A stretch of 64,000 nt of DNA from Rhodobacter sp. Its GTDB lineage: Bacteria; Pseudomonadota; Alphaproteobacteria; Rhodobacterales; Rhodobacteraceae. A program made the translations under genes and the position numbers. The stretch covers positions 434,001-498,000 of the forward strand of contig JAIXUH010000026.1 of the NCBI GenBank assembly GCA_027484145.1. The letters are read 5' to 3'. Position 1 is the first letter of the stretch; each line of letters begins with the position of its first letter. Under the pieces are notes generated by a model that was given only the letters and a program-made list of their open reading frames with translations, did not search any database and was not told where the DNA came from. Shown here in pieces: positions 1 through 64,000 of the stretch.

Positions 1-1291
1 CCCCATCGCCAATCAGGCAGACGACCGGCGTGCCCGCCGCGCCAAGGGCGGCCCCGACTGCCGCGCCCGGTGCAAAGCCAAGCGCGCCATAGCCGGTTGC
101 GGCATTGAACCAGCCGCCGGGGCGGTCGTGGTCGTGATAGAGGTTGGCGGCATAGACCGGCTGTGTGCTGTCGCCGACGATGATGGCGCCGGGGATGGCG
201 TCGCAGATCGCCTCGACCATCGCCAGTTGGGCCGGCATGTCGGGGTGCAGCCCGGCCAGTTCGGCCCGCGCCGCCTGTCGTGCAGCACCGGCCCGCGCTA
301 CGCCATCACCACGGCGTGGCGTGAGGCCGTCACCCAATGCGGTCAATGCCGCCCCGGCATCGGCCTGCAGGTACAGGGCGGCGGGATGGCGGGCCAACTG
401 GTCGGCACAGACATCAATGCGCACCATCCCCGACAGGTCGGGAAAACCGCCGCGCACATACATGTCGTAATCGGTCGGTCCCAGTTCTGTGCCCACGGCG
501 AGGATCAGGTCGGCCGCGCCGATCAGGGCGCGTGTGGCGTCAAGACTGGGCGAGGCGGGCACCCCCAAGGGATGCCTGTGCATGAGCCCGCGCGCGTTTG
601 CGGTCTGCACAACCGGCGAATCCCATGCTGCGGCCACTGTGGTCAGGGCAGCGCCTGCCCGACGCACCCCACCCCCCGCCAGAATGACGGGACGTTTGGC
701 CGCCGCCATCCGCTGCAGCGCCGACTCGATCATCTGTGGGTCGATGTCCGGTTGCGGCACGACCTGCGGCGCCGGCAAAGGCGGGCAGGGCAGGGGCATC
801 ACATCTGTCGGCACATCAAGGTGAACGGGGCCGGGGCGACCCAAGGCCAGCCGCGCAAAGGCACGGTCCAGTGCCGGGCCAAGGTCATCGGCGGCCATCA
901 CGGTTTCGGTCGGGCAAAGCGCCCGCACCATCGCCGCCTGATCGGGCAATTCGTGCAACAGCCCAAGACCGCGCCCCAAGGATTCCCGCCGGTTTACCCC
1001 CGAAATCACCAACACCGGCACCGAATCCGCACGTGACTGGGCCATGGCGGTCAAGGCATTGGTCAGCCCCGGCCCGGTTATGACAAAAGCCACCCCGGGT
1101 TTGCCCGTCACACGGGCATAGCCATCGGCCATGAAGGCGGCCCCTTGTTCGTGCCGTGCGGTCACATGGCGCACCGACGACCCCGCAAGGCCGCGATAAA
1201 GCTCCACCGTGTGCACGCCGGGAATGCCGAACACCACCTCAACCCCGCGCGCCGCCAGCCCCTCGACCAGCCGTTGACCGACAGTTGCCAT
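1..1291 (-). CDS. ThDP-dependent decarboxylase, AruI-like (2-ketoarginine decarboxylase), 3' end cut off by window
   Basis: A thiamine-diphosphate enzyme of the acetolactate synthase fold; only the first 430 or so residues lie in the window. The N-terminus reads MATVGQRLVEGLAARG, then FGIPGVHTVELYRGL, then the cofactor-activating glutamate in RHEQGAAFMADGYAR. This is very close to what I recall of Pseudomonas AruI, which decarboxylates 5-guanidino-2-oxopentanoate to 4-guanidinobutyraldehyde. The central domain follows, and the reading runs off the edge at CLIGDG, the start of the ThDP-binding GDG motif. The gene starts 3 bases after the stop of the AruH-like aminotransferase, whose expected product is exactly this substrate. 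Another 2-oxoacid decarboxylase or an acetolactate synthase paralogue is possible, but the partner gene favours AruI. Confidence 0.75.
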   Translation of the reverse strand, partial: MATVGQRLVEGLAARGVEVVFGIPGVHTVELYRGLAGSSVRHVTARHEQGAAFMADGYARVTGKPGVAFVITGPGLTNALTAMAQSRADSVPVLVISGVNRRESLGRGLGLLHELPDQAAMVRALCPTETVMAADDLGPALDRAFARLALGRPGPVHLDVPTDVMPLPCPPLPAPQVVPQPDIDPQMIESALQRMAAAKRPVILAGGGVRRAGAALTTVAAAWDSPVVQTANARGLMHRHPLGVPASPSLDATRALIGAADLILAVGTELGPTDYDMYVRGGFPDLSGMVRIDVCADQLARHPAALYLQADAGAALTALGDGLTPRRGDGVARAGAARQAARAELAGLHPDMPAQLAMVEAICDAIPGAIIVGDSTQPVYAANLYHDHDRPGGWFNAATGYGALGFAPGAAVGAALGAAGTPVVCLIGDG

Positions 1292-1294
1292 GCC

Positions 1295-2470
1295 CTAAGC
1301 CCCCTTTGTGACATACCGTGCAATGCGGGTCGCGGCCTCGACCATCGCGCAATCGGGTTGCGTCAGGCTGATGCGCAACCAGCCCGCCAGACCCTGCCCA
1401 AAACTTTCGCCCGGCATGGTGGCGACGCTTTCCGCCTCGAGCAGGCCAAGCGCGAAGACTTCGCCCGACAGGCCCGTGCTGCGGATATCCAGCAGGGCAA
1501 ACATCCCGGCGTCAGGCTGGTGCACCTTGAGCCCCGCCACACCGTCCAGCCGTTCGGCCAAGATGGCGGCACGGGCGCGGAACCGCATCGCCATGTCTGC
1601 CGCAACTTCGGACGGTTGCGCGACGGCCAGTGCGGTGGCGTCGGCGATGAAGGGCTGGTTACCGAACAGCATGGTTTCCGCCAGCGGCAGCGCCCGGTCG
1701 ATAAAGGCGGAAGGCCCCACGCACCAGCCAGAGCGAAACCCCGGCGCGGCATGGGATTTTGAAATGGACGCGGCCACCACGACCCGGTCGGCGAGGGCCG
1801 CGTCATCCATGGGTGAGGCGAAGGAGACACCCGGAAACACCAGTTCCTCATATACCTCGTCCGAGATCACCCACAGATCATGCGCGCGCGCAACTTCGCC
1901 AAGGGCGGCAAGGTCAGCCGGGGTCAGAACCGCCCCCGTGGGGTTATGTGGGCTGTTCAGGAACAGCACCCGCGACCGGGGTGTGATGCGTGCCGTCACA
2001 TCGGCCGCCTGCATGCGAAAGCCATGCGCGGGGTTCAGGGGCACTGGCACCATGCTGGCCCCGGTGGACCGGATCAGCCCCTCATAGGTCGCATACATCG
2101 GATCGCCGACCAGCACTTCGTCGCCGGCGGCGACAAGCGCGGTCAGCACGGTGTAAAGCACCGTCTGAGTGCCGGGCAGGCACAGGAACTGGTCCGGCCC
2201 GATGCTGCGCCCGCGCCGCGCCGAATAACGTGCCGCCAAGGCCCGCAGCAACGCCGGTTCGCCCCGCCCATTGGAATAGCCGGTCCGCCCGCCATGCATG
2301 GCGCGCGTTGCCGCCTCGACCAACGACTCTTGCGGCGGCACATCGGGTTCGCCAATGGTCAATTCCAGAATGGCGCGGCCCTGTGCCCGCAGCGCCCGCG
2401 CGCGGGCATGCACAGCCCACTTTGCGCCGCCAAGGCCAGCCAGACGTTCGGTGACAGGAGCGTACTTCAT
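1295..2470 (-). CDS. Pyridoxal-phosphate aminotransferase, AruH-like (arginine:pyruvate transaminase)
   Basis: A fold-type I class I/II aminotransferase of 391 residues, normal length for the family. Visible landmarks are the N-terminal LTIGEPD, the YATYEGLI segment, LNSPHNPTGA with the conserved Asn, ISDEVYEEL with the PLP-binding Asp and Tyr, and the Schiff-base lysine K238 in SISKSHAAPGFRSGW. The SKSHA stretch and overall pattern match my memory of Pseudomonas AruH, which transaminates L-arginine to 2-ketoarginine. The start was set at 2470 because its ATG overlaps the stop of the upstream TetR gene as TGATG, an arrangement that couples translation; longer in-frame extensions would run deep into that gene. 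Aspartate or aromatic aminotransferase activity cannot be excluded from sequence alone. Confidence 0.8.
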   Translation of the reverse strand: MKYAPVTERLAGLGGAKWAVHARARALRAQGRAILELTIGEPDVPPQESLVEAATRAMHGGRTGYSNGRGEPALLRALAARYSARRGRSIGPDQFLCLPGTQTVLYTVLTALVAAGDEVLVGDPMYATYEGLIRSTGASMVPVPLNPAHGFRMQAADVTARITPRSRVLFLNSPHNPTGAVLTPADLAALGEVARAHDLWVISDEVYEELVFPGVSFASPMDDAALADRVVVAASISKSHAAPGFRSGWCVGPSAFIDRALPLAETMLFGNQPFIADATALAVAQPSEVAADMAMRFRARAAILAERLDGVAGLKVHQPDAGMFALLDIRSTGLSGEVFALGLLEAESVATMPGESFGQGLAGWLRISLTQPDCAMVEAATRIARYVTKGA

Positions 2471-3114
2471 CAATCCTCGCGTGCGGGCATCGGGGGAAGT
2501 GCCGGCAGCGCGATCCCAAGGATCGCTGACACCGCCGACAGTCCAATCCGCTCGACCTCGCCTTCGGCAAAACTTGCAGGCAGCGTGCCACCTTCCAGCC
2601 AAAGGCCATCGATCACGGCGTTACAGGCAATGGCCAAAGGGCGTGCCACCTCGGCGGCCTCATTCCCCGGCAGGCTGGCGATCATCGCTTGCAGGCGATC
2701 ACGATAGCCCAGATAGGTCGCCTCATGCACATCACGCATGGCCGGATCGCGCCGTACATGGTGCAAGAACCCCGCCCACAGCCGGACGCGTTCGCCATCC
2801 ATTACAGGCGGGCGCAGACTTGTGGCGACAAAGGCCGCCAAAGCCTCGACAGGGTCGCGGGCTTCGCGTGTGGCCTGCTCGCTTTCGGCCGTCATGCGGT
2901 TCATCATGGCGGCATAAGCGGCGCGCGTCAGGTCATCCTTGGACTGGAAATAGTGCCGGATCAGCCCCGGCGTGGTGCCCGCACGCTCGGCTATGGCGCG
3001 CACGGTGGCGGCCTGCGGCCCACCTTCGGCCATCAACTCGATCGCCGCAGCAATCAACGCTTCGCGGCGGCGTTCTTCAGGCTCTCGGCGGTAGGAACGA
3101 CGCTCGGTTGACAT
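2470..3114 (-). CDS. TetR/AcrR-family transcriptional regulator, BetI-like
   Basis: A 214-residue one-component repressor. The N-terminal helix-turn-helix is clear (ALIAAAIELMAEGGPQAATV, then RAIAERAG and PGLIRHYFQSKDDL), followed by an all-helical ligand domain of the BetI type. It is the first gene of a three-gene unit with the AruH-like and AruI-like genes and overlaps the next start by one base. The start at MSTERRSYRREPEERR is preferred over more distal in-frame codons because a convincing promoter (TTGCCA, 17 bases, TATACG) lies immediately upstream and would be inside the longer version. A short inverted repeat over the -10 box suggests autorepression. The effector is unknown; arginine or a guanidino intermediate is a guess from context. 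Confidence 0.85.
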   Translation of the reverse strand: MSTERRSYRREPEERRREALIAAAIELMAEGGPQAATVRAIAERAGTTPGLIRHYFQSKDDLTRAAYAAMMNRMTAESEQATREARDPVEALAAFVATSLRPPVMDGERVRLWAGFLHHVRRDPAMRDVHEATYLGYRDRLQAMIASLPGNEAAEVARPLAIACNAVIDGLWLEGGTLPASFAEGEVERIGLSAVSAILGIALPALPPMPARED

Positions 3115-3130
3115 GGGCACCCTCATTGCA

Positions 3131-3163
3131 CAATCGTATAATTGGCTGTCAGGCATATGGCAA
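3131..3163 (-). promoter_or_regulatory. Promoter of the TetR-aminotransferase-decarboxylase unit with overlapping inverted repeat
   Basis: On the minus strand TTGCCA (3163-3158) and TATACG (3140-3135) are separated by exactly 17 bases, a good sigma-70 match just upstream of the TetR start at 3114. The inverted repeat CAATCGTATAATTG (3131-3144) is centred on the -10 box and is a plausible TetR operator. The promoter is read directly; the operator role is inferred. Confidence 0.5.
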
Positions 3164-3319
3164 TTGGAGGCGCGCAATCCTAGGCTGATGCCCGACTTTT
3201 TCCCGCAAGAAGAGAATGAAAGGCACGAAGGCCGCCCGCGCAGGATATCCTTCGCGATGTTCAGACAACCAAGGCCAGTCGGCCGATGCCCCTGTGATAG
3301 GGGTTCGGGATGACGCTTG

Positions 3320-4036
3320 CTATTCGATCACTTCGGCGGGATCGACACCCCACAAGGCGGTCGTCTCGACCCATCCCTTTTCGCCATCCACACTGATCCG
3401 GCACCAGCCGCCACCGCATTCGACAATGCGCCCGACCACACCACTTTCGGCCTGATAGGCGATGGCGGAGGCAAGGTCGGGTTGCGTGTAGAACGTGGCC
3501 ATGTCCTGCGCCACAATCACACTGCGGACCCCCGAAAGCAGCGAATAGTGGATCCAGCCGCCCACGCCTTCGGTGTCCTCGATCCGCCGCCAATGCTCGT
3601 ATTCCGCAGTGATCCGCAGCGGCATTCCGGCGCGGGTGAACACCCAGTCGATGCGATGGGTCAGGCCCGGACCACGGCGCGCGTTGCCCTCGCCGGTTTT
3701 CAGCGAGACAAAGCGCGGCAAGGGCAGGTTGGTGACGCTGCCACGGTTCGGATCGCGGACTGTCGGCGTTTTCTTCACCGCGGCAGACTTGGCTGGGGCC
3801 TCCGACGCACGGGGCAACGGCGCGCCCTCGCTAACGCTGGGGCGTGGCTGAATGACAGGCGTTTGCGGGCGAGCGACAGGGCGCGAAACTGCAGCGGCAG
3901 GGCTGACCTGCACGGCAACGGCCACGAGATCAGGCCGTGCCTTTGGCCGAACCGTCTCGGCCAGGGCCATTTGGCCGCCGATCATCAGTGCTGCACACAA
4001 AGTGGCCGATGCCACCGCACTTGCCTTGACGTTCAT
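3320..4036 (-). CDS. Secreted SH3-domain protein
   Basis: A 238-residue protein with a Sec-type signal peptide (MNVKASAVASATLCAALMIG, cleavage probably after MALA). It then has a proline- and alanine-rich linker of about 80 residues and a C-terminal bacterial SH3 region of the SH3_4 type. That region contains LPRFVSLKTGEGNARRGPG and, later, GVVGRIVECGGGWCRISV and GEKGWVETTALWGV. Such proteins sit in the periplasm or cell envelope and are thought to bind peptidoglycan or other partners; no catalytic motif is seen. It is divergent from the 2-hydroxyacid dehydrogenase gene, a pairing I recall as common in Rhodobacteraceae. A start three codons further upstream (MTGMNV) is also possible. Confidence 0.8.
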   Translation of the reverse strand: MNVKASAVASATLCAALMIGGQMALAETVRPKARPDLVAVAVQVSPAAAVSRPVARPQTPVIQPRPSVSEGAPLPRASEAPAKSAAVKKTPTVRDPNRGSVTNLPLPRFVSLKTGEGNARRGPGLTHRIDWVFTRAGMPLRITAEYEHWRRIEDTEGVGGWIHYSLLSGVRSVIVAQDMATFYTQPDLASAIAYQAESGVVGRIVECGGGWCRISVDGEKGWVETTALWGVDPAEVIE

Positions 4037-4200
4037 GCCTGTCATCCGCCTGTTGCCGGGATACAAAACCCGGTCTGCCCTCATTGCGCCCCTGTCGCCG
4101 GGGCTTCGCCTCAGTCTTGTGTCCGGGGGCTTGTGCCTTGCCCCGGTTCCCGTCACTTTGCCCTCAGCGACGCAGGAAGATCAAGCGCAGGGAGACGGTG

Positions 4201-5187
4201 ATGCCCGCACAACGGCTGAGTGTTGTAGTCACGCGACGGTTGCCGGAACCGGTCGAGACCCGGATGAAGGAATTGTTCGACGTCGAACTGCGCGACCCGG
4301 ATACAAAGATGACCCGCGAGGAATTGGCCGATGCCATGCGGCGGGCCGATGTGCTTGTGCCCTGCATCACCGACCATATCGACGCGGCGCTGATCGGACA
4401 GGCGGGGGATCGTCTGAAACTGATCGCGAATTACGGGGCAGGCGTCGACCACATCGATGTGGCCACAGCGCGGCAAAAGGGGATTCTGGTGTCAAACACA
4501 CCGGGCGTATTGACGGATGACACCGCCGATATGGTGCTGGCGCTGATTCTGGCGGTCACCCGCCGGATACCCGAAGGTCAGGCCCTGATGCAGGCGGGCG
4601 AATGGCAGGGCTGGTCGCCGATGGCCTTTCTGGGCGGGCGTCTGGCCGGACGCAGGCTGGGCATTCTGGGGATGGGCCGGATCGGCCAGGCCGTTGCGCG
4701 GCGGGCCCGCGCCTTCGGCATGCAAGTGCATTACAACAACCGCAAACGGTTGCGCCCCGAAGTCGAGGCCGAACTGGACGCCACCTGGTGGGAAAGCCTC
4801 GACCAGATGATCGCCCGGATGGACATCGTCTCGGTCAACTGCCCGCATACACCGTCAACCTATCATCTGCTGAACGCCAGACGGCTGAAACTGATGAAAC
4901 CGACTGCCGTGATCGTGAATACCTCACGCGGCGAGGTGATCGACGAAAACGCGCTGACCCGCGGCCTGCGCGCGGGCGAGTTGGCGGGCGCCGGTCTAGA
5001 TGTCTTTGAACACGGACATGAGGTGAACCCGCGCTTGCGAGAACTGCCCAACGTCGTCCTGCTGCCACACATGGGGTCCGCCACGGTCGAGGGCCGGATC
5101 GAAATGGGTGAAAAGGTGCTGGTCAATATCAAGACCTTTGCCGATGGCCATCGCCCGCCAGATCAGGTGGTTCCGGGCATGCTGTAA
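4201..5187 (+). CDS. D-isomer-specific 2-hydroxyacid dehydrogenase (glyoxylate/hydroxypyruvate reductase type)
   Basis: A 328-residue NAD(P)-dependent dehydrogenase. It shows the substrate-domain motif NYGAGVDHIDV, the Rossmann glycine motif LGILGMGRIGQAVARRA, the signature VSVNCPHTPSTYHLLN, the arginine in VNTSRGEVIDENAL, and a catalytic His late in the protein at LPHMGSAT. The family reduces glyoxylate or hydroxypyruvate to glycolate or glycerate. The start at ATG 4201 is preceded by a purine-rich GCAGGGAGACGG segment, and the protein then begins MPAQRLSVVVTRRLP, as usual for this family. A second, more distant paralogue of the GhrA type is present at 18535-19464, so the cell has at least two such reductases. 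Confidence 0.88.
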   Translation: MPAQRLSVVVTRRLPEPVETRMKELFDVELRDPDTKMTREELADAMRRADVLVPCITDHIDAALIGQAGDRLKLIANYGAGVDHIDVATARQKGILVSNTPGVLTDDTADMVLALILAVTRRIPEGQALMQAGEWQGWSPMAFLGGRLAGRRLGILGMGRIGQAVARRARAFGMQVHYNNRKRLRPEVEAELDATWWESLDQMIARMDIVSVNCPHTPSTYHLLNARRLKLMKPTAVIVNTSRGEVIDENALTRGLRAGELAGAGLDVFEHGHEVNPRLRELPNVVLLPHMGSATVEGRIEMGEKVLVNIKTFADGHRPPDQVVPGML

Positions 5188-5259
5188 AGGCAATCAGACT
5201 GCGCGGCCTGTGGCCGCACGCGATATCTCGGCAGCACGCAGTCTGCGTCCTGCCTCGGC

Positions 5260-5316
5260 GCAGGGGCTCTGCCCCGCCGCGTTCCGCGGCCCCCCGGAAT
5301 ATTTGAAGAAGGGGAA
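5260..5316 (+). repeat. Composite intergenic repeat, copy 1 (two hairpins plus GGAATATTTGAAGAAGGGG tail)
   Basis: In the 268-base gap after the dehydrogenase. A first stem GGGGC-tct-GCCCC (5263-5275) is followed by a perfect six-base stem GCCGCG-ttc-CGCGGC (5276-5290) and then the tail CCCCCGGAATATTTGAAGAA with GGGG. The same order of elements occurs at 42663-42738. No open reading frame here looks real. Such elements are, from memory, widespread between genes in Rhodobacteraceae; their function is unknown to me. Transcription termination for the upstream gene is one possibility. Confidence 0.6.
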
Positions 5317-5338
5317 TACGCGCGTCATCTTCGTTCAT

Positions 5339-5364
5339 TTCCTTCTGAAAATATCCCCGCCGGA
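5339..5364 (-). repeat. Solo inverted copy of the GGATATTTT tail motif
   Basis: The minus strand reads CTCCGGCGGGGATATTTTCAG followed by AAGGAA, the same tail motif as at 5291-5316 but in opposite orientation and without the preceding hairpins. The two tails face each other across about 25 bases and could pair imperfectly. Together they may form a bidirectional transcription-end structure between the convergent genes at 5187 and 5456. Confidence 0.5.
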
Positions 5365-5455
5365 GGCCCGTCCGAGGAGACACGCCGCAGGCGTGCGACG
5401 AGATAAACAGCGTGCGGCGCAGCCGCGCTATTGGATTGACCCAACCAGAGGGGCT

Positions 5456-6457
5456 TCAGAGGGACCCGTTCCAACTGCGGAACCAGTCGACAAAGAGCTC
5501 CACGCCGCGGCGGATGTCGGTTTTGGGCAAGGGGCCGACCAGTGTTTCGATCAGGCGGGCGTCCGCCCAAGTGGCAGGAACATCACCGGGTTGCATTGGC
5601 AGCAGGTGACAGCGGGCAGTCCGCTGTGTCGCGGCCTCGATGGCGGCGATGAAGTCGGTCAGGGCGACTGGGGCACCGTTGCCGATATTGACGACCCGAA
5701 AGGGAGCGACAGGGGAGAGGCTGTCAAAGGCCCCGACGGGCTGTGTGCCGGGGGGCGTTCGGGTCAGCCGGATGATCCCTTCGACCAGATCGTCGACATA
5801 GGTAAAGTCGCGTTTCATGTCGCCGTGGTTGTAAACGTCGATCGGCTCGTCTGTCAGGATGGCGCGGGTGAATTTGAACAGGGCCATGTCGGGGCGCCCC
5901 CATGGACCATACACTGTAAAGAAGCGGAACATGGTGGTGGGGATTGCAAAGAGATGCGCGTAGGAATGCGCCATCGCCTCGTTCGCGATTTTGGTTGCGG
6001 CATAAAAGCTGAGCGGATGGGTGGCGCGGTCAGTTTCAGCATAGGGCATGGTGGTGTTGGCGCCATAGGCTGACGAGGTTGAGGCCATCAGCAGGTGCTT
6101 TGGCTTGCAGGCGTGGGCGGCTTCCAGAACCTCATGCGTGCCGATCAGGTTGGCCTGAACATATGAGCGCGGGGCGTCGATCGAGTATCTGACCCCGGCT
6201 TGGGCGGCGAGGTGGATGATGACGTCGGGGCGCAAATCGGCCGCGATGTCGGTCAGACCATCTTCCAGCATGGTCCGATGGAAGTGAAATCCGGGTTGGG
6301 CCTGTAGAATGGCAAGGCGAGCCTCCTTCAGTTTGGGATCGTAATAGGCGGTCATGCCGTCCAGACCGGTGACCTCCCACCCGTCGGCCAGCATCCGGCG
6401 TGCGAGGTGAAAGCCGATGAAGCCAGCGGCGCCAGTGATCAGAACCTTGCCTGACAT
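5456..6457 (-). CDS. NAD-dependent epimerase, UDP-glucuronate 4-epimerase-like
   Basis: An extended short-chain dehydrogenase of 333 residues. The NAD-binding GAAGFIGFHLARR is at the very N-terminus, with the conserved GVRYSIDAPRSYVQANL, the catalytic serine region STSSAYG, YAATK with the active-site Tyr and Lys, and FRFFTVYGPWGRPDMA. The last pattern and AQAGVRYS are typical of UDP-glucuronate 4-epimerases (LspL/CapI group), which make UDP-galacturonate for capsule or LPS. It stands apart from the polysaccharide genes at 50-57 kb, but Ugd there would supply its substrate. UDP-glucose 4-epimerase activity is less likely because a separate galE is present. Confidence 0.8.
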   Translation of the reverse strand: MSGKVLITGAAGFIGFHLARRMLADGWEVTGLDGMTAYYDPKLKEARLAILQAQPGFHFHRTMLEDGLTDIAADLRPDVIIHLAAQAGVRYSIDAPRSYVQANLIGTHEVLEAAHACKPKHLLMASTSSAYGANTTMPYAETDRATHPLSFYAATKIANEAMAHSYAHLFAIPTTMFRFFTVYGPWGRPDMALFKFTRAILTDEPIDVYNHGDMKRDFTYVDDLVEGIIRLTRTPPGTQPVGAFDSLSPVAPFRVVNIGNGAPVALTDFIAAIEAATQRTARCHLLPMQPGDVPATWADARLIETLVGPLPKTDIRRGVELFVDWFRSWNGSL

Positions 6458-6507
6458 TGCGTTTCCCCTGTGTGGCGCGGTTGGCCGGGTCTACCTTGTG
6501 GTGCCGT

Positions 6508-7764
6508 TTACCACAACGTCCGGAAACGCGTGGCGGATACGGCGGTGATATCGCGGGAAGGCGGCCTGCCCATGACAAGGTCGGCCACAAGGGTAGCCGT
6601 GACGGGCGCAAGGGTCAGCCCGATATGTCCGTGGCCAAAGGCAAGGATCACCTCGGCCCCCGCAGATGACGGACCAATGACGGGCAGGCTGTCAGGCAGC
6701 GAGGGGCGAAAGCCCATCCAAGTGCGGGACGGATCGCCAAGATCGGGAAAGATCATGCGCGCGCCTTCGACCAGCCGGTCGATGCGATGGGGCGAGGGGG
6801 GCAGGGACAGGCCGCCCAATTCCACGGTGCCCGCCACGCGCAGGCGACCGGACATGGGGCACAGGTAGAATCCGCGCGTGGTGGGGCAGGTGGGGCGCGT
6901 GATCCGAGGGGTCGGCATATCCCATTCGACGTGGTAACCGCGTTCGGTATCCAGCGGGATGCGGTCACCGGCATGCCGGGCCAAGGCACGGGAATGGGCG
7001 CCCGCGGCAAGGATCACACGTCGGGCGTGCAGGTGCAGGCCCGGCCCTTCGATGCGCAGGCCCGAGGGCAGGCGGGTCAGGCGTTCGGCGGGGGTTGCCA
7101 CCATCTCGGCCTGCGCCGTCACATGGCGCGCCAGATGCTGCACCATTTGGCCGGGGTCGGCCATGAACACCGCCTTGGGAAAGAACGCGGCCCCGCCTTG
7201 GACTTCGGGCAGGTTCGGTTCCAGCTGGCGCAATTCATGCGGGGCCAACAGGTCCACCGCGATGCCAAGGTTGCGGCGGCTGGCCATGTCGGAATGGGCG
7301 GCGCGGTAGGCGGTTTCAGTTTCGTAGAGATAAAGGCACCCGCGCTTTTGCAGGATGTCCGTGCCGCCAATCCGCGCGGCCAACCCTTGCCACAGCGGTC
7401 CGGCATCAGCCAGCAGGGCGGCAATGGCGGCGGCATTGCGGGCGGCGGGGCCGGGTAGCGATTGCAGGGCGAACCGCAAAAGCCAAGGTGCAAGGCTGGG
7501 CAGGGCCGCGCGGCGGATCGCCAATGGCGAGTTGCGGTTGAACAAAAGCGAGGGCAGGTTCTTCAGCACATCTGGCGTGCCCACGGGCATGACCGCGTAA
7601 TCCGCAATTGTTCCGGCATTGCCATAGCTTGCGCCTATGCCCGGCGGGTTGGGGTCGATCAGCGTGACCTCGCGCCCTTCGGCCAGCAGGCGTTCGGCGA
7701 TGGCAAGGCCAACGACGCCTGCGCCGATAATGGCGATCTCGGTGCTGAGGGTTTGGGCCGTCAC
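6508..7764 (-). CDS. FAD-dependent amine/D-amino-acid oxidoreductase, DadA-like
   Basis: A 418-residue DAO-family flavoprotein. The N-terminal dinucleotide motif is IAIIGAGVVGLAIAERLL followed by the acidic end of the second strand in VTLIDPNPPGIGASYGNAG; the C-terminal FAD motif is ILAFGHGHIGLTLAPVTA. It resembles D-amino-acid dehydrogenase DadA and related amine oxidases that act on secondary amines or glycine-like substrates. It starts with GTG and overlaps the stop of the upstream gene by four bases (GTGA), so it is translated with the catabolic block at 7.7-16.5 kb and is its last gene. Within that block it could oxidise a released amino acid or a gamma-glutamyl amine; the true substrate is not visible. 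Confidence 0.82.
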   Translation of the reverse strand: MTAQTLSTEIAIIGAGVVGLAIAERLLAEGREVTLIDPNPPGIGASYGNAGTIADYAVMPVGTPDVLKNLPSLLFNRNSPLAIRRAALPSLAPWLLRFALQSLPGPAARNAAAIAALLADAGPLWQGLAARIGGTDILQKRGCLYLYETETAYRAAHSDMASRRNLGIAVDLLAPHELRQLEPNLPEVQGGAAFFPKAVFMADPGQMVQHLARHVTAQAEMVATPAERLTRLPSGLRIEGPGLHLHARRVILAAGAHSRALARHAGDRIPLDTERGYHVEWDMPTPRITRPTCPTTRGFYLCPMSGRLRVAGTVELGGLSLPPSPHRIDRLVEGARMIFPDLGDPSRTWMGFRPSLPDSLPVIGPSSAGAEVILAFGHGHIGLTLAPVTATLVADLVMGRPPSRDITAVSATRFRTLW

Positions 7765-8399
7765 GCGTCAGGTTCCTGCGTCATCTGCAGGTCCGCAAAC
7801 CAGCCTTCGGTGCCGATGTCGACCCACAGTCCCACCCGACCAGGCCGGGGCGCCATCAGGGGGGCTGGTAGGTCAAGAACCAACGCACCATCAACAAAGG
7901 CGCGCAGGCCCTGTTGCCCGCGGTCAAGGCGCAGCTTGTGCCAAGTACCGGGGGAAATGTCGGCGCCAGCCTCATACTGACCGGGAAATGCTTCGCGCAA
8001 GCGGTCAAACAGCCAGTCGGGATATGCAAAGTACTGAACGGCACGTTCATCGCGCGGTGGTGGCGGGGCACAGAGCCGCCCGTTTGTCGGGCGCAGGTAA
8101 AGCGCCTCAAACTCTGTGCCTGCCCCCTGCACATGCCACGCAATTCCGATGAACCCGCGCGCATAATCCGGTGCATCGGGCATAAGCTGCGCCTTCACCT
8201 CTACCTCGATCGTGGTCGGACTGCACATATCGGGAAACAAAAGAAATGTGGGTTGGTCAACGAAATCGCGGCCCGGTTGACCCATGCGGCGGCGTTCTTC
8301 CAAAACCACGCGAAGGGCCGCGCGCCCGTCGGCCTGCACCGGGTCGGCGGTAACGCCGAGGGGCGTGGCCGTGGGAAAGGCGCGGTGCAGGTCCATCAT
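7761..8399 (-). CDS. Uncharacterised LamG/concanavalin-like protein
   Basis: A 212-residue protein with no signal peptide and no catalytic motif that I recognise. The C-terminal half (GTWHKLRLDRGQQGLRAFVD, then VLDLPAPLMAPRPGRVGLWV) has the pattern of a LamG or DUF1080-type beta-sandwich, in which a surface strand carries GxWHxLRL and GxVGLWV. Such folds usually bind or act on carbohydrates, yet the surrounding genes handle an amine or alcohol, so its role is obscure. It ends in a four-base overlap with the DadA-like gene, which ties it to the operon. The start is one of two adjacent ATG codons (8399 or 8396). Confidence 0.65.
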   Translation of the reverse strand: MMDLHRAFPTATPLGVTADPVQADGRAALRVVLEERRRMGQPGRDFVDQPTFLLFPDMCSPTTIEVEVKAQLMPDAPDYARGFIGIAWHVQGAGTEFEALYLRPTNGRLCAPPPPRDERAVQYFAYPDWLFDRLREAFPGQYEAGADISPGTWHKLRLDRGQQGLRAFVDGALVLDLPAPLMAPRPGRVGLWVDIGTEGWFADLQMTQEPDA

Positions 8400-8415
8400 G
8401 GGCGGTTTCCCTTTG

Positions 8416-8450
8416 GTGCCGGGGCAGCAGCATCTGCACCGCCCCGGCAC
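8416..8450 (-). terminator. Ten-base-pair hairpin after the iron alcohol dehydrogenase gene
   Basis: Arms GTGCCGGGGC (8416-8425) and GCCCCGGCAC (8441-8450) are perfectly complementary around a 15-base loop, 6 bases beyond the alcohol dehydrogenase stop. There is no T-run, so it may be a partial terminator or an RNA-stability element rather than a full stop. A related CCGGGGC-loop-CCCCGG stem occurs near 12628-12653. Confidence 0.45.
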
Positions 8451-8456
8451 AACAGC

Positions 8457-9617
8457 TTACAGGCAAGCGGCAAAGAGGGCGCGGGTGTTTTCGCGCGTCA
8501 TCTCGACCGGGTTGCCGCCGCAGGACGGGTCCTCCAGCGCTATATCGGTCAACTCATCCAGACGCGCCACCTCAACCCCCATCGCGGACAGGTTCGCCGG
8601 AATGGCAAGTTCCGCCCGCAAGTCCATGATCCGCGCACGGAAACCGTCAAACCCGCCTTTGATGCCCAGATAGGCCGCTGCGGCGTTGATCCGCTCCTCG
8701 ATGGCATGGCGGTTGAAGTCCAGCACCATGGGCATGACAACAGCGTTGGTGGTGCCATGGTGTGTGCCATAGACCGCCCCAACGGGGTGGCTGAGCGAAT
8801 GGATGGCCCCCAGACCCTTTTGGAAGGCGACGGCACCCATCGCTGCCGCACTCATCATATGCCCACGAGCCATCAGGTTGGTCGGGTCTTTGTAGACGAC
8901 GGGCAGGTTTTCGAACACCAGACGCAGGCCTTCCAGCGCGATGCCTTGGCTCATCGGGTGGTAGAACGGGCTGGAATAGGCCTCAAGGCAATGGGCCAGT
9001 GCATCCATCCCAGTGCCTGCGGTGATGAACTTTGGCATGCCCACGGTCAGCGCCGGATCGCAGATCGTGATGGCGGGCATCAGTTTGGGGTGGAAGATGA
9101 TCTTTTTCTTGTGGGTGGCGCTGTTGGTCAGCACGCCTGCGCGGCCCACTTCCGACCCTGTACCAGCGGTCGTTGGTACGGCGATGATCGGGGCGATCTT
9201 GCTGGCATCGGCGCGGGTGTACCAGTCGTCAATATCTTCCAGATCCCACACGCTCAGGTCTTTGCGCTGATGCGCCATCAGGGCAATCATCTTGCCAAGG
9301 TCCAGCGCCGAACCGCCGCCAAAGCAGATCACCCCGTCATGGCCGCCCGCCAGATAGACGGCGATGCCGGCGACCATGTTCGCCTCATTGGGGTTCGGGT
9401 CCACATCGGAAAACACGGCGCGGCCGAGGCCGGCCGCTGCCAGAACATTCAGCGCGGCTGCCGTGATCGGTAGGCTGGACAGCGCCTTGTCGGTGACCAA
9501 AAGGGGCTTTGTCAGCCCGATGGATTTCACATGGTCGGCAAGTTCAGAGATACGGCCCACGCCGAATTTGATCGCGGTGGGGTAAGACCAGTTGCGGTTG
9601 GGAACACCGTGGCTCAT
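8457..9617 (-). CDS. Iron-containing (group III) alcohol dehydrogenase
   Basis: A 386-residue NAD-dependent alcohol dehydrogenase. It shows the nucleotide-binding FGGGSALDLGKMIAL, the signature VPTTAGTGSEV, and the metal ligands: an Asp in ITICDPALTVGMP, a His in GMDALAHCLEAY, and two more in GLGAIHSLSHPVGAVYGTHHG. Family members oxidise primary alcohols, diols or hydroxy acids, often in concert with an aldehyde dehydrogenase. Here the aldehyde dehydrogenase gene ends 3 bases upstream of this start, so the pair probably carries out alcohol to aldehyde to acid on one substrate. A hydroxyl-bearing gamma-glutamyl amide made by the upstream ligase is my preferred candidate. Confidence 0.9.
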   Translation of the reverse strand: MSHGVPNRNWSYPTAIKFGVGRISELADHVKSIGLTKPLLVTDKALSSLPITAAALNVLAAAGLGRAVFSDVDPNPNEANMVAGIAVYLAGGHDGVICFGGGSALDLGKMIALMAHQRKDLSVWDLEDIDDWYTRADASKIAPIIAVPTTAGTGSEVGRAGVLTNSATHKKKIIFHPKLMPAITICDPALTVGMPKFITAGTGMDALAHCLEAYSSPFYHPMSQGIALEGLRLVFENLPVVYKDPTNLMARGHMMSAAAMGAVAFQKGLGAIHSLSHPVGAVYGTHHGTTNAVVMPMVLDFNRHAIEERINAAAAYLGIKGGFDGFRARIMDLRAELAIPANLSAMGVEVARLDELTDIALEDPSCGGNPVEMTRENTRALFAACL

Positions 9618-9620
9618 GGC

Positions 9621-11000
9621 TCAAACTTTCTTCAGATGATAGGATTTCGGACGGGTGACCGACAGGAAACCCAAGTATGACAAAGAGTTGCCGCGACCGG
9701 TGTCCTTGCAGCCCGTCCAGCACAGGGCAGGGTCAAGATAATCGGCACGGTTCATGAAGATGGTGCCGGTTTCGATCTGCGCACCGATGGCGGCGGCGCT
9801 GTCGTAATCTTCGGTCCAGATGCTGGCGGTCAGGCCATAGGGGCTGTCGTTCATCAGGGCGATGGCTTCGGCATCATCCTTGACCTTCATGATGCCGACG
9901 ACGGGGCCAAAGGATTCCTCCATCATCACCCGCATCGAATGGTTCACGTTCACAAGGATCTGGGGCGCGAGATAAGCACCGCCATCATCGGCGGGGAAAT
10001 GCGCGGGGTCGATCAGGGGGATGGCGCCTGCGGCCACGGCTTCGGCGATCTGGTCGCGTACCACCGCAGCAAAGCGCTTGTTCGCCATCGGGCCAAGGGT
10101 GCTGTCCGCCTCAAACGGGTTACCCAGTTTCAGCGATTTGACCCATGCAACCGATTTTTCGACGAAGGCATCATAGAGGGATTCATGCACATAAATGCGT
10201 TCGATCCCGCAGCAGCACTGGCCCGCGTTGAACATCGCGCCATCCATCAGCGTATCGACAGCGGCATCAAGGTTGGCGTCGGCACGCACATAGCCGGGGT
10301 CTTTGCCGCCCAACTCCAGCCCCAAGGGGGTAAAGGTGCCCGCCGCCGCGCGTTCGATGGCTGCCCCGCCACCCACCGACCCGGTGAAGTTGACGAAGTC
10401 GAAGGCACGCGCCTTGATCAGCGCCTCGGTCGTGGCATGGTCCAGCACCACGTTCTGGAACACATCTGCAGGCACGCCTGCGGCATGAAACGCCTCGGCA
10501 AGCCGTTCGCCCACCAGAAGGGTCTGGCTTGCCGCCTTCAGCACCACCGTGTTGCCCGCGATCAGTGCAGGAACCAGCGTGTTGATCGTGGTCAGGTAAG
10601 GGTAGTTCCACGGGGCCACGATAAAGACGACGCCAAGCGCCTCACGCGCAAGGAAGCGGCGGAATTTGTCGCTGTCCTCGACCATCTTCGGCGCCAGCGT
10701 TTCGGCGGCAATTTCCGCCATATACTCGGTGCGGGCATTGACCCCGCCATATTCGCCGCCAAAGCGGGTGGGGCGGCCCATTTGCCATGCCAGTTCCGGC
10801 ACGACCACATCCTTCATCTCATTCAGGCGGGCGACCCCCGCCTTGACCAGCGCAATCCGCTCGGCCAAGGGGCGCGCTGCCCAAGCCTTTTGCGCGGAAC
10901 GGGCGCGGGCCACGGCGGCTGTTGCCGCGTCCAGCGTCAGTGGCATGCGTTCGGCGTAAACTGAGCCGTCGACCGGCGAAATCAGTTGGATGGGTTTCAT
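9621..11000 (-). CDS. NAD(P)-dependent aldehyde dehydrogenase
   Basis: A 459-residue ALDH superfamily enzyme. The cofactor-binding segment APWNYPYLTTINTLVPALIAG, the loop FTGSVGGGAAIERA, the general base E229 in LGLELGGKDPGYV and the catalytic cysteine in NAGQCCCGIERI (probably C263) are all present. It oxidises an aldehyde to the carboxylate; the shape is close to succinate-semialdehyde and aminoaldehyde dehydrogenases. The start is at ATG 11000 with AGGA eight bases upstream; a 23-base-pair inverted repeat sits just before that ribosome-binding site. It lies between a glutamylpolyamine-ligase-like gene and an iron alcohol dehydrogenase. It could also serve the 4-guanidinobutyraldehyde step of the arginine route, but that operon is separate. 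Confidence 0.9.
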   Translation of the reverse strand: MKPIQLISPVDGSVYAERMPLTLDAATAAVARARSAQKAWAARPLAERIALVKAGVARLNEMKDVVVPELAWQMGRPTRFGGEYGGVNARTEYMAEIAAETLAPKMVEDSDKFRRFLAREALGVVFIVAPWNYPYLTTINTLVPALIAGNTVVLKAASQTLLVGERLAEAFHAAGVPADVFQNVVLDHATTEALIKARAFDFVNFTGSVGGGAAIERAAAGTFTPLGLELGGKDPGYVRADANLDAAVDTLMDGAMFNAGQCCCGIERIYVHESLYDAFVEKSVAWVKSLKLGNPFEADSTLGPMANKRFAAVVRDQIAEAVAAGAIPLIDPAHFPADDGGAYLAPQILVNVNHSMRVMMEESFGPVVGIMKVKDDAEAIALMNDSPYGLTASIWTEDYDSAAAIGAQIETGTIFMNRADYLDPALCWTGCKDTGRGNSLSYLGFLSVTRPKSYHLKKV

Positions 11001-11012
11001 CTGTGTGGTCCT

Positions 11013-11070
11013 TGTAGGGCGGGGTTCACCCCGCCGTCGGTTCGGGGGGCGGAGTGAACCCCGCCCTACA
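11013..11070. repeat. Long inverted repeat (23-base arms) between ligase and aldehyde dehydrogenase genes
   Basis: The left arm begins TGTAGGGCGGGGTTCACCCC (11013-11035) and the right arm ends GTGAACCCCGCCCTACA (11048-11070); they pair with a single mismatch around a 12-base loop. The hairpin fills almost the whole 76-base gap between the ligase stop and the aldehyde dehydrogenase ribosome-binding site, and reads the same on both strands. It has the look of a mobile REP-like element that landed in the operon; it could also tune downstream expression. Confidence 0.75.
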
Positions 11071-11076
11071 TCTGTG

Positions 11077-12444
11077 TCAGGCGCGCTCCAGCAAGCGCTG
11101 CAGTTCGAAGTCTGTCACTACGCGGTCGGTTTCGGAAATCTCCCACTGCGCGGCGTGGTGATAGTGGTCTACCACATCATCGCCAAAGGCCGCGCGCAGC
11201 ATGGCGGACCCGTTCAGCGCCATCGCAGCATCGCGCAGGTTCTTGGGAATCTCGCGTACGCCTGCGGCGGAATACATGTCGCCTTTCAATTCCGGCTCCA
11301 GTTCCAGCTTCTGCTCGATCCCGGCAAGGCCCGCCGCCAGAAGTGCGGCACAGGTCAGATAGGGGTTCACGTCGCTGCCCGGGATACGGCATTCCACCCG
11401 CACGGCCTTGGTATGTTCACCGCAAACGCGGAAGCCTGCGGTGCGGTTATCTGCACTCCACACGGCCTTGGTAGGGGCGAACATGCCAATGGTGAACCGT
11501 TTGTAGCTGTTCACGTAAGGCGCGAGAAACACAGTGATTTCCTCTGCATGCGCCAGTTGGCCCGCGATGAAGTGCTTCATCGTTGCCGACATGCCGTGTG
11601 CATCGGCCTTGTCGGCAAAGGCGGGTTTGCCATCCTGCGTCCACAGGCTTTGGTGCACATGAGCGGACGATCCGGCCCTACGATGGTCATACTTGGCCAT
11701 GAAGGTGACCGATTTGCCTTTGGCATGGGCCATTTCCTTGACCGCCTGCTTGATGATGGCGTGATTGTCGGCGGTATCCAGCGCATCGGAATAGCGGTAG
11801 TTTACCTCATGCTGGCCAGCGTCCGCCTCGCCTTTGGTGTTTTCCACCGGGATACCCGCGCCAAACAGCCCATTGCGCACATCGCGCATCAGCCCCTCTT
11901 CCTTGGTGGTCTGGAACAGGTGGTAATCTTCGTTATAGCCCGAAATCGGGCGCAGCGCCGAAAGCCCGCCGTCGCGCAGGTTTTCATAGGCGTTTTCGAA
12001 GATGTAGAATTCCAGTTCCGTCGCCATCATCGGCTCGAACCCCATCGCGCGGGCGCGGGCGACCTGACGCTTCAGAATGGCGCGCGGACTGACCGAGACT
12101 TCTTCATGCGTGTGGTGGTCCAGAAGGTCTGCCAGACACAGCGCTGTGCCGGGCAACCACGGCAAGGGGCGCAGAGTGTCCAGATCCGGCTTCATGACGT
12201 AATCGCCATAGCCCTGTTCCCAACTGCTCGACTTATAGCCGGGCACCGTGGTCATCTCCATGTCGACGGCCAGCAGGTAATTGCAGCAATGGGTTTCGAC
12301 GTGGCCGCCGTCGATGAAGAAGGCCGCGTGAAAGCGCTTGCCCATCAGGCGGCCCTGCATATCCACGCAAGCCACCATAACGGTGTCAATCTCGCCGCGT
12401 GCGACGGCCTCTTTCAGCGCATCAAACGTCATGTTTCCGGGCAT
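11077..12444 (-). CDS. Glutamine-synthetase-like gamma-glutamyl amine ligase (PuuA/GlnA3/GlnA4 group)
   Basis: A 455-residue member of the glutamine synthetase superfamily. The catalytic beta-grasp and barrel motifs are visible: MATELEFYIFE (metal-ligand Glu), GEADAGQHEVNYRY, FMAKYDHRRAGSSAHVHQSL with the His-bearing HVH, and VECRIPGSDVNPYLTCAALL. The lack of the adenylylation-site region, and the company of aldehyde and alcohol dehydrogenases and a transporter, place it with ligases such as PuuA (putrescine), IpuC (isopropylamine) or GlnA4 (ethanolamine) rather than with true GlnA. These attach glutamate to an amine at ATP cost, protecting the nitrogen during oxidation. ATG 12444 is chosen because GAGG lies six bases upstream; ATG 12432 is an alternative. 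Confidence 0.82.
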   Translation of the reverse strand: MPGNMTFDALKEAVARGEIDTVMVACVDMQGRLMGKRFHAAFFIDGGHVETHCCNYLLAVDMEMTTVPGYKSSSWEQGYGDYVMKPDLDTLRPLPWLPGTALCLADLLDHHTHEEVSVSPRAILKRQVARARAMGFEPMMATELEFYIFENAYENLRDGGLSALRPISGYNEDYHLFQTTKEEGLMRDVRNGLFGAGIPVENTKGEADAGQHEVNYRYSDALDTADNHAIIKQAVKEMAHAKGKSVTFMAKYDHRRAGSSAHVHQSLWTQDGKPAFADKADAHGMSATMKHFIAGQLAHAEEITVFLAPYVNSYKRFTIGMFAPTKAVWSADNRTAGFRVCGEHTKAVRVECRIPGSDVNPYLTCAALLAAGLAGIEQKLELEPELKGDMYSAAGVREIPKNLRDAAMALNGSAMLRAAFGDDVVDHYHHAAQWEISETDRVVTDFELQRLLERA

Positions 12445-12668
12445 CTTTGCCTCATCCTCAAAAGCGTCGTGGTGCCTGCGTTTCTGCAGGCGGGGTGTTA
12501 TTCGGGGGCCGACCTTTGGTCAGCCGCGCCCGTCTGCACCGCCAAATTCAGGCTTGCGGGGCCAGCAGGCCAAAGTCGCCGGGGCCAATATCACAACGAT
12601 CCGCATCGCTTTTCCTTTTGATGCCGGGGCACAGGGGCACCCCGGCAGAATTTGATCATATCTGGCCA

Positions 12669-12696
12669 CCTGCTGCCACGCAACCGCGGCAGCAGG
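12669..12696 (-). terminator. Nine-base-pair hairpin just after the TRAP binding-protein gene
   Basis: Arms CCTGCTGCC (12669-12677) and GGCAGCAGG (12688-12696) form a perfect stem with a ten-base loop, 11 bases past the DctP stop. A second GC stem, TGCCGGGG with CCCCGGCA, lies at about 12628-12653 in the same 263-base gap. Without T-runs they are probably stability or attenuation elements, which commonly keep binding-protein mRNA more abundant than the genes around it. Confidence 0.5.
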
Positions 12697-12707
12697 CTAG
12701 GCCTGTG

Positions 12708-13748
12708 TCAGGTATAGCGATACGGACGCCCGGCCTTTTGCATGACGTCGTTGTATTGCTTGAAGATTGCCACAACCTTGGCCTTCACCTCGGATTCGGC
12801 GGCGATTTCATCCCAGAACTTGATCGCGGCATCTTCGACCGTCTTCCATTCCTCGTCCGGGATGGTGGTCAGTTGCAGCTTGCCGCCGTTCAGACGCAGA
12901 TCGGCCTCGCCCGCCCAATACCAGTGCTGACGATAGTAGTGCGACTGTTCAAAGCAGACCGACAGCATTTCCTGCAGATGCGGCGGCAGGGCGTTCCAGC
13001 GGTCCATGTTGGCGAAGAAGTGCCCGATCCATGCGCCCGAGATGTTGTTGGTCAGGAAGTAGTTGGTCACGTTCGACCAGCCCACGGTATAGACCTCGGT
13101 GATGCCCGACCATGCGATGCCATCAAGCTCGCCTGTCTGCATCGCCACTTCGATGTCTTCCCATGGCAGCGTGACCGGAACCACACCGAATTGCGTCAGG
13201 AAACGGCCAGCGGTCGGGAAGGTGAAGACGCGCTTGCCCTGTAAGTCAGCCAGGCTGTTGATCGGGTCTTTGGTCGCAAAGTGGCAGGGGTCCCACGCGC
13301 CTGCCGAGATGTGCTTGACGCCCACCTTGGCATATTCGTCTTCCCAGATCTGCTTCAACCCGTACTTGGTGAAGAGTGTAGGCACATCAAGGCTGTAGCG
13401 CAGGCCCAGCGGGAAATAGCCGCCGAACACCGTTACTTCGGTCGGGCTGGCCATGGAGTCATCGTCGGACTGCACGCAGTCGATCGTGCCGGCCTGCATG
13501 GCCTGAAACAACTCGCCCGTCGGGACCAACTGATCGGCGAAGGACAATTCGATTTCCATCTGGCCCGCAGCCATGCGGTTGAAGGCGTCAACGGCGGGCT
13601 TCACCACCTGTTCGCCCAAGGCAGCACCGGCATAGGTCTGCATGCGCCACTTGATCACCTCTTGTGCGCGCACCAGCGTCGGCGCGGCCAAGGTGGCGGC
13701 CCCGGCGGCAAGGGCACCTTTCGTGAGGAAGGAACGTCTGGTCGTCAT
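12708..13748 (-). CDS. TRAP transporter substrate-binding protein (DctP family)
   Basis: A 346-residue periplasmic binding protein with a twin-arginine signal (TTRRSFLTKGALAAGAATLA, cleavage probably after VRAQ). The DctP pattern follows: an early AFNRMAAGQMEIELSF, FQAMQAGTIDCVQSDDDSMA, KRVFTFPTAGRFLTQFGVVP and AMQTGELDGIAWSG. TRAP binding proteins carry organic acids, amino acids or, less often, zwitterionic compounds such as ectoine, and the ligand usually has a carboxylate held by a conserved Arg. The gene is encoded with its membrane partners DctQ and DctM, in the order Q-M-P on the minus strand. The ligand is unknown; gene context suggests a nitrogenous substrate. Confidence 0.9.
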   Translation of the reverse strand: MTTRRSFLTKGALAAGAATLAAPTLVRAQEVIKWRMQTYAGAALGEQVVKPAVDAFNRMAAGQMEIELSFADQLVPTGELFQAMQAGTIDCVQSDDDSMASPTEVTVFGGYFPLGLRYSLDVPTLFTKYGLKQIWEDEYAKVGVKHISAGAWDPCHFATKDPINSLADLQGKRVFTFPTAGRFLTQFGVVPVTLPWEDIEVAMQTGELDGIAWSGITEVYTVGWSNVTNYFLTNNISGAWIGHFFANMDRWNALPPHLQEMLSVCFEQSHYYRQHWYWAGEADLRLNGGKLQLTTIPDEEWKTVEDAAIKFWDEIAAESEVKAKVVAIFKQYNDVMQKAGRPYRYT

Positions 13749-13805
13749 CGGATACCTCTCCTTGTGTGTTGTCGTCTCAGGCGGTTCTGCCGCCTTTTTG
13801 CGGGG

Positions 13806-15149
13806 TCAATCAGGATAGACCTGATTGGGAAGCCACATGGCTATGTCAGGGAACAGCATCAAGAGGGCCAAGGTGCCAGTCATGATGAGCACGAAAGGCC
13901 ATACAGAACGATAGATGTCGCCCATGGTGATTTCCGGCGGCGCAAAGGCCCGCATCAGGAACAGGTTGTAACCAAAGGGCGGCGTCAGATAGGCGATCTG
14001 GCAGGTGACCGTATAGAGAACGCCATACCAGACCAGCACATCGCCGGGCGGGATGCCAAGGTCCAGTGTGCCGACCAGCGGCACATAAAGCGGGGCCACG
14101 ATCACCAGCATCGCGGTGTCGTCCAGGAACATGCCCATCACAAGGAAGGACAGTTGCATCAGGATCAGGATTGTCCATGGCGACAGGCCCATCTGTTCAG
14201 TGAACAGCGAGTCGATTGCCGCCACCGCGCCAAGCCCGTCAAACACCGCGCCAAAGGCGAGGGCGGCAAGGATGATCCACATGAACATGCACGAAATCGC
14301 CAGTGTGTTGCGGGTAGCAACCTCGAACACCTGACGGGTGAAGCGGCCCTTGATCACGGCCCCCGCCACCGTGGCAACCACCCCGATGACCGAGCTTTCG
14401 ACCAGCGACGTGACGCCATAGATGAAGGGGATCATCATCGAGGCAAAGATGGCGAAAGGCAGGATACCGGCCCGCAAGGCGGCGAGGCGTTCGGCCATCG
14501 TGACCTTGGCGCGTTCCTCGGCCGAAAGGGCGGGTCCAAGCGAGGGTTGCAGCCAGCACCGGATGGCAATGTAGACGATGAACAGCGCCGCCATCATCAG
14601 GCCGGGGATCACACCCGCCAGCCACAACTCGCTGACCGGGGCGCGGGCGATCATCGCATACAAAACCAGCACCACCGAGGGCGGGATCAGGATGCCAAGG
14701 CTGGACCCGGCCTGAATGACACCTGTCACCATCAGCTTGTCATACCGCCGCTTCAAAAGCTCGGGCAGCGCGATGGTGGACCCAATCGCCATGCCTGCGA
14801 CGGACAGACCGTTCATGGCCGAAATCAACACCATCAGCAGGATTGTCCCGATGGCCAACCCACCGGGTATGGGGCCGAACCAGACGTGGAACATCTTGTA
14901 CAGATCCTCGGCCAGCCGGGATTCCGACATGACATAGCCCATGAACACGAACATCGGCAGCGTCAGCAACGGATACCACTTCATCAGCTTCATCGCCGCC
15001 GAAAAGCCCATGGTATAGCCGCCCGTGCCCCACAGCGCGATCGACGCGACCACAGCCACAAAGCCGATGATCCCAAACACCCGCTGCCCGGTGATCATCA
15101 TGAGCAGCATGGTCGAGAACATCAGGACGGCAATCATTTCCTGTGGCAT
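13806..15149 (-). CDS. TRAP transporter large permease (DctM)
   Basis: A 447-residue inner-membrane protein with about twelve hydrophobic segments. The DctM signature regions are visible: GQRVFGIIGFVAVVASIALW near the start, PLLTLPMFVFMGYVMSES, GLAIGTILLMVLISAMNGLS, and GSSLGILIPPSVVLVLYAMI. The last, with ILIPPS, is the hallmark of the family. It forms the sodium-driven translocation channel. The start at 15149 overlaps the DctQ stop as TGATG, which suggests coupled translation in the right stoichiometry. Confidence 0.93.
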   Translation of the reverse strand: MPQEMIAVLMFSTMLLMMITGQRVFGIIGFVAVVASIALWGTGGYTMGFSAAMKLMKWYPLLTLPMFVFMGYVMSESRLAEDLYKMFHVWFGPIPGGLAIGTILLMVLISAMNGLSVAGMAIGSTIALPELLKRRYDKLMVTGVIQAGSSLGILIPPSVVLVLYAMIARAPVSELWLAGVIPGLMMAALFIVYIAIRCWLQPSLGPALSAEERAKVTMAERLAALRAGILPFAIFASMMIPFIYGVTSLVESSVIGVVATVAGAVIKGRFTRQVFEVATRNTLAISCMFMWIILAALAFGAVFDGLGAVAAIDSLFTEQMGLSPWTILILMQLSFLVMGMFLDDTAMLVIVAPLYVPLVGTLDLGIPPGDVLVWYGVLYTVTCQIAYLTPPFGYNLFLMRAFAPPEITMGDIYRSVWPFVLIMTGTLALLMLFPDIAMWLPNQVYPD

Positions 15150-15706
15150 CAGACGGTCTCTCCGCGCAGCGTCGCAAGCGACCGGATAAAGGAGGCAGTG
15201 GCTTGCAGCAGCATCAGGGTGAAACCTACAAGCATGACCAGCTTGATGGGCCACAGATAGGGCCGCCATGCCGTGGGCGAACGTTCCAGCCGCCCGATCT
15301 CCGGCCAGCTCAACCCGAACAGGCCGGGATCACCCCATGTGATGCCCAGCGAATAACTGAAGGACGCCGCCGCCCCCCAGATCATCACTGCAAGGTAAAA
15401 GGCCACTGCGATCACCGTGAACCCGTCCCACCATGCCTGCCGCCGGGGCGTCTGCTTGGCATAGAACAGGTCCATGCGCACATGCGATTCCATCTGCCAC
15501 GCATAGGGGCCGCCCAGAACGTAATAGGCCACCATCACGAACTGGGCCATTTCCAGCGTCCAAAGCGACGGGTTGAAAAAGGTCTTCGAGATCGACGACC
15601 ACATCAGAATGGCCATGAGGACGAACAGCAGATACATCGCAAAGCGGCCGACGCCATAGTTCAGCCGGTCCACGGATCGCACGAATGTCACGGCAAGGCG
15701 GGGCAT
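15149..15706 (-). CDS. TRAP transporter small permease (DctQ)
   Basis: A 185-residue membrane protein with four predicted helices. It has the DctQ-like central stretch SISKTFFNPSLWTLEMAQF, the helix with LGGPYAWQMESHVRMDLFY, and a C-terminal helix VMLVGFTLMLLQATASF. It pairs with DctM in the membrane complex. It lies between the N-formylglutamate amidohydrolase-like gene (3-base gap) and DctM (one-base overlap). Confidence 0.9.
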   Translation of the reverse strand: MPRLAVTFVRSVDRLNYGVGRFAMYLLFVLMAILMWSSISKTFFNPSLWTLEMAQFVMVAYYVLGGPYAWQMESHVRMDLFYAKQTPRRQAWWDGFTVIAVAFYLAVMIWGAAASFSYSLGITWGDPGLFGLSWPEIGRLERSPTAWRPYLWPIKLVMLVGFTLMLLQATASFIRSLATLRGETV

Positions 15707-15709
15707 CGC

Positions 15710-16498
15710 TCAGGCTCCTTCGCTCAGGTCTGCCACGGCCGCCATCAGCACGGGCGCAAGGCGTTCGGCTATGGCTTCGGACTGAAGCGGCGTGGACAGC
15801 AGGTCGTTGCGCACCTCCAGCATCACATTGGGCAGCCGATACGGGCCCGCCTGCAGGCGCAGGGTATGGGTCACGCCATCTGCCGCCGAATAGGGGGCGT
15901 TCAGTTCCGTGTGCAGGCCGATGCTGCCCGACCGTTCGACGATGTGCCGGGCCAGCCTATCATCGGCATCATGGATCACGCCAAATTCGACGGCGCGCGC
16001 CACGCCATGCCAGATGGGCGTGAAGGAATGAATGGTGATCAGCACCGGGGCTAGCCCAAGCGCGATCCGGCGCGCAATTTCGATATGCAGATCGTCGTGG
16101 AAGGGCACATAGACGGCCGCCGTACGCGCCGCACGCTCGGCGGCGGTGACAGCGGCATTGCCGGGCACAGCATAGATTTCGGACTGCGCGGGCATGGCAC
16201 CCGGATGGTCGGGCGCGCGGTTCAGATCATAGACCAGACGGCTGACCGGGGCATGCACCAGAACCGCATCCATCTGCCGCGACAAGGCCCGCGCAAGCGC
16301 CAATGCGCCCGGATCCCATGCGATGTGGGCCTGCCGGGCCTGTGCCTCCAGCCCCAGATCGCCCCACTGCGGCGGAATATGGTTTGACGCATGCTCACAG
16401 ACCAGAACCACCCGGCCCGGGGCCGAACGGTTTTCGATATCAGCATGAAACAGCACGGTTTCCTGTGCCGGTGAAGCGACCGTCATGATGCGAGTCAT
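15710..16498 (-). CDS. N-formylglutamate amidohydrolase-family enzyme
   Basis: A protein of about 262 residues of the FGase family (the HutG type that hydrolyses N-formylglutamate). It has VVLVCEHASNHIPPQWGDLG with the conserved CEHASN, then HIAWDPGALALARALSRQMD, APVSRLVYDLNRAPDHP, and a terminal TLRLQAGPYRLPNVMLEVRN. It is a zinc-type hydrolase fold related to carboxypeptidases. It is the first gene of the catabolic block and sits opposite the RpiR regulator. No other histidine-degradation genes are nearby, so I infer that it cleaves an amide of glutamate, such as a gamma-glutamyl compound. The start is uncertain: ATG 16498 or 16486, or a TTG at 16513; none has a strong ribosome-binding site. 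Confidence 0.85.
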   Translation of the reverse strand: MTRIMTVASPAQETVLFHADIENRSAPGRVVLVCEHASNHIPPQWGDLGLEAQARQAHIAWDPGALALARALSRQMDAVLVHAPVSRLVYDLNRAPDHPGAMPAQSEIYAVPGNAAVTAAERAARTAAVYVPFHDDLHIEIARRIALGLAPVLITIHSFTPIWHGVARAVEFGVIHDADDRLARHIVERSGSIGLHTELNAPYSAADGVTHTLRLQAGPYRLPNVMLEVRNDLLSTPLQSEAIAERLAPVLMAAVADLSEGA

Positions 16499-16542
16499 GT
16501 CCCCATTTTGCAAAAGGGTCCATCGCCGGGGGGCATTCTGTC

Positions 16543-16555
16543 AAGAATTTTTCTT
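16543..16555. promoter_or_regulatory. Candidate RpiR operator AAGAATTTTTCTT between the divergent genes
   Basis: In the 135-base divergent gap, AAGAA and TTCTT flank three T residues, the AT-rich pattern that MurR/RpiR proteins often bind. A minus-strand -35-like TTGACA (16544-16539) overlaps it on the left, and a plus-strand -10-like TACAAT (16571-16576) lies 15 bases to the right. A protein bound here could therefore control both directions. The role is inferred from position and composition. Confidence 0.4.
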
Positions 16556-16633
16556 CTGCGTATTCCCTGTTACAATGCTTTCTAAATCGGCGCAGTATGT
16601 GGGCAGACACAGGGTGAATCGGAAAGCCGACCG

Positions 16634-17503
16634 ATGAATGCAAACCTGACCATCGAAGAGCGCATGCGCGCCGCCTTGCCCGACCTGACGCGTGCGGAAC
16701 GGCAGCTGGCCACCCATATCCTGCGCCACTATCCGGTCGCGGCGCTGGGGTCGATCACCGCCCTTGCCAAGGCGGCCGAGGTTTCGACACCCACAGTGGT
16801 GCGCCTGTGCCAGAAGCTTGGGTTTCGCGGTTATCCCGATTATCAGGCCGGGCTTCGCACCGAGGTCGAGGCGATGCTCGTCTCGCCGCTTGCCAAGCAT
16901 GACCGCTGGGCCGGGGGGGTGCCGGATACGCATATCCTCAACCGCTTTGCCGATGCGGTGGTGGCCAATCTGCAAGCCACCCTCAGCCAGATCGACCATG
17001 CCGAATTCGACGCCTCGGCGGTGCTGCTGGCCGACCGGTCACGCCGGGTCTATGCGATGGGCGGGCGCATCACCCATGCGATGGCCGATTACTTCGTGAC
17101 CCTGATGAAGGTGGTGCGGTCAGACGTCACGCTTTTGTCGGACATGTCGAACACATGGCCACCTGCGCTGCTGGATATGAAGCCGGGCGATGTGCTTTTG
17201 GTGTTTGACATCCGCCGCTATGAAAACTCGGTCCTGCAACTGGTCGAACTGGCCGTCGAACAGGGGGCCGAGGTTATCCTTGTCACCGACCGCTGGATCA
17301 GCCCCGCCGCCGCCCATGCCCGCCACACAATGTCATGCCATATCGAAGCACCCTCTGCCTGGGATTCGACGGTTTCGGTGCTTGTGCTGGTGGAAACGTT
17401 GCTGGCCGCTGTGCAGACGCTGACGTGGGGGGAAACCGAAGGACGGCTGAAGCGACTGGAGACGCTTTACGACCGGTCACGGTTTTTCCGCCGCTATCGC
17501 TAG
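16634..17503 (+). CDS. MurR/RpiR-family transcriptional regulator
   Basis: A 289-residue regulator with an N-terminal HTH_6 domain (LTRAERQLATHILRHYP, then ITALAKAAEVSTPTVVRLCQ and KLGFRGYPDYQ). A C-terminal SIS domain (residues about 120-260, VYAMGGRITHAMADYF and GDVLLVFDIRRYENSVLQL) in this family senses a phosphorylated sugar or another small ligand. It is transcribed away from the ten-kilobase catabolic block and is the only regulator beside it, so it very probably controls that block. Its 3' end overlaps the convergent EamA gene by four bases. Confidence 0.9.
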   Translation: MNANLTIEERMRAALPDLTRAERQLATHILRHYPVAALGSITALAKAAEVSTPTVVRLCQKLGFRGYPDYQAGLRTEVEAMLVSPLAKHDRWAGGVPDTHILNRFADAVVANLQATLSQIDHAEFDASAVLLADRSRRVYAMGGRITHAMADYFVTLMKVVRSDVTLLSDMSNTWPPALLDMKPGDVLLVFDIRRYENSVLQLVELAVEQGAEVILVTDRWISPAAAHARHTMSCHIEAPSAWDSTVSVLVLVETLLAAVQTLTWGETEGRLKRLETLYDRSRFFRRYR

Positions 17504-18369
17504 TCCGCTGCGCGGCGGCTGCCGTAAAGCGCATTGAAGGCGACAGCGACCAGCAACACGGCGCCGCCCGCAAAGGTGCCGCTGGATGCGGTTTCGCCGA
17601 GGAACAGAAATACCCACATCGGTGCCAGCATCACTTCGAGCATCGACAACAGCGTCAGTTCTGCCGCCGGGATGACCTGACTGCCTGCCGTATAAAGCGC
17701 CATGCCCGCCGACAGGATCACTGCCCCCATAGCCACCGAGATGGCAATATCATGCAAGGGCACCATCACGCTTTGGCCCTGCGTTGCCGCACCGATCAGC
17801 GCCACCACCATGGAGAAAAGCCCGCCCAGCACCACCGCGGGCAGCATGTCGGCCAGACGCCCCCAGCGCAGCGCGATGGTAAAGGCGGCAAAGCCAAGCG
17901 CCGAGGACAGGGCGGCAATATTGCCGATCAGCGCACCGGCAGCCAGCCCTTCGCGCACCATGATATACATGCCGACGCCCGCCATACCGATTGCGACAAA
18001 TGTGGCGGGCCGCACCGTTTCGCGCAGCAACAGCCAGCCCAGAAGGGCCGCAAAGAAGGGCGAGGCCGAGAACAGAAACACGGCATTGGCGACGGTGGTC
18101 GTCTGTATGGCAAAGATCGCCCCGGCAAAGGCAAACACCAGCCCGCAGCCGCCGATCACCCCCGGCCAGCCGACCGCCGCCATGCGGGCCCATGGTTGCC
18201 CCTCTGCGCGCCACCAGATGACCACCACCAAGACCGGGATCATCCCGGCAGAGCGCCAGAACAGCACGGCCCATGTGCCCGCCACGTCGATCTGGCGGAT
18301 CATCAGCCCCATCAGCGACCACAGCACCGCCGCGACCAGAACAAGGGTCACGCCCAAACCATACCGCAT
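17500..18369 (-). CDS. EamA/DMT-superfamily transporter
   Basis: A 289-residue inner-membrane protein with about ten hydrophobic helices in two EamA repeats: LVAAVLWSLMGLMIRQIDVA opening the first, and IGNIAALSSALGFAAFTIAL opening the second. The first repeat ends with the conserved TTTVANAVFLFSASPFFAAL segment. Members export metabolites such as amino acids or purines. The substrate is unknown. It is downstream of ghrA, with a 165-base gap that holds a dispersed repeat, and converges on the RpiR gene, so it may not belong functionally to either side. Confidence 0.88.
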   Translation of the reverse strand: MRYGLGVTLVLVAAVLWSLMGLMIRQIDVAGTWAVLFWRSAGMIPVLVVVIWWRAEGQPWARMAAVGWPGVIGGCGLVFAFAGAIFAIQTTTVANAVFLFSASPFFAALLGWLLLRETVRPATFVAIGMAGVGMYIMVREGLAAGALIGNIAALSSALGFAAFTIALRWGRLADMLPAVVLGGLFSMVVALIGAATQGQSVMVPLHDIAISVAMGAVILSAGMALYTAGSQVIPAAELTLLSMLEVMLAPMWVFLFLGETASSGTFAGGAVLLVAVAFNALYGSRRAAD

Positions 18370-18477
18370 TCCGGTCTCCTGTCACTGCCCGGCGATCAGA
18401 CGGGGCCAAAGCTGCGGGGTCTGTTCCATCCGCGACCGCCTGTCGTCTGGGCGGGACAGAATTTGACTGCAGCCCGC

Positions 18478-18533
18478 GGAGCCAAGCGCGCAGGCGCGCC
18501 GGCGACCCCATCGCTTGCGCCGCAGGCGCGCCA
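18478..18533. repeat. Dispersed GC-rich intergenic repeat, copy A
   Basis: The sequence begins CGGAGCCAAGCGCG, contains GGCGAC, and ends with the 19-base core GCTTGCGCCGCAGGCGCGC (18513-18531). The same core and flanks occur at 34431-34486. It fills the space just after the ghrA stop codon. The rest of the gap to the EamA start (18370-18477) shows no gene. Confidence 0.55.
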
Positions 18534-18534
18534 T

Positions 18535-19464
18535 TCAGTAACCTCGCGCGCGGTCCACCAGATGCAGCAACGGCGCACCAGTTTCGCTGCGCCGGATGTT
18601 TTCGGCCACCACCCGTGCCGCTGTGACCGCCCGTGTGTCGGCGGCGATATGCGGGGTCACGGTCACCTTCGGGTGCGACCAGAACGGGTGGTCCGGTGGC
18701 AGTGGTTCGGTGCGGAACACATCCAGCGTGGCATGGCCCACCTGACCCGTGTTAAGCGCCGCCAGCAGGGCCTTGTCGTCAATCAGCGCGCCCCGGCCCG
18801 GGTTCAGGATCACCGCGCCCCGGCCCAGCCAGCCCAGCGATGTGGCGTTCAGAATGTTCTCGGTCTCGGGCGTGCGCGGCAACAGGGTGATCACGATGTG
18901 CGCCCCCGTCAGCGCCGCCTGCAACCCGTCTTGCCCCGAATGGCAGCGTAGACCCCCGATCTGTTTTGGCGTCCGGCTCCATCCCGTCACAGGAAAGTTC
19001 AGCGCCGTGAGCGCCTGCGCCGCCGCCGCCCCAAGGGCGCCCAGCCCGAGGATCGTCACCGGGCGCTCACGGGCAAGGGGCGGGCAGGTCGGGTCCCAGA
19101 TGTGATCCGGATTCACGATATGGCGGTCCATGCCCAGATGGTGGCGCAAGCTGTGGCCGACCACCCATTCCACCATGCCTTCGGTCAGGCCCGGATCGAC
19201 CATCCGGCACAAAGGTTGCGTCAGCGTTTCATTGCCCACAATCCGCTCCACCCCCGCCCACAGGCTGAGCACGGCCTTGGTCCGGGTAAAGGGCGTGAAA
19301 TCCTGCAGGGGGGCCGAGGGGGCATAGATCACATAGTCCACGCGTGCAGGGTCCGCATCCAGCACCACATTTGCTTCAAGCCCTGCCTCACGCAAGGCTG
19401 CGGGCAGATGATCGCGGTATTCGTCCCACAGGCTGGGGGCGGCAAACAGAATGGTCAGCGGCAT
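18535..19464 (-). CDS. ghrA: Glyoxylate/hydroxypyruvate reductase A
   Basis: A 309-residue 2-hydroxyacid dehydrogenase of the GhrA type. Landmarks are the N-terminal TILFAAPSLWDEYRDHLP, VEWVVGHSLRHHLGMDRHI, the cofactor motif TILGLGALGAAAAQALTAL, IVITLLPRTPETENILNATS, NPGRGALIDDKALLAALN and TLDVFRTEPLPPDHPFW, with the catalytic His in VTPHIAADT. GhrA reduces glyoxylate and hydroxypyruvate with NADPH. It starts 12 bases after the rodA stop codon and so is probably co-transcribed at the tail of the cell-shape cluster, though there is no evident functional link. Confidence 0.85.
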   Translation of the reverse strand: MPLTILFAAPSLWDEYRDHLPAALREAGLEANVVLDADPARVDYVIYAPSAPLQDFTPFTRTKAVLSLWAGVERIVGNETLTQPLCRMVDPGLTEGMVEWVVGHSLRHHLGMDRHIVNPDHIWDPTCPPLARERPVTILGLGALGAAAAQALTALNFPVTGWSRTPKQIGGLRCHSGQDGLQAALTGAHIVITLLPRTPETENILNATSLGWLGRGAVILNPGRGALIDDKALLAALNTGQVGHATLDVFRTEPLPPDHPFWSHPKVTVTPHIAADTRAVTAARVVAENIRRSETGAPLLHLVDRARGY

Positions 19465-19476
19465 GCGGGTCTTTTC

Positions 19477-20616
19477 TTAGCGGGGGCGGTGAATATGGGC
19501 ACTTTGCACCAGCCCAAAGGCCAGAAGCAGCACCAGCATCGCCGATCCGCCATAGGAAAGGAAGGGCAGCGGCACACCGACCACCGGGGCCAGCCCCATC
19601 ACCATCGACAAGTTGATCGCCAGATACAAAAAGAAGTTCACGGCCACGCCCATTATCATCAGGCTGGAAAAGCGGTCCTTGTTCTGCAAGGCCGACACAA
19701 AACAGAACACAAGGATCAGCCCGTAAAGGATCAACAGCGAGAACACGCCGACAAAGCCGAATTCCTCTCCCAAGGTCGTAAAGATGAAGTCGGTGTGCTT
19801 TTCCGGCAGAAAGTTCAGCCGGCTTTGTGTGCCCTGCATGAACCCCTTGCCCGACCAGCCGCCAGAGCCGAGCGCGATCTGCGCCTGAATGATGTTATAG
19901 CCTGCCCCCAGCGGGTCTGCCGTCGGGTCAAGGAACGTGTCGATCCGGCGATACTGATAGTCATGCAGCAATTGCCATGGCGTGCCGCGCGTCGAGAACA
20001 CCGACGTCACCGCCCCCACGATCACGGTGGCCACCCCGGCGAAATACCACCAACTGACCCCGGCCATCAGGATCACCGCCCCGCCAATCATCAGCAAAAT
20101 CAACGCTGTGCCAAGGTTCGGCTGCATCAGCACCAGCACGGTGGGGATTATCGTCAGCAGCACGGGCACCAGCACCCACAGGGGCCGCGAGGTGCGTTTG
20201 GGGTCCAGCCAGTCGTAATAGGCGGCCAGCATCATCACCAGCGTGACCTTCATCAACTCGGACGGTTGCAACCGCAGGCCGCCGATTTCCAGCCAGCGCT
20301 GCGCCCCCATGCCGACCGAGCCAACGAACTCGACCAACAGCAAAAGCAGGATGGACACCACATAGGCCAGCGCCGACATGTTGCGCCAGAACCAGATCGG
20401 CACAAAGGCCACAAAGAACATCAGCACCGCGCCAAGTGCAAAGACCTGCATCTGCCGCCCGGCCCAGACATCCATCCGCCCCCCGGCGATGGAGTAAAGC
20501 GTGAGCCAGCCCACGGCCGATACGGCGGTGACCAGCACCACCAGCGGCCAGTTCAGATAAAGCACCTTGCGCAGGCCCGTGGGTACAAACTTGACGCGGT
20601 ATTCCAGAAAACTCAT
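19477..20616 (-). CDS. rodA: Rod-shape-determining glycosyltransferase RodA
   Basis: A 379-residue SEDS-family peptidoglycan polymerase with about ten transmembrane helices. Typical segments are NWPLVVLVTAVSAVGWLTLY, the conserved IGGLRLQPSELMKVTLVMML, LTIIPTVLVLMQPNLGTAL, WSGKGFMQGTQSRLNFLPEK followed by HTDFIFTTLGEEFGF, and a C-terminal LAPVVGVPLPFLSYGGSAML. RodA works with PBP2 to build the lateral wall. The start at MSFLEYRVKF is chosen because it sits 10 bases after the mrdA stop; a longer version would overlap mrdA. Confidence 0.95.
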   Translation of the reverse strand: MSFLEYRVKFVPTGLRKVLYLNWPLVVLVTAVSAVGWLTLYSIAGGRMDVWAGRQMQVFALGAVLMFFVAFVPIWFWRNMSALAYVVSILLLLLVEFVGSVGMGAQRWLEIGGLRLQPSELMKVTLVMMLAAYYDWLDPKRTSRPLWVLVPVLLTIIPTVLVLMQPNLGTALILLMIGGAVILMAGVSWWYFAGVATVIVGAVTSVFSTRGTPWQLLHDYQYRRIDTFLDPTADPLGAGYNIIQAQIALGSGGWSGKGFMQGTQSRLNFLPEKHTDFIFTTLGEEFGFVGVFSLLILYGLILVFCFVSALQNKDRFSSLMIMGVAVNFFLYLAINLSMVMGLAPVVGVPLPFLSYGGSAMLVLLLAFGLVQSAHIHRPR

Positions 20617-20626
20617 GCCGTCCCCC

Positions 20627-22570
20627 TTAGGCCCGCGACGGGGCGGGGGGCCGCCCTTCGGCATCGCGCAGCGGCAGCTTTTCCAGCATGGATTCGATGC
20701 GGTTGCGCTGGCTAGCCGGATAGGCCGTCAGCGGGGGCAACCCGTCTGACAGGGCCCGCAAGATGATGTCGCGCGCAAGGGGCGCGGCTGCCGCTGACCC
20801 GCCGCCGCCATGTTCCACCACCACGGCCACCGCGTAGCGCGGGTTTTCATAAGGCGCATAGCCCACAAACAGCGCATGGTCGCGCCGTTCCCACGGCAAT
20901 TGGTCGTTCGAAATCACGCCGCGCGCACGTTCTGCCGTGGTGATATTGCGCACCTGACTGGTGCCGGTCTTTCCGGCCCAGACCAGCGCATCATCGGCGA
21001 TGCGCGACGATAGCGCCGTGCCGCGTGGCGCATTCATCACGGCATACATGCCCGACCGGATGCTTCGCATTGCATCCCCGTCAATCCCAAGCGGGGCAAA
21101 TTCCGGAGAGTCCACCTCTTTGCCGTCGATCATGCGCACCAGACGCGGGGTGACGGCGCGGCCCGTGGCGATCCGCGCCGTCATCACTGCCAATTGCAGC
21201 GGCGAGGTCAGCACATAGCCCTGACCGATCGAGGCGTTGATCGTGTCACCGATCCGCCATTCCTGTTTCTGGCGTTCCTGTTTCCACAGCTTGTTCGGCA
21301 TGATGCCTTCGGCAATCGCCGACATCGGAACATCGTGGCGCACGCCAAGGCCAAAGGCCTTGCCCATTTCGGCGATCTTGTCGATGCCGACACGCTGGGC
21401 GATGTCATAGAAATAGACGTCACAGCTTTCGGCCAAGGCCCGTTCCAGATTGACGCCGCCGTGGCCCGCCCGTTTCCAGCAATGAAAACGCCGCCCGCCC
21501 ACCTCCAGATGGCCGGGGCAACGCACGGTGGTGTCAACGGTGATCAGCCCTTCTTTCAGCGCGGCAAGGGCCGTGATCATCTTGAAGGTGGACCCCGGCG
21601 GATAGACGCCCTGCACCGCCTTGTTGGCCAAGGGGCGGTGATCATTTTCGGTCAGCAGGTTGTAATCGGTATGGCTGATCCCGCGCACAAACAGGTTGGG
21701 GTCAAATGAGGGGGCCGAAGCAATTGCAATCAGGTCACCGTTGCGCACATCCATAACCACGGCTGCCGCCGATTCCTCGCCCAACCGAGCCTGTGCGAAA
21801 TTCTGCACATCCGCATCGATGGTCAGCCGGATATCGGCCCCCGGCACACCTTCTTGCCGTTCCAATTCGCGCATCACGCGGCCCACGGCGTTCACTTCGA
21901 TCCGTTTGGTGCCCGCCTTGCCGCGCAAGTGATCTTCCAGCCAGCGTTCCGCGCCGATCTTTCCGATCTGGAACTTGGGGATCGTCAGCAGGGGGTCTGG
22001 GTTTTCGATCCCTTCCAGATCCTTTTCCGACACTGGCCCCACATAGCCCACCACATGCGCGAAATCGGTATCGCGCGGATAAACGCGGCTTAGACCCACT
22101 TCGGGCGACACGCCGGGCAGGGATGGCGCGTTCAGGGCCACCTTGGACAGGTCTTCCCATGTCAGACGGTCGGCCACGGTGATCGGCGCAAAGGGCGAGG
22201 TGCGGTTGATTTCCTTGATCGTGCGGTCAAGGTCATCGGCGGTCAGCGGAATAACATGGGCCAGCTTTGCCAGCACCATATCGACATCGCCCGCATCTTC
22301 GCGGGTGATCACGACGCGGTAATTCTGTTCGTTGCCGGCAATGGTCTTGCCGTTGCGGTCCTGAATCAGGCCACGCGCAGGCGGGATCAGGCGAATGGAA
22401 ATCCGGTTTTCTTCGGCCAGCAGGCGGAACTGGTCAGCCTGTTCGACCGACAGATAGCGCATGCGCGCGCCCAGAACGGCGAACATGGCCGTCATGGCGC
22501 CGCCAAGCAGCAGCGCGCGGCGATGAACGACGCGGGCGCTCTCTTCTGTTTCCTTAGGGCTGCGTCTCAC
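20627..22570 (-). CDS. mrdA: Penicillin-binding protein 2 (elongation transpeptidase)
   Basis: A 647-residue class B PBP. An N-terminal transmembrane helix (LLLGGAMTAMFAVLGARM) is followed by the pedestal domain and the transpeptidase. Active-site motifs are the SxxK serine in YPPGSTFKMITALAAL, SCD in ALAESCDVYFYDIAQ, and KTG in WAGKTGTSQVRNI. It cross-links peptidoglycan during side-wall growth as the partner of RodA. It begins with GTG and overlaps the mreD stop by four bases (GTGA). All three motifs are intact, so it should be active. Confidence 0.95.
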   Translation of the reverse strand: MRRSPKETEESARVVHRRALLLGGAMTAMFAVLGARMRYLSVEQADQFRLLAEENRISIRLIPPARGLIQDRNGKTIAGNEQNYRVVITREDAGDVDMVLAKLAHVIPLTADDLDRTIKEINRTSPFAPITVADRLTWEDLSKVALNAPSLPGVSPEVGLSRVYPRDTDFAHVVGYVGPVSEKDLEGIENPDPLLTIPKFQIGKIGAERWLEDHLRGKAGTKRIEVNAVGRVMRELERQEGVPGADIRLTIDADVQNFAQARLGEESAAAVVMDVRNGDLIAIASAPSFDPNLFVRGISHTDYNLLTENDHRPLANKAVQGVYPPGSTFKMITALAALKEGLITVDTTVRCPGHLEVGGRRFHCWKRAGHGGVNLERALAESCDVYFYDIAQRVGIDKIAEMGKAFGLGVRHDVPMSAIAEGIMPNKLWKQERQKQEWRIGDTINASIGQGYVLTSPLQLAVMTARIATGRAVTPRLVRMIDGKEVDSPEFAPLGIDGDAMRSIRSGMYAVMNAPRGTALSSRIADDALVWAGKTGTSQVRNITTAERARGVISNDQLPWERRDHALFVGYAPYENPRYAVAVVVEHGGGGSAAAAPLARDIILRALSDGLPPLTAYPASQRNRIESMLEKLPLRDAEGRPPAPSRA

Positions 22571-23106
22571 AACCGCCTCCCGTAATCATCGACTTCGCCT
22601 GTTGCCGGTTTGCGCAGGTCAAAGACAAAGCGGCTGGCCAGCACCACCAAGGGATAGCACAGGATCGACCACAAGGTCTGCATCAACGCAAAGCCAAAGC
22701 CCGATTGCGGCAAGAACGACAGGGCAAAGATCACGCGATAGATGAGGAGCGCCCCCACCATCAGCGCCGCCACCAAGGCCCATTCCGCCATAAAGGCCAG
22801 TTCGCGCGTCAGCGCCACCCGGCTGCGGATGAATTCCACGGCCGTCACGATCAGGGCAGTCCACAGCCCCGGCGGGCGCATCAGGATCATATCCTCGACC
22901 AGCAGCACGCCCGCCAACAGCAGCACAGGCAGGTAATCGGGTCGCCGCGTGGCCCAGGCAAAAATCACGCACAACAGCAGATCCGGCCCTGGCCAGTCGC
23001 CCGCAACTGACCCCAGTGGCAACAGCTTTGCAAACAGCAGGACCAGCGCGATCAGCAGGAACAGCCCGCGATACAGCCAGACAGATGAGCGCAGGCCATC
23101 AACCAT
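22567..23106 (-). CDS. mreD: Rod-shape-determining membrane protein MreD
   Basis: A small polytopic membrane protein (179 residues) with five or six helices and little sequence conservation; the identification rests on size, hydrophobicity and position between mreC and mrdA. Recognisable parts are GLFLLIALVLLFAKLLPLG, PGPDLLLCVIFAWATRRPDY with the usual PDLL, and RPPGLWTALIVTAVEFIRSR. The start at MVDGLRSSVW overlaps the mreC stop by eight bases; ATG codons slightly further upstream are possible. Confidence 0.88.
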   Translation of the reverse strand: MVDGLRSSVWLYRGLFLLIALVLLFAKLLPLGSVAGDWPGPDLLLCVIFAWATRRPDYLPVLLLAGVLLVEDMILMRPPGLWTALIVTAVEFIRSRVALTRELAFMAEWALVAALMVGALLIYRVIFALSFLPQSGFGFALMQTLWSILCYPLVVLASRFVFDLRKPATGEVDDYGRRL

Positions 23107-24082
23107 CGCCGGCATCCGCTTCAGAACTTGCATCGGCGGCGGGTTCAGCCTCGGGCTCGGTGCCGCGCGCAGGCAGGGCATCGGTGTTCAGCGCATCGGA
23201 TGTGTCAGGCCGCGCAGGCAGCACGGGCGGCGCAATCAGCGCGCCCGCATCGGTGATGGGAACAAGTTCATGGCTGCGCAGCACGCGCAGGAATTCCAGC
23301 CGCTGATAGTCAGCGGATAGCGTGACCCTCAGACGGCGGTCGGTGCCCATCACAACCTGCCCCACCAGAAGGCCCGCCGGGAACATGCCGCCATCGCCCG
23401 AACTGACCACCCGGTCGCCGGGGCGCACCTCATCGGCGTCCTCCAGAAATTCCAGTGGCGGAAGTGAGGTGTTGTCACCCGACAGCAGCGCCTTTTGCCC
23501 CGAGGGCTGCACAGTCACGGGAATACGGCTGTTGGTATCGGTCAGAAGAATCACGCGGCTCGTCCGCTCGCCCACCCCCGAAATGCGGCCGACCAGCCCA
23601 ATGCCATCCATCGTGGCCCAGCCGTCCAGAATGCCATCGCGCGCGCCGACGTTGATCAGCACAGATTGCCGGAACGGGCTGCCCGAATCGGCCAGCACCT
23701 GCCCGGTGACATGGGTCAGCTTGGCATCCAGCCGCACCTGATTCAGGTCCAGCAGGCGGGCGTTCTTTTGCTCCAGCTGAAGGGCGGCCTCTTTCCACGC
23801 CTTCATCTGCTGCAACTCGCGCCGCAACTCCTGATTCTGCTCATAAAGCGCGGCATAGCTTTGGAACTGGTCGATCATGCCCGCAGCCTTGGTAAAGGGC
23901 ACCAGTGCCCAGTCAAAGCTGGGCACAACGCGATCCACCAGCGCGGCGCGGAAACGTTCGACACGCGGCGAATCGATCCGCCACAACAGGAAAAGTCCCA
24001 GCAGCAGCAAGACCAGCACGCCCACCAGAACCCGTCGCAGCGGGCGAGAGAAATCTTCCGGGTCTGTCCGCGTCTTTGACAT
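23099..24082 (-). CDS. mreC: Cell-shape-determining protein MreC
   Basis: A 327-residue bitopic protein. It has a short basic N-terminus, one transmembrane helix (VLVGVLVLLLLGLFLLWRI), a coiled-coil region with YAALYEQNQELRRELQQMKA, and the periplasmic beta-barrel domain containing GARDGILDGWATMDGIGLVG. The C-terminal 50 residues are acidic and of low complexity. MreC bridges MreB and the PBP2/RodA synthase. It starts 44 bases after mreB. Confidence 0.93.
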   Translation of the reverse strand: MSKTRTDPEDFSRPLRRVLVGVLVLLLLGLFLLWRIDSPRVERFRAALVDRVVPSFDWALVPFTKAAGMIDQFQSYAALYEQNQELRRELQQMKAWKEAALQLEQKNARLLDLNQVRLDAKLTHVTGQVLADSGSPFRQSVLINVGARDGILDGWATMDGIGLVGRISGVGERTSRVILLTDTNSRIPVTVQPSGQKALLSGDNTSLPPLEFLEDADEVRPGDRVVSSGDGGMFPAGLLVGQVVMGTDRRLRVTLSADYQRLEFLRVLRSHELVPITDAGALIAPPVLPARPDTSDALNTDALPARGTEPEAEPAADASSEADAGDG

Positions 24083-24126
24083 TTACCTGCCTTTTGGGCC
24101 GCGCCGAAACCGGCCCTGTGGCCGGA

Positions 24127-25465
<1,339 letters not shown>

Positions 25466-27136
25466 GTGACCAGCGTCTCGATCTCGATGGTGCGCAACGA
25501 ACAGGACATCATCGAACCGTTTTTGCGTCATCATGCGGCTCTGGTCGACGTGATGGTCGTGCTGGACAATCGTTCGTCGGATGCGACGCGCCAGATCATG
25601 GTTTCGGTCGCGCGCGCGCTTGGCAATATCGTCATCGCCGATGTGCCAGATGCGGGCTACAACCAGTCGGAAATCATGACACGCGCCTTGCAGCATGTGC
25701 AGGGCGCGGCCTTGGCCGAGTATGTCTTTTTCCTCGATGGCGACGAATTCCTGCCCTTTGTCGATCGGGCAGCGCTCTCGCGCCACTTGGCCGGGGTGCC
25801 CAAGGGGGGTGTCGGTCTGATGCCGTGGTCGACGTTCCTGCCAGACCCAGATCTGCCCGAAGAGGTAGAGCCAGAGCCGCTGCGCCGCATGACCTTTCGG
25901 CGCAAGGTGGAAGCGCCGCTGTATTACAAGGCGGTCTATCGAGCCCATGGCGGCCTCGATGCGGGCGTGACGGTCGAGCAGGGCAATCACCACCTGCGCG
26001 ATGCCTTTTGCAAGGCACTACCATCTGTCGTACTCGCAGATGTGCCGTTGCGACATTTTCCCCTGCGGTCCACCGAACAACTGGCGGCCAAGGGTGTGGT
26101 GGGGTGGCTGGCCAATCAGGAGCGCGCGGCCGGTCCGTCGCAGGACACAGCGGCCTATCAGTGGAAGCGGTTGCACGATCTGGTACAGGATGGCAAACGG
26201 CCTGACCGCGCCGAACTCGCGGCCGAAGCGCTGCGCTACGCGCAAACCGGCACGCCAGGGAATTTCGCCGAGGGTGCGCTGCGCGCCGACCATGGCATCC
26301 GACCAGACCGCAGCTTTTCCGATGGCCGTTTTGCCGCCGCCGACCGTTTGATTGCCGAGGCACAGGCCGGGGCGGGCGGTGCCCTCGGCGCCCCATTCGT
26401 GCTGCCGCCACCGCCCGCCGGGCAGGACGCCGGGGCACAGATCAGCAATGCCTTCCATGGGGCATGGCATTGGGATTTCCTGTTTCTCGATGTGCCGCCG
26501 ATCCGCTTTGCCATTGACCGTTTTGCACCCCGATCGGTTTTGGATCTGGGCTGCGGCAATGGACTTTATCCGCTTCTCTATCAGCATCTGGGCGTGCCGG
26601 ATGTGCTGGGCGTTGACGGAATCGAACCAGAGGCCACGGTGCTGACCCCCGGCACCTATTGCAAGACCGACCTGCAACAGCCCTTTGACGCGGGGCGGAA
26701 ATTTGATCTGGTGATCTGCCTTGAGGTGGTCGAACACCTGTTTCCGGCGGCGACCGACACCATGTTTGACACTATCGCCCGGCATGCGGCCGATACGATT
26801 CTCTTTTCGATGGCTGAACCGGGGCAGCCGGGCAACGGGCATATCAACTGCCTGTCGATGAGCGATGTGCTGGACCATTGGGCGCGGCGCGGCTGGCAGC
26901 CTGACCTTGCCATGACACTGGGGATGCGGGCGCTGTCGTCGATGTCGTGGTTCCGGCGCAATATCGTGATCCTGCACCACACCGGCGAAACCGGCGAAAC
27001 TCCGGCGGCGGCGGCGCTGCGGCAGATCGGGCGGTTGCCCTATGTCTGGTATAATCAGGCTGCCGGCCAGCGCGAAACCGCCTTTGATGAGCCGTTTCCG
27101 GATATCAAGCACGGCTACGGTCTGCGCCACGCGTGA
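25466..27136 (+). CDS. Glycosyltransferase family 2-like and class I methyltransferase fusion
   Basis: A 556-residue two-domain protein. Residues 1-280 look like a Glyco_tranf_2_4 domain: SISMVRNEQDIIEPFLRHHA, the nucleotide-binding MVVLDNRSSDATRQIM, and the metal-binding acidic motif FFLDGDEFLPF near residue 90. Residues about 340-500 form a SAM-dependent methyltransferase with motif I VLDLGCGNGLYPLLY near residue 358, followed by VLGVDGIEPEA and LVICLEVVEHLFPAATD. The product may be a methylated glycan or glycosylated surface molecule. There is no signal or transmembrane segment. The start is GTG with AGGGGG five bases upstream. No polysaccharide genes are adjacent, so the acceptor is unknown. 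Confidence 0.8.
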   Translation: MTSVSISMVRNEQDIIEPFLRHHAALVDVMVVLDNRSSDATRQIMVSVARALGNIVIADVPDAGYNQSEIMTRALQHVQGAALAEYVFFLDGDEFLPFVDRAALSRHLAGVPKGGVGLMPWSTFLPDPDLPEEVEPEPLRRMTFRRKVEAPLYYKAVYRAHGGLDAGVTVEQGNHHLRDAFCKALPSVVLADVPLRHFPLRSTEQLAAKGVVGWLANQERAAGPSQDTAAYQWKRLHDLVQDGKRPDRAELAAEALRYAQTGTPGNFAEGALRADHGIRPDRSFSDGRFAAADRLIAEAQAGAGGALGAPFVLPPPPAGQDAGAQISNAFHGAWHWDFLFLDVPPIRFAIDRFAPRSVLDLGCGNGLYPLLYQHLGVPDVLGVDGIEPEATVLTPGTYCKTDLQQPFDAGRKFDLVICLEVVEHLFPAATDTMFDTIARHAADTILFSMAEPGQPGNGHINCLSMSDVLDHWARRGWQPDLAMTLGMRALSSMSWFRRNIVILHHTGETGETPAAAALRQIGRLPYVWYNQAAGQRETAFDEPFPDIKHGYGLRHA

Positions 27137-27178
27137 TGACCGCAGCCCACGGCACAGGCCGGGGCTGCGCAGCGCGGC

Positions 27179-27346
27179 TTACGATGCGTCTCGGTCGTTG
27201 ACAGTCTTCAGACCGCTGACGGGCGCGGATTTCTGCCGCCGCACGATCGGCTTGTTCAGGGCGTTCGCCTAGGCCTTTACGTTGGCCAACACCGGGCCGG
27301 TGTCCGCCGACTGGCCCGTGGCGCTGTACCCGTCTTCCTTGATCCG
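27179..27346 (-). pseudogene. Decayed duplicate of the leuA 3' end
   Basis: Read on the minus strand in one frame this gives RIKEDGYSATGQSADTGPVL, ANVKA, a TAG stop, then ANALNKPIVRRQKSAP and a short divergent tail. The authentic LeuA C-terminus (28482-28647) reads RLEEDGRIVTGQSADTDTIV, ASAKAYVNALNKLIVRRQKS. About 32 of 54 aligned positions are identical with no gap, and the 21 bases centred on TTTCTGCCGCCGCACGATC are unchanged between copies. The stop replaces the Tyr codon of leuA. The upper half of the relic is in frame with and forms the C-terminus of the DUF1127 gene; the lower half follows its stop. Confidence 0.85.
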
Positions 27347-27472
27347 CCCCTGCACACGGTCGCGCAGATCGTCGCGCGGCAACCCCATGTCAGCAAGAAG
27401 CCGGTCGTCCAGCCTTTGCAACTGCACCAGCGTGCCTTCGGTCGCCCACCGTCGTTTCAGCAATTTCCACAT
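27269..27472 (-). CDS. Small DUF1127 protein with a LeuA-derived tail
   Basis: A 67-residue protein. The first 40 or so residues, MWKLLKRRWATEGTLVQLQR and LDDRLLADMGLPRDDLRDRV, match the DUF1127 (YjiS-like) pattern, arginine-rich helices seen in small proteins that bind RNA or affect phosphate and carbon metabolism. The last 25 residues are not DUF1127 but a decayed LeuA C-terminal segment in frame. The start at 27472 has GGAGG five bases upstream; ATG 27484 is also in frame. It diverges from a LysR gene with a symmetric box between them. Whether the chimeric tail matters is unknown. Confidence 0.7.
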   Translation of the reverse strand: MWKLLKRRWATEGTLVQLQRLDDRLLADMGLPRDDLRDRVQGRIKEDGYSATGQSADTGPVLANVKA

Positions 27473-27521
27473 GGCCGCCTCCATTCTTGAAGGCCCCCTT
27501 TTGCCACACAGTCGTTTCTGC

Positions 27522-27538
27522 GATAATCTGACATTATC
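27522..27538. promoter_or_regulatory. Symmetric LysR-type box between DUF1127 and lysR
   Basis: GATAAT-CTGAC-ATTATC is a perfect six-base inverted repeat with a five-base spacer and fits the T-N11-A form of LysR-family binding sites. It lies 28 bases before the LysR start and 49 bases before the DUF1127 start, the usual place for an autoregulating LysR protein that also controls a divergent gene. Binding is inferred. Confidence 0.5.
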
Positions 27539-27566
27539 AGGATGCCTTTTGAAGCAAGGGTAATGA

Positions 27567-28466
27567 ATGCGTGGCAGTGAATTCTCTGAGCTTCGGGCCT
27601 TCGCGGCCGTGATCCGACATCGCAGTTTTACCCGTGCGGCGCAGCATCTTGGCGTGTCGCCCTCGGCACTCAGTCAACTGATCCGCGGCCTCGAAGATCG
27701 GCTTGGCCAACGTCTGTTGAACCGTACCACCCGCAGTGTGGCGCCAAGTCATGCCGGTACGGCGCTGGCTGAACGGCTTCTGCCGGTTCTGGATGACTTG
27801 AATGGTGTGATCGACAGTGCCTTTGCCGCAGGGGGAGGGGTGTCGGGCCCCCTGCGCCTCAACGTTGTCACCGTGGCGATGACCAAGCTGGCACTCGCGG
27901 TGCCCGGCTTTCTGGCCCGCTATCCCCGGGTCACGCTGGAAGTCGAGGTGAATGACGCCCTTGTCGATATCGTGGCACAGGGCTTTGATGCGGGCATCCG
28001 TCTGGCCGAGCGGCTGGAAGCCGACATGATTGCGGTACCCTTTGGCGGCCCCTTGCGGATGGCGGTCGTGGCAGCACCGTCCTATCTGGCCAAACGAATG
28101 CCGCCGCTGCATCCCCGCGATCTGGAACGGCATGAATGCCTCGTCTCGCTGGCCCCTTCGACCGGGGCGCCCTACCGCTGGGAGTTTGACAAGGACGGCG
28201 TCGCCCTACGGGTTCTGGTGACAGGCCGACTGGTGGGGTCCGATGTGCGCCTCCGCCTTGCGGCCTGTGAAGCTGGACTGGGGATTGGCTATTTCTTTGA
28301 AACCGAGGTGGCCGACCTGCTGGCATCGCGGACACTGATGCGCGTGCTGGAGGATTGGACGCCCCCGTTTCCAGGAGCGCATGTCTACTATCCTAGCCGC
28401 CGCAATCCACCGCCACCTTTGCGTGCCTTCATCGACCACTTCAAAGGCATGGCGCGGGGCACATGA
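27567..28466 (+). CDS. LysR-family transcriptional regulator
   Basis: A 299-residue LTTR. The N-terminal winged HTH is clear (ELRAFAAVIRHRSFTRAAQH, LGVSPSALSQLIRGLEDRLG, QRLLNRTTRSVAPS), and the C-terminal substrate-binding domain of the type 2 periplasmic fold runs from about residue 90 (GPLRLNVVTVAMTKLALAVP) to the end. The cluster to which it belongs resembles the PtxR/AaeR-like group that responds to small acids or aromatic compounds, but no specific ligand can be named. It is convergent with leuA, ending 15 bases from the leuA stop codon. Confidence 0.92.
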   Translation: MRGSEFSELRAFAAVIRHRSFTRAAQHLGVSPSALSQLIRGLEDRLGQRLLNRTTRSVAPSHAGTALAERLLPVLDDLNGVIDSAFAAGGGVSGPLRLNVVTVAMTKLALAVPGFLARYPRVTLEVEVNDALVDIVAQGFDAGIRLAERLEADMIAVPFGGPLRMAVVAAPSYLAKRMPPLHPRDLERHECLVSLAPSTGAPYRWEFDKDGVALRVLVTGRLVGSDVRLRLAACEAGLGIGYFFETEVADLLASRTLMRVLEDWTPPFPGAHVYYPSRRNPPPPLRAFIDHFKGMARGT

Positions 28467-28481
28467 CCCCGCGCCGGGCCG

Positions 28482-30083
28482 TCATTCGCCGTGGTAGCTT
28501 ACCGTTTTCACATCGCTGCCAGGGGCCGATTTCTGCCGCCGCACGATCAGCTTGTTCAGCGCGTTCACGTAAGCCTTGGCACTGGCCACGATCGTATCGG
28601 TATCGGCCGATTGCCCGGTCACGATGCGGCCATCTTCTTCCAGCCGGACGGTGACGGTGGCTTGCGCATCGGTGCCTTCGGTGACGGCGGCCACCTGATA
28701 GACCTGCAGCCGTGCCTTGTGCGGAAACAGCATCTTGACGCAGTTGAACGCCGCATCGACCGGGCCATCACCTGTGGCGTCGATCACGTGGTCCACGCCC
28801 TCGATGGTCAGAGTCATCTCTGCCTCTTGCGGGCCATCGGTGCCGCAAACCACGCGCAGACGTTTCAACTGCATGTGGTCATGCGCGTCCATCGTTGCCT
28901 CATCGGCCACCAGCGCGATCAGGTCGTCGTCGTAGACTTCCTTCTTGCGGTCGGCGAGCGCTTTGAACCGCACGAACACGTCGTTCAACTGGTTGTCGGC
29001 CAGATCATAGCCCAGTTCTTTCATCTTGGACCGCAGGGCGGCGCGGCCCGAATGCTTGCCCATGGCGATGTTCTTTTGCGTCAGCCCGATATCTTCGGGG
29101 CGCATGATCTCGAACGTCTCGACGTTCTTCAGCACGCCGTCCTGATGGATGCCGCTTTCGTGCAGAAAGGCGTTTTTGCCGACGATGGCCTTGTTGAATT
29201 GCACCGGAAAGCCAGAGACCGCCGCCACGCGCCGCGACAGGTTCATGATCTTGGTCGTGTCGATCCGGGTCTGGAACGGCATGATGTCGTTGCGGACCTT
29301 CATCGCCATCACAACCTCTTCCAAGGCAGTGTTGCCAGCACGTTCGCCCAAGCCATTGATCGTGCACTCAATCTGCCGGGCGCCCGCCTCAACTGCCGCA
29401 AGCGCGTTGGCCGTCGCCATGCCCAGATCATTGTGGCAATGGGTTGCAAAGATGATGGTATCTGCGCCCGGCACCCGTTCCAGCAACATGCGGATCAGGT
29501 CGGCACTTTCGCGCGGGGCGGTATAGCCCACCGTATCGGGGATGTTGATGGTGGTCGCACCCGCCTTGATGGCGATTTCCACCACGCGGCACAGGTAATC
29601 ATGTTCGGTCCGCGTGGCATCCATGGGTGACCATTGCACGTTGTCGCACAGGTTGCGGGCATGAGTGACCGTGTCGTGAATCCGCTCCGCCATCTGGTCC
29701 ATGTCGAGGTTCGGAATGGCGCGGTGCAGCGGCGAGGTGCCGATGAAGGTGTGGATGCGGGGCGACGGGGCGTGCTTCACCGCCTCCCAGCAGCGGTCGA
29801 TGTCCTTGAAGTTGGCCCGTGCCAGACCGCAGATCGTGCTGTTCTTGGCACGGCGCGAGATTTCGGACACGGCGGCGAAATCACCCTCGCTGGCAATGGG
29901 AAATCCGGCCTCGATCACGTCGACGCCCATTTCATCCAGCAGGCTGGCAATCTCCAGCTTTTCGTCATGGGTCATGGTGGCGCCAGGGCTTTGTTCGCCA
30001 TCGCGCAGGGTGGTGTCAAAGATGATGACACGCGGTTGATTTTTCGCCTGTGCGGCACCGGTCGGCGTGCGGGTATCGGTCAT
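28482..30083 (-). CDS. leuA: 2-isopropylmalate synthase
   Basis: A 533-residue enzyme that condenses acetyl-CoA with 2-ketoisovalerate, the first committed step to leucine. The HMGL-like barrel has the metal- and substrate-binding FDTTLRDGEQSPGATMTHDE, the metal HCHNDLGMATANALAAVEAG and NGLGERAGNTALEEVVMAMK; the C-terminal regulatory domain (LeuA_dimer), from about residue 400, ends in TGQSADTDTIVASAKAYVNA. Leucine inhibits through this domain. It is preceded by a leader peptide with seven Leu codons, pointing to leucine-dependent control. The 3' end has a decayed twin at 27179-27346. Confidence 0.96.
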   Translation of the reverse strand: MTDTRTPTGAAQAKNQPRVIIFDTTLRDGEQSPGATMTHDEKLEIASLLDEMGVDVIEAGFPIASEGDFAAVSEISRRAKNSTICGLARANFKDIDRCWEAVKHAPSPRIHTFIGTSPLHRAIPNLDMDQMAERIHDTVTHARNLCDNVQWSPMDATRTEHDYLCRVVEIAIKAGATTINIPDTVGYTAPRESADLIRMLLERVPGADTIIFATHCHNDLGMATANALAAVEAGARQIECTINGLGERAGNTALEEVVMAMKVRNDIMPFQTRIDTTKIMNLSRRVAAVSGFPVQFNKAIVGKNAFLHESGIHQDGVLKNVETFEIMRPEDIGLTQKNIAMGKHSGRAALRSKMKELGYDLADNQLNDVFVRFKALADRKKEVYDDDLIALVADEATMDAHDHMQLKRLRVVCGTDGPQEAEMTLTIEGVDHVIDATGDGPVDAAFNCVKMLFPHKARLQVYQVAAVTEGTDAQATVTVRLEEDGRIVTGQSADTDTIVASAKAYVNALNKLIVRRQKSAPGSDVKTVSYHGE

Positions 30084-30099
30084 GGGATGGGTCCTTTGT

Positions 30100-30175
30100 T
30101 CCTTAGCTTTTCCTCTTGGGCGCTGGTCACCTCCGAGCGGTCGCGCCCAAGGGCACGCTCAGAGGCGGCTAAGGA
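30100..30175 (-). promoter_or_regulatory. Predicted leuA attenuator-like leader RNA
   Basis: A perfect nine-base stem CTTGGGCGC (30115-30123) with GCGCCCAAG (30143-30151) lies between the leader peptide stop and leuA. In addition TCCTTAGC within the peptide's Leu codons (30175-30168 on the minus strand) can pair with GCTAAGGA (30107-30100), an SD-like sequence close before leuA. A ribosome stalled at the Leu run would block that pairing. There is no T-run after the stem, so control could be at translation rather than termination. The mechanism is inferred. Confidence 0.55.
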
Positions 30176-30245
30176 GAAGCAGGCCACGGGTGGCCGTCAG
30201 GGCCAAAACCCCGGCAAAGCGTGCGATATGTGCATCCCGTTTCAT
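30159..30245 (-). CDS. Leucine-rich leader peptide of leuA
   Basis: A 28-codon frame reading MKRDAHIARFAGVLALTATR then GLLLLSRL, ending TGA, 76 bases before the leuA start. Seven of 28 codons are leucine, with four in a row near the end (CTG CTT CTC CTT). This is the classic form of an attenuation leader peptide: short, close to a promoter, with consecutive codons for the end product of the operon. A TTGCCG-17-TACATT promoter lies just upstream, giving an estimated 20-25-base untranslated start. I see no strong ribosome-binding site. Comparable leucine leaders are established for enteric leu operons and have been predicted in alphaproteobacteria. Confidence 0.8.
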   Translation of the reverse strand: MKRDAHIARFAGVLALTATRGLLLLSRL

Positions 30246-30273
30246 GGGCGCTGACGATACGCAGGGCACGGGG

Positions 30274-30302
30274 AATGTAAAGGGGCATTCGTGGACCGGC
30301 AA
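30274..30302 (-). promoter_or_regulatory. leuA promoter
   Basis: On the minus strand TTGCCG (30302-30297) and TACATT (30279-30274) are separated by exactly 17 bases, a good sigma-70 match. Transcription should begin around 30267, some twenty bases before the leader peptide ATG. This supports the leader as part of the leuA transcript. Confidence 0.6.
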
Positions 30303-30358
30303 TCGTGTGGGGTGGTGCCGCGGCACTTCGCGCTGTCGCAATCTTGTCAGATCTGCCA

Positions 30359-30387
30359 CAGTGTAGCCGTGTTCGTTTTCTACACTG
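30359..30387. promoter_or_regulatory. Inverted repeat CAGTGTAG...CTACACTG before the GSCFA gene
   Basis: A perfect eight-base inverted repeat with a 13-base spacer ends five bases before the ATG at 30393. It could be a protein-binding site or an mRNA hairpin hiding the ribosome-binding region, which otherwise lacks a recognisable SD sequence. Function is unknown. Confidence 0.4.
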
Positions 30388-30392
30388 GTGCC

Positions 30393-31478
30393 ATGTCAAA
30401 GAACCAGAACCCATACTCTGATTTGCCGCCAACGGCATTCTGGCGCACGGGCGTGGCAGAAGCGGGCCTGTTCGGGTTGAAAAACCTGTGGTCCAGCCCG
30501 TGGGAACTGCCTGCGGATGCACGGTTTTCCACTTTTGGATCATGCTTTGCCCAGCACATCAGCCGGGCGCTGAAGGCGCGGCGCATGGGTTGGGTCGATG
30601 GTGAGCCTGCCCCCGGCGGCACCCCGCCTGACCTTGCGCGCGATTTCAATTATGGCGTCTTTTCCGCCCGCACCGCCAACATCTATACCGCCGCACAACT
30701 GCTGTTGCTGCTGCGCATGGTGGCGGGCGAAGTGGCCGTGGACGTTCCAGAGGTCTGGGAAACGGAAGGGCGCTTTCGCGACTCGTTGCGCCCGGCGATC
30801 GAACCCACGGGCTTTGCTTCGGTGGCCGAGGCGGTGCTGTCGCGGCGTGCCATGCTGCGCGGTCTGAAACGTGCCATCGAAGGGGCCGATGTGTTTGTCT
30901 TTACGCTTGGCCTGACCGAAGGCTGGGAAAGCATGTCGGGCCAGCCCTATGCCGCCTGTCCGGGCACGATGGGCGGCACCTTTGACGCTGGGTGGCACCG
31001 GTTCGTCAACTATCGCCACGCGTCCATCCGGCAGGCGCTGGAAGAGTCGCTTGCCATTCTGCGCCGCCTGAACCCGGCGATCCACCTGTTGCTGACAGTC
31101 AGCCCCGTGCCGCTGACTGCCACGGCATCGGGCGGGCATGTGCTGTCGGCCACCACCTATTCGAAATCGGTGCTGCGGGCGGTTGCGGGCGAGATGGCTG
31201 AAGATCACGCCGTGGTCGATTACTTTCCATCCTTTGAGATCATCACCGGCCCGGCCACGCGATCCGCGTTTTACGAGCCGAACCTGCGCAGCGTGGTGCC
31301 CGAAGGGGTTGAGGTGGTGATGGGTCATTTCTTCAACGGTCTGTCGCTGACCGGCCCTGCCCGTCACGGTGTCGAGGCGGCCGCCGAAGCCGCGCTTGAT
31401 GCCGCCATTGCGCGCGACATGAAGGATGAGGAACTTGCCTGCGAAGAGGCCGCGTTGGAGGCTTTCAATGCAACCTGA
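30393..31478 (+). CDS. GSCFA-domain protein (SGNH hydrolase superfamily)
   Basis: A 361-residue protein carrying the family's namesake FSTFGSCFAQHISRALKARR about residue 50, followed by FNYGVFSARTANIYTAAQLL and DVFVFTLGLTEGWESMSGQP. It then has the late segment AIHLLLTVSPVPLTATASGG and a second conserved part near DHAVVDYFPSFEIITGPATR, with FYEPNLRSVVPEGVEVVMGH. GSCFA proteins are thought to belong to the SGNH esterase/acyltransferase superfamily and occur near glycan genes; substrates are largely unknown. ATG 30393 is chosen because the longer frame lacks family sequence. It overlaps the next gene, another SGNH-type protein, by 11 bases. Confidence 0.82.
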   Translation: MSKNQNPYSDLPPTAFWRTGVAEAGLFGLKNLWSSPWELPADARFSTFGSCFAQHISRALKARRMGWVDGEPAPGGTPPDLARDFNYGVFSARTANIYTAAQLLLLLRMVAGEVAVDVPEVWETEGRFRDSLRPAIEPTGFASVAEAVLSRRAMLRGLKRAIEGADVFVFTLGLTEGWESMSGQPYAACPGTMGGTFDAGWHRFVNYRHASIRQALEESLAILRRLNPAIHLLLTVSPVPLTATASGGHVLSATTYSKSVLRAVAGEMAEDHAVVDYFPSFEIITGPATRSAFYEPNLRSVVPEGVEVVMGHFFNGLSLTGPARHGVEAAAEAALDAAIARDMKDEELACEEAALEAFNAT

Positions 31479-32145
31479 TCTGCTGATCGTTGGCGACAGC
31501 CACACCGCCGCGCTGCAAGAAGCCGCGATTGCGCGCGGGATGAATGCCAAGATGCTGTATATCTCGGGAAATCACTGGCACGAAAACAAGATGCGCCCGC
31601 ATGCCACGCAAGGCATCTCTGCCGCCTATCGGCCCGGTCTGAACCGCCGTATTGCCGCCTTTGCAGCCGAAGTGGGCGGGTCTGTCTTTCAGCCCGGCAT
31701 CCCGGTGCTGGCCAGCTTTGGCTATCATCTGGGCCGCCTTGTGCCGCTATTCGCCCGCCATGGCCACAGCCCGGATGGCCCGCAGACCGAGGTTGAGGAT
31801 CAGCACCTGTTCGTGTCCGACGCCTTCCTGCATGCATATATTGCGCATCATCGCGGGTCGCTCTTGCGCGTGCTGCGGCTTGCGGCCAAGCAAGCCAATG
31901 TCATCGTCGTGGCCCCGCCGATGATTCAGACTGACCCCGTCGCCTTGCGCTTTGCCGATGCCATCACAGAGATTGTGCGTGGCTGGGGTGTCACCGTGTT
32001 TGATCCGCGCCGCGAACCGGACTGGTCCGGCAAACCCTTGCCTGATCACCTGCGTGCGCCCGATGGCGTGCATGGCAATGCTGCGTATGGCCAAGAGGTG
32101 CTGGCGCGTCTTTTTGACCGGGGATTGATCCGAAACGCGGCCTGA
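31468..32145 (+). CDS. SGNH-hydrolase-like protein
   Basis: A 225-residue protein starting MQPDLLIVGDSHTAALQEAA, where GDSH gives the nucleophile serine block of the GDSL/SGNH superfamily. A late APDGVHGNAAYGQEVLARLF supplies the DxxH pair. The interior has an Asn-bearing ISGNHWHENKMRPHATQGIS. Related proteins remove or add acyl groups on sugars. It has no signal peptide. It overlaps the GSCFA gene by 11 bases, so the two probably act together; it is 31 bases before the SDR gene. Confidence 0.78.
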   Translation: MQPDLLIVGDSHTAALQEAAIARGMNAKMLYISGNHWHENKMRPHATQGISAAYRPGLNRRIAAFAAEVGGSVFQPGIPVLASFGYHLGRLVPLFARHGHSPDGPQTEVEDQHLFVSDAFLHAYIAHHRGSLLRVLRLAAKQANVIVVAPPMIQTDPVALRFADAITEIVRGWGVTVFDPRREPDWSGKPLPDHLRAPDGVHGNAAYGQEVLARLFDRGLIRNAA

Positions 32146-32176
32146 TACGAATCCCTTTTGTAAAAAGGGGCAAGGC

Positions 32177-32839
32177 ATGCGGGCACTTATCATCGGCGCA
32201 TCTGGGGGCATCGGCGCGGCGGTTTGCGCGCATCTGGCCGGGCAGGGGGCCGCCGTCACGGCCCTGTCGCGGCGCGACACCGGCCTTGATATCACATCCG
32301 AGGCGTCGGTTATTGCGGCCCTTGCCCCGCTAGAAGCCCCTTATGATCTGGTCATGGTAACAACCGGTGCGCTGGAACTGGACGGTCACGCGCCCGAAAA
32401 AACCCTCAAGGTGCTGGATCCGGAACGGCTGGCCGCTCAATTTGCGCTGAATGCTATCGGCCCGGCAATGGTGCTGAAACACGCCTTGCGCCTGTTGCCA
32501 CGCGCGGCTCCGTCGCATGTGGCCATGCTGTCGGCACGGGTGGGGTCGATCGGGGATAATGCGTTGGGGGGATGGTATTCCTATCGGGCAGCAAAGGCGG
32601 CGCTGAACCAGTTGATCCACACAGCCGCCATCGAAATTGCCCGCAGTCATCCGCAGGCCACCATTGCCTGCCTGCATCCGGGCACCGTGGCAACATCGCT
32701 GACGGCGAAATACGCGGGCGGCCATCCGACCGTGACCCCCGCCGTGGCAGCCGCCCATCTGCTAGGTGTCTTGCAGGGACTGACGCCCGCGCAATCGGGC
32801 GGGTTTTTCGATTGGAAGGGCGAGGCCATCGCGTGGTAA
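32177..32839 (+). CDS. SDR-family NAD(P)-dependent oxidoreductase
   Basis: A 220-residue classical short-chain dehydrogenase. It has the cofactor motif ALIIGASGGIGAAVCAHLAG, the active-site Ser in SHVAMLSARVGSIGDN, the YSYRAAKAALNQLIHTAAIE catalytic Tyr and Lys, and the HPGTVATSLTAKY loop after the barrel. It lies 7 bases into the photolyase gene, a pairing I remember as recurrent in Rhodobacteraceae. The substrate is unknown; the family includes C-factor-like proteins. Confidence 0.88.
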   Translation: MRALIIGASGGIGAAVCAHLAGQGAAVTALSRRDTGLDITSEASVIAALAPLEAPYDLVMVTTGALELDGHAPEKTLKVLDPERLAAQFALNAIGPAMVLKHALRLLPRAAPSHVAMLSARVGSIGDNALGGWYSYRAAKAALNQLIHTAAIEIARSHPQATIACLHPGTVATSLTAKYAGGHPTVTPAVAAAHLLGVLQGLTPAQSGGFFDWKGEAIAW

Positions 32840-34383
32840 ATGTTGGATCGCCGGAAAAAGGCCGCCTGATCCTTGTGCTGGGCGACCAGCTTAACCCCGA
32901 CCTGTCCGCCTTGCGGGCGGCGGACCCGGCCCGCGATACGGTGGTGATGGCCGAGGTGATGGCCGAAGGCACCTATGTGCGCCACCACCCGCAGAAAATT
33001 GCGCTGGTGCTGTCGGCCATGCGCCACTTCGCGGGCGATCTTGCAGCGGCAGGGTGGCGCGTGGCCTATTCGCGGCTGGATGACCCCGACAACACCCAGT
33101 CGATTGCCGGAGAGTTGCTGCGCCGCGCCGACCAGACGGGCGCGGTCGAGGTGATCGCCACCCGCCCCGGCGAATGGCGGCTGATGCAGGCGCTGGATGA
33201 CATGCCGCTGCCGGTGACCCAGCTTGCAGATGATCGTTTTGTCTGCCCCGAGGCCGAGTTTGCCGCATGGGCCGCAGGGCGCAAGGAGTTGCGGCTGGAA
33301 TGGTTTTACCGCGACATGCGCCGCAAGACGGGCCTTCTGATGGATGGCGATGCGCCGGCAGGGGGCAAATGGAACTTTGACCACGACAACCGCAAGGCCG
33401 CCAAGGCGGACCTGTTCCGCCCCAAGGCGCCGCATATTCCCCCCGATGCCGTCACGGCCGAGGTGTTGGCCCTTGTCGCAGACCGCTTCCCCGGCCACTT
33501 TGGCAGCCTGCAAGGCTTTGGCTGGCCGGTTGACCGTGGCGGGGCGCTGAAGGTCTTGTCGCATTTCATCCGCCATGCATTGCCCAGCTTTGGTGATGAA
33601 CAGGATGCGATGCTGCAAGATGACCCGGTGCTCAGCCATTCGCTGCTGTCACCCTGCATGAACATCGGCCTTCTGTCGCCGCTGGAAGTATGCCGCGCCG
33701 CCGAGGCGGAATGGCAGGCCGGTCGCGCGCCCCTGAACGCGGTCGAGGGGTTTATCCGCCAGATCATCGGCTGGCGCGAATTCGTGCGCGGCGTCTATCT
33801 GCTGGCGGGGCCCGATTACACCCGCAAGAACCACCTGAATGCGACCCGCGACCTGCCCGCACTCTATTGGGGGGCAAAGACGCAGATGAACTGCCTGTCG
33901 CATGCGGTGGGGCAGACCCGCGACATGGCCTATGCTCACCATATTCAGCGGCTGATGGTGACCGGCAACTTTGCTATGCTGGCCGGGATCGACCCGCATC
34001 AGGTGCATGAATGGTATCTGTCGGTCTATATCGATGCATTCGAATGGGTCGAGGCGCCCAATACCATCGGGATGAGCCAGTTTGCCGATGGCGGCATGGT
34101 GGGCTCAAAACCCTATGCCGCGTCGGGCGCCTATATCAACCGCATGTCGGATTATTGTGGCCCGTGCCGTTACCGCGTGGCCGAAAAGACGGGCCCCGAT
34201 GCCTGCCCGTTCAACCTGCTCTACTGGGATTTCATGTTGCGCCACCGCGAGGCTTTGGCCCGCAACCCGCGCCTTGGCCCGGTCTACCGCACATGGGACA
34301 AGATGGATGCGGCGCGCCGCGAAACCGTGCTGGCCGAAGCGGGCCAGTTCCTGCGGCGGCTAGAGGCGGGCGAAACCGTCTGA
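32833..34383 (+). CDS. Iron-sulfur photolyase/cryptochrome (FeS-BCP, PhrB/CryB type)
   Basis: A 516-residue flavoprotein of the photolyase-related family. The N-terminal domain opens GRLILVLGDQLNPDLSALRA, the antenna region; the FAD domain has GFGWPVDRGGALKVLSHFIR and the characteristic WREFVRGVYLLAGPDYTRKN. Four cysteines fit the [4Fe-4S] ligands: C354, C442, C445 and C458. Their spacing is identical to the C350, C438, C441 and C454 of Agrobacterium PhrB, a (6-4) photolyase. It starts at GTG, overlapping the SDR stop by seven bases, with a GGAAGGGCGAGG stretch upstream. It repairs UV lesions or senses light; CryB of Rhodobacter sphaeroides does some of both. Confidence 0.9.
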   Translation: MVNVGSPEKGRLILVLGDQLNPDLSALRAADPARDTVVMAEVMAEGTYVRHHPQKIALVLSAMRHFAGDLAAAGWRVAYSRLDDPDNTQSIAGELLRRADQTGAVEVIATRPGEWRLMQALDDMPLPVTQLADDRFVCPEAEFAAWAAGRKELRLEWFYRDMRRKTGLLMDGDAPAGGKWNFDHDNRKAAKADLFRPKAPHIPPDAVTAEVLALVADRFPGHFGSLQGFGWPVDRGGALKVLSHFIRHALPSFGDEQDAMLQDDPVLSHSLLSPCMNIGLLSPLEVCRAAEAEWQAGRAPLNAVEGFIRQIIGWREFVRGVYLLAGPDYTRKNHLNATRDLPALYWGAKTQMNCLSHAVGQTRDMAYAHHIQRLMVTGNFAMLAGIDPHQVHEWYLSVYIDAFEWVEAPNTIGMSQFADGGMVGSKPYAASGAYINRMSDYCGPCRYRVAEKTGPDACPFNLLYWDFMLRHREALARNPRLGPVYRTWDKMDAARRETVLAEAGQFLRRLEAGETV

Positions 34384-34430
34384 ACCGCCGAGGCAGGAGC
34401 AGAGGTCGCGCACCAAAACCCACGCCAGAA

Positions 34431-34486
34431 CGGAGCCAAGCGCGACGGCGCGCAGGCGACCTTTAGCTTGCGCCGCAGGCGCGCAA
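34431..34486. repeat. Dispersed GC-rich intergenic repeat, copy B
   Basis: Shares with copy A (18478-18533) the flank CGGAGCCAAGCGCG, the block GGCGAC and the exact 19-base core GCTTGCGCCGCAGGCGCGC (34466-34484). It lies in the 116-base gap where the photolyase and MORN genes converge, a typical spot for a transcription-ending or REP-like element. Confidence 0.55.
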
Positions 34487-34499
34487 TCTGGTTCAGGCG

Positions 34500-35966
34500 T
34501 CAGTTTTGCGGATCGGCCGGGGGGGTACTGCCGTCGGCCGGGGCAGGGCCTTCGGCTGACGCGGGCGCAGGCGCGCGCAATATGCCGTTCTGCCAGAGCC
34601 CTTCGGCGGTTTCCCCGCTGGAATAGGTCAGTTTGCCCGGCCCCTCGCGGCGGCCTTTGACGAAATTGCCCTCATAGCCATCGCCGTTGGGATAGGTTGC
34701 CGTGCCCTTGCCGTCAATCTCGCCAGCCTTCCATGCGCCGGTGTATTTGAAGCCATCAGGCATCACGATCTCGCCTTGGCCTTCGCGGATTCCGGCAACG
34801 AAATCACCCGTATAGATCGTGCCATCGGCATAGGTTGCCTTGCCCTTGCCCTGTCGCTGCCCGGCCACCCAATCACCTTCATAGCGATAGCCGTCGGGCA
34901 GGGTCATGGTGCCCTTGCCCTGCGGTTTGGCCGCCTTGAAGGTGCCGGAATAGACCGCGCCGCCCGGATATGTCGCGGTGCCTTCGCCTTCGATCACGCC
35001 CTCGACCCAAGTGCCGTCATAGACCGACCCGTCGGCATAGGTGATCTTGCCTTTGCCATGGGGGCTGTCGGCCCGCACCTCGCCGGTATAGGCCGACCCA
35101 TCGGGGTAGGTGATCGTGCCCATGCCCTGCAACTGGCCCGCCACCCAGTCCCCTTCGAAAACCGACCCGTCCTTGGCCCGGAAAATCCCCTTGCCGTGGC
35201 GCTTGTCGGCCAGAAAGGCCCCGTCGTAGGTGTCGCCGTTCTTGTGCTGGACGCGGCCCTGACCCTGCCGCTGCCCTTCGACAAAGGCACCTTCGTAGAC
35301 ATCGCCATTGGGCTGCGTCAGCTTGCCGGTGCCATTGATCTGGCCGCCCGCCCATTGCCCGGTGTAAAGCAGCCCATCCGGCATGGTCAGCGCACCGGTG
35401 CCATCCCGGTTGCCGTCCTTCAGTTCGCCCTCATAGATGGCGCCATCCGGATAGCTGATCTTGCCCTTGCCTTCCTTCACGCCCTCGACCCAGCCGCCGT
35501 CATAGCGATAGCCGCCCGCAGCCTCCAGCACCCCTTGGCCATGGTGCTTTCCGTCCAGAAACGCCCCAGTATACTTCGAACCGTCAGGATAGGTGGCCAC
35601 CCCCTGTCCGGTCATCTTGCCGCCGGTCCAGTCGCCCTCATAGGTGCCGCCCGTGGCATAGGTGATCTTGCCGCGCCCCTCGGGCTTCCCGGCGGCAAAC
35701 TGCCCCTCATAGACTGAACCGTTGGGATAGCGCGCGACACCCTTGCCGATGATCTCGCCTGCCACCCAGTCGCCGGTATAGCTGTAGCCGTTGGGCAGCG
35801 TATAGGTGCCCGTGCCATCCTGCCGGCCATCCTTGAAGGTGCCTTCGTAGAATGATCCGTCGTCATATTGCTTGGTGATGATCTCACCATCCTGCGCCAA
35901 TGCCAAACCCGGCAGGGCGAGGCTGACCACAATAGCCCCCACCAAACGTTTCGCACCCTGCCGCAT
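34500..35966 (-). CDS. Exported MORN-repeat protein with 19 tandem repeats
   Basis: A 488-residue protein. A Sec signal peptide (RLVGAIVVSLALPGLALA) is followed by 19 gapless repeats of 23 residues, each of the form YPDGSxYxGxxxxGxxxGxG, and a short proline- and alanine-rich tail (about 30 residues). MORN repeats form elongated beta-hairpin arrays; in eukaryotes they bind lipids or act as scaffolds, and bacterial functions are poorly known. The start at 35966 is preferred because AGGGGGG lies close upstream. The DNA is a 69-base tandem array without obvious recent duplication, so the repeats have diverged. It diverges from nadE. Confidence 0.88.
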   Translation of the reverse strand: MRQGAKRLVGAIVVSLALPGLALAQDGEIITKQYDDGSFYEGTFKDGRQDGTGTYTLPNGYSYTGDWVAGEIIGKGVARYPNGSVYEGQFAAGKPEGRGKITYATGGTYEGDWTGGKMTGQGVATYPDGSKYTGAFLDGKHHGQGVLEAAGGYRYDGGWVEGVKEGKGKISYPDGAIYEGELKDGNRDGTGALTMPDGLLYTGQWAGGQINGTGKLTQPNGDVYEGAFVEGQRQGQGRVQHKNGDTYDGAFLADKRHGKGIFRAKDGSVFEGDWVAGQLQGMGTITYPDGSAYTGEVRADSPHGKGKITYADGSVYDGTWVEGVIEGEGTATYPGGAVYSGTFKAAKPQGKGTMTLPDGYRYEGDWVAGQRQGKGKATYADGTIYTGDFVAGIREGQGEIVMPDGFKYTGAWKAGEIDGKGTATYPNGDGYEGNFVKGRREGPGKLTYSSGETAEGLWQNGILRAPAPASAEGPAPADGSTPPADPQN

Positions 35967-36119
35967 CGTTCCCCCCTGCCGCATCGTCTTTGTTCAAAGC
36001 CTAGCGGCAGGATATGGCGCTGACAAGCACACCCACCCGGCAGATCGGGGCGGCGGCGGCTTTCCCTTCGCCAGCAACCTGCTAGAACCAAAGGTGGATG
36101 TTTGATGAAGGTGCCCGCC

Positions 36120-37778
36120 ATGGCCGATCTGTTCCGCCTTTCGCTCGCCCAGCTGAACCCGACGGTGGGGGCGCTTGCTGCCAACGCGGCCAAGGCCCGC
36201 GCCGCGTGGGATCAGGCAAAGGCTGCAGGCAGCGACATGCTGGCGCTGACCGAGATGTTCATCACGGGCTATCAGACGCAGGACCTGATCCTGAAACCCG
36301 CCTTCCACAAGGCTGCGATTGCCGCGATCCATCAGCTTGCCGCCGATTGTGCTGATGGTCCGGCCATGGGAATCGGTGGCCCGGCGCTGCAGGACGGGCG
36401 GCTTTACAACGCCTATTACATCCTGCAAGGCGGGCGCGTTACGGCGACGGTGCTGAAGCATCATTTGCCCAATGACGCCGTGTTCGACGAAAAGCGCATC
36501 TTCACCTCTGCCGATGTGCACGGCCCCTATACGGTTGGCCCGCTGCGGATCGGCACACCCATTTGTGAGGACGCCTGGCACACCGATGTGGCCGAGACGC
36601 TGATGGAAACGGGCGCCGAGATTTTGCTGGTGCCCAACGGCAGCCCCTATCACCGGGGCAAGCCGAACCTGCGGCTGAACCTGATGGTGTCGCGCGTGAT
36701 CGAGACGGGCCTGCCGCTGGTCTATCTGAACATGGTCGGCGGGCAGGATGATCAGGTGTTTGATGGCTCATCGATGGTGCTGAACCCCGGCGGCAAACTG
36801 GCGTTGCAGATGCCGCAGTTTGAGGAATGCGTGACCCACATCACTTTCCGCCGTACGACCGAAGGCTGGCTGGCCGATCAGGGCGAGATTGCGCCGATCC
36901 CGCCGATCGGCGAGGCGGATTATCGCGCCTGCGTGCTGTCACTCGCCGATTACATGGCCAAGACCGGGTTCATGAAAGCCGTGCTTGGCCTGTCGGGGGG
37001 CATAGACAGTGCCATCGTGGCCGCCATTGCCGCCGATGCCATCGGGCCGGAAAACGTGCGTTGCGTGATGCTGCCGTCCGAATTCACCAGCGCCCATTCG
37101 CTGGAAGATGCCGCCGCCTGCGCCCGCGCCCTCGGCTGCCGGCATGACACGGTGCCGATCACGGCGGCCCTGATGGCCGTGGGCGATACCCTTGCGCCCC
37201 TGTTCGCGGGCACCGAGGCCGGAATCACCGAAGAAAACATCCAGTCCCGTCTGCGCGGGGTGATGCTGATGGCGATTTCGAACAAGTTTGGCGAAATGCT
37301 GCTGACCACGGGCAACAAATCGGAAATGGCCGTGGGCTATTGCACCATCTATGGCGACATGAACGGCGGCTATAACCCGGTCAAGGACATGTACAAGACC
37401 CGCATGTTCCTGACGGCCCGGTGGCGCAACGAAAACCACCGCCCGTGGATGAAGGCCCCGGCGGGTGAGGTGATCCCCCAGCGGATCATCACCAAGCCGC
37501 CCAGTGCCGAGTTGCGTGCCAACCAGACAGATCAGGACAGCCTGCCGCCCTATGAGGTGCTGGATGCCATTCTGGAAGGGCTGGTCGAACGCGATGCATC
37601 GGTGGCCGAGTTGGTGTCCGAAGGCTTTGACCGCGCTACGGTGAAAAAGGTGGAGCATCTGTTGTATCTGGCAGAATACAAACGCTTCCAATCCGCCCCG
37701 GGCACGCGGTTGACGCAGAAATCCTTCTGGCTGGATCGCCGCTACCCCATCGCCATGCGGTGGCGGGATGACGGATAA
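36120..37778 (+). CDS. nadE: Glutamine-dependent NAD+ synthetase
   Basis: A 552-residue enzyme making NAD+ from deamido-NAD+, ATP and glutamine. The N-terminal nitrilase-like glutaminase domain has its Glu in LALTEMFITGY, Lys in DAVFDEKRIFTS and Cys in TPICEDAWHTD; the C-terminal synthetase domain has the P-loop VLGLSGGIDSAIVAAIAADA. The start MADLFRLSLAQLNPTVGAL matches the family and has GAAGG eight bases upstream; an ATG at 36105 is the other option. It overlaps the next small gene by 11 bases. Confidence 0.95.
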   Translation: MADLFRLSLAQLNPTVGALAANAAKARAAWDQAKAAGSDMLALTEMFITGYQTQDLILKPAFHKAAIAAIHQLAADCADGPAMGIGGPALQDGRLYNAYYILQGGRVTATVLKHHLPNDAVFDEKRIFTSADVHGPYTVGPLRIGTPICEDAWHTDVAETLMETGAEILLVPNGSPYHRGKPNLRLNLMVSRVIETGLPLVYLNMVGGQDDQVFDGSSMVLNPGGKLALQMPQFEECVTHITFRRTTEGWLADQGEIAPIPPIGEADYRACVLSLADYMAKTGFMKAVLGLSGGIDSAIVAAIAADAIGPENVRCVMLPSEFTSAHSLEDAAACARALGCRHDTVPITAALMAVGDTLAPLFAGTEAGITEENIQSRLRGVMLMAISNKFGEMLLTTGNKSEMAVGYCTIYGDMNGGYNPVKDMYKTRMFLTARWRNENHRPWMKAPAGEVIPQRIITKPPSAELRANQTDQDSLPPYEVLDAILEGLVERDASVAELVSEGFDRATVKKVEHLLYLAEYKRFQSAPGTRLTQKSFWLDRRYPIAMRWRDDG

Positions 37779-38169
37779 CCCCGTCTCTGATCCATTGACG
37801 GTGGTCAACCACTACCGGCTTTTGGCTGGGCCCGCGGCCTTTTCTGCCGCAACCGCCAGCCTTGCCGCGCGGGTGGAATGCGATGGGCACCCCGGTGTGC
37901 TGGACTATCGCTTTTTCGTGCAGGGGTTGGCCGATGAGGGGCGGGCCGTGGTGCGATATGCGAATCCGGCGGCGTGGATCGGGCATCACGACATCGCCAT
38001 GGGCTGGCCAGAGATGGCCGCGCTGCGTGCGGTCGCCGACCTGACCGCCTTTCATGTGCACGGGCCCGTCAGCGCCGATATGGTCCGCTGGATGGATCAG
38101 GCCGGTCTGGCCGCACGTTTGCGCGACTGGGGGCCTGCGGTGGCCGGGTTTTCGCGCAACGCGGGTTAG
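37768..38169 (+). CDS. Small uncharacterised protein, possible dimeric alpha-beta barrel fold
   Basis: A 133-residue soluble protein that overlaps nadE by 11 bases. I do not recognise a named family. The pattern of a first strand, a helix, then HPGVLDYRFFVQGLADEG, a strand with AVVRYANPAAWIGHHDIA, and a helix ending in TAFHVHGPVS resembles the ABM/Dabb ferredoxin-like fold used by small monooxygenases and stress proteins. Several His residues in WIGHHDIAMGW and FHVHG could bind a ligand or metal. Translation coupling to nadE is likely, but a role in NAD synthesis is not shown. Confidence 0.55.
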   Translation: MTDNPVSDPLTVVNHYRLLAGPAAFSAATASLAARVECDGHPGVLDYRFFVQGLADEGRAVVRYANPAAWIGHHDIAMGWPEMAALRAVADLTAFHVHGPVSADMVRWMDQAGLAARLRDWGPAVAGFSRNAG

Positions 38170-38205
38170 GGGCCGCGCGCGGTTCCGGCCTGCGCTTCGC
38201 CGTCC

Positions 38206-39150
38206 CTAGACCTCTTGCGCCGCCGCCTCGTGCATCAGGCGCATGACATCTTCGGCTTTGCACAGTTGGGTGGCGTCTGTCATGACCGCAGCGGCCGCTG
38301 CCGCAGACCCCATGGCAAGGGCTTGGGCCGAATCCTGCCCGCGCGCCAAGGACAGCACAAAAGCTGCAACAAAGCTGTCGCCTGCGCCCACGGTAGATTT
38401 CACCTTGACCTTCGGCGCGGGGGAAAACAGCCGCCGTGTGCCATCAGCCAACACGTTGCCATCGGCCCCACGTGCGATGATAACCCGCTGTGCCACACCT
38501 CTCTTGACCAGTTCTTCCGCAAAATCCGCTGTGTCTTTGCGGGTTTCCAGCTTGCGTTCGGCCAGTTCTTCTCCCTCTTCGCCATCCATCCGCAGGACGG
38601 CAAGGCCGGGGATCGGGTTCCTGACCGCCTCAAACAAAGCTGCGCCCGAGGTATCCAGCACCACATGACTACCTTGCATGCTGGCGGCCAGTTGGCCCGG
38701 AAAATCGGCTGGCACGCCCGGGGGTTGGCTGCCGGAAATCACGCTGTACCCGCCGGGGCGCGCCGTGGCGGCCAGCAGGGTGAACACCCGCGCGCGCTCT
38801 GCCGCACCCCAAACCGGGCCGGGCAGCATAAAGCGGTATTGCTTGCCCGATGTGCCTTCGGTGACGGTCAGGCTTTGCCGGGTTTCGCCCGGCCCGAGGA
38901 TGGACAGGAATGTGACGCCTTCGGCCCGGATCAGCCCTGCCAGACGGTCGCCGGTCAGCCCGCCAAGGGCCACAAGTGCCAGCGAATCGCCACCAAGCGC
39001 CTTGATCGCCCGGCTGACGTTCAGCCCCCCACCGCCCGGGTCAAGATGCGGGTCGGTGCAGCGCAGCTTGTGGCCGGGAATGATGTCGGGCACCTCGGTC
39101 GCCATGTCCAGCGCGGGGTTCAGCGTCAGGGTCAGGATCGGGTCTTGCAT
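38206..39150 (-). CDS. PfkB-family sugar kinase (1-phosphofructokinase/6-phosphofructokinase II type)
   Basis: A 314-residue ribokinase-fold kinase. The N-terminal ILTLTLNPALDMATEVPDII and PGGGGLNVSRAIKALGGDSL match the FruK/PfkB/LacC subgroup; the C-terminal signature STVGAGDSFVAAFVLSLARG contains the catalytic Asp. The usual KPN-type motif between them is replaced by AVLRMDGEEGEEL, so substrate preference may differ. No PTS or other sugar genes are adjacent; it converges on the small gene downstream of nadE. Confidence 0.85.
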   Translation of the reverse strand: MQDPILTLTLNPALDMATEVPDIIPGHKLRCTDPHLDPGGGGLNVSRAIKALGGDSLALVALGGLTGDRLAGLIRAEGVTFLSILGPGETRQSLTVTEGTSGKQYRFMLPGPVWGAAERARVFTLLAATARPGGYSVISGSQPPGVPADFPGQLAASMQGSHVVLDTSGAALFEAVRNPIPGLAVLRMDGEEGEELAERKLETRKDTADFAEELVKRGVAQRVIIARGADGNVLADGTRRLFSPAPKVKVKSTVGAGDSFVAAFVLSLARGQDSAQALAMGSAAAAAAVMTDATQLCKAEDVMRLMHEAAAQEV

Positions 39151-39278
39151 GGGGGCATCCTTCGAAGATAGCCCATGTTAGCGCCAACAGCCCGCGGGCA
39201 AAAGCCTTAGCTTTGCCGCAGACTGCCGGGATGTCATGTGGAAAGGACGCGGACCGCCCGGGCCCGCGCCCCTGATCC

Positions 39279-40217
39279 TTATCCGTTCAGCAACATCTGA
39301 TAGCTGGCGGGCACATAGCGGAAGCCTGCCCCATTCGCCTCGACATAGCCCATGCCGGGGAAAGGCATGTGATAGCCGATGAAGGGCACCTTGTCGGCGG
39401 CCAGCATGCCGAAAACGGCCTTGCGGGTGGCGGCAGCGGCGGCCTTGTCGGCGTCAAAGCGCACTTCCCAGTCAGGGTAAGCCAGCGACCATACGTAATG
39501 GTTTGCTGTATCGGCCGTGATCGCCAGACGCTGCCCGTTGCTTTCCAGCATATAGGTCATGTGGCCCGGCGAATGGCCAAAGGCGGCCATGGCAGTAATG
39601 CCGGAGGCAACGCTGCCCGCATCGTCAAGCAAGGTGATCTTGTCGTTCAAGGGCTTTACGTTCTTGTCAAAGCCTTCGTTCGCGGCCCCGGCCCAATGGT
39701 TGTGCTCGATCGCCCCGGTCACATAGCGGGCATTGGCATAGGTCGGCGTGGTGCCATCTGCGGCCATCAGCCCGCCGATGTGGTCGCCATGCATATGGGT
39801 CAGAACGACGACATCGACCTGTTCGGGCGCAACGCCAGCGGCAGACAGGGCCGCGCCCGTGCCTTCGGCGGCAAGGCCGGTGTCAAACAGCACCAGTTCG
39901 GTGCCGGTGTTCACAAGCGTCGGCGTGAAGAAGTTCTGTGTCTTGTCCGCCGGAATGAAGGCCGCAGCCGAGGCTGCTGCGAATTCTTCGGGCGTGGCGT
40001 TCATGCCGAACGTCTCTTGCGGCTTGTCGCTGGTGCGGGTGCCGGCCAGCAGCGTCGTCACCTCGAAGCCGCCCAGTTTGAACCGATTGAAGAGTGGCAT
40101 GGCGGTCCCTTGCATTTCTGCCGCCGCGCGCGCCGGGCTGGCCATCAGGGCGGGCATAAAGGGAAATGACGCTGCTGCAAACAGGGCACTACGGCGAGAG
40201 AGTGTCGGTGACGTCAT
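39279..40217 (-). CDS. Tat-exported metallo-beta-lactamase-fold hydrolase
   Basis: A 312-residue protein with a twin-arginine signal (LSRRSALFAAASFPFMPAL, cleavage after ARA). Metal-binding residues are H141, H143, D145 and H146 in VVLTHMHGDHIGGL, a later His in FGHSPGHMTYML, and one in the C-terminal IGYHMPFPGMGYVE. The fold includes lactonases, arylsulfatases and quorum-quenching enzymes. Its periplasmic location suggests it acts on external esters or lactones. It starts divergently from the zincin gene region and has no operon partner. Confidence 0.85.
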   Translation of the reverse strand: MTSPTLSRRSALFAAASFPFMPALMASPARAAAEMQGTAMPLFNRFKLGGFEVTTLLAGTRTSDKPQETFGMNATPEEFAAASAAAFIPADKTQNFFTPTLVNTGTELVLFDTGLAAEGTGAALSAAGVAPEQVDVVVLTHMHGDHIGGLMAADGTTPTYANARYVTGAIEHNHWAGAANEGFDKNVKPLNDKITLLDDAGSVASGITAMAAFGHSPGHMTYMLESNGQRLAITADTANHYVWSLAYPDWEVRFDADKAAAAATRKAVFGMLAADKVPFIGYHMPFPGMGYVEANGAGFRYVPASYQMLLNG

Positions 40218-40324
40218 CGCATTCCTCCATCAGGTTTGGCTGTGGCGAAAGGGTAGGCGACGCAGATCACGGGGCCAGTCACGGAGACGTCAAGACGGTG
40301 CGATGGTGCACAGGGGCTGTGCAG

Positions 40325-40735
40325 TTATTCCCACCACGGGTCGATGGCGGCAATGTCATCATCGCTCCACCCGAAATGGTGGGCCAGTTCGTGCACCAGC
40401 ACATGGTTCACCAATTCTGCCAGCGACACATTCCCGCGCTCGGCCCATTCATCCAGAATGGGACGCCGGAACAGCCAGATCGTGTCGGGCTGAACCTGCT
40501 GATCCATCACCGATTTTTCCGTCAGAGGCGTGCCTTCATAAAGCCCTGTCAGCTCGAAAGGGTCGTGCAGATCCATCGCTTCCAGAATGTCGTCCGGGGG
40601 GAAATCCTCGATCCGCAGGCGAATCTGGGTGGCCGCCAGACGGTACGGCTCGGGCAGGCTGATGATGGCCTCATGGGCCAGTTGCTCGATGCGGGCCAGA
40701 TCGGGGGCGATGGATGTGCCGGGAACATGGGTCAT
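40325..40735 (-). CDS. Zincin-like metallopeptidase (PF06262 type)
   Basis: A 136-residue cytoplasmic protein. The gluzincin-like motif LVHELAHHFGWSDDDIAAID, in which HExxH and a downstream Asp provide the metal ligands, is followed by the last residues DPWWE. The centre contains IEDFPPDDILEAMDLHDPFE, characteristic of this small family. Biological substrates are unknown. The start at MTHVPGTSIAPD is chosen; a few residues more are possible. Confidence 0.82.
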   Translation of the reverse strand: MTHVPGTSIAPDLARIEQLAHEAIISLPEPYRLAATQIRLRIEDFPPDDILEAMDLHDPFELTGLYEGTPLTEKSVMDQQVQPDTIWLFRRPILDEWAERGNVSLAELVNHVLVHELAHHFGWSDDDIAAIDPWWE

Positions 40736-40825
40736 GCGCGGAATATAGGTGCACAAGGCAGGCAGCGAAAGGCGTCGCGCGTTATGCTATCATGTGGGGC
40801 GAACATGGTTGCGCAGAGGATCGCC

Positions 40826-41251
40826 ATGGCGGCACCCACACCCCCCACCCCGTTGGAGACTGAAACGTGGCTGGCAGGCCTTGAGGCTGGGCCGCGGGTT
40901 GCGGAATCTCGGGCCTTGCTGGCGCTGTTTCAGGCGGCCACCGGCTATCCGCCGCGGCTGTGGGGCGGCGGAATCGTCGGCTTTGGGCGCTATGCCTATC
41001 GCTATGCCTCGGGGCATGGGGGGGAAAGCCTTGCCACCGGGTTTTCGCCGCGCAAGGCCGACATCTCGGTCTACGTCATGCCCGGATATGACAGCTTTGG
41101 CGAAATCCTGTCACGCCTTGGGCCACACCGCTTGGGCAAGGCCTGTCTCTATATCCGCAAGCTGGAGGCCGTGGACGAACAGGTGCTGGCCGAACTGGTG
41201 CGGGCCGGGCTGGACGAACTTGCCCGGCAATGGACGGTGCATCCCATCTGA
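40826..41251 (+). CDS. DUF1801 (YdhG-like) protein
   Basis: A 141-residue cytoplasmic protein of the DUF1801 fold. It has RLWGGGIVGFGRYAYRYASG (the GIVGFG motif is the hallmark), then FSPRKADISVYVMPGYDSFG and LGPHRLGKACLYIRKLEAVD. Members are small single-domain proteins of unknown function with an iron-chaperone-like (frataxin-like) alpha-beta structure. The start at 40826 follows a purine-rich AGAGGATCGCC; an ATG at 40805 would add seven residues. Confidence 0.8.
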   Translation: MAAPTPPTPLETETWLAGLEAGPRVAESRALLALFQAATGYPPRLWGGGIVGFGRYAYRYASGHGGESLATGFSPRKADISVYVMPGYDSFGEILSRLGPHRLGKACLYIRKLEAVDEQVLAELVRAGLDELARQWTVHPI

Positions 41252-41316
41252 TCGGGGCCGAACTGGACAATTCCCGGCCCATGTGACACGGATGCGTGGT
41301 TCGAGGAGAGCCCAGA

Positions 41317-42648
41317 ATGACCGCCCCCACCGTGACCCGTTTTGCCCCGTCGCCGACTGGATACATCCATGTCGGCAACCTTCGCACAGCCCTGATGAAC
41401 TGGGTGATTGCCCGCAAATCGGGCGGCACCTTCATTCTGCGGCTGGACGATACGGATCAGGAACGCAGCAAGCAGGAATATGCCGATGCGCTGATGGCCG
41501 ATCTGGATTGGCTGGGCCTGCACTGGGACCGGGTCGAAAAGCAGTCCTTGCGCATGGACCGCTATCGCGAGGCGGCCGAGGACCTGAAGGCCAAGGGCCG
41601 GTTCTATGAGGTGTTCGAGACCCCGGTGGAACTGGACCTCAAGCGCAAGAAGCAGCTGAACATGGGCAAGCCCCCGGTCTATGACCGCGCGGGGCTGGCG
41701 CTGTCGGACGCCGACAAGGACCGGATGCGCGCCCAAGGGCGTGACGGCTATTGGCGGTTCTTGCTGAACCAGAACCGGATCGAATGGGCAGACGGGATTC
41801 TGGGTCCGATCTCGATCGATGCCGCATCTGTCAGTGACCCGGTGCTGATCCGCGCCGACGGGCAGGTGCTGTATACCTTTGCCTCATCGGTGGATGACAT
41901 CGACATGGGGGTCACGTTCATTGTGCGCGGGGCCGACCATGTGACGAACACGGCAACGCAAATTCAGATCATGCAGGCCATGGGAGGCACGCCACCCAGC
42001 TTTGCGCACCATTCGCTTCTGACCGGGGCCAAGGGCGAGGAATTGTCCAAACGGCTGGGCACCTTGAGCTTGCGCGATCTGCGCGCGCGCGGCGTCGAGC
42101 CGATGGCGCTGCTGAGCCTGATGGCGCGGCTGGGATCATCGAAACCGGTGGAACTGGCGGCCAACCATCAGGAGTTGATCGACGGGTTCGACGTGGGCAG
42201 CTTTGGCGCGGCCCCGACCAAGTTCGATGCCGAGGACCTGTTCCCGCTGACGCGGCAATATGTGCAAGGCCTGCCCTTTGCCACGGTGCAGGCGCGGATC
42301 GATGCGCTTGGCGTGCCGGTTGACCGGGCCGAAGCCTTCTGGGAAGTGGCACGCGGCAATATCACCGTGCTGGCCGATCTGGAGGGGTGGTGGCGCCTGT
42401 TCCGCGATGGAGCCGAGCCGCTGGTGGATGAGGCGGACCGTGACTTTGTGGCTCAGGCCATGACCCTGCTGCCGCCGCAACCCTGGACCAAGGCAACTTG
42501 GGGCGAATGGACGGCCACGGTGAAGGCGGCAACCGGGCGCAAGGGCAAGGATCTGTTCCGCCCCCTGCGCCGGGCGCTGACCGGGCTGGATGCGGGCCCC
42601 GAGATGGCCGATGTGATGCCGCTTTTGGCACGAAAGCCGCAGCAATAA
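41317..42648 (+). CDS. gltX: Glutamate--tRNA ligase
   Basis: A 443-residue class I aminoacyl-tRNA synthetase. The HIGH-type motif is APSPTGYIHVGNLRTALMNW near the N-terminus; the KMSKS-type motif is ELSKRLGTLSLRDL about residue 245; and the anticodon domain ends in LRRALTGLDAGPEMADVMPL. It lacks the zinc-binding SWIM-like insert of long forms. Alphaproteobacteria usually have two GluRS copies; whether this is the discriminating one or the tRNA-Gln-charging one cannot be told by eye. The start at 41317 has GAGGAGAG nine bases upstream. Confidence 0.93.
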   Translation: MTAPTVTRFAPSPTGYIHVGNLRTALMNWVIARKSGGTFILRLDDTDQERSKQEYADALMADLDWLGLHWDRVEKQSLRMDRYREAAEDLKAKGRFYEVFETPVELDLKRKKQLNMGKPPVYDRAGLALSDADKDRMRAQGRDGYWRFLLNQNRIEWADGILGPISIDAASVSDPVLIRADGQVLYTFASSVDDIDMGVTFIVRGADHVTNTATQIQIMQAMGGTPPSFAHHSLLTGAKGEELSKRLGTLSLRDLRARGVEPMALLSLMARLGSSKPVELAANHQELIDGFDVGSFGAAPTKFDAEDLFPLTRQYVQGLPFATVQARIDALGVPVDRAEAFWEVARGNITVLADLEGWWRLFRDGAEPLVDEADRDFVAQAMTLLPPQPWTKATWGEWTATVKAATGRKGKDLFRPLRRALTGLDAGPEMADVMPLLARKPQQ

Positions 42649-42662
42649 CGGCAAGCGGGGCA

Positions 42663-42738
42663 GGGGGGCTGTCTGCCCCCCACGCCACTTTGGCGCGGCC
42701 AAAGTGGCCCCCCCGAGGATATTTGATGAAGGGGAAGG
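42663..42738 (+). repeat. Composite intergenic repeat, copy 2
   Basis: A stem GGGGGGC-tgtct-GCCCCCC (42663-42681) is followed by a perfect 11-base stem GCCACTTTGGC-gcg-GCCAAAGTGGC (42684-42708) and then CCCCCCCGAGGATATTTGATGAAGGGG, ending at about 42735. The order of elements equals copy 1 at 5260-5316. It separates gltX from the MATE gene, and its GAAGGGGAAGG end doubles as the ribosome-binding region of that gene. The 11-base stem is strong enough to end transcription of gltX, though no T-run follows. Confidence 0.65.
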
Positions 42739-42740
42739 AC

Positions 42741-44105
42741 ATGGCGGCACTGGCACCTTCCACACCGACGGCAAAATTTGTCGAGGGCAACCTGTTCCGG
42801 CATGTTGCCGTGATGTCGCTGACGGCATCGGTCGGACTGATGGCCATATTCGTCGTCGATCTTGTGAATATCCTTTATATTTCGTGGCTTGATGACCACG
42901 TGCTGACGGCTGCCGTGGGCTATGCCGGGGCGGTCCTATTCTTTACCACATCGTTCGGGATCGGGGTGTCGATCGCGGTGTCGGCGCTGGTGGCGCGCGC
43001 GCTGGGCGCGCGGGACGCTGATCTGGCGCGAGAGCGGGCAACGACCGGGGTTCTGATCGCCATTGGGGTGGGCGTGTTGTTTTCGGGGCTGGTCTGGCTG
43101 GGGCTGCGACCTGTTGTTGCGCTGCTGGGGGCCGAAGGGGCCGTGGCCGAGGCGACGGTGCATTTTCTGTCGATCAGCCTGTTGGGCCAACCTTTCCTGA
43201 TGATTGGCATGACAGGGGCGGCCATTCTGCGCTCGCACGGCGACGCGCGGCGGGCGATGATGGTGACGGTCTGGGGGGCGGTTGTGCTGGCCATTGCCGA
43301 CCCGATCCTGATCTTTGGGGCGGGCTGGGGGCTGACCGGGGCCGCGATTGCGGGAATACTCTCGCGCCTTGCCATTGCAGTGATGGCGATCCTGCCGATC
43401 TTGTCGCGCCACGGCGGTTTTGCCCCGGTGTCGGCGGTGGGGTTGCAGCGTGATCTTGCGGCCATGGCGGGCATTGCTGGACCTGCTGTGCTGACGCAGA
43501 TTGCCACCCCGGTGGGCCAAGCCATCGTGACGCGGCTGATTGCCCCCTTTGGCGAGGCGGCCGTGGCGGGCCTTGCCATCACAGGGCGGCTGACCCCCGT
43601 GGCGCTGGGGATCATCTTTGCGCTGTCGGGGGCCGTGGGGCCGATCATCGGCCAGAACGCAGGTGCGGGGCGGATGGACCGGGTGCGCCGCACCTTTCTG
43701 GATGCGATCCTGTTCATGGGGCTGGTTGTGGCAACGGTCACGCTGATTCTGTTTGTGGGGCGGGCGCCCTTGGCCGATTTGTTCCGCGCCGAAGGGATGA
43801 CCCGCGATCTGGTCTATCTGTTCTGTGGCCCGCTGAGCCTGCTGTTCTTTTTCAACGGGTTGCTGTTTGTGTCCAACGCGGTGTGCAACAACCTGAACCG
43901 GCCGTTTCAGTCCACTGTACTGAACTGGGGCCGCCATACGCTGGGCACCGTGCCATTTGCGATCTGGTTCGGGCAGGTCTGGGGCGCCGAGGGTGTGCTG
44001 GTGGGGCAATCTGTGGGCGGCATCATCTTTGGCCTTGTGTCGGTCTGGCTGGCGCTGCGGATCATCGGGCAGGCGAAAGAGACCGCGCCAGAGCGCCGGA
44101 CCTGA
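42741..44105 (+). CDS. MATE-family efflux transporter
   Basis: A 454-residue membrane protein with twelve hydrophobic segments in two MatE halves. The first starts NLFRHVAVMSLTASVGLMAI and holds ISWLDDHVLTAAVGYAGAVL; the second contains ITGRLTPVALGIIFALSGAV and the conserved GPIIGQNAGAGRMDRVRRTF. MATE proteins export cationic drugs or metabolites with Na+ or H+. The ATG at 42741 is preferred; the one at 42726 (MKGKD) lies inside the repeat tail. It sits directly before the glycine riboswitch, without obvious connection. Confidence 0.88.
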   Translation: MAALAPSTPTAKFVEGNLFRHVAVMSLTASVGLMAIFVVDLVNILYISWLDDHVLTAAVGYAGAVLFFTTSFGIGVSIAVSALVARALGARDADLARERATTGVLIAIGVGVLFSGLVWLGLRPVVALLGAEGAVAEATVHFLSISLLGQPFLMIGMTGAAILRSHGDARRAMMVTVWGAVVLAIADPILIFGAGWGLTGAAIAGILSRLAIAVMAILPILSRHGGFAPVSAVGLQRDLAAMAGIAGPAVLTQIATPVGQAIVTRLIAPFGEAAVAGLAITGRLTPVALGIIFALSGAVGPIIGQNAGAGRMDRVRRTFLDAILFMGLVVATVTLILFVGRAPLADLFRAEGMTRDLVYLFCGPLSLLFFFNGLLFVSNAVCNNLNRPFQSTVLNWGRHTLGTVPFAIWFGQVWGAEGVLVGQSVGGIIFGLVSVWLALRIIGQAKETAPERRT

Positions 44106-44207
44106 CGGATTTGCGCGCAGACGCGTGTCGGCGGACCAACATGATGTGTCGGTTTCGTTTTCCCCCTTGCCAGCCCCTGCATGGGCGCGCTAACCAAACA
44201 GGGTCAG

Positions 44208-44392
44208 GTTCGGGAGAATCCGGGGGCCAAAAGCCAACGGTGCCGAAGGAGCAACCGCCCCGGTAAACTCTCAGGCGCAAGGGACCGTCCTGACATCTGG
44301 ACTCTGGAGAGTGGCCCTGACCGGCCCGCCGAAGGGATAATGATCTCAGGCGCCCCAATCGCGGGGCAAGGACAGAGGGGGCATCGCGGGGC
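44208..44392 (+). ncRNA. Tandem glycine riboswitch
   Basis: Two consecutive aptamers. The first runs from GGGAGAATCCG (about 44212), through GCCGAAGGAGCAA and the conserved AAACTCTCAGGC, to GGGACCG (about 44286). The second runs from CTGGAGAGTGGCC through GCCGAAGGGATAATGATCTC and AGGCGCCCC to AGGACAGAGGGGGCATCGC. These blocks are the recognition pattern of the gcvT-class riboswitch, where glycine binding turns on the cleavage system. It is placed 62 bases before gcvT. The stretch between the second aptamer and the start has a CCGG-rich hairpin that could hold the control switch. Confidence 0.92.
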
Positions 44393-44453
44393 AGGGATTG
44401 GTCTGTCCGGACGGTGCCGGTGAATGCCTGCCGGCGGAACGAGGAGGGGCGGT

Positions 44454-45575
44454 TTGACCGACCTGAAACGACTTGGCCTGCACGACCTGCACCTTTCCCT
44501 TGGTGGGAAGATGGTGCCTTTTGCAGGGTATGAAATGCCCGTGCAATATGCGGCGGGCGTGATGAAAGAACACCTCCATACGCGCGCTGCCGCTGGCTTG
44601 TTTGATGTGTCGCATATGGGGCAGGTGATTCTGCGGCCCAAGGGCGATATGGCCAGCCTTTGCGCGGCGTTTGAGGCGATGATGCCCGTGGATGTGGCCG
44701 GACTGGCCCAAGGTCGGCAACGCTATGGCCTTTTCACCAATGAAACCGGCGGCATACTGGATGACCTGATGTTCGCCAACCGGGGTGATCATCTGTTCGT
44801 CGTGGTGAACGCGGCCTGTAAGGAAGCTGACGTGGCGCATATGCAGGCGCATCTGTCGGCTGTGGCCGAGGTGCAGCCGGTCACCGACCGGGCGCTGCTG
44901 GCGTTGCAGGGGCCCTTGGCCGAGGCGGCGCTGTCGGGTCTGGTACCACAGGTTGCTGTGATGCGTTTCATGGATGTGGCCGTTGTTGACACCGTGTTTG
45001 GCGCGCTGTGGATTTCCCGTTCGGGCTATACGGGCGAGGACGGGTTTGAGATTTCGGTGCCTGATGGTGGTGCGCTTGGTTTGGCGCAGGCGCTTTTGGC
45101 GCGCGATGGGGTGATGCCCATCGGTCTTGGCGCGCGGGACAGCCTGCGTCTGGAGGCCGGGCTTTGTCTTTATGGCCATGACATCGATACTGGCACCAGC
45201 CCGGTTGAGGCGGGGCTGAACTGGGCCATTCAGAAAGTGCGCCGCACGGGTGGCGCGCGCGCGGGTAGCTTTCCGGGCGACGCCCGCATTCTGGCCGAAC
45301 TGGCCGATGGGCCGGAACGCCAGCGGGTGGCCTTGCGCCCCGATGGCCGCGCGCCGATGCGCGAAGGCACCGCGATCTTTGCCCCGGACGGCACGCCGGT
45401 GGGCAGCGTTACCTCGGGCGGGTTTGGCCCCAGTGTCGAGGCGCCGATTGCCATGGGCTATGTTGCCACCGCCTATGCGACACCCGGCACGCCGCTCGAA
45501 GCCGAAGTGCGGGGCAAACGCCTGCCCCTGACCGTTTCCACCCTTCCTTTCCATCCCACCACCTACAAGCGTTGA
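44454..45575 (+). CDS. gcvT: Aminomethyltransferase, T protein of the glycine cleavage system
   Basis: A 373-residue tetrahydrofolate-dependent enzyme that releases ammonia from the aminomethyl-lipoyl H protein. It has MVPFAGYEMPVQYAAGVMKE, FDVSHMGQVILRPKGDMASL, the folate-binding RYGLFTNETGGILDDLMFAN and ISRSGYTGEDGFEISVPDG. The TTG at 44454 is chosen over ATG 44424 because GAGGAGGGG lies eight bases upstream of it and the family starts TDLKRLGLHDLHLSLGGKM. It follows the glycine riboswitch and leads the gcvT-gcvH-gcvP operon. Confidence 0.94.
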   Translation: MTDLKRLGLHDLHLSLGGKMVPFAGYEMPVQYAAGVMKEHLHTRAAAGLFDVSHMGQVILRPKGDMASLCAAFEAMMPVDVAGLAQGRQRYGLFTNETGGILDDLMFANRGDHLFVVVNAACKEADVAHMQAHLSAVAEVQPVTDRALLALQGPLAEAALSGLVPQVAVMRFMDVAVVDTVFGALWISRSGYTGEDGFEISVPDGGALGLAQALLARDGVMPIGLGARDSLRLEAGLCLYGHDIDTGTSPVEAGLNWAIQKVRRTGGARAGSFPGDARILAELADGPERQRVALRPDGRAPMREGTAIFAPDGTPVGSVTSGGFGPSVEAPIAMGYVATAYATPGTPLEAEVRGKRLPLTVSTLPFHPTTYKR

Positions 45576-45583
45576 GGCTGACG

Positions 45584-45943
45584 ATGAAATATACACAGGA
45601 CCACGAATGGCTGCGGGTCGAAGGCGATCTGGTCGTCGTCGGCATCACGGAACACGCGGCAACCCAGTTGGGGGATGTTGTGTTCGTTGAACTGCCCGAG
45701 GTTGAAACGATGGTCTCGACCGGCGACGAGATCGTGGTGATCGAAAGCGTCAAGGCGGCATCGGACATTCTGGCGCCGCTTGAGGGCGAGATTGTCGAAG
45801 TGAACCAGAAGCTTGTCGATAATCCGGGCCTTGTGAACGAAGACCCGACCGGTGCGGCATGGTTCTTCAAGATGCGGATCGATGATCTGGCGGCCTTGGA
45901 TGAATACATGGACGAGGACGAATACGCCGACCTGATCGGCTGA
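45584..45943 (+). CDS. gcvH: Lipoyl carrier H protein of the glycine cleavage system
   Basis: A 119-residue protein that shuttles the methylamine group. The lipoyl lysine is K57 in VVIESVKAASDILAPL; the N-terminus MKYTQDHEWLRVEGD and the C-terminal GAAWFFKMRIDDLAALDEYM are standard. It starts 8 bases after gcvT. An upstream in-frame TTG is dismissed because the family begins at MKYT. Confidence 0.96.
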   Translation: MKYTQDHEWLRVEGDLVVVGITEHAATQLGDVVFVELPEVETMVSTGDEIVVIESVKAASDILAPLEGEIVEVNQKLVDNPGLVNEDPTGAAWFFKMRIDDLAALDEYMDEDEYADLIG

Positions 45944-46055
45944 TGCCCTGATCTTGTGACGCGGCAAGCGGCCGAAGGGCCTTTGCAGCCAGTTTCGAAA
46001 GACATTCGTCGGGCGCTAAAGTGCCCGCCCCATTCTCATGTCCAGAAGGTGCGCG

Positions 46056-48896
46056 ATGACCTACACGCCCGTTTCCTATAACCCCTACGACTTTGCCAAC
46101 CGCCGTCACATCGGGCCGTCGCCTGCTGAAATGGATGCGATGCTGCAGGCGGTCGGTGTCAATACGCTGGAGGCCCTGATCAGCCAGACGGTGCCGCAAT
46201 CGATCCGGCAAACCAAGCCGCTGACTTGGGCGCCCTTGGCCGAGCATGAGTTGCTGGACCGCATGCGCGCGGTGGCCGCCAAGAACCGCGTGATGACCAG
46301 CCTGATCGGGCAGGGCTATTTCGGCACGGTGACCCCGCCCGCCATTCAGCGCAACATTCTGGAAAACCCGGCGTGGTATACGGCCTATACCCCCTATCAG
46401 CCGGAAATTGCCCAAGGCCGGCTTGAGGCACTGTTGAACTATCAAACTATGGTGGCCGACCTGACGGGTCTGCCGGTCGCCAATGCATCGCTGCTGGACG
46501 AGGCGACAGCAGCAGCCGAGGCGATGACGATGGCCGAGCGCAGCGCCAAGTCAAAGGCGCGCGGCTTTTTCGTGGACCGCAACTGCCACCCGCAGACGAT
46601 TGGTGTGATCCGCACCCGTGCGCTGCCCCTTGGCATCGAGGTGATCATCGGCGATCCGGCGCAGATCGACGCGGACAAGGTGTTCGGCGCGATCTTCCAG
46701 TATCCCGGCACCTATGGCCATGTGACGGACTTCACCACCGAAATTGCCAAGGTGCATGCCGCAAAAGGCATCGCCATCGTGGCAACGGACCTGCTGGCCC
46801 TGACCATTCTGAAAGAACCGGGCGCGATGGGGGCCGATATTGCCGTAGGGTCATCGCAGCGCTTTGGCGTGCCGATGGGCTATGGCGGGCCGCACGCCGC
46901 CTTCATGTCGTGCCGCGATGACCTGAAGCGCGCGATGCCGGGGCGGATTGTCGGCGTGTCCATCGACTCGCACGGGAACAAGGCCTATCGGCTCTCGCTG
47001 CAAACCCGCGAACAGCATATCCGCCGCGAAAAGGCCACCAGCAACGTTTGCACGGCACAGGCCCTGCTGGCGGTGATGGCCAGCATGTATGCGGTGTTCC
47101 ATGGCCCCATGGGCCTGCGCGCCATTGCCGAGCGGGTGCATTTCCAGACCAACCGGCTGGCCCGCGCGCTCAAGGCGGCTGGGGCAAAAGTGTCGCCCAA
47201 GGCGTTTTTCGACACGATCACGGTTGAGGTGGGCGTGGGGCAGGCGGGCATTCTGGCCGCTGCGCGACATGAGGGGCTGAACTTCCGCAAGATCGGCAAT
47301 GACCGCGTCGGCATCAGTCTGGATGAGACGACGGATGAGCGCGTTTTGGTGCGGGTGTTGCGCGCTTTCGGAATTGATGGCCTTCCGCCGCATCGCGCCA
47401 ACCTTGGTTTTCCTGAAGCGATGGTGCGCGAAACGCCTTATCTGACCCATCCCGTGTTCCATATGAACCGCGCGGAATCCGAGATGATGCGCTACATGCG
47501 CCGTCTGTCGGACCGTGACCTTGCGCTGGACCGTGCGATGATTCCGCTGGGGTCTTGCACCATGAAGCTGAACGCAGCGGCCGAGATGATGCCGATCACC
47601 TGGCCCGAGTTTGGCAGCCTGCACCCCTTTGCGCCCGCCGATCAGGCCAAGGGCTATGCCGAGGCCATCACCGACCTGATGGAAAAGCTGTGCGAGATCA
47701 CGGGCTATGACGCCTTTTCGATGCAGCCCAATAGTGGCGCGCAGGGCGAATATGCGGGGCTGTTGACCATTCAGGCCTATCACCGCGCGCGGGGCGATCA
47801 CCACCGCACCATCTGTCTGATCCCGGTATCGGCGCATGGCACCAACCCGGCCTCGGCCCAGATGGTTGGCATGCAGGTGGTGGTGGTCAAGTCGGCGCCG
47901 AATGGTGACGTGGACCTTGATGATTTCCGCGAGAAGGCCGCACAGGCGGGTGACAAGCTGGCCGCCTGCATGATCACCTATCCGTCGACCCATGGCGTGT
48001 TCGAAGAAACCGTGCGCGAGATCTGCAAAATCACGCATGACCATGGCGGGCAGGTCTATCTGGACGGGGCCAACATGAACGCGCTGGTCGGGCTGGTGAA
48101 ACCGGGCGAGATCGGGTCCGATGGCAGCCACCTGAACCTGCACAAGACCTTTGCTATTCCGCATGGCGGCGGTGGTCCGGGCATGGGGCCAATCGGCGTC
48201 AAGGCGCATCTGGCCCCCTATCTGCCCGGCCATTCGGAAACAGGCGGGGCCGAAGGGCCGGTGTCGGCGGCCCCCTATGGTAGCGCCTCGATCCTGCTGA
48301 TCTCATGGGCCTATTGCCTGATGATGGGGGGCGAAGGGCTGACGCAGGCCACCCGCGTGGCGATTCTGAACGCCAATTACATCGCGGCGCGCTTGGCGGG
48401 GGCCTATCCGATCCTGTTCATGGGCAACAAGGGCCGCGTGGCGCATGAATGCATTCTGGACACCCGCCCCTTTGCCGAGGTGGGCGTGACCGTCGATGAC
48501 ATTGCCAAGCGGCTGATCGACAATGGTTTCCACGCCCCCACCATGAGTTGGCCCGTGTCTGGCACCCTGATGGTGGAACCCACCGAATCGGAAACCAAGG
48601 CCGAGATTGACCGCTTTATCACCGCCATGCTGGCCATCAGGGCAGAGATTGCGGCGGTTGAGCGGGGCGAAATCAGCGCCGAGGCCAGCCCCTTGCGCCA
48701 TGCGCCGCATACGGTGAACGATCTGGTCGCCGACTGGGACCGCGCCTATACCCGCGAACAGGGATGCTTCCCGCCGGGGTCCTTCCGGGTGGACAAGTAT
48801 TGGCCCCCCATCGGGCGCGTTGACAATGTGTATGGCGACCGCAATCTGGTGTGCACCTGCCCGCCCGTTGAATCCTACGCGCAGGCAGCGGAATAA
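46056..48896 (+). CDS. gcvP: Glycine dehydrogenase (decarboxylating), P protein
   Basis: A 946-residue PLP enzyme in the single-chain form. It opens [18 protein letters not shown], has an N-terminal half with [20 protein letters not shown] and a C-terminal half with [20 protein letters not shown]. The PLP lysine is in [20 protein letters not shown]. It decarboxylates glycine and loads the H protein. ATG 46056 is chosen because AGAAGG lies seven bases upstream; 46038 has no SD. A 113-base gap separates it from gcvH. With the hydroxypyruvate and glyoxylate reductases in this window it fits a role in serine-glycine and glyoxylate turnover. Confidence 0.97.
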
Positions 48897-48908
48897 ATTC
48901 GGTTTTGC

Positions 48909-48926
48909 GCAGATCACTTGATCTGC
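48909..48926. other. Seven-base inverted repeat after gcvP
   Basis: GCAGATC-actt-GATCTGC, a perfect stem with a four-base loop, 12 bases past the gcvP stop. It could end the gcv transcript weakly or be a binding site for the DUF3775 gene. There is no T-run after it. Confidence 0.35.
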
Positions 48927-48991
48927 AACAAATGCCATGCCGCAGAAACATGCTTTCCTTTCCCGACGGACACTTCGGGAAAGGACACCCA

Positions 48992-49309
48992 ATGGTAGAT
49001 ATCGCCCCCTCAAAGATCGTGCAGGTCATCTTTCTGCACCGGGAAGGGCCTTTGGCCGAAGACGAGTTGCGCGGCTTTATTAATGATCTGAACGTCGACG
49101 AGAAGGCCGAACTGACTGCCTTGGCTTGGGTCGGGCGCGGAACCTTTGATGCCGAAGATTTTGACGAGGCGATTGCCACCGCCATTGCCGAGGCCACCGT
49201 TCCCACGTCGGATTATCTGATCGGCATGCCCCATCTGGCGGAAAACCTTGAAGCCGGGATGGAGGCGATGGGCCTAGATGTCACAGAAGCCGAAGAAGAT
49301 TTGCTGTGA
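48992..49309 (+). CDS. DUF3775 protein
   Basis: A 105-residue acidic cytoplasmic protein starting MVDIAPSKIVQVIFLHREGP, with ELRGFINDLNVDEKAELTAL and ALAWVGRGTFDAEDFDEAIA, then PTSDYLIGMPHLAENLEAGM. This matches DUF3775, a small alphaproteobacterial family with no known function; the gene often lies near metabolic genes. The start at 48992 has GGGAAAGGA eight bases upstream. No motif suggesting catalysis is visible. Confidence 0.8.
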   Translation: MVDIAPSKIVQVIFLHREGPLAEDELRGFINDLNVDEKAELTALAWVGRGTFDAEDFDEAIATAIAEATVPTSDYLIGMPHLAENLEAGMEAMGLDVTEAEEDLL

Positions 49310-49336
49310 CCCTTGCCTCCGGTCGCATGAACCATA

Positions 49337-49352
49337 CATATTCGTAAATATG
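49337..49352. promoter_or_regulatory. AT-rich palindrome before trxC
   Basis: CATATT-cgta-AATATG is a perfect 16-base palindrome in an otherwise GC-rich region, ending 14 bases before the trxC ATG. It is a likely operator; the protein is unknown. Confidence 0.4.
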
Positions 49353-49366
49353 AATTTAGGTGACCC

Positions 49367-49828
49367 ATGACTGAAACCGTCAAACTGACGTGCACCACCT
49401 GCGGGCAGGCCAACCGCGTTCCAAGGTCTCGGCTGGCGGATCACCCCAAGTGTGGCAATTGTGGCGATGCGCTGGTAACCGGGCAGGTGATCGAATTCGA
49501 CACTGCCACGCATGACAAGGCCACGCGATATGATGAGCTGCCGGTCCTTGTGAATTACTGGGCGCCGTGGTGCGGCCCGTGCCGGATCATGGCACCTGAA
49601 TTTGCCAAGGCCGCAAAACAGCTTACCCCCTTGGTGCGCTGCGGCAAGCTGAACACCGAAGACCACCCCGAGATTTCGGCCCGCGCCGGCATTCGTGGCA
49701 TTCCGGCGCTGATCTTGTATCAGCGCGGTCATGAGGTTGCCCGCCTGTCAGGTGCCAGACCCGCGGCCGAGATCGAGTCCTTTGTCAGGGCAAACCTTTC
49801 CGCCCCGAAAGAGGCGCGCTTTGGCTGA
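49367..49828 (+). CDS. trxC: Thioredoxin 2
   Basis: A 153-residue thioredoxin with the zinc-binding extension that defines TrxC: C9 and C12 in TCTTCGQ, and C29 and C32 in KCGNCG. The thioredoxin fold follows, with the active site NYWAPWCGPCRIMAP (C69 and C72) and the cis-Pro loop GIRGIPALILYQRG. TrxC reduces protein disulfides and is usually induced under oxidative stress. An AT-rich palindrome just upstream may mediate regulation. Confidence 0.95.
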   Translation: MTETVKLTCTTCGQANRVPRSRLADHPKCGNCGDALVTGQVIEFDTATHDKATRYDELPVLVNYWAPWCGPCRIMAPEFAKAAKQLTPLVRCGKLNTEDHPEISARAGIRGIPALILYQRGHEVARLSGARPAAEIESFVRANLSAPKEARFG

Positions 49829-50071
49829 ACTGCGGCCCGTCCTGCGCTAGGGTCCGCACATCAGCAACTCGTTTGGGCAAGGGCGTTCGCCCGGTGCTGC
49901 AATTGGTGGCATGCCCCGTCCGGATGCCGTTTCGGCCCGCAATCGAACGGGCCATGTCATGACCACGTCGTACAGTTGTTGCCCTTTCGGCCTTGCAGGT
50001 CCGGGACCGCACGGGCACAAAGTATATGAAACAGGCCCTTTTCACGGCGTTGGTTACAATCGGAGAGATTC

Positions 50072-51058
50072 ATGTCTGATCACGTTTTGGTCACAGGGGG
50101 GGCAGGTTACATTGGCTCGCATGCCTGCAAGGCGCTGTCCCAAGCCGGTTTTGTTCCGGTGGCCTTTGACAATCTGACCACGGGGTGGGCTGACGCCGTG
50201 CGCTTTGGTCCACTTGCCAAAGGTGATCTATTGGACCGCGCTTCGATTGATGCGGCGATTGCCCAGTATCGGCCCGTTGCGATCATGCATTTTGCGGCAC
50301 TTTCGTTGGTCGGCGAGTCGATGAAGAACCCCGGCCTATACTGGCGCACGAACGTGACAGGGGCGCTGAACCTGATCGAGGCATCGGTCGCGGCGGGCAT
50401 AAAGTCGTTCGTCTTTTCATCGACCTGCGCCACTTACGGTGATCAGGATGGTGTGCAACTGGATGAAAGCACACCGCAATACCCCATCAATGCCTATGGC
50501 GGGTCAAAGCGTGCCATCGAGGACATGCTGCGCGATTTCGGCGCAAGTGACGGTCTGAAATCGGTGATCTTTCGCTATTTCAACGTGGCGGGCGCTGACC
50601 CCGAGGGCGAGATTGGCGAACAGCACCGCCCCGAGACACACCTTATTCCGCTGATGCTGGATGCCATCGAAGGCAAACGCCCGGCCCTTACGGTCTTCGG
50701 GTCTGACTATGCCACGCCGGATGGCACCTGCATCCGCGATTATGTGCATGTGATGGATCTGGTGGATGCCCATGTGCTGGGGTTGCGCTGGCTGCTGGAG
50801 GGCAAACCGTCGCGGGTGTTTAACCTTGGCACCGGGTCGGGCTTTTCGGTGCGCGAAGTCATCCGATGGGCCGGGCAGGTGACCAACCGCGAAGTGCCGA
50901 TTGTCGAAGGGCCGCGCCGGCCCGGGGATGCGGTGGCCTTGGTGTCGGGATCATCGCGCGCGATCGAGGAACTGGGCTGGAACCCGACCCGATCCAACAT
51001 GCGCGACATGATCCTTGATGCGTGGCGCTGGGCCAGCAAGCCAGAATATCAGGGCTGA
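50072..51058 (+). CDS. galE: UDP-glucose 4-epimerase
   Basis: A 328-residue extended SDR. It has the NAD motif TGGAGYIGSHACKALSQAG, the Ser of SSTCATYGDQDG, the YxxxK in INAYGGSKRAIEDML, and FRYFNVAGADPEGEIGEQHR, which is specific for GalE. It interconverts UDP-glucose and UDP-galactose for surface sugars. GAGAGATTC lies before the ATG. It is convergent with rfbA and flanks the polysaccharide operon. The 243 bases before it (49829-50071) hold no gene. Confidence 0.93.
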   Translation: MSDHVLVTGGAGYIGSHACKALSQAGFVPVAFDNLTTGWADAVRFGPLAKGDLLDRASIDAAIAQYRPVAIMHFAALSLVGESMKNPGLYWRTNVTGALNLIEASVAAGIKSFVFSSTCATYGDQDGVQLDESTPQYPINAYGGSKRAIEDMLRDFGASDGLKSVIFRYFNVAGADPEGEIGEQHRPETHLIPLMLDAIEGKRPALTVFGSDYATPDGTCIRDYVHVMDLVDAHVLGLRWLLEGKPSRVFNLGTGSGFSVREVIRWAGQVTNREVPIVEGPRRPGDAVALVSGSSRAIEELGWNPTRSNMRDMILDAWRWASKPEYQG

Positions 51059-51070
51059 CGACCACAGGGC

Positions 51071-51952
51071 TCAGCGGCTGCTTTCCTGAACGATGGCCAT
51101 CAGATAGCGGCCGTAATCGTTCTTCTTGAAGGTTGCCGCGCGGGCCTCTAGCTGCTCACGCGTGATGAACCCTTTGCGATAGGCGATTTCGTCCGGGCTG
51201 CCGACCAAAAGGCCTTGGCGGCCCTGCAGGGTGCGGACAAAATTGCCCGCCTCCAGCAGACTATCATGGGTGCCGGTGTCAAGCCACGCAAAGCCGCGGC
51301 CCATCAACTCCACCATCAGGCTGTCTTGGGCCAGATACATCTCCAGCAGATCGGTTATCTCTAGCTCGCCGCGTGCAGATGGCTTGACCTGTGCCGCCAT
51401 GTCGGGCGCGTGCCCGTCAAGGAAGTAAAGGCCCGTGACGGCATAGTTGGATTTCGGCACTTCGGGTTTTTCGACGATATCGACCGCGCAGCCCGTATCA
51501 TCAAAGCTGACAACGCCATAGCGCTCTGGGTCGGCCACCCGGTAGCCGAACACGGTTCCGCCTGTGGTGCGGGCCCCGGCCGCGGCCAGCATTTCCGGCA
51601 GGCCATGGCCGAAAAAGATGTTGTCGCCCAGAACCATGGCCGAAGGCGCACCGTCCAGAAAGTCGCGCGCAAGAAGATAGGCTTGCGCCAGCCCATCAGG
51701 CGATGGCTGCACGATATAGGTCAGCGACAACCCCCACTGCGACCCGTCCCCCAAAAGCCGCTGAAACTGCGGCTGATCGTCGGGTGTGGTGATGATCGCG
51801 ATGTCACGCATGCCACCCAGCATCAGCACCGACAAAGGATAATAGATCATCGGCTTGTCGTAGATCGGCAGCAGTTGCTTCGAGACGCCCATGGTGATGG
51901 GCCACAGACGCGTGCCGGACCCGCCGGCGAGGATGATGCCCTTGCGGTTCAT
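51071..51952 (-). CDS. rfbA: Glucose-1-phosphate thymidylyltransferase
   Basis: A 293-residue nucleotidyltransferase, the first step to dTDP-L-rhamnose. It starts MNRKGIILAGGSGTRLWPIT, with GVSKQLLPIYDKPMIYYPLS containing the catalytic Lys, DGLAQAYLLARDFLDGAPSA, and the EITDLLEMYLAQDSLMVELM near the C-terminus. It overlaps rfbD by four bases (ATGA). The gene order on the minus strand is rfbC, rfbB, rfbD, rfbA. Confidence 0.95.
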   Translation of the reverse strand: MNRKGIILAGGSGTRLWPITMGVSKQLLPIYDKPMIYYPLSVLMLGGMRDIAIITTPDDQPQFQRLLGDGSQWGLSLTYIVQPSPDGLAQAYLLARDFLDGAPSAMVLGDNIFFGHGLPEMLAAAGARTTGGTVFGYRVADPERYGVVSFDDTGCAVDIVEKPEVPKSNYAVTGLYFLDGHAPDMAAQVKPSARGELEITDLLEMYLAQDSLMVELMGRGFAWLDTGTHDSLLEAGNFVRTLQGRQGLLVGSPDEIAYRKGFITREQLEARAATFKKNDYGRYLMAIVQESSR

Positions 51953-52806
51953 GGCTTGGTCCTTAACTCTGCGATGATTGTCTGGGTGGCGCTGCGCCAG
52001 TCAGGGCGGGTCAGGCCAAAGGCCCGCTCCAGCGATGCGCAGTCCATCCGCGAATTTGCCGGTCGGCGGGCGGGTGTGGGATAGGCCGAGGTCGGAATAT
52101 CCTCGATCCGGCAGGGCAGGCCCGCCGTTGCCATGATCTCGCGGGCGAAATCGGCCCAGCTTGTGTCGGGCGCGCCCGAGAAGTGATAGGTGCCGCCAAG
52201 GTCGGGTGCAACTTGCAACCGTGCCGCGATGACGACACAGGCCTGCGCAATGGCCCGCGCCGGTGTTGGTCCGCCGACCTGATCGGCCACCACGGTCAGC
52301 TTTTCACGCTCGGCACCAAGGCGCAGCATCGTTTTGACGAAGTTGTTGCCATGGGCCGACACTACCCATGAGGTCCGCAAGATGACATGCGCACAGCCTG
52401 CAGCCCGGATCGCCACTTCTCCGGCCAGTTTGCTGCGGCCATAGGCACCCAAAGGGCCAACAGGATCATCCGGGTGCCACGGTGCCGTGCCACTGCCATT
52501 GAACACATAGTCGGTCGAGATGTGCACCAGCGGAATCCCAAGGGCCGCGCAGGCCCGCGCTATCGCGCCCGGTGCATCGGCATTGACGACGGTGGCGGCG
52601 GCCTCTTCGCTCTCGGCCTTGTCAACGGCCGTCCATGCGGCGGCATTGATCACCGCAGCGGGTTTGGTCGCATGAATGGCCTGTGCGCAGGCGGTGGGGT
52701 TGGTCAGATCGGCCTGCTCTCGGCCAAGGAACGTGGCATCCGGTACGCAGGCTGAAAGCTCGGTCGCAACCTGCCCGGACCGCCCAAAGATCAAAAGTCC
52801 GGTCAT
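51949..52806 (-). CDS. rfbD: dTDP-4-dehydrorhamnose reductase
   Basis: A 285-residue SDR that makes the last step to dTDP-L-rhamnose. The NADPH motif is LLIFGRSGQVATELSACV, the catalytic YxxxK lies in LGAYGRSKLAGEVAIRAA, and VHISTDYVFNGSGTAPWH, ILRTSWVVSAHGNNFVKTML and the late GTYHFSGAPDTSWADFAREI are typical of RfbD. The start is 64 bases after the rfbB stop. Longer upstream versions run through rfbB and are rejected. Confidence 0.94.
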   Translation of the reverse strand: MTGLLIFGRSGQVATELSACVPDATFLGREQADLTNPTACAQAIHATKPAAVINAAAWTAVDKAESEEAAATVVNADAPGAIARACAALGIPLVHISTDYVFNGSGTAPWHPDDPVGPLGAYGRSKLAGEVAIRAAGCAHVILRTSWVVSAHGNNFVKTMLRLGAEREKLTVVADQVGGPTPARAIAQACVVIAARLQVAPDLGGTYHFSGAPDTSWADFAREIMATAGLPCRIEDIPTSAYPTPARRPANSRMDCASLERAFGLTRPDWRSATQTIIAELRTKP

Positions 52807-52870
52807 CGTCTTTTGCCTGCCGTTCGATGGGCTGACGGGGTATGGCGTGCCTGTGTGATCATGTGACAGG

Positions 52871-53911
52871 TCATGCCTTGACGCCCAGCCGTTGCCCGAC
52901 ACCGCTGCGCGCTTGCAAGGGTCGCCACCATGCCTCGTTGTCCAGATACCAGCGCACCGTGCGGCGCAAGCCTTCGTCCAGCGTGACCGATGGCCGCCAC
53001 CCCAATTCGGTGCGAAGGCGCGTCGGGTCAATGGCATAGCGCGCGTCATGGCCGGGGCGGTCAGTCACGAAGGTGATCAGCCGTTCATGCGGGCCGCTGG
53101 CGGGGTGCATCTCATCCAGCAGGGTGCAGATACGGCGGACGATGTCGATGTTCCGCGCCTCATTCTCGCCGCCGATGTTGTAGCTGCGGCCAAGTGCGCC
53201 CCGTTCCAGCACCATCAGCAGCGCATCGGCGTGATCTTCGACATAAAGCCAGTCGCGCACGTTTTCGCCCTTGCCGTAAACCGGAATGGGCTTTCCGGCC
53301 AAGGCATTCAGAATGACCACCGGCACCAGTTTTTCGGGGAAATGGAATGGCCCGTAGTTGTTGGAACAGTTGGTCAGCACCACCGGCAGGCCATAGGTTT
53401 CGTGCCATGCCCGAACAAGGTGATCGCTGGCGGCCTTGCTGGCGGAATAGGGGCTGCGCGGGTCATAGGGCGTGGTTTCGGTGAACTGCCCGGTTTCGCC
53501 CAACGATCCGAACACTTCATCCGTCGAAATGTGATGAAAGCGAAAGCCTTCGGGCCGCCCCTGCGCCACCCAATAGGCCCGCGCTGCCTCCAGCATGTTG
53601 AAGGTGCCGGTGATGTTCGTCTCGATGAAATCGCCGGGCCCGTCGATCGAGCGGTCTACATGGCTTTCGGCGGCCAGATGCATCACCGCATCGGGGCGAT
53701 GCAGGGCAAAGATGCGGGTCAGCGCGGCGCGGTCGCGGATATCGGCCTTTTCAAAGGAGTAAAGGTTTGAGGCTGCCACGCTGGCCACATTGTCTTCACA
53801 GGCCGCATAGGTCAACGCATCAAGGTTCACCACCTCGTGCCCGCGCGTGACAGCCAGCCGAACAACGGCGGACCCGATAAAGCCGGCCCCGCCCGTGACC
53901 AGAATCTTCAT
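52871..53911 (-). CDS. rfbB: dTDP-glucose 4,6-dehydratase
   Basis: A 346-residue extended SDR. It has [60 protein letters not shown], the catalytic [20 protein letters not shown] and [20 protein letters not shown]. The product is dTDP-4-keto-6-deoxyglucose. The ATG overlaps the rfbC stop by four bases, so the pair is translationally linked. Confidence 0.96.
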
Positions 53912-54477
53912 GCCGCCCCCCCGAACACGAAAGGCGACGTCACTTCGGACAACAAGGGGGCGACCGCATCTTTTGCCGACAACGTCGGCAGCAGATCGCC
54001 AAGCCCCCAGTCGATGCCCAAGGTCGGGTCATCCCACCGCACCGCACCATCACAGTCGGGCGCGTAAAAATCGGTGCATTTGTATTGCACTTCGGTATCG
54101 TCGGTCAGCGTCAGGAAGCCGTGCAGAAAACCCTTTGGCACCAGAAGCTGGTTGCCCGCCTTGGCCGAAATCTCGACCCCAACCCATTGGGCAAAGGTGG
54201 GCGAACCGCGCCGGAAATCCGCCGCCACGTCAAGGATCACGCCGCGCGTGCACCGTACCAGTTTGTCCTGTGCGTGGGGCGGGGATTGGTAATGCAAGCC
54301 GCGCAAAGTGCCCTTGGCCGCCGAGAACGAGTGGTTGTCCTGCACAAAGGCAAGATCAGCCCCCATCTCGGCCATGCGCGCGGCATTCCATGTCTCAGTG
54401 AACCAGCCACGGTCATCGCCGAACCGCCGCGGAGTCAGGATCACCACCCCATCTAACCTTGTCTGCTCAATCCGCAT
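53908..54477 (-). CDS. rfbC: dTDP-4-dehydrorhamnose 3,5-epimerase
   Basis: A 189-residue cupin-fold epimerase. It has [20 protein letters not shown], the catalytic His in [34 protein letters not shown]-like text ([18 protein letters not shown]), and [20 protein letters not shown] with the second His. The start at 54477 has GGAAG four bases upstream; a TTG at 54501 would add eight residues. It is the first gene of the rhamnose operon. Confidence 0.95.
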
Positions 54478-54572
54478 CTGACTTCCGTTCGTTGCGCGCA
54501 ACGGTATAGGGCCATTGCCGCAACTGACACAAGAACGTCAGCGGTGCAGCCGTCACCGCCCCGCAGGGCCGA

Positions 54573-55682
54573 TCAGTTGGTGACCACGTTGCCGATTCCC
54601 ACCGTGGAACCGATCAATGACAAAATGGACTGTGCCGCGACAACCGGCGATTCGGTCACCAGCACGGTATCATTCGGTTGAATCTGGAATTCGCGCGATG
54701 CGAACAGCCCATCTGCGTTGGTCAGATCAATCGAAAACACCACTTGGGTCTTTTGCGGGCCAGACCCATCCTGACGCAGGGATTTCGGTGAATAGTTCCG
54801 CAGCACCAGCACGCCGCGCGGGTTCGCCCGCGAATCTGTCAGACCCCCGATCATCGACAGTGCCTCAAGGACGGTGATCCGGTCCTTTTCGAAATAGACC
54901 AAACGCTCTGTGCCCGACGCCCCAAGGGCGGTGAAGTAACGCCCATCCTCTTCGACCAGAACCTTGTCGCCGCCGCGCAGGATCGTATCCAGTGACGCAT
55001 CCGACATCAGCTTTTCGGCGCTGACCTCATAGGTTTTGCCATCGCGCAGCAGGCGCACCACGGGATTGCGAAGGTCTTGCGGAATGCCCCCGCCTTGGGC
55101 CAGAAGGCTGAGAACCGAGAAATTCCGGCTGGGCAGCGGGAACGTCCCCGGCCGCGCCACCCCGGACACCAGATCAACCGAATTCAGCGTGCCAGCCTCG
55201 ACGCTGACCTGCACCTGTGCAGACGGGATGACAGCGGCAAGCTGTTCTTCCAGATAGCTGCGCGCGCCATCCGGGGTCATGCCCGACACGACAATCTTGC
55301 CCACGTAAGGCATAAAAATCTCGCCCGATGCCGATACGGTCATGGTGGGCAGCGGCACCGACTTTTGCCCGGGCGTGGCCAACAGCGAATTCTGCTCGTT
55401 TTCCCAGACGAAAATCGTCAGGCGATCACCGGTTTTCAGGATCGAGACGTCGCTGCCGCCTTTGCGCGGCAACCATCCATACCGCGCAGCACCCGAAGAC
55501 CCGGGCCATTCCACGATGTCCGACAGATTGGCCTTGTCGACCGGCACCACCTGAAACGGCGCGTCGGCCTCATCCTGATCACGCAGGATCTCTGTGGCCA
55601 AGCCTGCGCCGCGCGGTGCCGCGCATCCGGACAAGCCAAGCGCGACCGCGATCAGTGCTATACTCGAAACCGTCAGACGCAT
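54573..55682 (-). CDS. Polysaccharide export outer-membrane lipoprotein (Wza/KpsD type)
   Basis: A 369-residue lipoprotein. The signal ends in a lipobox (ALGLSGCAAPRG). The Poly_export domain (about residues 80-180) has ILKTGDRLTIFVWENEQNSL and ASGEIFMPYVGKIVVSGMTP; two SLBB-like segments follow, GVARPGTFPLPSRNFSVLSL and RITVLEALSMIGGLTDSRAN. The protein forms the outer-membrane portal for capsule or exopolysaccharide. No copolymerase or flippase gene is in the window, so the rest of the export system must lie elsewhere. The 269-base gap upstream (55683-55951) contains no gene. Confidence 0.9.
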   Translation of the reverse strand: MRLTVSSIALIAVALGLSGCAAPRGAGLATEILRDQDEADAPFQVVPVDKANLSDIVEWPGSSGAARYGWLPRKGGSDVSILKTGDRLTIFVWENEQNSLLATPGQKSVPLPTMTVSASGEIFMPYVGKIVVSGMTPDGARSYLEEQLAAVIPSAQVQVSVEAGTLNSVDLVSGVARPGTFPLPSRNFSVLSLLAQGGGIPQDLRNPVVRLLRDGKTYEVSAEKLMSDASLDTILRGGDKVLVEEDGRYFTALGASGTERLVYFEKDRITVLEALSMIGGLTDSRANPRGVLVLRNYSPKSLRQDGSGPQKTQVVFSIDLTNADGLFASREFQIQPNDTVLVTESPVVAAQSILSLIGSTVGIGNVVTN

Positions 55683-55951
55683 TCATTCCCCGTGGAAGCA
55701 TGGTGGGCGTTGTGCCGGTCAGCCAAGTTCCGGTTGCCCTTGTCTTTGTTTAGCGACTTGACGGTCGTGTTGAAAGGATTGAATCCACCCCCCCCTTTGA
55801 CGGGCAAAGCCTTTGGTCCGGTGTGGTTACATCGCAACGCCACAGGCGAAACATCGGCCCAGAATGCTGAAATTGCTGCATTCGACGCGGATGCCCCGCA
55901 GCGATTCGCGATGGCCGCCGCGCAAGATTACACCCACGGGTAGTGTAAGAC

Positions 55952-57259
55952 TTAGCGCCCGACCCCGACATAAGCGATGAAGCCCGCTGCGGTGACCTCT
56001 TCAGGGCGGTAGATATTCCGCAAATCCGCCATGCGTGGATGGGCCATGACGGCAGCGATTCGCGACAGGGACAGCGCGCGGAATTCGTTCCATTCCGTCA
56101 GGATCACCAAAAGGTCAGCACCTGCCGCCGCCTCTTCTGGCAGGTGGCACCAGGTAACGCCGGGCAACAGCGCCTCGCCCTCGCGGCGGCCTTGCGGGTC
56201 CACCACGCGCACGGTGGCCCCGGCCCCCACAAGGGCGGGCACGATGGTCAGCGATGGCGCTTCGCGCATGTCGTCGGTGTTGGGCTTGAACGTCACCCCA
56301 AGCACGGCCACGGTCTTGCCGCGCAGGTCATCATCCAAAAGGTGAAAGATCTTGTCGATCATCCGCCGCTTTACAGCCTCGTTCGACGCGATCACCGTTT
56401 CAACGATCTTAAGTTGCACGCCATTGTCCTGCCCGATGCGGGCAAGGGCGCGGGTATCCTTGGGAAAGCAACTGCCGCCATAGCCCGGACCGGCATGCAG
56501 AAACTTTGACCCGATGCGCCCGTCCAGCCCGATGCCCTTGGACACCGCCTTGATGTCCGCCCCGACATGTTCGCACAACTCGGCCATTTCGTTGATGAAG
56601 GTGATCTTGGTCGCAAGGAACGCATTGGCGGCGTATTTGATCACTTCGGCGGTCTCGATCCCGGTAAAGACAACCGGGGCCTCGCGCAGCGACAAGGGGC
56701 GGTAGATATCGGCCATCACCTTTTTCGCCCGCTCGCTGTCAACGCCGACCACCACGCGGTCGGGGCGCATGAAATCGTCAATCGCGGCGCCTTCGCGCAA
56801 AAACTCCGGGTTCGACACCACATCAAACGACGCACCCGCCGGCAAGGTTGCCGCGATTTCGGCCGCGACCTTGCGGTTGGTGCCGACAGGGACGGTCGAT
56901 TTGGTGACAACCACAGTATAGCCGGACAGGGCCGCCCCAACCTCGCGGGCGGCGGCCATGACATAGGTCAGGTCGGCGTGGCCGTCGCCGCGCCGGGAAG
57001 GGGTACCCACCGCGATGAAAACCGCATCGGCAGCCTCGACCGCGGTCTTCAGGTCTGTGGTAAAGCTGAGGCGTTTGCCCGCCACGTTGCGCGCCACAAG
57101 ATCATCCAACCCCGGCTCAAAGATCGGGATGCGTCCGGCCTGCAAGGCTTCGATCTTGCGGGCGTCGCGGTCGACGCAGACCACCTCATGCCCGAAATCC
57201 GAAAAGCAAACACCTGAAACAAGGCCGACATAGCCTGTTCCGATCATGGCAATCTTCAT
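55952..57259 (-). CDS. ugd: UDP-glucose 6-dehydrogenase
   Basis: A 435-residue NAD-dependent enzyme that oxidises UDP-glucose to UDP-glucuronate. It has MKIAMIGTGYVGLVSGVCFS, VAVGTPSRRGDGHADLTYVM, the lysine-bearing EVIKYAANAFLATKITFINE and the catalytic Cys in GPGYGGSCFPKDTRALARIG. It provides uronate for exopolysaccharide and the substrate of the UDP-glucuronate epimerase-like enzyme at 5456-6457. The start MKIAM is preferred over an upstream in-frame codon. A 170-base gap separates it from rimO. Confidence 0.95.
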   Translation of the reverse strand: MKIAMIGTGYVGLVSGVCFSDFGHEVVCVDRDARKIEALQAGRIPIFEPGLDDLVARNVAGKRLSFTTDLKTAVEAADAVFIAVGTPSRRGDGHADLTYVMAAAREVGAALSGYTVVVTKSTVPVGTNRKVAAEIAATLPAGASFDVVSNPEFLREGAAIDDFMRPDRVVVGVDSERAKKVMADIYRPLSLREAPVVFTGIETAEVIKYAANAFLATKITFINEMAELCEHVGADIKAVSKGIGLDGRIGSKFLHAGPGYGGSCFPKDTRALARIGQDNGVQLKIVETVIASNEAVKRRMIDKIFHLLDDDLRGKTVAVLGVTFKPNTDDMREAPSLTIVPALVGAGATVRVVDPQGRREGEALLPGVTWCHLPEEAAAGADLLVILTEWNEFRALSLSRIAAVMAHPRMADLRNIYRPEEVTAAGFIAYVGVGR

Positions 57260-57430
57260 CTCTACGGCCCTTTGATAGGCTGAACGCATAAGCCCGCGAC
57301 GCGGGACATCCCGTGTCGTGACATGGCAAGCCCAGCATCCGATAGCAGTCCTGCCGGATGTCTGACCAGATCATCAGGGCCAGAGTGTGACATTGCCATG
57401 CCAAAATCGCCCCAAACCGGCCCGGCGCAA

Positions 57431-58810
57431 TCAGCGCCGTGACCCCCACAGGTCATAATCCCCGGCCTCGTCAACCGTGACGGTGACGATATCCCCTGGT
57501 GCCAGCCCTTCGAAACCGTCATCAATGTAAAGGTTGCCGTCGATTTCCGGCGCATCGGCCCATGTACGGCAGGTGGCCCCTTCGTCGTCGACGGCATCCA
57601 CGATAACCTGCAGGGTCTTGCCGACCTTCTGGGCCAGCTTTGCCTCGGAGATCATCTGAGATTTCTCCATGAAGCGGTTCCAGCGGTCTTGCTTGACCTC
57701 CTCCGGCACATGGTCGGGCAGGTCATTCGATCTGGCCCCGGCCACGTTTTCATACTGAAAACAGCCGACGCGATCCAGTTGCGCTTCGTCTATCCAGTCG
57801 AGAAGGGTCTGGAATTCCGCCTCGGTCTCGCCCGGATAGCCCACGATGAAGGTTGAACGCAGCGTGATGTCCGGGCAATCGCGCCGCCATGCCGCGATTT
57901 CGTCCAGCGTCTTGGCGGCAGCCGCGGGCCGCGCCATCCGGCGCAGTGTTTCGGGATGGGCATGCTGGAACGGGATGTCGAGGTAGGGCAGGATCAGTCC
58001 CTCGGCCATCAAGGGCACCAGATCGCGCACATGCGGATAAGGATAGACATAGTGCAGCCGCACCCACGCGCCCAATTGCCCCATTTCACGCGCGAGATCC
58101 GTGATATGCGCGCGCACCTCGCCCCCTTTCCACGGAGAGAGGTCATGCTTGCGGTCAACGCCATAGGCTGATGTGTCCTGCGAGATCACCAGCAGTTCGC
58201 GCACGCCTGCTTCGACCAGTTTTTCCGCCTCACGCAACACGGCATGGGCCGGGCGGCTGACCAGACGACCGCGCATGTCGGGGATGATGCAGAACTTGCA
58301 CTTGTGGTTACAGCCTTCGGAAATCTTCAGATAGCTGTAATGCCGCGGGGTCAGCGTGACGGCAGAGGCCGGCAGCAGGTCGATGAACGGGTCAGGGCTG
58401 GGCGGCACGGCCCCATGCACGGCGTCAAGTACCGCCTCGTACTGGTGCGGCCCGGTGACGGCCAAGACCTTGGGGTGGGCACCCGTTATGTAATCGGGTT
58501 CCGCCCCCAGACAGCCTGTCACGATCACGCGGCCATTTTCCTGCAGTGCCTCGCCGATCGCCTCAAGGCTTTCCGCCTTGGCGCTGTCCAGAAAGCCGCA
58601 GGTGTTGACGATCACGGCATCCGCACCCCGATAGTCAGGGCTGATGGCATAGCCTTCGGCACGCAACCGCGTCAGGATGCGTTCCGAGTCGACCAGCGCC
58701 TTGGGGCAGCCAAGCGAGACCATGCCGATGGTCGGCTGGCCGGGGCGGGCCACGTCTGGAACGCTGGCGCGGGCAAGGTCGGGGCGAAGATTGGGCGGGT
58801 TTTGTGACAT
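57431..58810 (-). CDS. rimO: Ribosomal protein S12 methylthiotransferase
   Basis: A 459-residue radical-SAM MTTase that adds a methylthio group to Asp of ribosomal protein S12. The N-terminal cluster cysteines are C35, C71 and C100 (in [23 protein letters not shown] and TGCLGAEP); the radical-SAM motif is C167, C171 and C174 in [16 protein letters not shown] domain ends the protein. The start at 58810 is clear because the upstream reading in the same frame is proline- and arginine-rich shadow of the AsmA gene. Confidence 0.95.
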
Positions 58811-59120
58811 GGCGCGCACATAGCCCAAATCGGGGCGCAGCGGTAGGGGGGACGGCCCCCCTCGGACACCTCCCGCCCGCCCACCCCGGTGCCCTCGGAG
58901 GGCAGGGCGCAGACGCGCCATGCGGGGCCCGGCCTTAGCGTTGGCAGGTGTCGGGCGCGCGCCACGCAAAGTCGCCAGCCGTTTGACACGGCGCGGCCTT
59001 GCCGGGCGCGGGCCAGGGGCATGGCGTCGGCGGGGTCCTGCCGACGGCTTTTGCCGCACCGTGCTTTGCGGCGTCGGCGGCCCTAGGGTCAGCCCATCCA
59101 CACAAGGACAGGTTGCCGCG
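58811..59120. other. Divergent intergenic region between rimO and the AsmA gene
   Basis: About 310 bases of very GC-rich sequence without a convincing gene. A perfect seven-base stem AGGGGGG-acgg-CCCCCCT (58845-58862) lies 35 bases before the rimO start and could affect its mRNA. The right end has AGGACAGG before the AsmA ATG. No clear promoter boxes were found on either strand. Confidence 0.4.
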
Positions 59121-61154
59121 ATGCGCTGGATTCTTCGTTCGCTTTTGGCCTTGCTGGCCTTTGGGGTTGCTGCGGTGGCGTTGGTCTTTCTGGTGCCGAC
59201 CGACCGGGTGGGTGCCCTTGCGGCCGAACGATTTTCGCAGATCACAGGTCGAGCACTGACGATCGAAGGGGCAATCCGCCCCTCATTCTGGCCTGTCCTT
59301 GGTGTCAGGACCGGTCCGGTTTCGGTGGCGAATGCCGACTGGTCAAGCGAGGGTCCGATGCTGCGCGCCCAAGCGCTGGATATCGGGATCGACATGTCGG
59401 GTCTGCTGCAAGGTGATGTCAGGATCACCGGGATTCGCGCTGTGGGTCTGGACCTGATTCTGGAACGCGCTGCCGATGGCCGCGAAAACTGGGTGTTCGG
59501 CGGCACCAACGGGGGGACGGCAGCCCCCGGCATGGCCGGTGAGGGTAAGCCGTTCACCCTTGATCTGGCCGAGGTGACGGGCGGCAAGCTGACCTTTATC
59601 GACCATGCCAGCAAACAGCGCCTTGCCCTGCTGGGGCTGGAGGCAGCGGCACGTATCCCGTCCTTTGTGGGGCCGGCGGATCTGTCGCTTTCGGCGGAAC
59701 TGCATGGCCAACCCTTTGCGGCAACAGCCAATGTCGCCGAATTCGCCCCGTTTCTTGCGGGCAAGGTGGTGGGTCTGACGCTGGACCTGCAGGCAGGGCA
59801 GGCCAAGATCGGCTTTAAGGGGCGGGGCGGCTGGCAACCCTTTGCCGCCGAAGGGGAACTGGTGGCCGATCTGGCCAATCTGGCCGAGGTTTCGGCCTTG
59901 GCGGGCGCGGCTAGGCCCGCCTTGCCCATGGGTTTGGGCGCGCAGGCGGTGACGGTGGCGGGCGGGCTGACTGTGACGGCCAAGGGCAGCGTGCATCTGC
60001 GTGGTGCCAGGGTGGGTCTGGATGGGAACCCCCTGTCGGTTGATGCCGATCTGACCACCGGCGGGGATCGTCCGAATCTGTCGGCGCAAGTGGCGGCCGG
60101 TGCCCTTGCCTTGCCCGGGCTGATGGTTGGCGGAGCCGATCAGGCTGACGCATCGCAAGGGGCGGCGGCCGACCCGGCGGCCGGCTGGTCCAGCGCCCCG
60201 ATTGATGTGGCGGGCCTTGGGGTCATGGATGCATCGGTCGCGCTGACGGCGGATGCGATTGATCTGGGGCGGCTGAAATTGGGCACGACGCGTGCCCTGA
60301 TGACCATTGACCGGGCGCGCGCCGTGTTCGACCTGCGCCGCATTGATGCCTATCAGGGCAATGTAACCGGGCAATTCGTGCTGAATGGCCGGGGCGGGCT
60401 GTCCGTGGGCGGTGATCTTCGGCTTGCCAACCTGTCAATGCAGCCGCTTTTGACCGATCTGGCCGGATATGACCGCCTGTCGGGCACCGGCAATGTGGCC
60501 GTGAAATTTCTGGGCGTCGGCAATTCACTGGATGAGATCATGCAAGGCCTGTCCGGCTCGGGCTCGGTCCAGTTCACGAAGGGAGAGTTGCGCGGCCTTG
60601 ACGTGGCCGGGATGCTGCGCACGCTTGATCCGGGCTTTGTCGGCGAAGGGCAGAAAACCATTTTCGAAGCGATTGCGGCAAGTTTCGCCGTGGAAAACGG
60701 GATACTGACGAATGACGATCTTGCCCTGACAGCGCCCTATGTCACAGCGACGGGCGCAGGCCGGGTCGGGATTGGGCCGCGGACCATCGACTATCGTCTG
60801 CGCCCGACGGCACTAGCCTCGGTTGACGGAACCGGTGGCGTGATGGTGCCACTGCTGGTGACGGGGCCATGGGCCAAGCCCAAGTTCCGGCTGGATCTGG
60901 AAAGCATCGCCCGCGAAAAGCTGGAGGCCGAGGCCAAGGCGCTGGAAGAACGGGCAAAAGCCGAAGCCAAAGAGCTGGAAGCCCGCGCCAAGGCGGATTT
61001 GGAACGCAAGGCGCAAGAAGAACTGGGGATCGTTCGGCAAGACGGTGAAAGCCTTGAAGACGCTGCGAAACGGCGCGCTCAAGAGGCGCTGGATGCCGAA
61101 GCCGCTCGCGTGTTGGAGCGGTTGCTGGGCGGTGGAAGCGACGCGGGCAACTGA
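59121..61154 (+). CDS. AsmA-family inner-membrane protein
   Basis: A 677-residue protein anchored by an N-terminal helix ([20 protein letters not shown]). An AsmA domain follows, with [20 protein letters not shown] and [20 protein letters not shown]; the C-terminal AsmA_2 region has [40 protein letters not shown] and a charged coiled-coil tail of about 80 residues rich in Glu, Ala and Lys ([20 protein letters not shown]). AsmA proteins are thought to move phospholipids to the outer membrane. It diverges from rimO and precedes the histidine kinase gene by 119 bases. Confidence 0.9.
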
Positions 61155-61273
61155 ACCTGCCGCACTGATCGGCGGCCTATCCGTTCGCAGTATTGATAAT
61201 CCGGAAGGATAGGCTTGACGGCGAACTCAACCCGAGGCTGTGCATCCTTTTGGCGGTATGATACGCTTTGCGG

Positions 61274-63982
61274 ATGCCCGTTACGCTTCGCCGTCCGCGC
61301 TATTCTGAGTTGGACAGTTTCTTGTCTGAACTTCCCATGCCGATTTGCCGGGTGGACCGCGCGGCATGTCTGACAGCGGTAAACGAGGCCTGGCTGTCCC
61401 TGCCGCCGCCCTTATGTGATCTGGTGGCCGGCAGCCCCTTGCCCAACGGGTTCAGCGGGCCGCAGGCAAGCGCCATTCTTGCCGCGATCGCAGAGGCCGG
61501 TGAAACACCCGAGCGGCCGACGCGCCGCATCGTTCTGCAAGAGGCTGGCCCGGATGATGCCTTTGCCTTTTCGGGCGCGGTTGTCATTTCGGTCGAAGCG
61601 GATGGCTGCCGTGTTGCGGTTCTGCTGGATGGCACCGTGGGGGATGACGGGCGACCCTTCAGCCCGGTGGCAACGGCGGCGGCGCATCGTCGGGCACGGC
61701 TGGATGCAACCCTCCGCGCCCTGCCGGACAACCTGTTCGAACTCGATTCCACGGGCCGCTTCATCAACTATCATGCCGGCAACCGCAGCGGGCTTGCCGT
61801 GCCGCCGGGCATGTTTCTGGGTCGCTCGCTGGAAGATGTTCTGCCGCCTGACGTGGCGTCGGTGGGCCGCGCGGCGATGGCAGATGTCGATCTGACCGGG
61901 CGGTCGGACGGGCGGCAGTATCGCTTGGACAATGGCTCGACCGAAGCGTGGTTTGAGCTTTCGGCTGCTGCGCTGGACCTTGGGCCGCAGGGCGGCGGCA
62001 GTGGCTATGTGTTCCTGTCGCGCGACATTACCGAAAGGGTGCGTGCGCGGCGCGAGTTGGAGGGGCAAAAGTCCCTTTTGGCGGCGTTGTTCGATCTGTC
62101 AAAGATTGGCATCACCCTGATGAGGCCCGCAGACGGGCATTTGGTTGACGTCAACCCTGCGTTCTTACGGCAATTCGGCTATGACCGCGATGATCTGGCT
62201 TCCATCGACCTGCGCACGCTGATTCCGGCCGAGTTTGCCGGCACGCGTGAGCATGCGGCCAAGCAGCTTGCCGCGACTGGCACCTACGGGCCGTTCGAGG
62301 TGGGCGTGTTTGCCAAGGATGGCATGATCAGCCCGACCATCATCAGTGGCTGTGTGGTCAAGGATATTGATGGCAACCAGTTGGTCTGGAGCATGCTGGA
62401 AGACATCACCGAAGTGCGTGCGCGCGAACGCAGGCTTCAGGCCGCCGAGTTAGAGGCAATAACCGCGCGACAGCGGCTGTGGACCGCTGTGGAAAGCCTG
62501 AGCGATGGGTTCATCCTGTTTGATTCTGACGATCGTCTGGTCATGGCCAACCGCAGCTACCGAGAACTTTACGCCGACAGCGGCTATGTCGCCGTGCCCG
62601 GCATACGGTTCGCAGATATCGTTCGGGATTGCATGGCGTTGGGCGACTATCCCGATGCCATCGGTCAAGAAGAGGCTTTTTTTGCCCAACGGATGGCAGA
62701 CCACCAGCGCTGCAGCGGTGTGATCGAACAACGCCTGCGTGACGGACGCATCGTGCGGATCATCGAACGGCGCACCCCCGATGGCGGCATTGTCGCCTTG
62801 CATGTGGTGGTGACAGAACTGCATGACGCGCGCGAAAAGGCGCTGGAGGCAAGCCGCGTCAAATCGGCGTTCCTAGCCAACATGAGCCACGAGATTCGCA
62901 ACCCCCTGACGGCCATTCTTGGTGCGACCGAAGTGTTGTCCGGCACCATCACCGGACCTGACGATCAGCGGCTTTTGCAGTCGATCCAGCGGTCGGGCGA
63001 AACCCTGATGGTCATTCTGAATGACCTGTTGGACATGTCGAAGATCGAAGCGGGCAAGATGTCGCTGGAACGACATGTCTTTGCACTGGACATGATGCTG
63101 GACCCGATCGAAAGCCTGTACAAGCTGAAGGCCGGTGATCGCGGCATCGGGTTTCGAGTGGCAACCGACGGCCAGTTGTCGCGCCCGCGCATCGGCGATA
63201 GCCATCGCATCGCGCAAATCCTGCACAATCTGCTCAGCAACGCCGTCAAGTTTACGGAAAAGGGCGAAGTGGAGTTGCGTGTTTCGGCCCCGCCGTCTGG
63301 TCTACTGACCCTGGTCGTGCGCGATACCGGCATCGGCATGGATGAAAAGGTTCAGGCCCGCATTTTCCAGCCATTTGAACAGGCAGCCGAGGCGACGGCG
63401 CGCCAGTATGGCGGCACCGGGCTGGGCATGTCGATCATCCGCCGGCTTGTGGATCTGATGGCCGGCAGCATCACGCTGACATCAGCGCCGAATAAGGGCA
63501 CGACCGTCACCGTGACCTTGCCTGTCCCTGTGGCAACCGACACGCCGCGGGCCAAGGCGCCCGCACGTCCCGCGAACAACCGTCTGGATGGCCTGCGGGT
63601 GCTTGTGACCGATGACAGCGACATCAACCGCACCATTCTTGAGGCTTTCCTGACCGGCCTTGGCGCGGATGTCGTGCTGGCTGATCGCGGCGAAAGCGCC
63701 ATTGCCGCATGGGCACCGGGACGGTTTGACGTGGTTTGCCTTGATATCTCGATGCCGGGTCTGGATGGCGTCGAAACGCTGGCCCGCCTGCGCGGGATGG
63801 CGGCCGAGGCCGGGGTGGACATGCCCTATGCCATTGCGATTACCGGCAATGCCCTGCCATCCGAAACCGTCCGCTATATGGCGGCAGGTTTTGCCGCGCA
63901 TTTGCCGAAACCGTTTCGCCGTGACCAACTGGCCGCAACCATTCGCAGTCTGATGGCCATCAAAAAGCCTTCGCGCCCATGA
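61274..63982 (+). CDS. Hybrid sensor histidine kinase with PAS domains and receiver
   Basis: A 902-residue soluble hybrid kinase. Roughly: residues 1-135 a degenerate input, 140-260 and 265-385 PAS/PAC domains (LMRPADGHLVDVNPAFLRQF and GYDRDDLASIDLR in the second), 398-510 a PAS_12-like domain (ESLSDGFILFDSDDRLVMAN), 528-595 HisKA with phospho-acceptor H539 in ANMSHEIRNPLTAILG, then HATPase with HNLLSNAVKFTEKGEVEL and RQYGGTGLGMSIIRRLVD, and a receiver with phospho-acceptor D824 in VVCLDISMPGLDGVE. No transmembrane segment is evident. No response regulator gene is adjacent, so its partner is elsewhere. The start at ATG 61274 is chosen over a TTG two codons upstream. Confidence 0.9.
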   Translation: MPVTLRRPRYSELDSFLSELPMPICRVDRAACLTAVNEAWLSLPPPLCDLVAGSPLPNGFSGPQASAILAAIAEAGETPERPTRRIVLQEAGPDDAFAFSGAVVISVEADGCRVAVLLDGTVGDDGRPFSPVATAAAHRRARLDATLRALPDNLFELDSTGRFINYHAGNRSGLAVPPGMFLGRSLEDVLPPDVASVGRAAMADVDLTGRSDGRQYRLDNGSTEAWFELSAAALDLGPQGGGSGYVFLSRDITERVRARRELEGQKSLLAALFDLSKIGITLMRPADGHLVDVNPAFLRQFGYDRDDLASIDLRTLIPAEFAGTREHAAKQLAATGTYGPFEVGVFAKDGMISPTIISGCVVKDIDGNQLVWSMLEDITEVRARERRLQAAELEAITARQRLWTAVESLSDGFILFDSDDRLVMANRSYRELYADSGYVAVPGIRFADIVRDCMALGDYPDAIGQEEAFFAQRMADHQRCSGVIEQRLRDGRIVRIIERRTPDGGIVALHVVVTELHDAREKALEASRVKSAFLANMSHEIRNPLTAILGATEVLSGTITGPDDQRLLQSIQRSGETLMVILNDLLDMSKIEAGKMSLERHVFALDMMLDPIESLYKLKAGDRGIGFRVATDGQLSRPRIGDSHRIAQILHNLLSNAVKFTEKGEVELRVSAPPSGLLTLVVRDTGIGMDEKVQARIFQPFEQAAEATARQYGGTGLGMSIIRRLVDLMAGSITLTSAPNKGTTVTVTLPVPVATDTPRAKAPARPANNRLDGLRVLVTDDSDINRTILEAFLTGLGADVVLADRGESAIAAWAPGRFDVVCLDISMPGLDGVETLARLRGMAAEAGVDMPYAIAITGNALPSETVRYMAAGFAAHLPKPFRRDQLAATIRSLMAIKKPSRP

Positions 63983-64000
63983 AAAAGGGCGGCCTGAGCC

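Follow-up and report, generated by a model that had tools for sequence, protein, structure and literature searches.

In this study we show that a Rhodobacter sp. genome carries, 1.2 kb downstream of an intact leuA gene, a decayed partial copy of the leuA 3' end whose first part now forms the C-terminal end of a small DUF1127 ORF. The whole stretch of DNA that was analysed, hereafter the window, is 64,000 nucleotides long. On balance we favour the view that the copy is an old partial duplicate which arose inside the lineage and replaced the 3' end of the DUF1127 gene. The source of the duplicated tail, leuA (28482..30083, minus strand), encodes an intact 2-isopropylmalate synthase of 533 aa (NCBIfam NF002087, 852 bits, cutoff 729; Pfam HMGL-like and LeuA_dimer matched). 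The relic (27179..27346, minus strand) consists of 55 codons followed by TAA. In a nucleotide alignment its positions 27193-27337 are 73.8% identical to leuA 28493-28637 over 145 nt, and its translation matches 32 of the last 54 residues of LeuA without gaps, just as the original prediction had it. The same prediction had noticed that a Tyr codon became a stop in the relic, and indeed an in-frame TAG at 27269-27271 stands where leuA has TAC. The stop codon of leuA has been lost in the relic, and reading continues one codon beyond its position, to the TAA. A pairwise alignment had been proposed as a check, with similarity no better than that of shuffled sequence counting against duplication; the local score was 100, while 1000 mononucleotide shuffles of the relic stretch reached at most 36. 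With an E-value of 6e-21, no gaps, both segments on the same strand and no point found in its favour, chance similarity has a practically negligible probability and was rejected. Judged by these alignments, the relic is beyond doubt homologous to leuA.

The TAG of the relic closes a DUF1127 ORF (27269..27472, minus strand), and the rest of the leuA copy forms an untranslated 3' region. Residues 1-42 of this chimera are DUF1127 and residues 43-67 (25 aa) are of leuA origin. That the upstream part of the relic serves as the C-terminus of a DUF1127 protein was confirmed by a PF06568 match of 29 bits (cutoff 23.3, residues 6-41); no NCBIfam family matched the chimera at E 0.01. Its likely start was refined to the second ATG at 27472, which gives 67 aa and is preceded by GGAGG, both being common to the two relatives in a three-locus alignment with Tabrizicola aquatica (L037) and an alphaproteobacterial MAG (L038); a start at the ATG at 27484 would give 71 aa. 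Over the 42 codons of the domain, pairwise dN/dS is 0.24 between our locus and Tabrizicola, 0.29 between our locus and the MAG and 0.31 between the latter two (dN 0.25-0.32 and dS 0.91-1.09 across the three pairs). The domain thus looks constrained, apparently by purifying selection here as in both relatives, with pairwise values that would also be compatible with a recent relaxation. Since the domain looks constrained, the 67-aa chimera is probably made by the cell. A consensus scan for sigma-70-type promoters gave none in 27000-28700.

What happened to the copy after it arose can be read from a comparison of three sequences (the relic, our leuA and the leuA of the relative G005), which polarised the changes at 165 sites. 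Relic-only changes number 31 and are distributed 7/14/10 over the three codon positions, compared with 12 changes in our leuA only (1/0/11) and 8 in G005 only (2/1/5); 5 sites were left unresolved. The third-position share differs between the relic and our leuA (Fisher p 0.0006), and the 10 of 31 relic changes at third positions match the one third expected under no coding constraint (binomial p 1.0). From this pattern the copy looks old and appears never to have been constrained as a leuA end. The relic has changed at 31/165 = 0.19 per site, about the rate of our leuA at third positions (11/55 = 0.20), so that constraint would have been lost about when the copies parted. At codons 5, 11 and 12 the third-position states of the relic equal the majority state of other leuA genes and are possibly ancestral. 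By identity the nearest tail to the relic is that of G005 (121/165), followed by our own leuA (117/165). In a tree of the 165-nt tail the path from the relic is 0.54 to our leuA and 0.59 to G005; no branch is supported and the relic lies in an open fork. Gene conversion between the copies was considered and is not favoured: the 12 changes of our leuA only are by definition not in the relic, and the long conserved run at codons 28-41 holds two of them.

The original prediction suggested that the chimeric ORF may be a new small protein. What we find is a DUF1127 protein of normal length with a variable tail of leuA origin, and no sign of selection on the tail was found. A selected new small protein, with DUF1127 gaining another partner or stability from its leuA-derived tail, would agree with the in-frame fusion, the normal length and the conservation of the promoter region, the GGAGG and the DUF1127 domain. 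However, relic-only changes in the 25 translated codons are spread 6/6/8 over the codon positions, and they are denser before the TAG (20 in 75 nt) than after it (11 in 90 nt; Fisher p 0.03). The translated part has changed more than the untranslated part, and nothing hints at a conserved tail; relatives with a leuA tail on DUF1127 were not found either. We therefore hold selection for a new protein to be very unlikely. A shade less likely still is that the 25-residue LeuA C-terminal piece alters the binding of the DUF1127 protein, whose targets might for example be the LeuA enzyme or the end of the leuA mRNA; if this were true, a new small regulator would have been born by capture of the end of a neighbouring enzyme gene.

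In the material searched, the copy and the chimera were found in this genome alone. Relic and DUF1127 DNA was searched in 61 genomes (our own and 60 relatives) at E 0.001. In our own genome relic DNA matched two places, the relic itself and leuA, so that there is a single extra copy, and the idea of many copies of the leuA tail was rejected. Matches were obtained in 20 of the 61 genomes (our own and 19 relatives), each relative having one tail-length match that falls within leuA; G009 had an additional 22-base match on another contig. No second tail-length copy was seen in the 19 matched relatives, and the 41 other genomes were unmatched even at leuA, where a diverged relic could escape. Among 72,556 plasmid records, from which records near our genome were possibly left out, the relic stretch had no match. 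The genome_contigs set, with 84,980 species genomes, was scanned for exact matches to 8-residue patterns from the chimeric ORF, an approach that finds close relatives only; it returned five confirmed DUF1127 loci, and none of the five carries the leuA tail. DUF1127 proteins with such a tail in unrelated lineages would have spoken against the original prediction, and these loci leave it unrefuted. When 101 genomes were queried with DUF1127, six matched at E 0.001, five of these weakly (2e-4 to 1e-3), and no ortholog was accepted among them.

Between leuA and the DUF1127 ORF lies a gene for a LysR-family regulator of 299 aa (27567..28466, plus strand), divergent from DUF1127 and convergent with leuA, the LysR and leuA ORF ends being 15 nt apart. 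The predicted layout, in which LysR and the 5' part of DUF1127 sit between a leuA 3' end and a decayed duplicate, is thus borne out by the locus. The LysR product matches the LysR-type domains PF00126 (75.2 bits, cutoff 26.6) and PF03466 (118.6 bits, cutoff 28); among the 25 listed of the 53 NCBIfam families with a match, it reached no cutoff. The divergent LysR/DUF1127 promoter region contains an inverted repeat, GATAAT-GTCAG-ATTATC (GATAATGTCAGATTATC; 27522..27538, minus strand). In the alignment of the three loci this repeat, the TGGCAAAA block and the GGAGG are conserved. At up to 2 mismatches the repeat has one match in the 64-kb window, with 0.01 expected, and a shorter pattern of its core occurs in 1 of 16 genus genomes, namely our own. 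It might be a LysR operator and/or a promoter element, and LysR may control the divergent DUF1127 gene, as has been reported for a LysR regulator and DUF1127 genes in Brucella. The leuA-derived tail would then be a passenger on a LysR-controlled small regulator.

Among the five DUF1127 loci, only those of Tabrizicola aquatica and the MAG have LysR, leuA and mreB nearby in the stretch examined. Their gene order is leuA, at least one further gene, LysR, DUF1127, two more genes and mreB. The DUF1127 protein is 64 aa long from the shared start in Tabrizicola and 67 aa from an upstream ATG in the MAG, and the tails of the two are unlike each other and unlike LeuA. The LysR/DUF1127 pair can therefore stand in the leuA-mreB gap without a copy of the leuA tail. 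Comparison of the regions downstream of leuA, which the original prediction had recommended, shows that the gap is variable and that LysR and DUF1127 are also found at leuA without a copy in these two relatives. Within the genus, leuA was located in 15 of 16 genomes, and in 11 members besides our own mreB lies 408 to 2035 nt behind it with differing ORFs between them. Downstream of leuA, mreB was not found in G008 and G011, which have short contigs there, nor within about 10 kb in G005, which provides no empty site. In our genome the gap also holds an ORF for a glycosyltransferase-methyltransferase of 556 aa (25466..27136, plus strand; PF13704, PF13489), convergent with the relic and unmatched elsewhere in the genus. 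This gene was present in 1 of 61 genomes at E 1e-40; in the family set, with three candidates scored per genome, 2 of 394 had it at E 1e-60, our own being counted in both. The event could not be traced through it: neither leuA nor mreB was matched in the 17 kb examined for the sole homolog found (G167, 49%).

How the LysR/DUF1127 pair came to this place is a related question. The search of the 15 other genus members, five of which are only 82-87% complete, turned up no LysR ortholog; G010 has a paralog at 42%. At E 1e-100, with six candidates scored per genome, our genome stood alone among 394 family genomes, mostly one per genus, a sample from which Tabrizicola aquatica is evidently absent (its LysR is 77% identical to ours). 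Since the other genus members searched lack the pair, its presence here requires losses or a gain. Between our genome and Tabrizicola dS is 1.24 for LysR; a nearby SDR gene has 1.40, and the values for leuA, mreB and mreC are 0.83-0.99. The GC3 of our LysR is 0.68, compared with 0.71-0.79 in four other own genes and 0.84 in the Tabrizicola LysR. With a dS between the neighbours' values and a GC3 that is not Tabrizicola-like, there is no sign of recent import from Tabrizicola, and recent import of the pair from a Tabrizicola-like donor is not favoured. An old insertion could still have taken place, since LysR orthologs were not found in the other genus members. The LysR identities among the three loci (our LysR is 72% identical to that of the MAG, and the MAG and Tabrizicola share 75%) fit the mreB-mreC tree poorly, in which Tabrizicola and the MAG are sisters (100/100). 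Between these two, dS is 0.79 for LysR and 0.43-0.52 for leuA, mreB and mreC; an exchange of LysR could lie behind this.

The original prediction offered two mechanisms, insertion of a DUF1127/LysR unit by recombination at leuA or tandem duplication of the region with loss. Both are still live, but the unit is not shown to be tied to the duplication: the pair occurs without the copy in the two relatives, and LysR dS lies within the neighbours' range. The course of events that we prefer would begin with a tandem duplication that took in the late part of leuA, all of LysR and DUF1127 up to roughly codon 42. The second LysR/DUF1127 copy would then have been lost when the remainder of the leuA-mreB gap was replaced, the glycosyltransferase-methyltransferase gene now standing there. 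On the substitution pattern, the leuA copy appears to have been dead on arrival and to have drifted freely afterwards, its first 25 codons supplying the C-terminal end of a DUF1127 ORF whose domain is conserved. DUF1127 tails vary freely, as in Tabrizicola and the MAG, which presumably explains why the swapped tail was tolerated. An intermediate state between the leuA duplication and the present locus was not found.

A tentative and distinctly less probable alternative is one-ended (homology-facilitated illegitimate) recombination. Here incoming DNA bringing the 3' end of leuA, LysR and the first part of DUF1127 would have crossed over in the resident leuA. An illegitimate joint at its other end, inside the tail of the resident gene, would have moved that tail downstream, where it became the relic. 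Equally possible is the reverse arrangement, with the anchor at mreB and a leuA tail plus the glycosyltransferase gene brought into the DUF1127 3' end. A single event would cover both the gain of the unit and the partial duplicate, and the process has been reported in S. pneumoniae, A. baylyi and P. stutzeri (PMC3240628). The search of the other genus members, which turned up no LysR ortholog, and the variable gap agree with it, and the finding that LysR is about as similar between Tabrizicola and the MAG as between Tabrizicola and our genome hints at exchange of the unit. In leuA alignment window 1440-1600 our gene is closest to G005 (0.90, next 0.83), whereas in the short last window (from column 1600) it is at 0.67 to G005 and 0.81 to G003. 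LysR dS and GC3 give no sign of recent import from Tabrizicola. The changes in the relic are not enriched at third positions, which makes a partner tail that had already diverged under selection unlikely, so that the partner would have to be close kin. The same pattern argues that the two copies differed little when the event took place, in keeping with duplication inside the lineage or one-ended exchange with close kin. Such an exchange is expected to look much like a duplication inside the lineage. The illegitimate joint usually shows 3-10 bp of microhomology (PMC3240628); the DUF1127 3' ends of the relatives are too diverged to serve as parent sequences of the joint.

The leuA scrap is plainly a remnant of gene shuffling, though an ordinary one, and represents no new class of system. 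Bacteria carry partial (truncated) gene duplicates and pseudogene fragments, and the relic resembles these as a 3' fragment of a neighbouring housekeeping gene that changes without codon constraint; the difference is that another gene now takes its tail from the first part of the relic. For Vibrio immunity gene arrays, homology-facilitated illegitimate recombination has been proposed (PMC5361080). A 3' piece shifted downstream of gained DNA would be its trace here as well, whereas the leuA locus has no demonstrable donor, microhomology or empty site. VtlR of Brucella, a LysR regulator, is reported to control DUF1127 genes (PMC12595884). Our locus likewise combines a LysR regulator with a small DUF1127 protein, but the two genes are divergent neighbours and control is assumed by analogy. 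Reported binding partners of DUF1127 proteins are RNA, in the case of CcaF1, and sensor kinases, PhoR among them (PMC12501420). The chimera resembles CcaF1 and the Agrobacterium DUF1127 set covered there in being a small protein with a single DUF1127 domain (67 aa here, 71 aa in CcaF1), and differs in its leuA-derived C-terminal tail. The locus offers a clean and roughly datable case of tail exchange in a small bacterial protein: where a variable gap adjoins a conserved gene, a fragment of the gene next door has replaced the C-terminal tail. Annotators should be aware that the DUF1127 protein here carries a LeuA-like tail of no proven meaning.

Two hairpins were noted at the locus. A strong one without a T run spans the convergent ends of leuA and LysR (28440..28485; -28.0 and -28.6 kcal/mol, z -3.5 and -4.5), where a scan gave no terminator-like site. 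The other, likewise without a T run, lies directly past the relic (27130..27182, minus strand; -28.8 kcal/mol, z -2.2) and is possibly the old leuA 3' hairpin.

In the locus of Tabrizicola aquatica and that of a MAG, both of which carry the LysR/DUF1127 pair between leuA and mreB, the two LysR proteins share 75% of their amino acids, and the genes have diverged to a dS of 0.79. Between the same loci the dS of leuA, mreB and mreC is lower (0.43-0.52), and this excess divergence of LysR hints that relatives have been exchanging the LysR/DUF1127 unit. The divergent promoter region of LysR and DUF1127 (window 27470-27569), where an inverted repeat and a TGGCAAAA block are both conserved in three species, is a candidate LysR operator. 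Where leuA and LysR converge, their ends share a strong hairpin lacking a T run (window 28440-28485), which is perhaps a two-way terminator.

Across 11 genus members the distance from leuA to mreB ranges from 408 to 2035 nt, and the ORF content of this gap varies between them. We noted a recurring, putatively secreted esterase-like ORF, transporter-like or GST/SDR-like ORFs, or a nearly empty gap, all labels coming from reading translations rather than from a family search. In G005, the genus member with the nearest leuA tail by identity, the surroundings of leuA are rearranged, mreB being absent from the ~10 kb read after leuA. The plus-strand ORF at 25466-27136 joins a glycosyltransferase family 2 domain and a methyltransferase in a single protein of 556 aa. 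No counterpart was found in the other genus members searched, and a family-wide search of 394 genomes returned one homolog (49%), in G167, where neither leuA nor mreB lies in the surrounding 17 kb read. DUF1127 genes form a small cluster in a Pelagimonas locus, with three matches (at 6001, 6479 and 6928) spanning ~1 kb.
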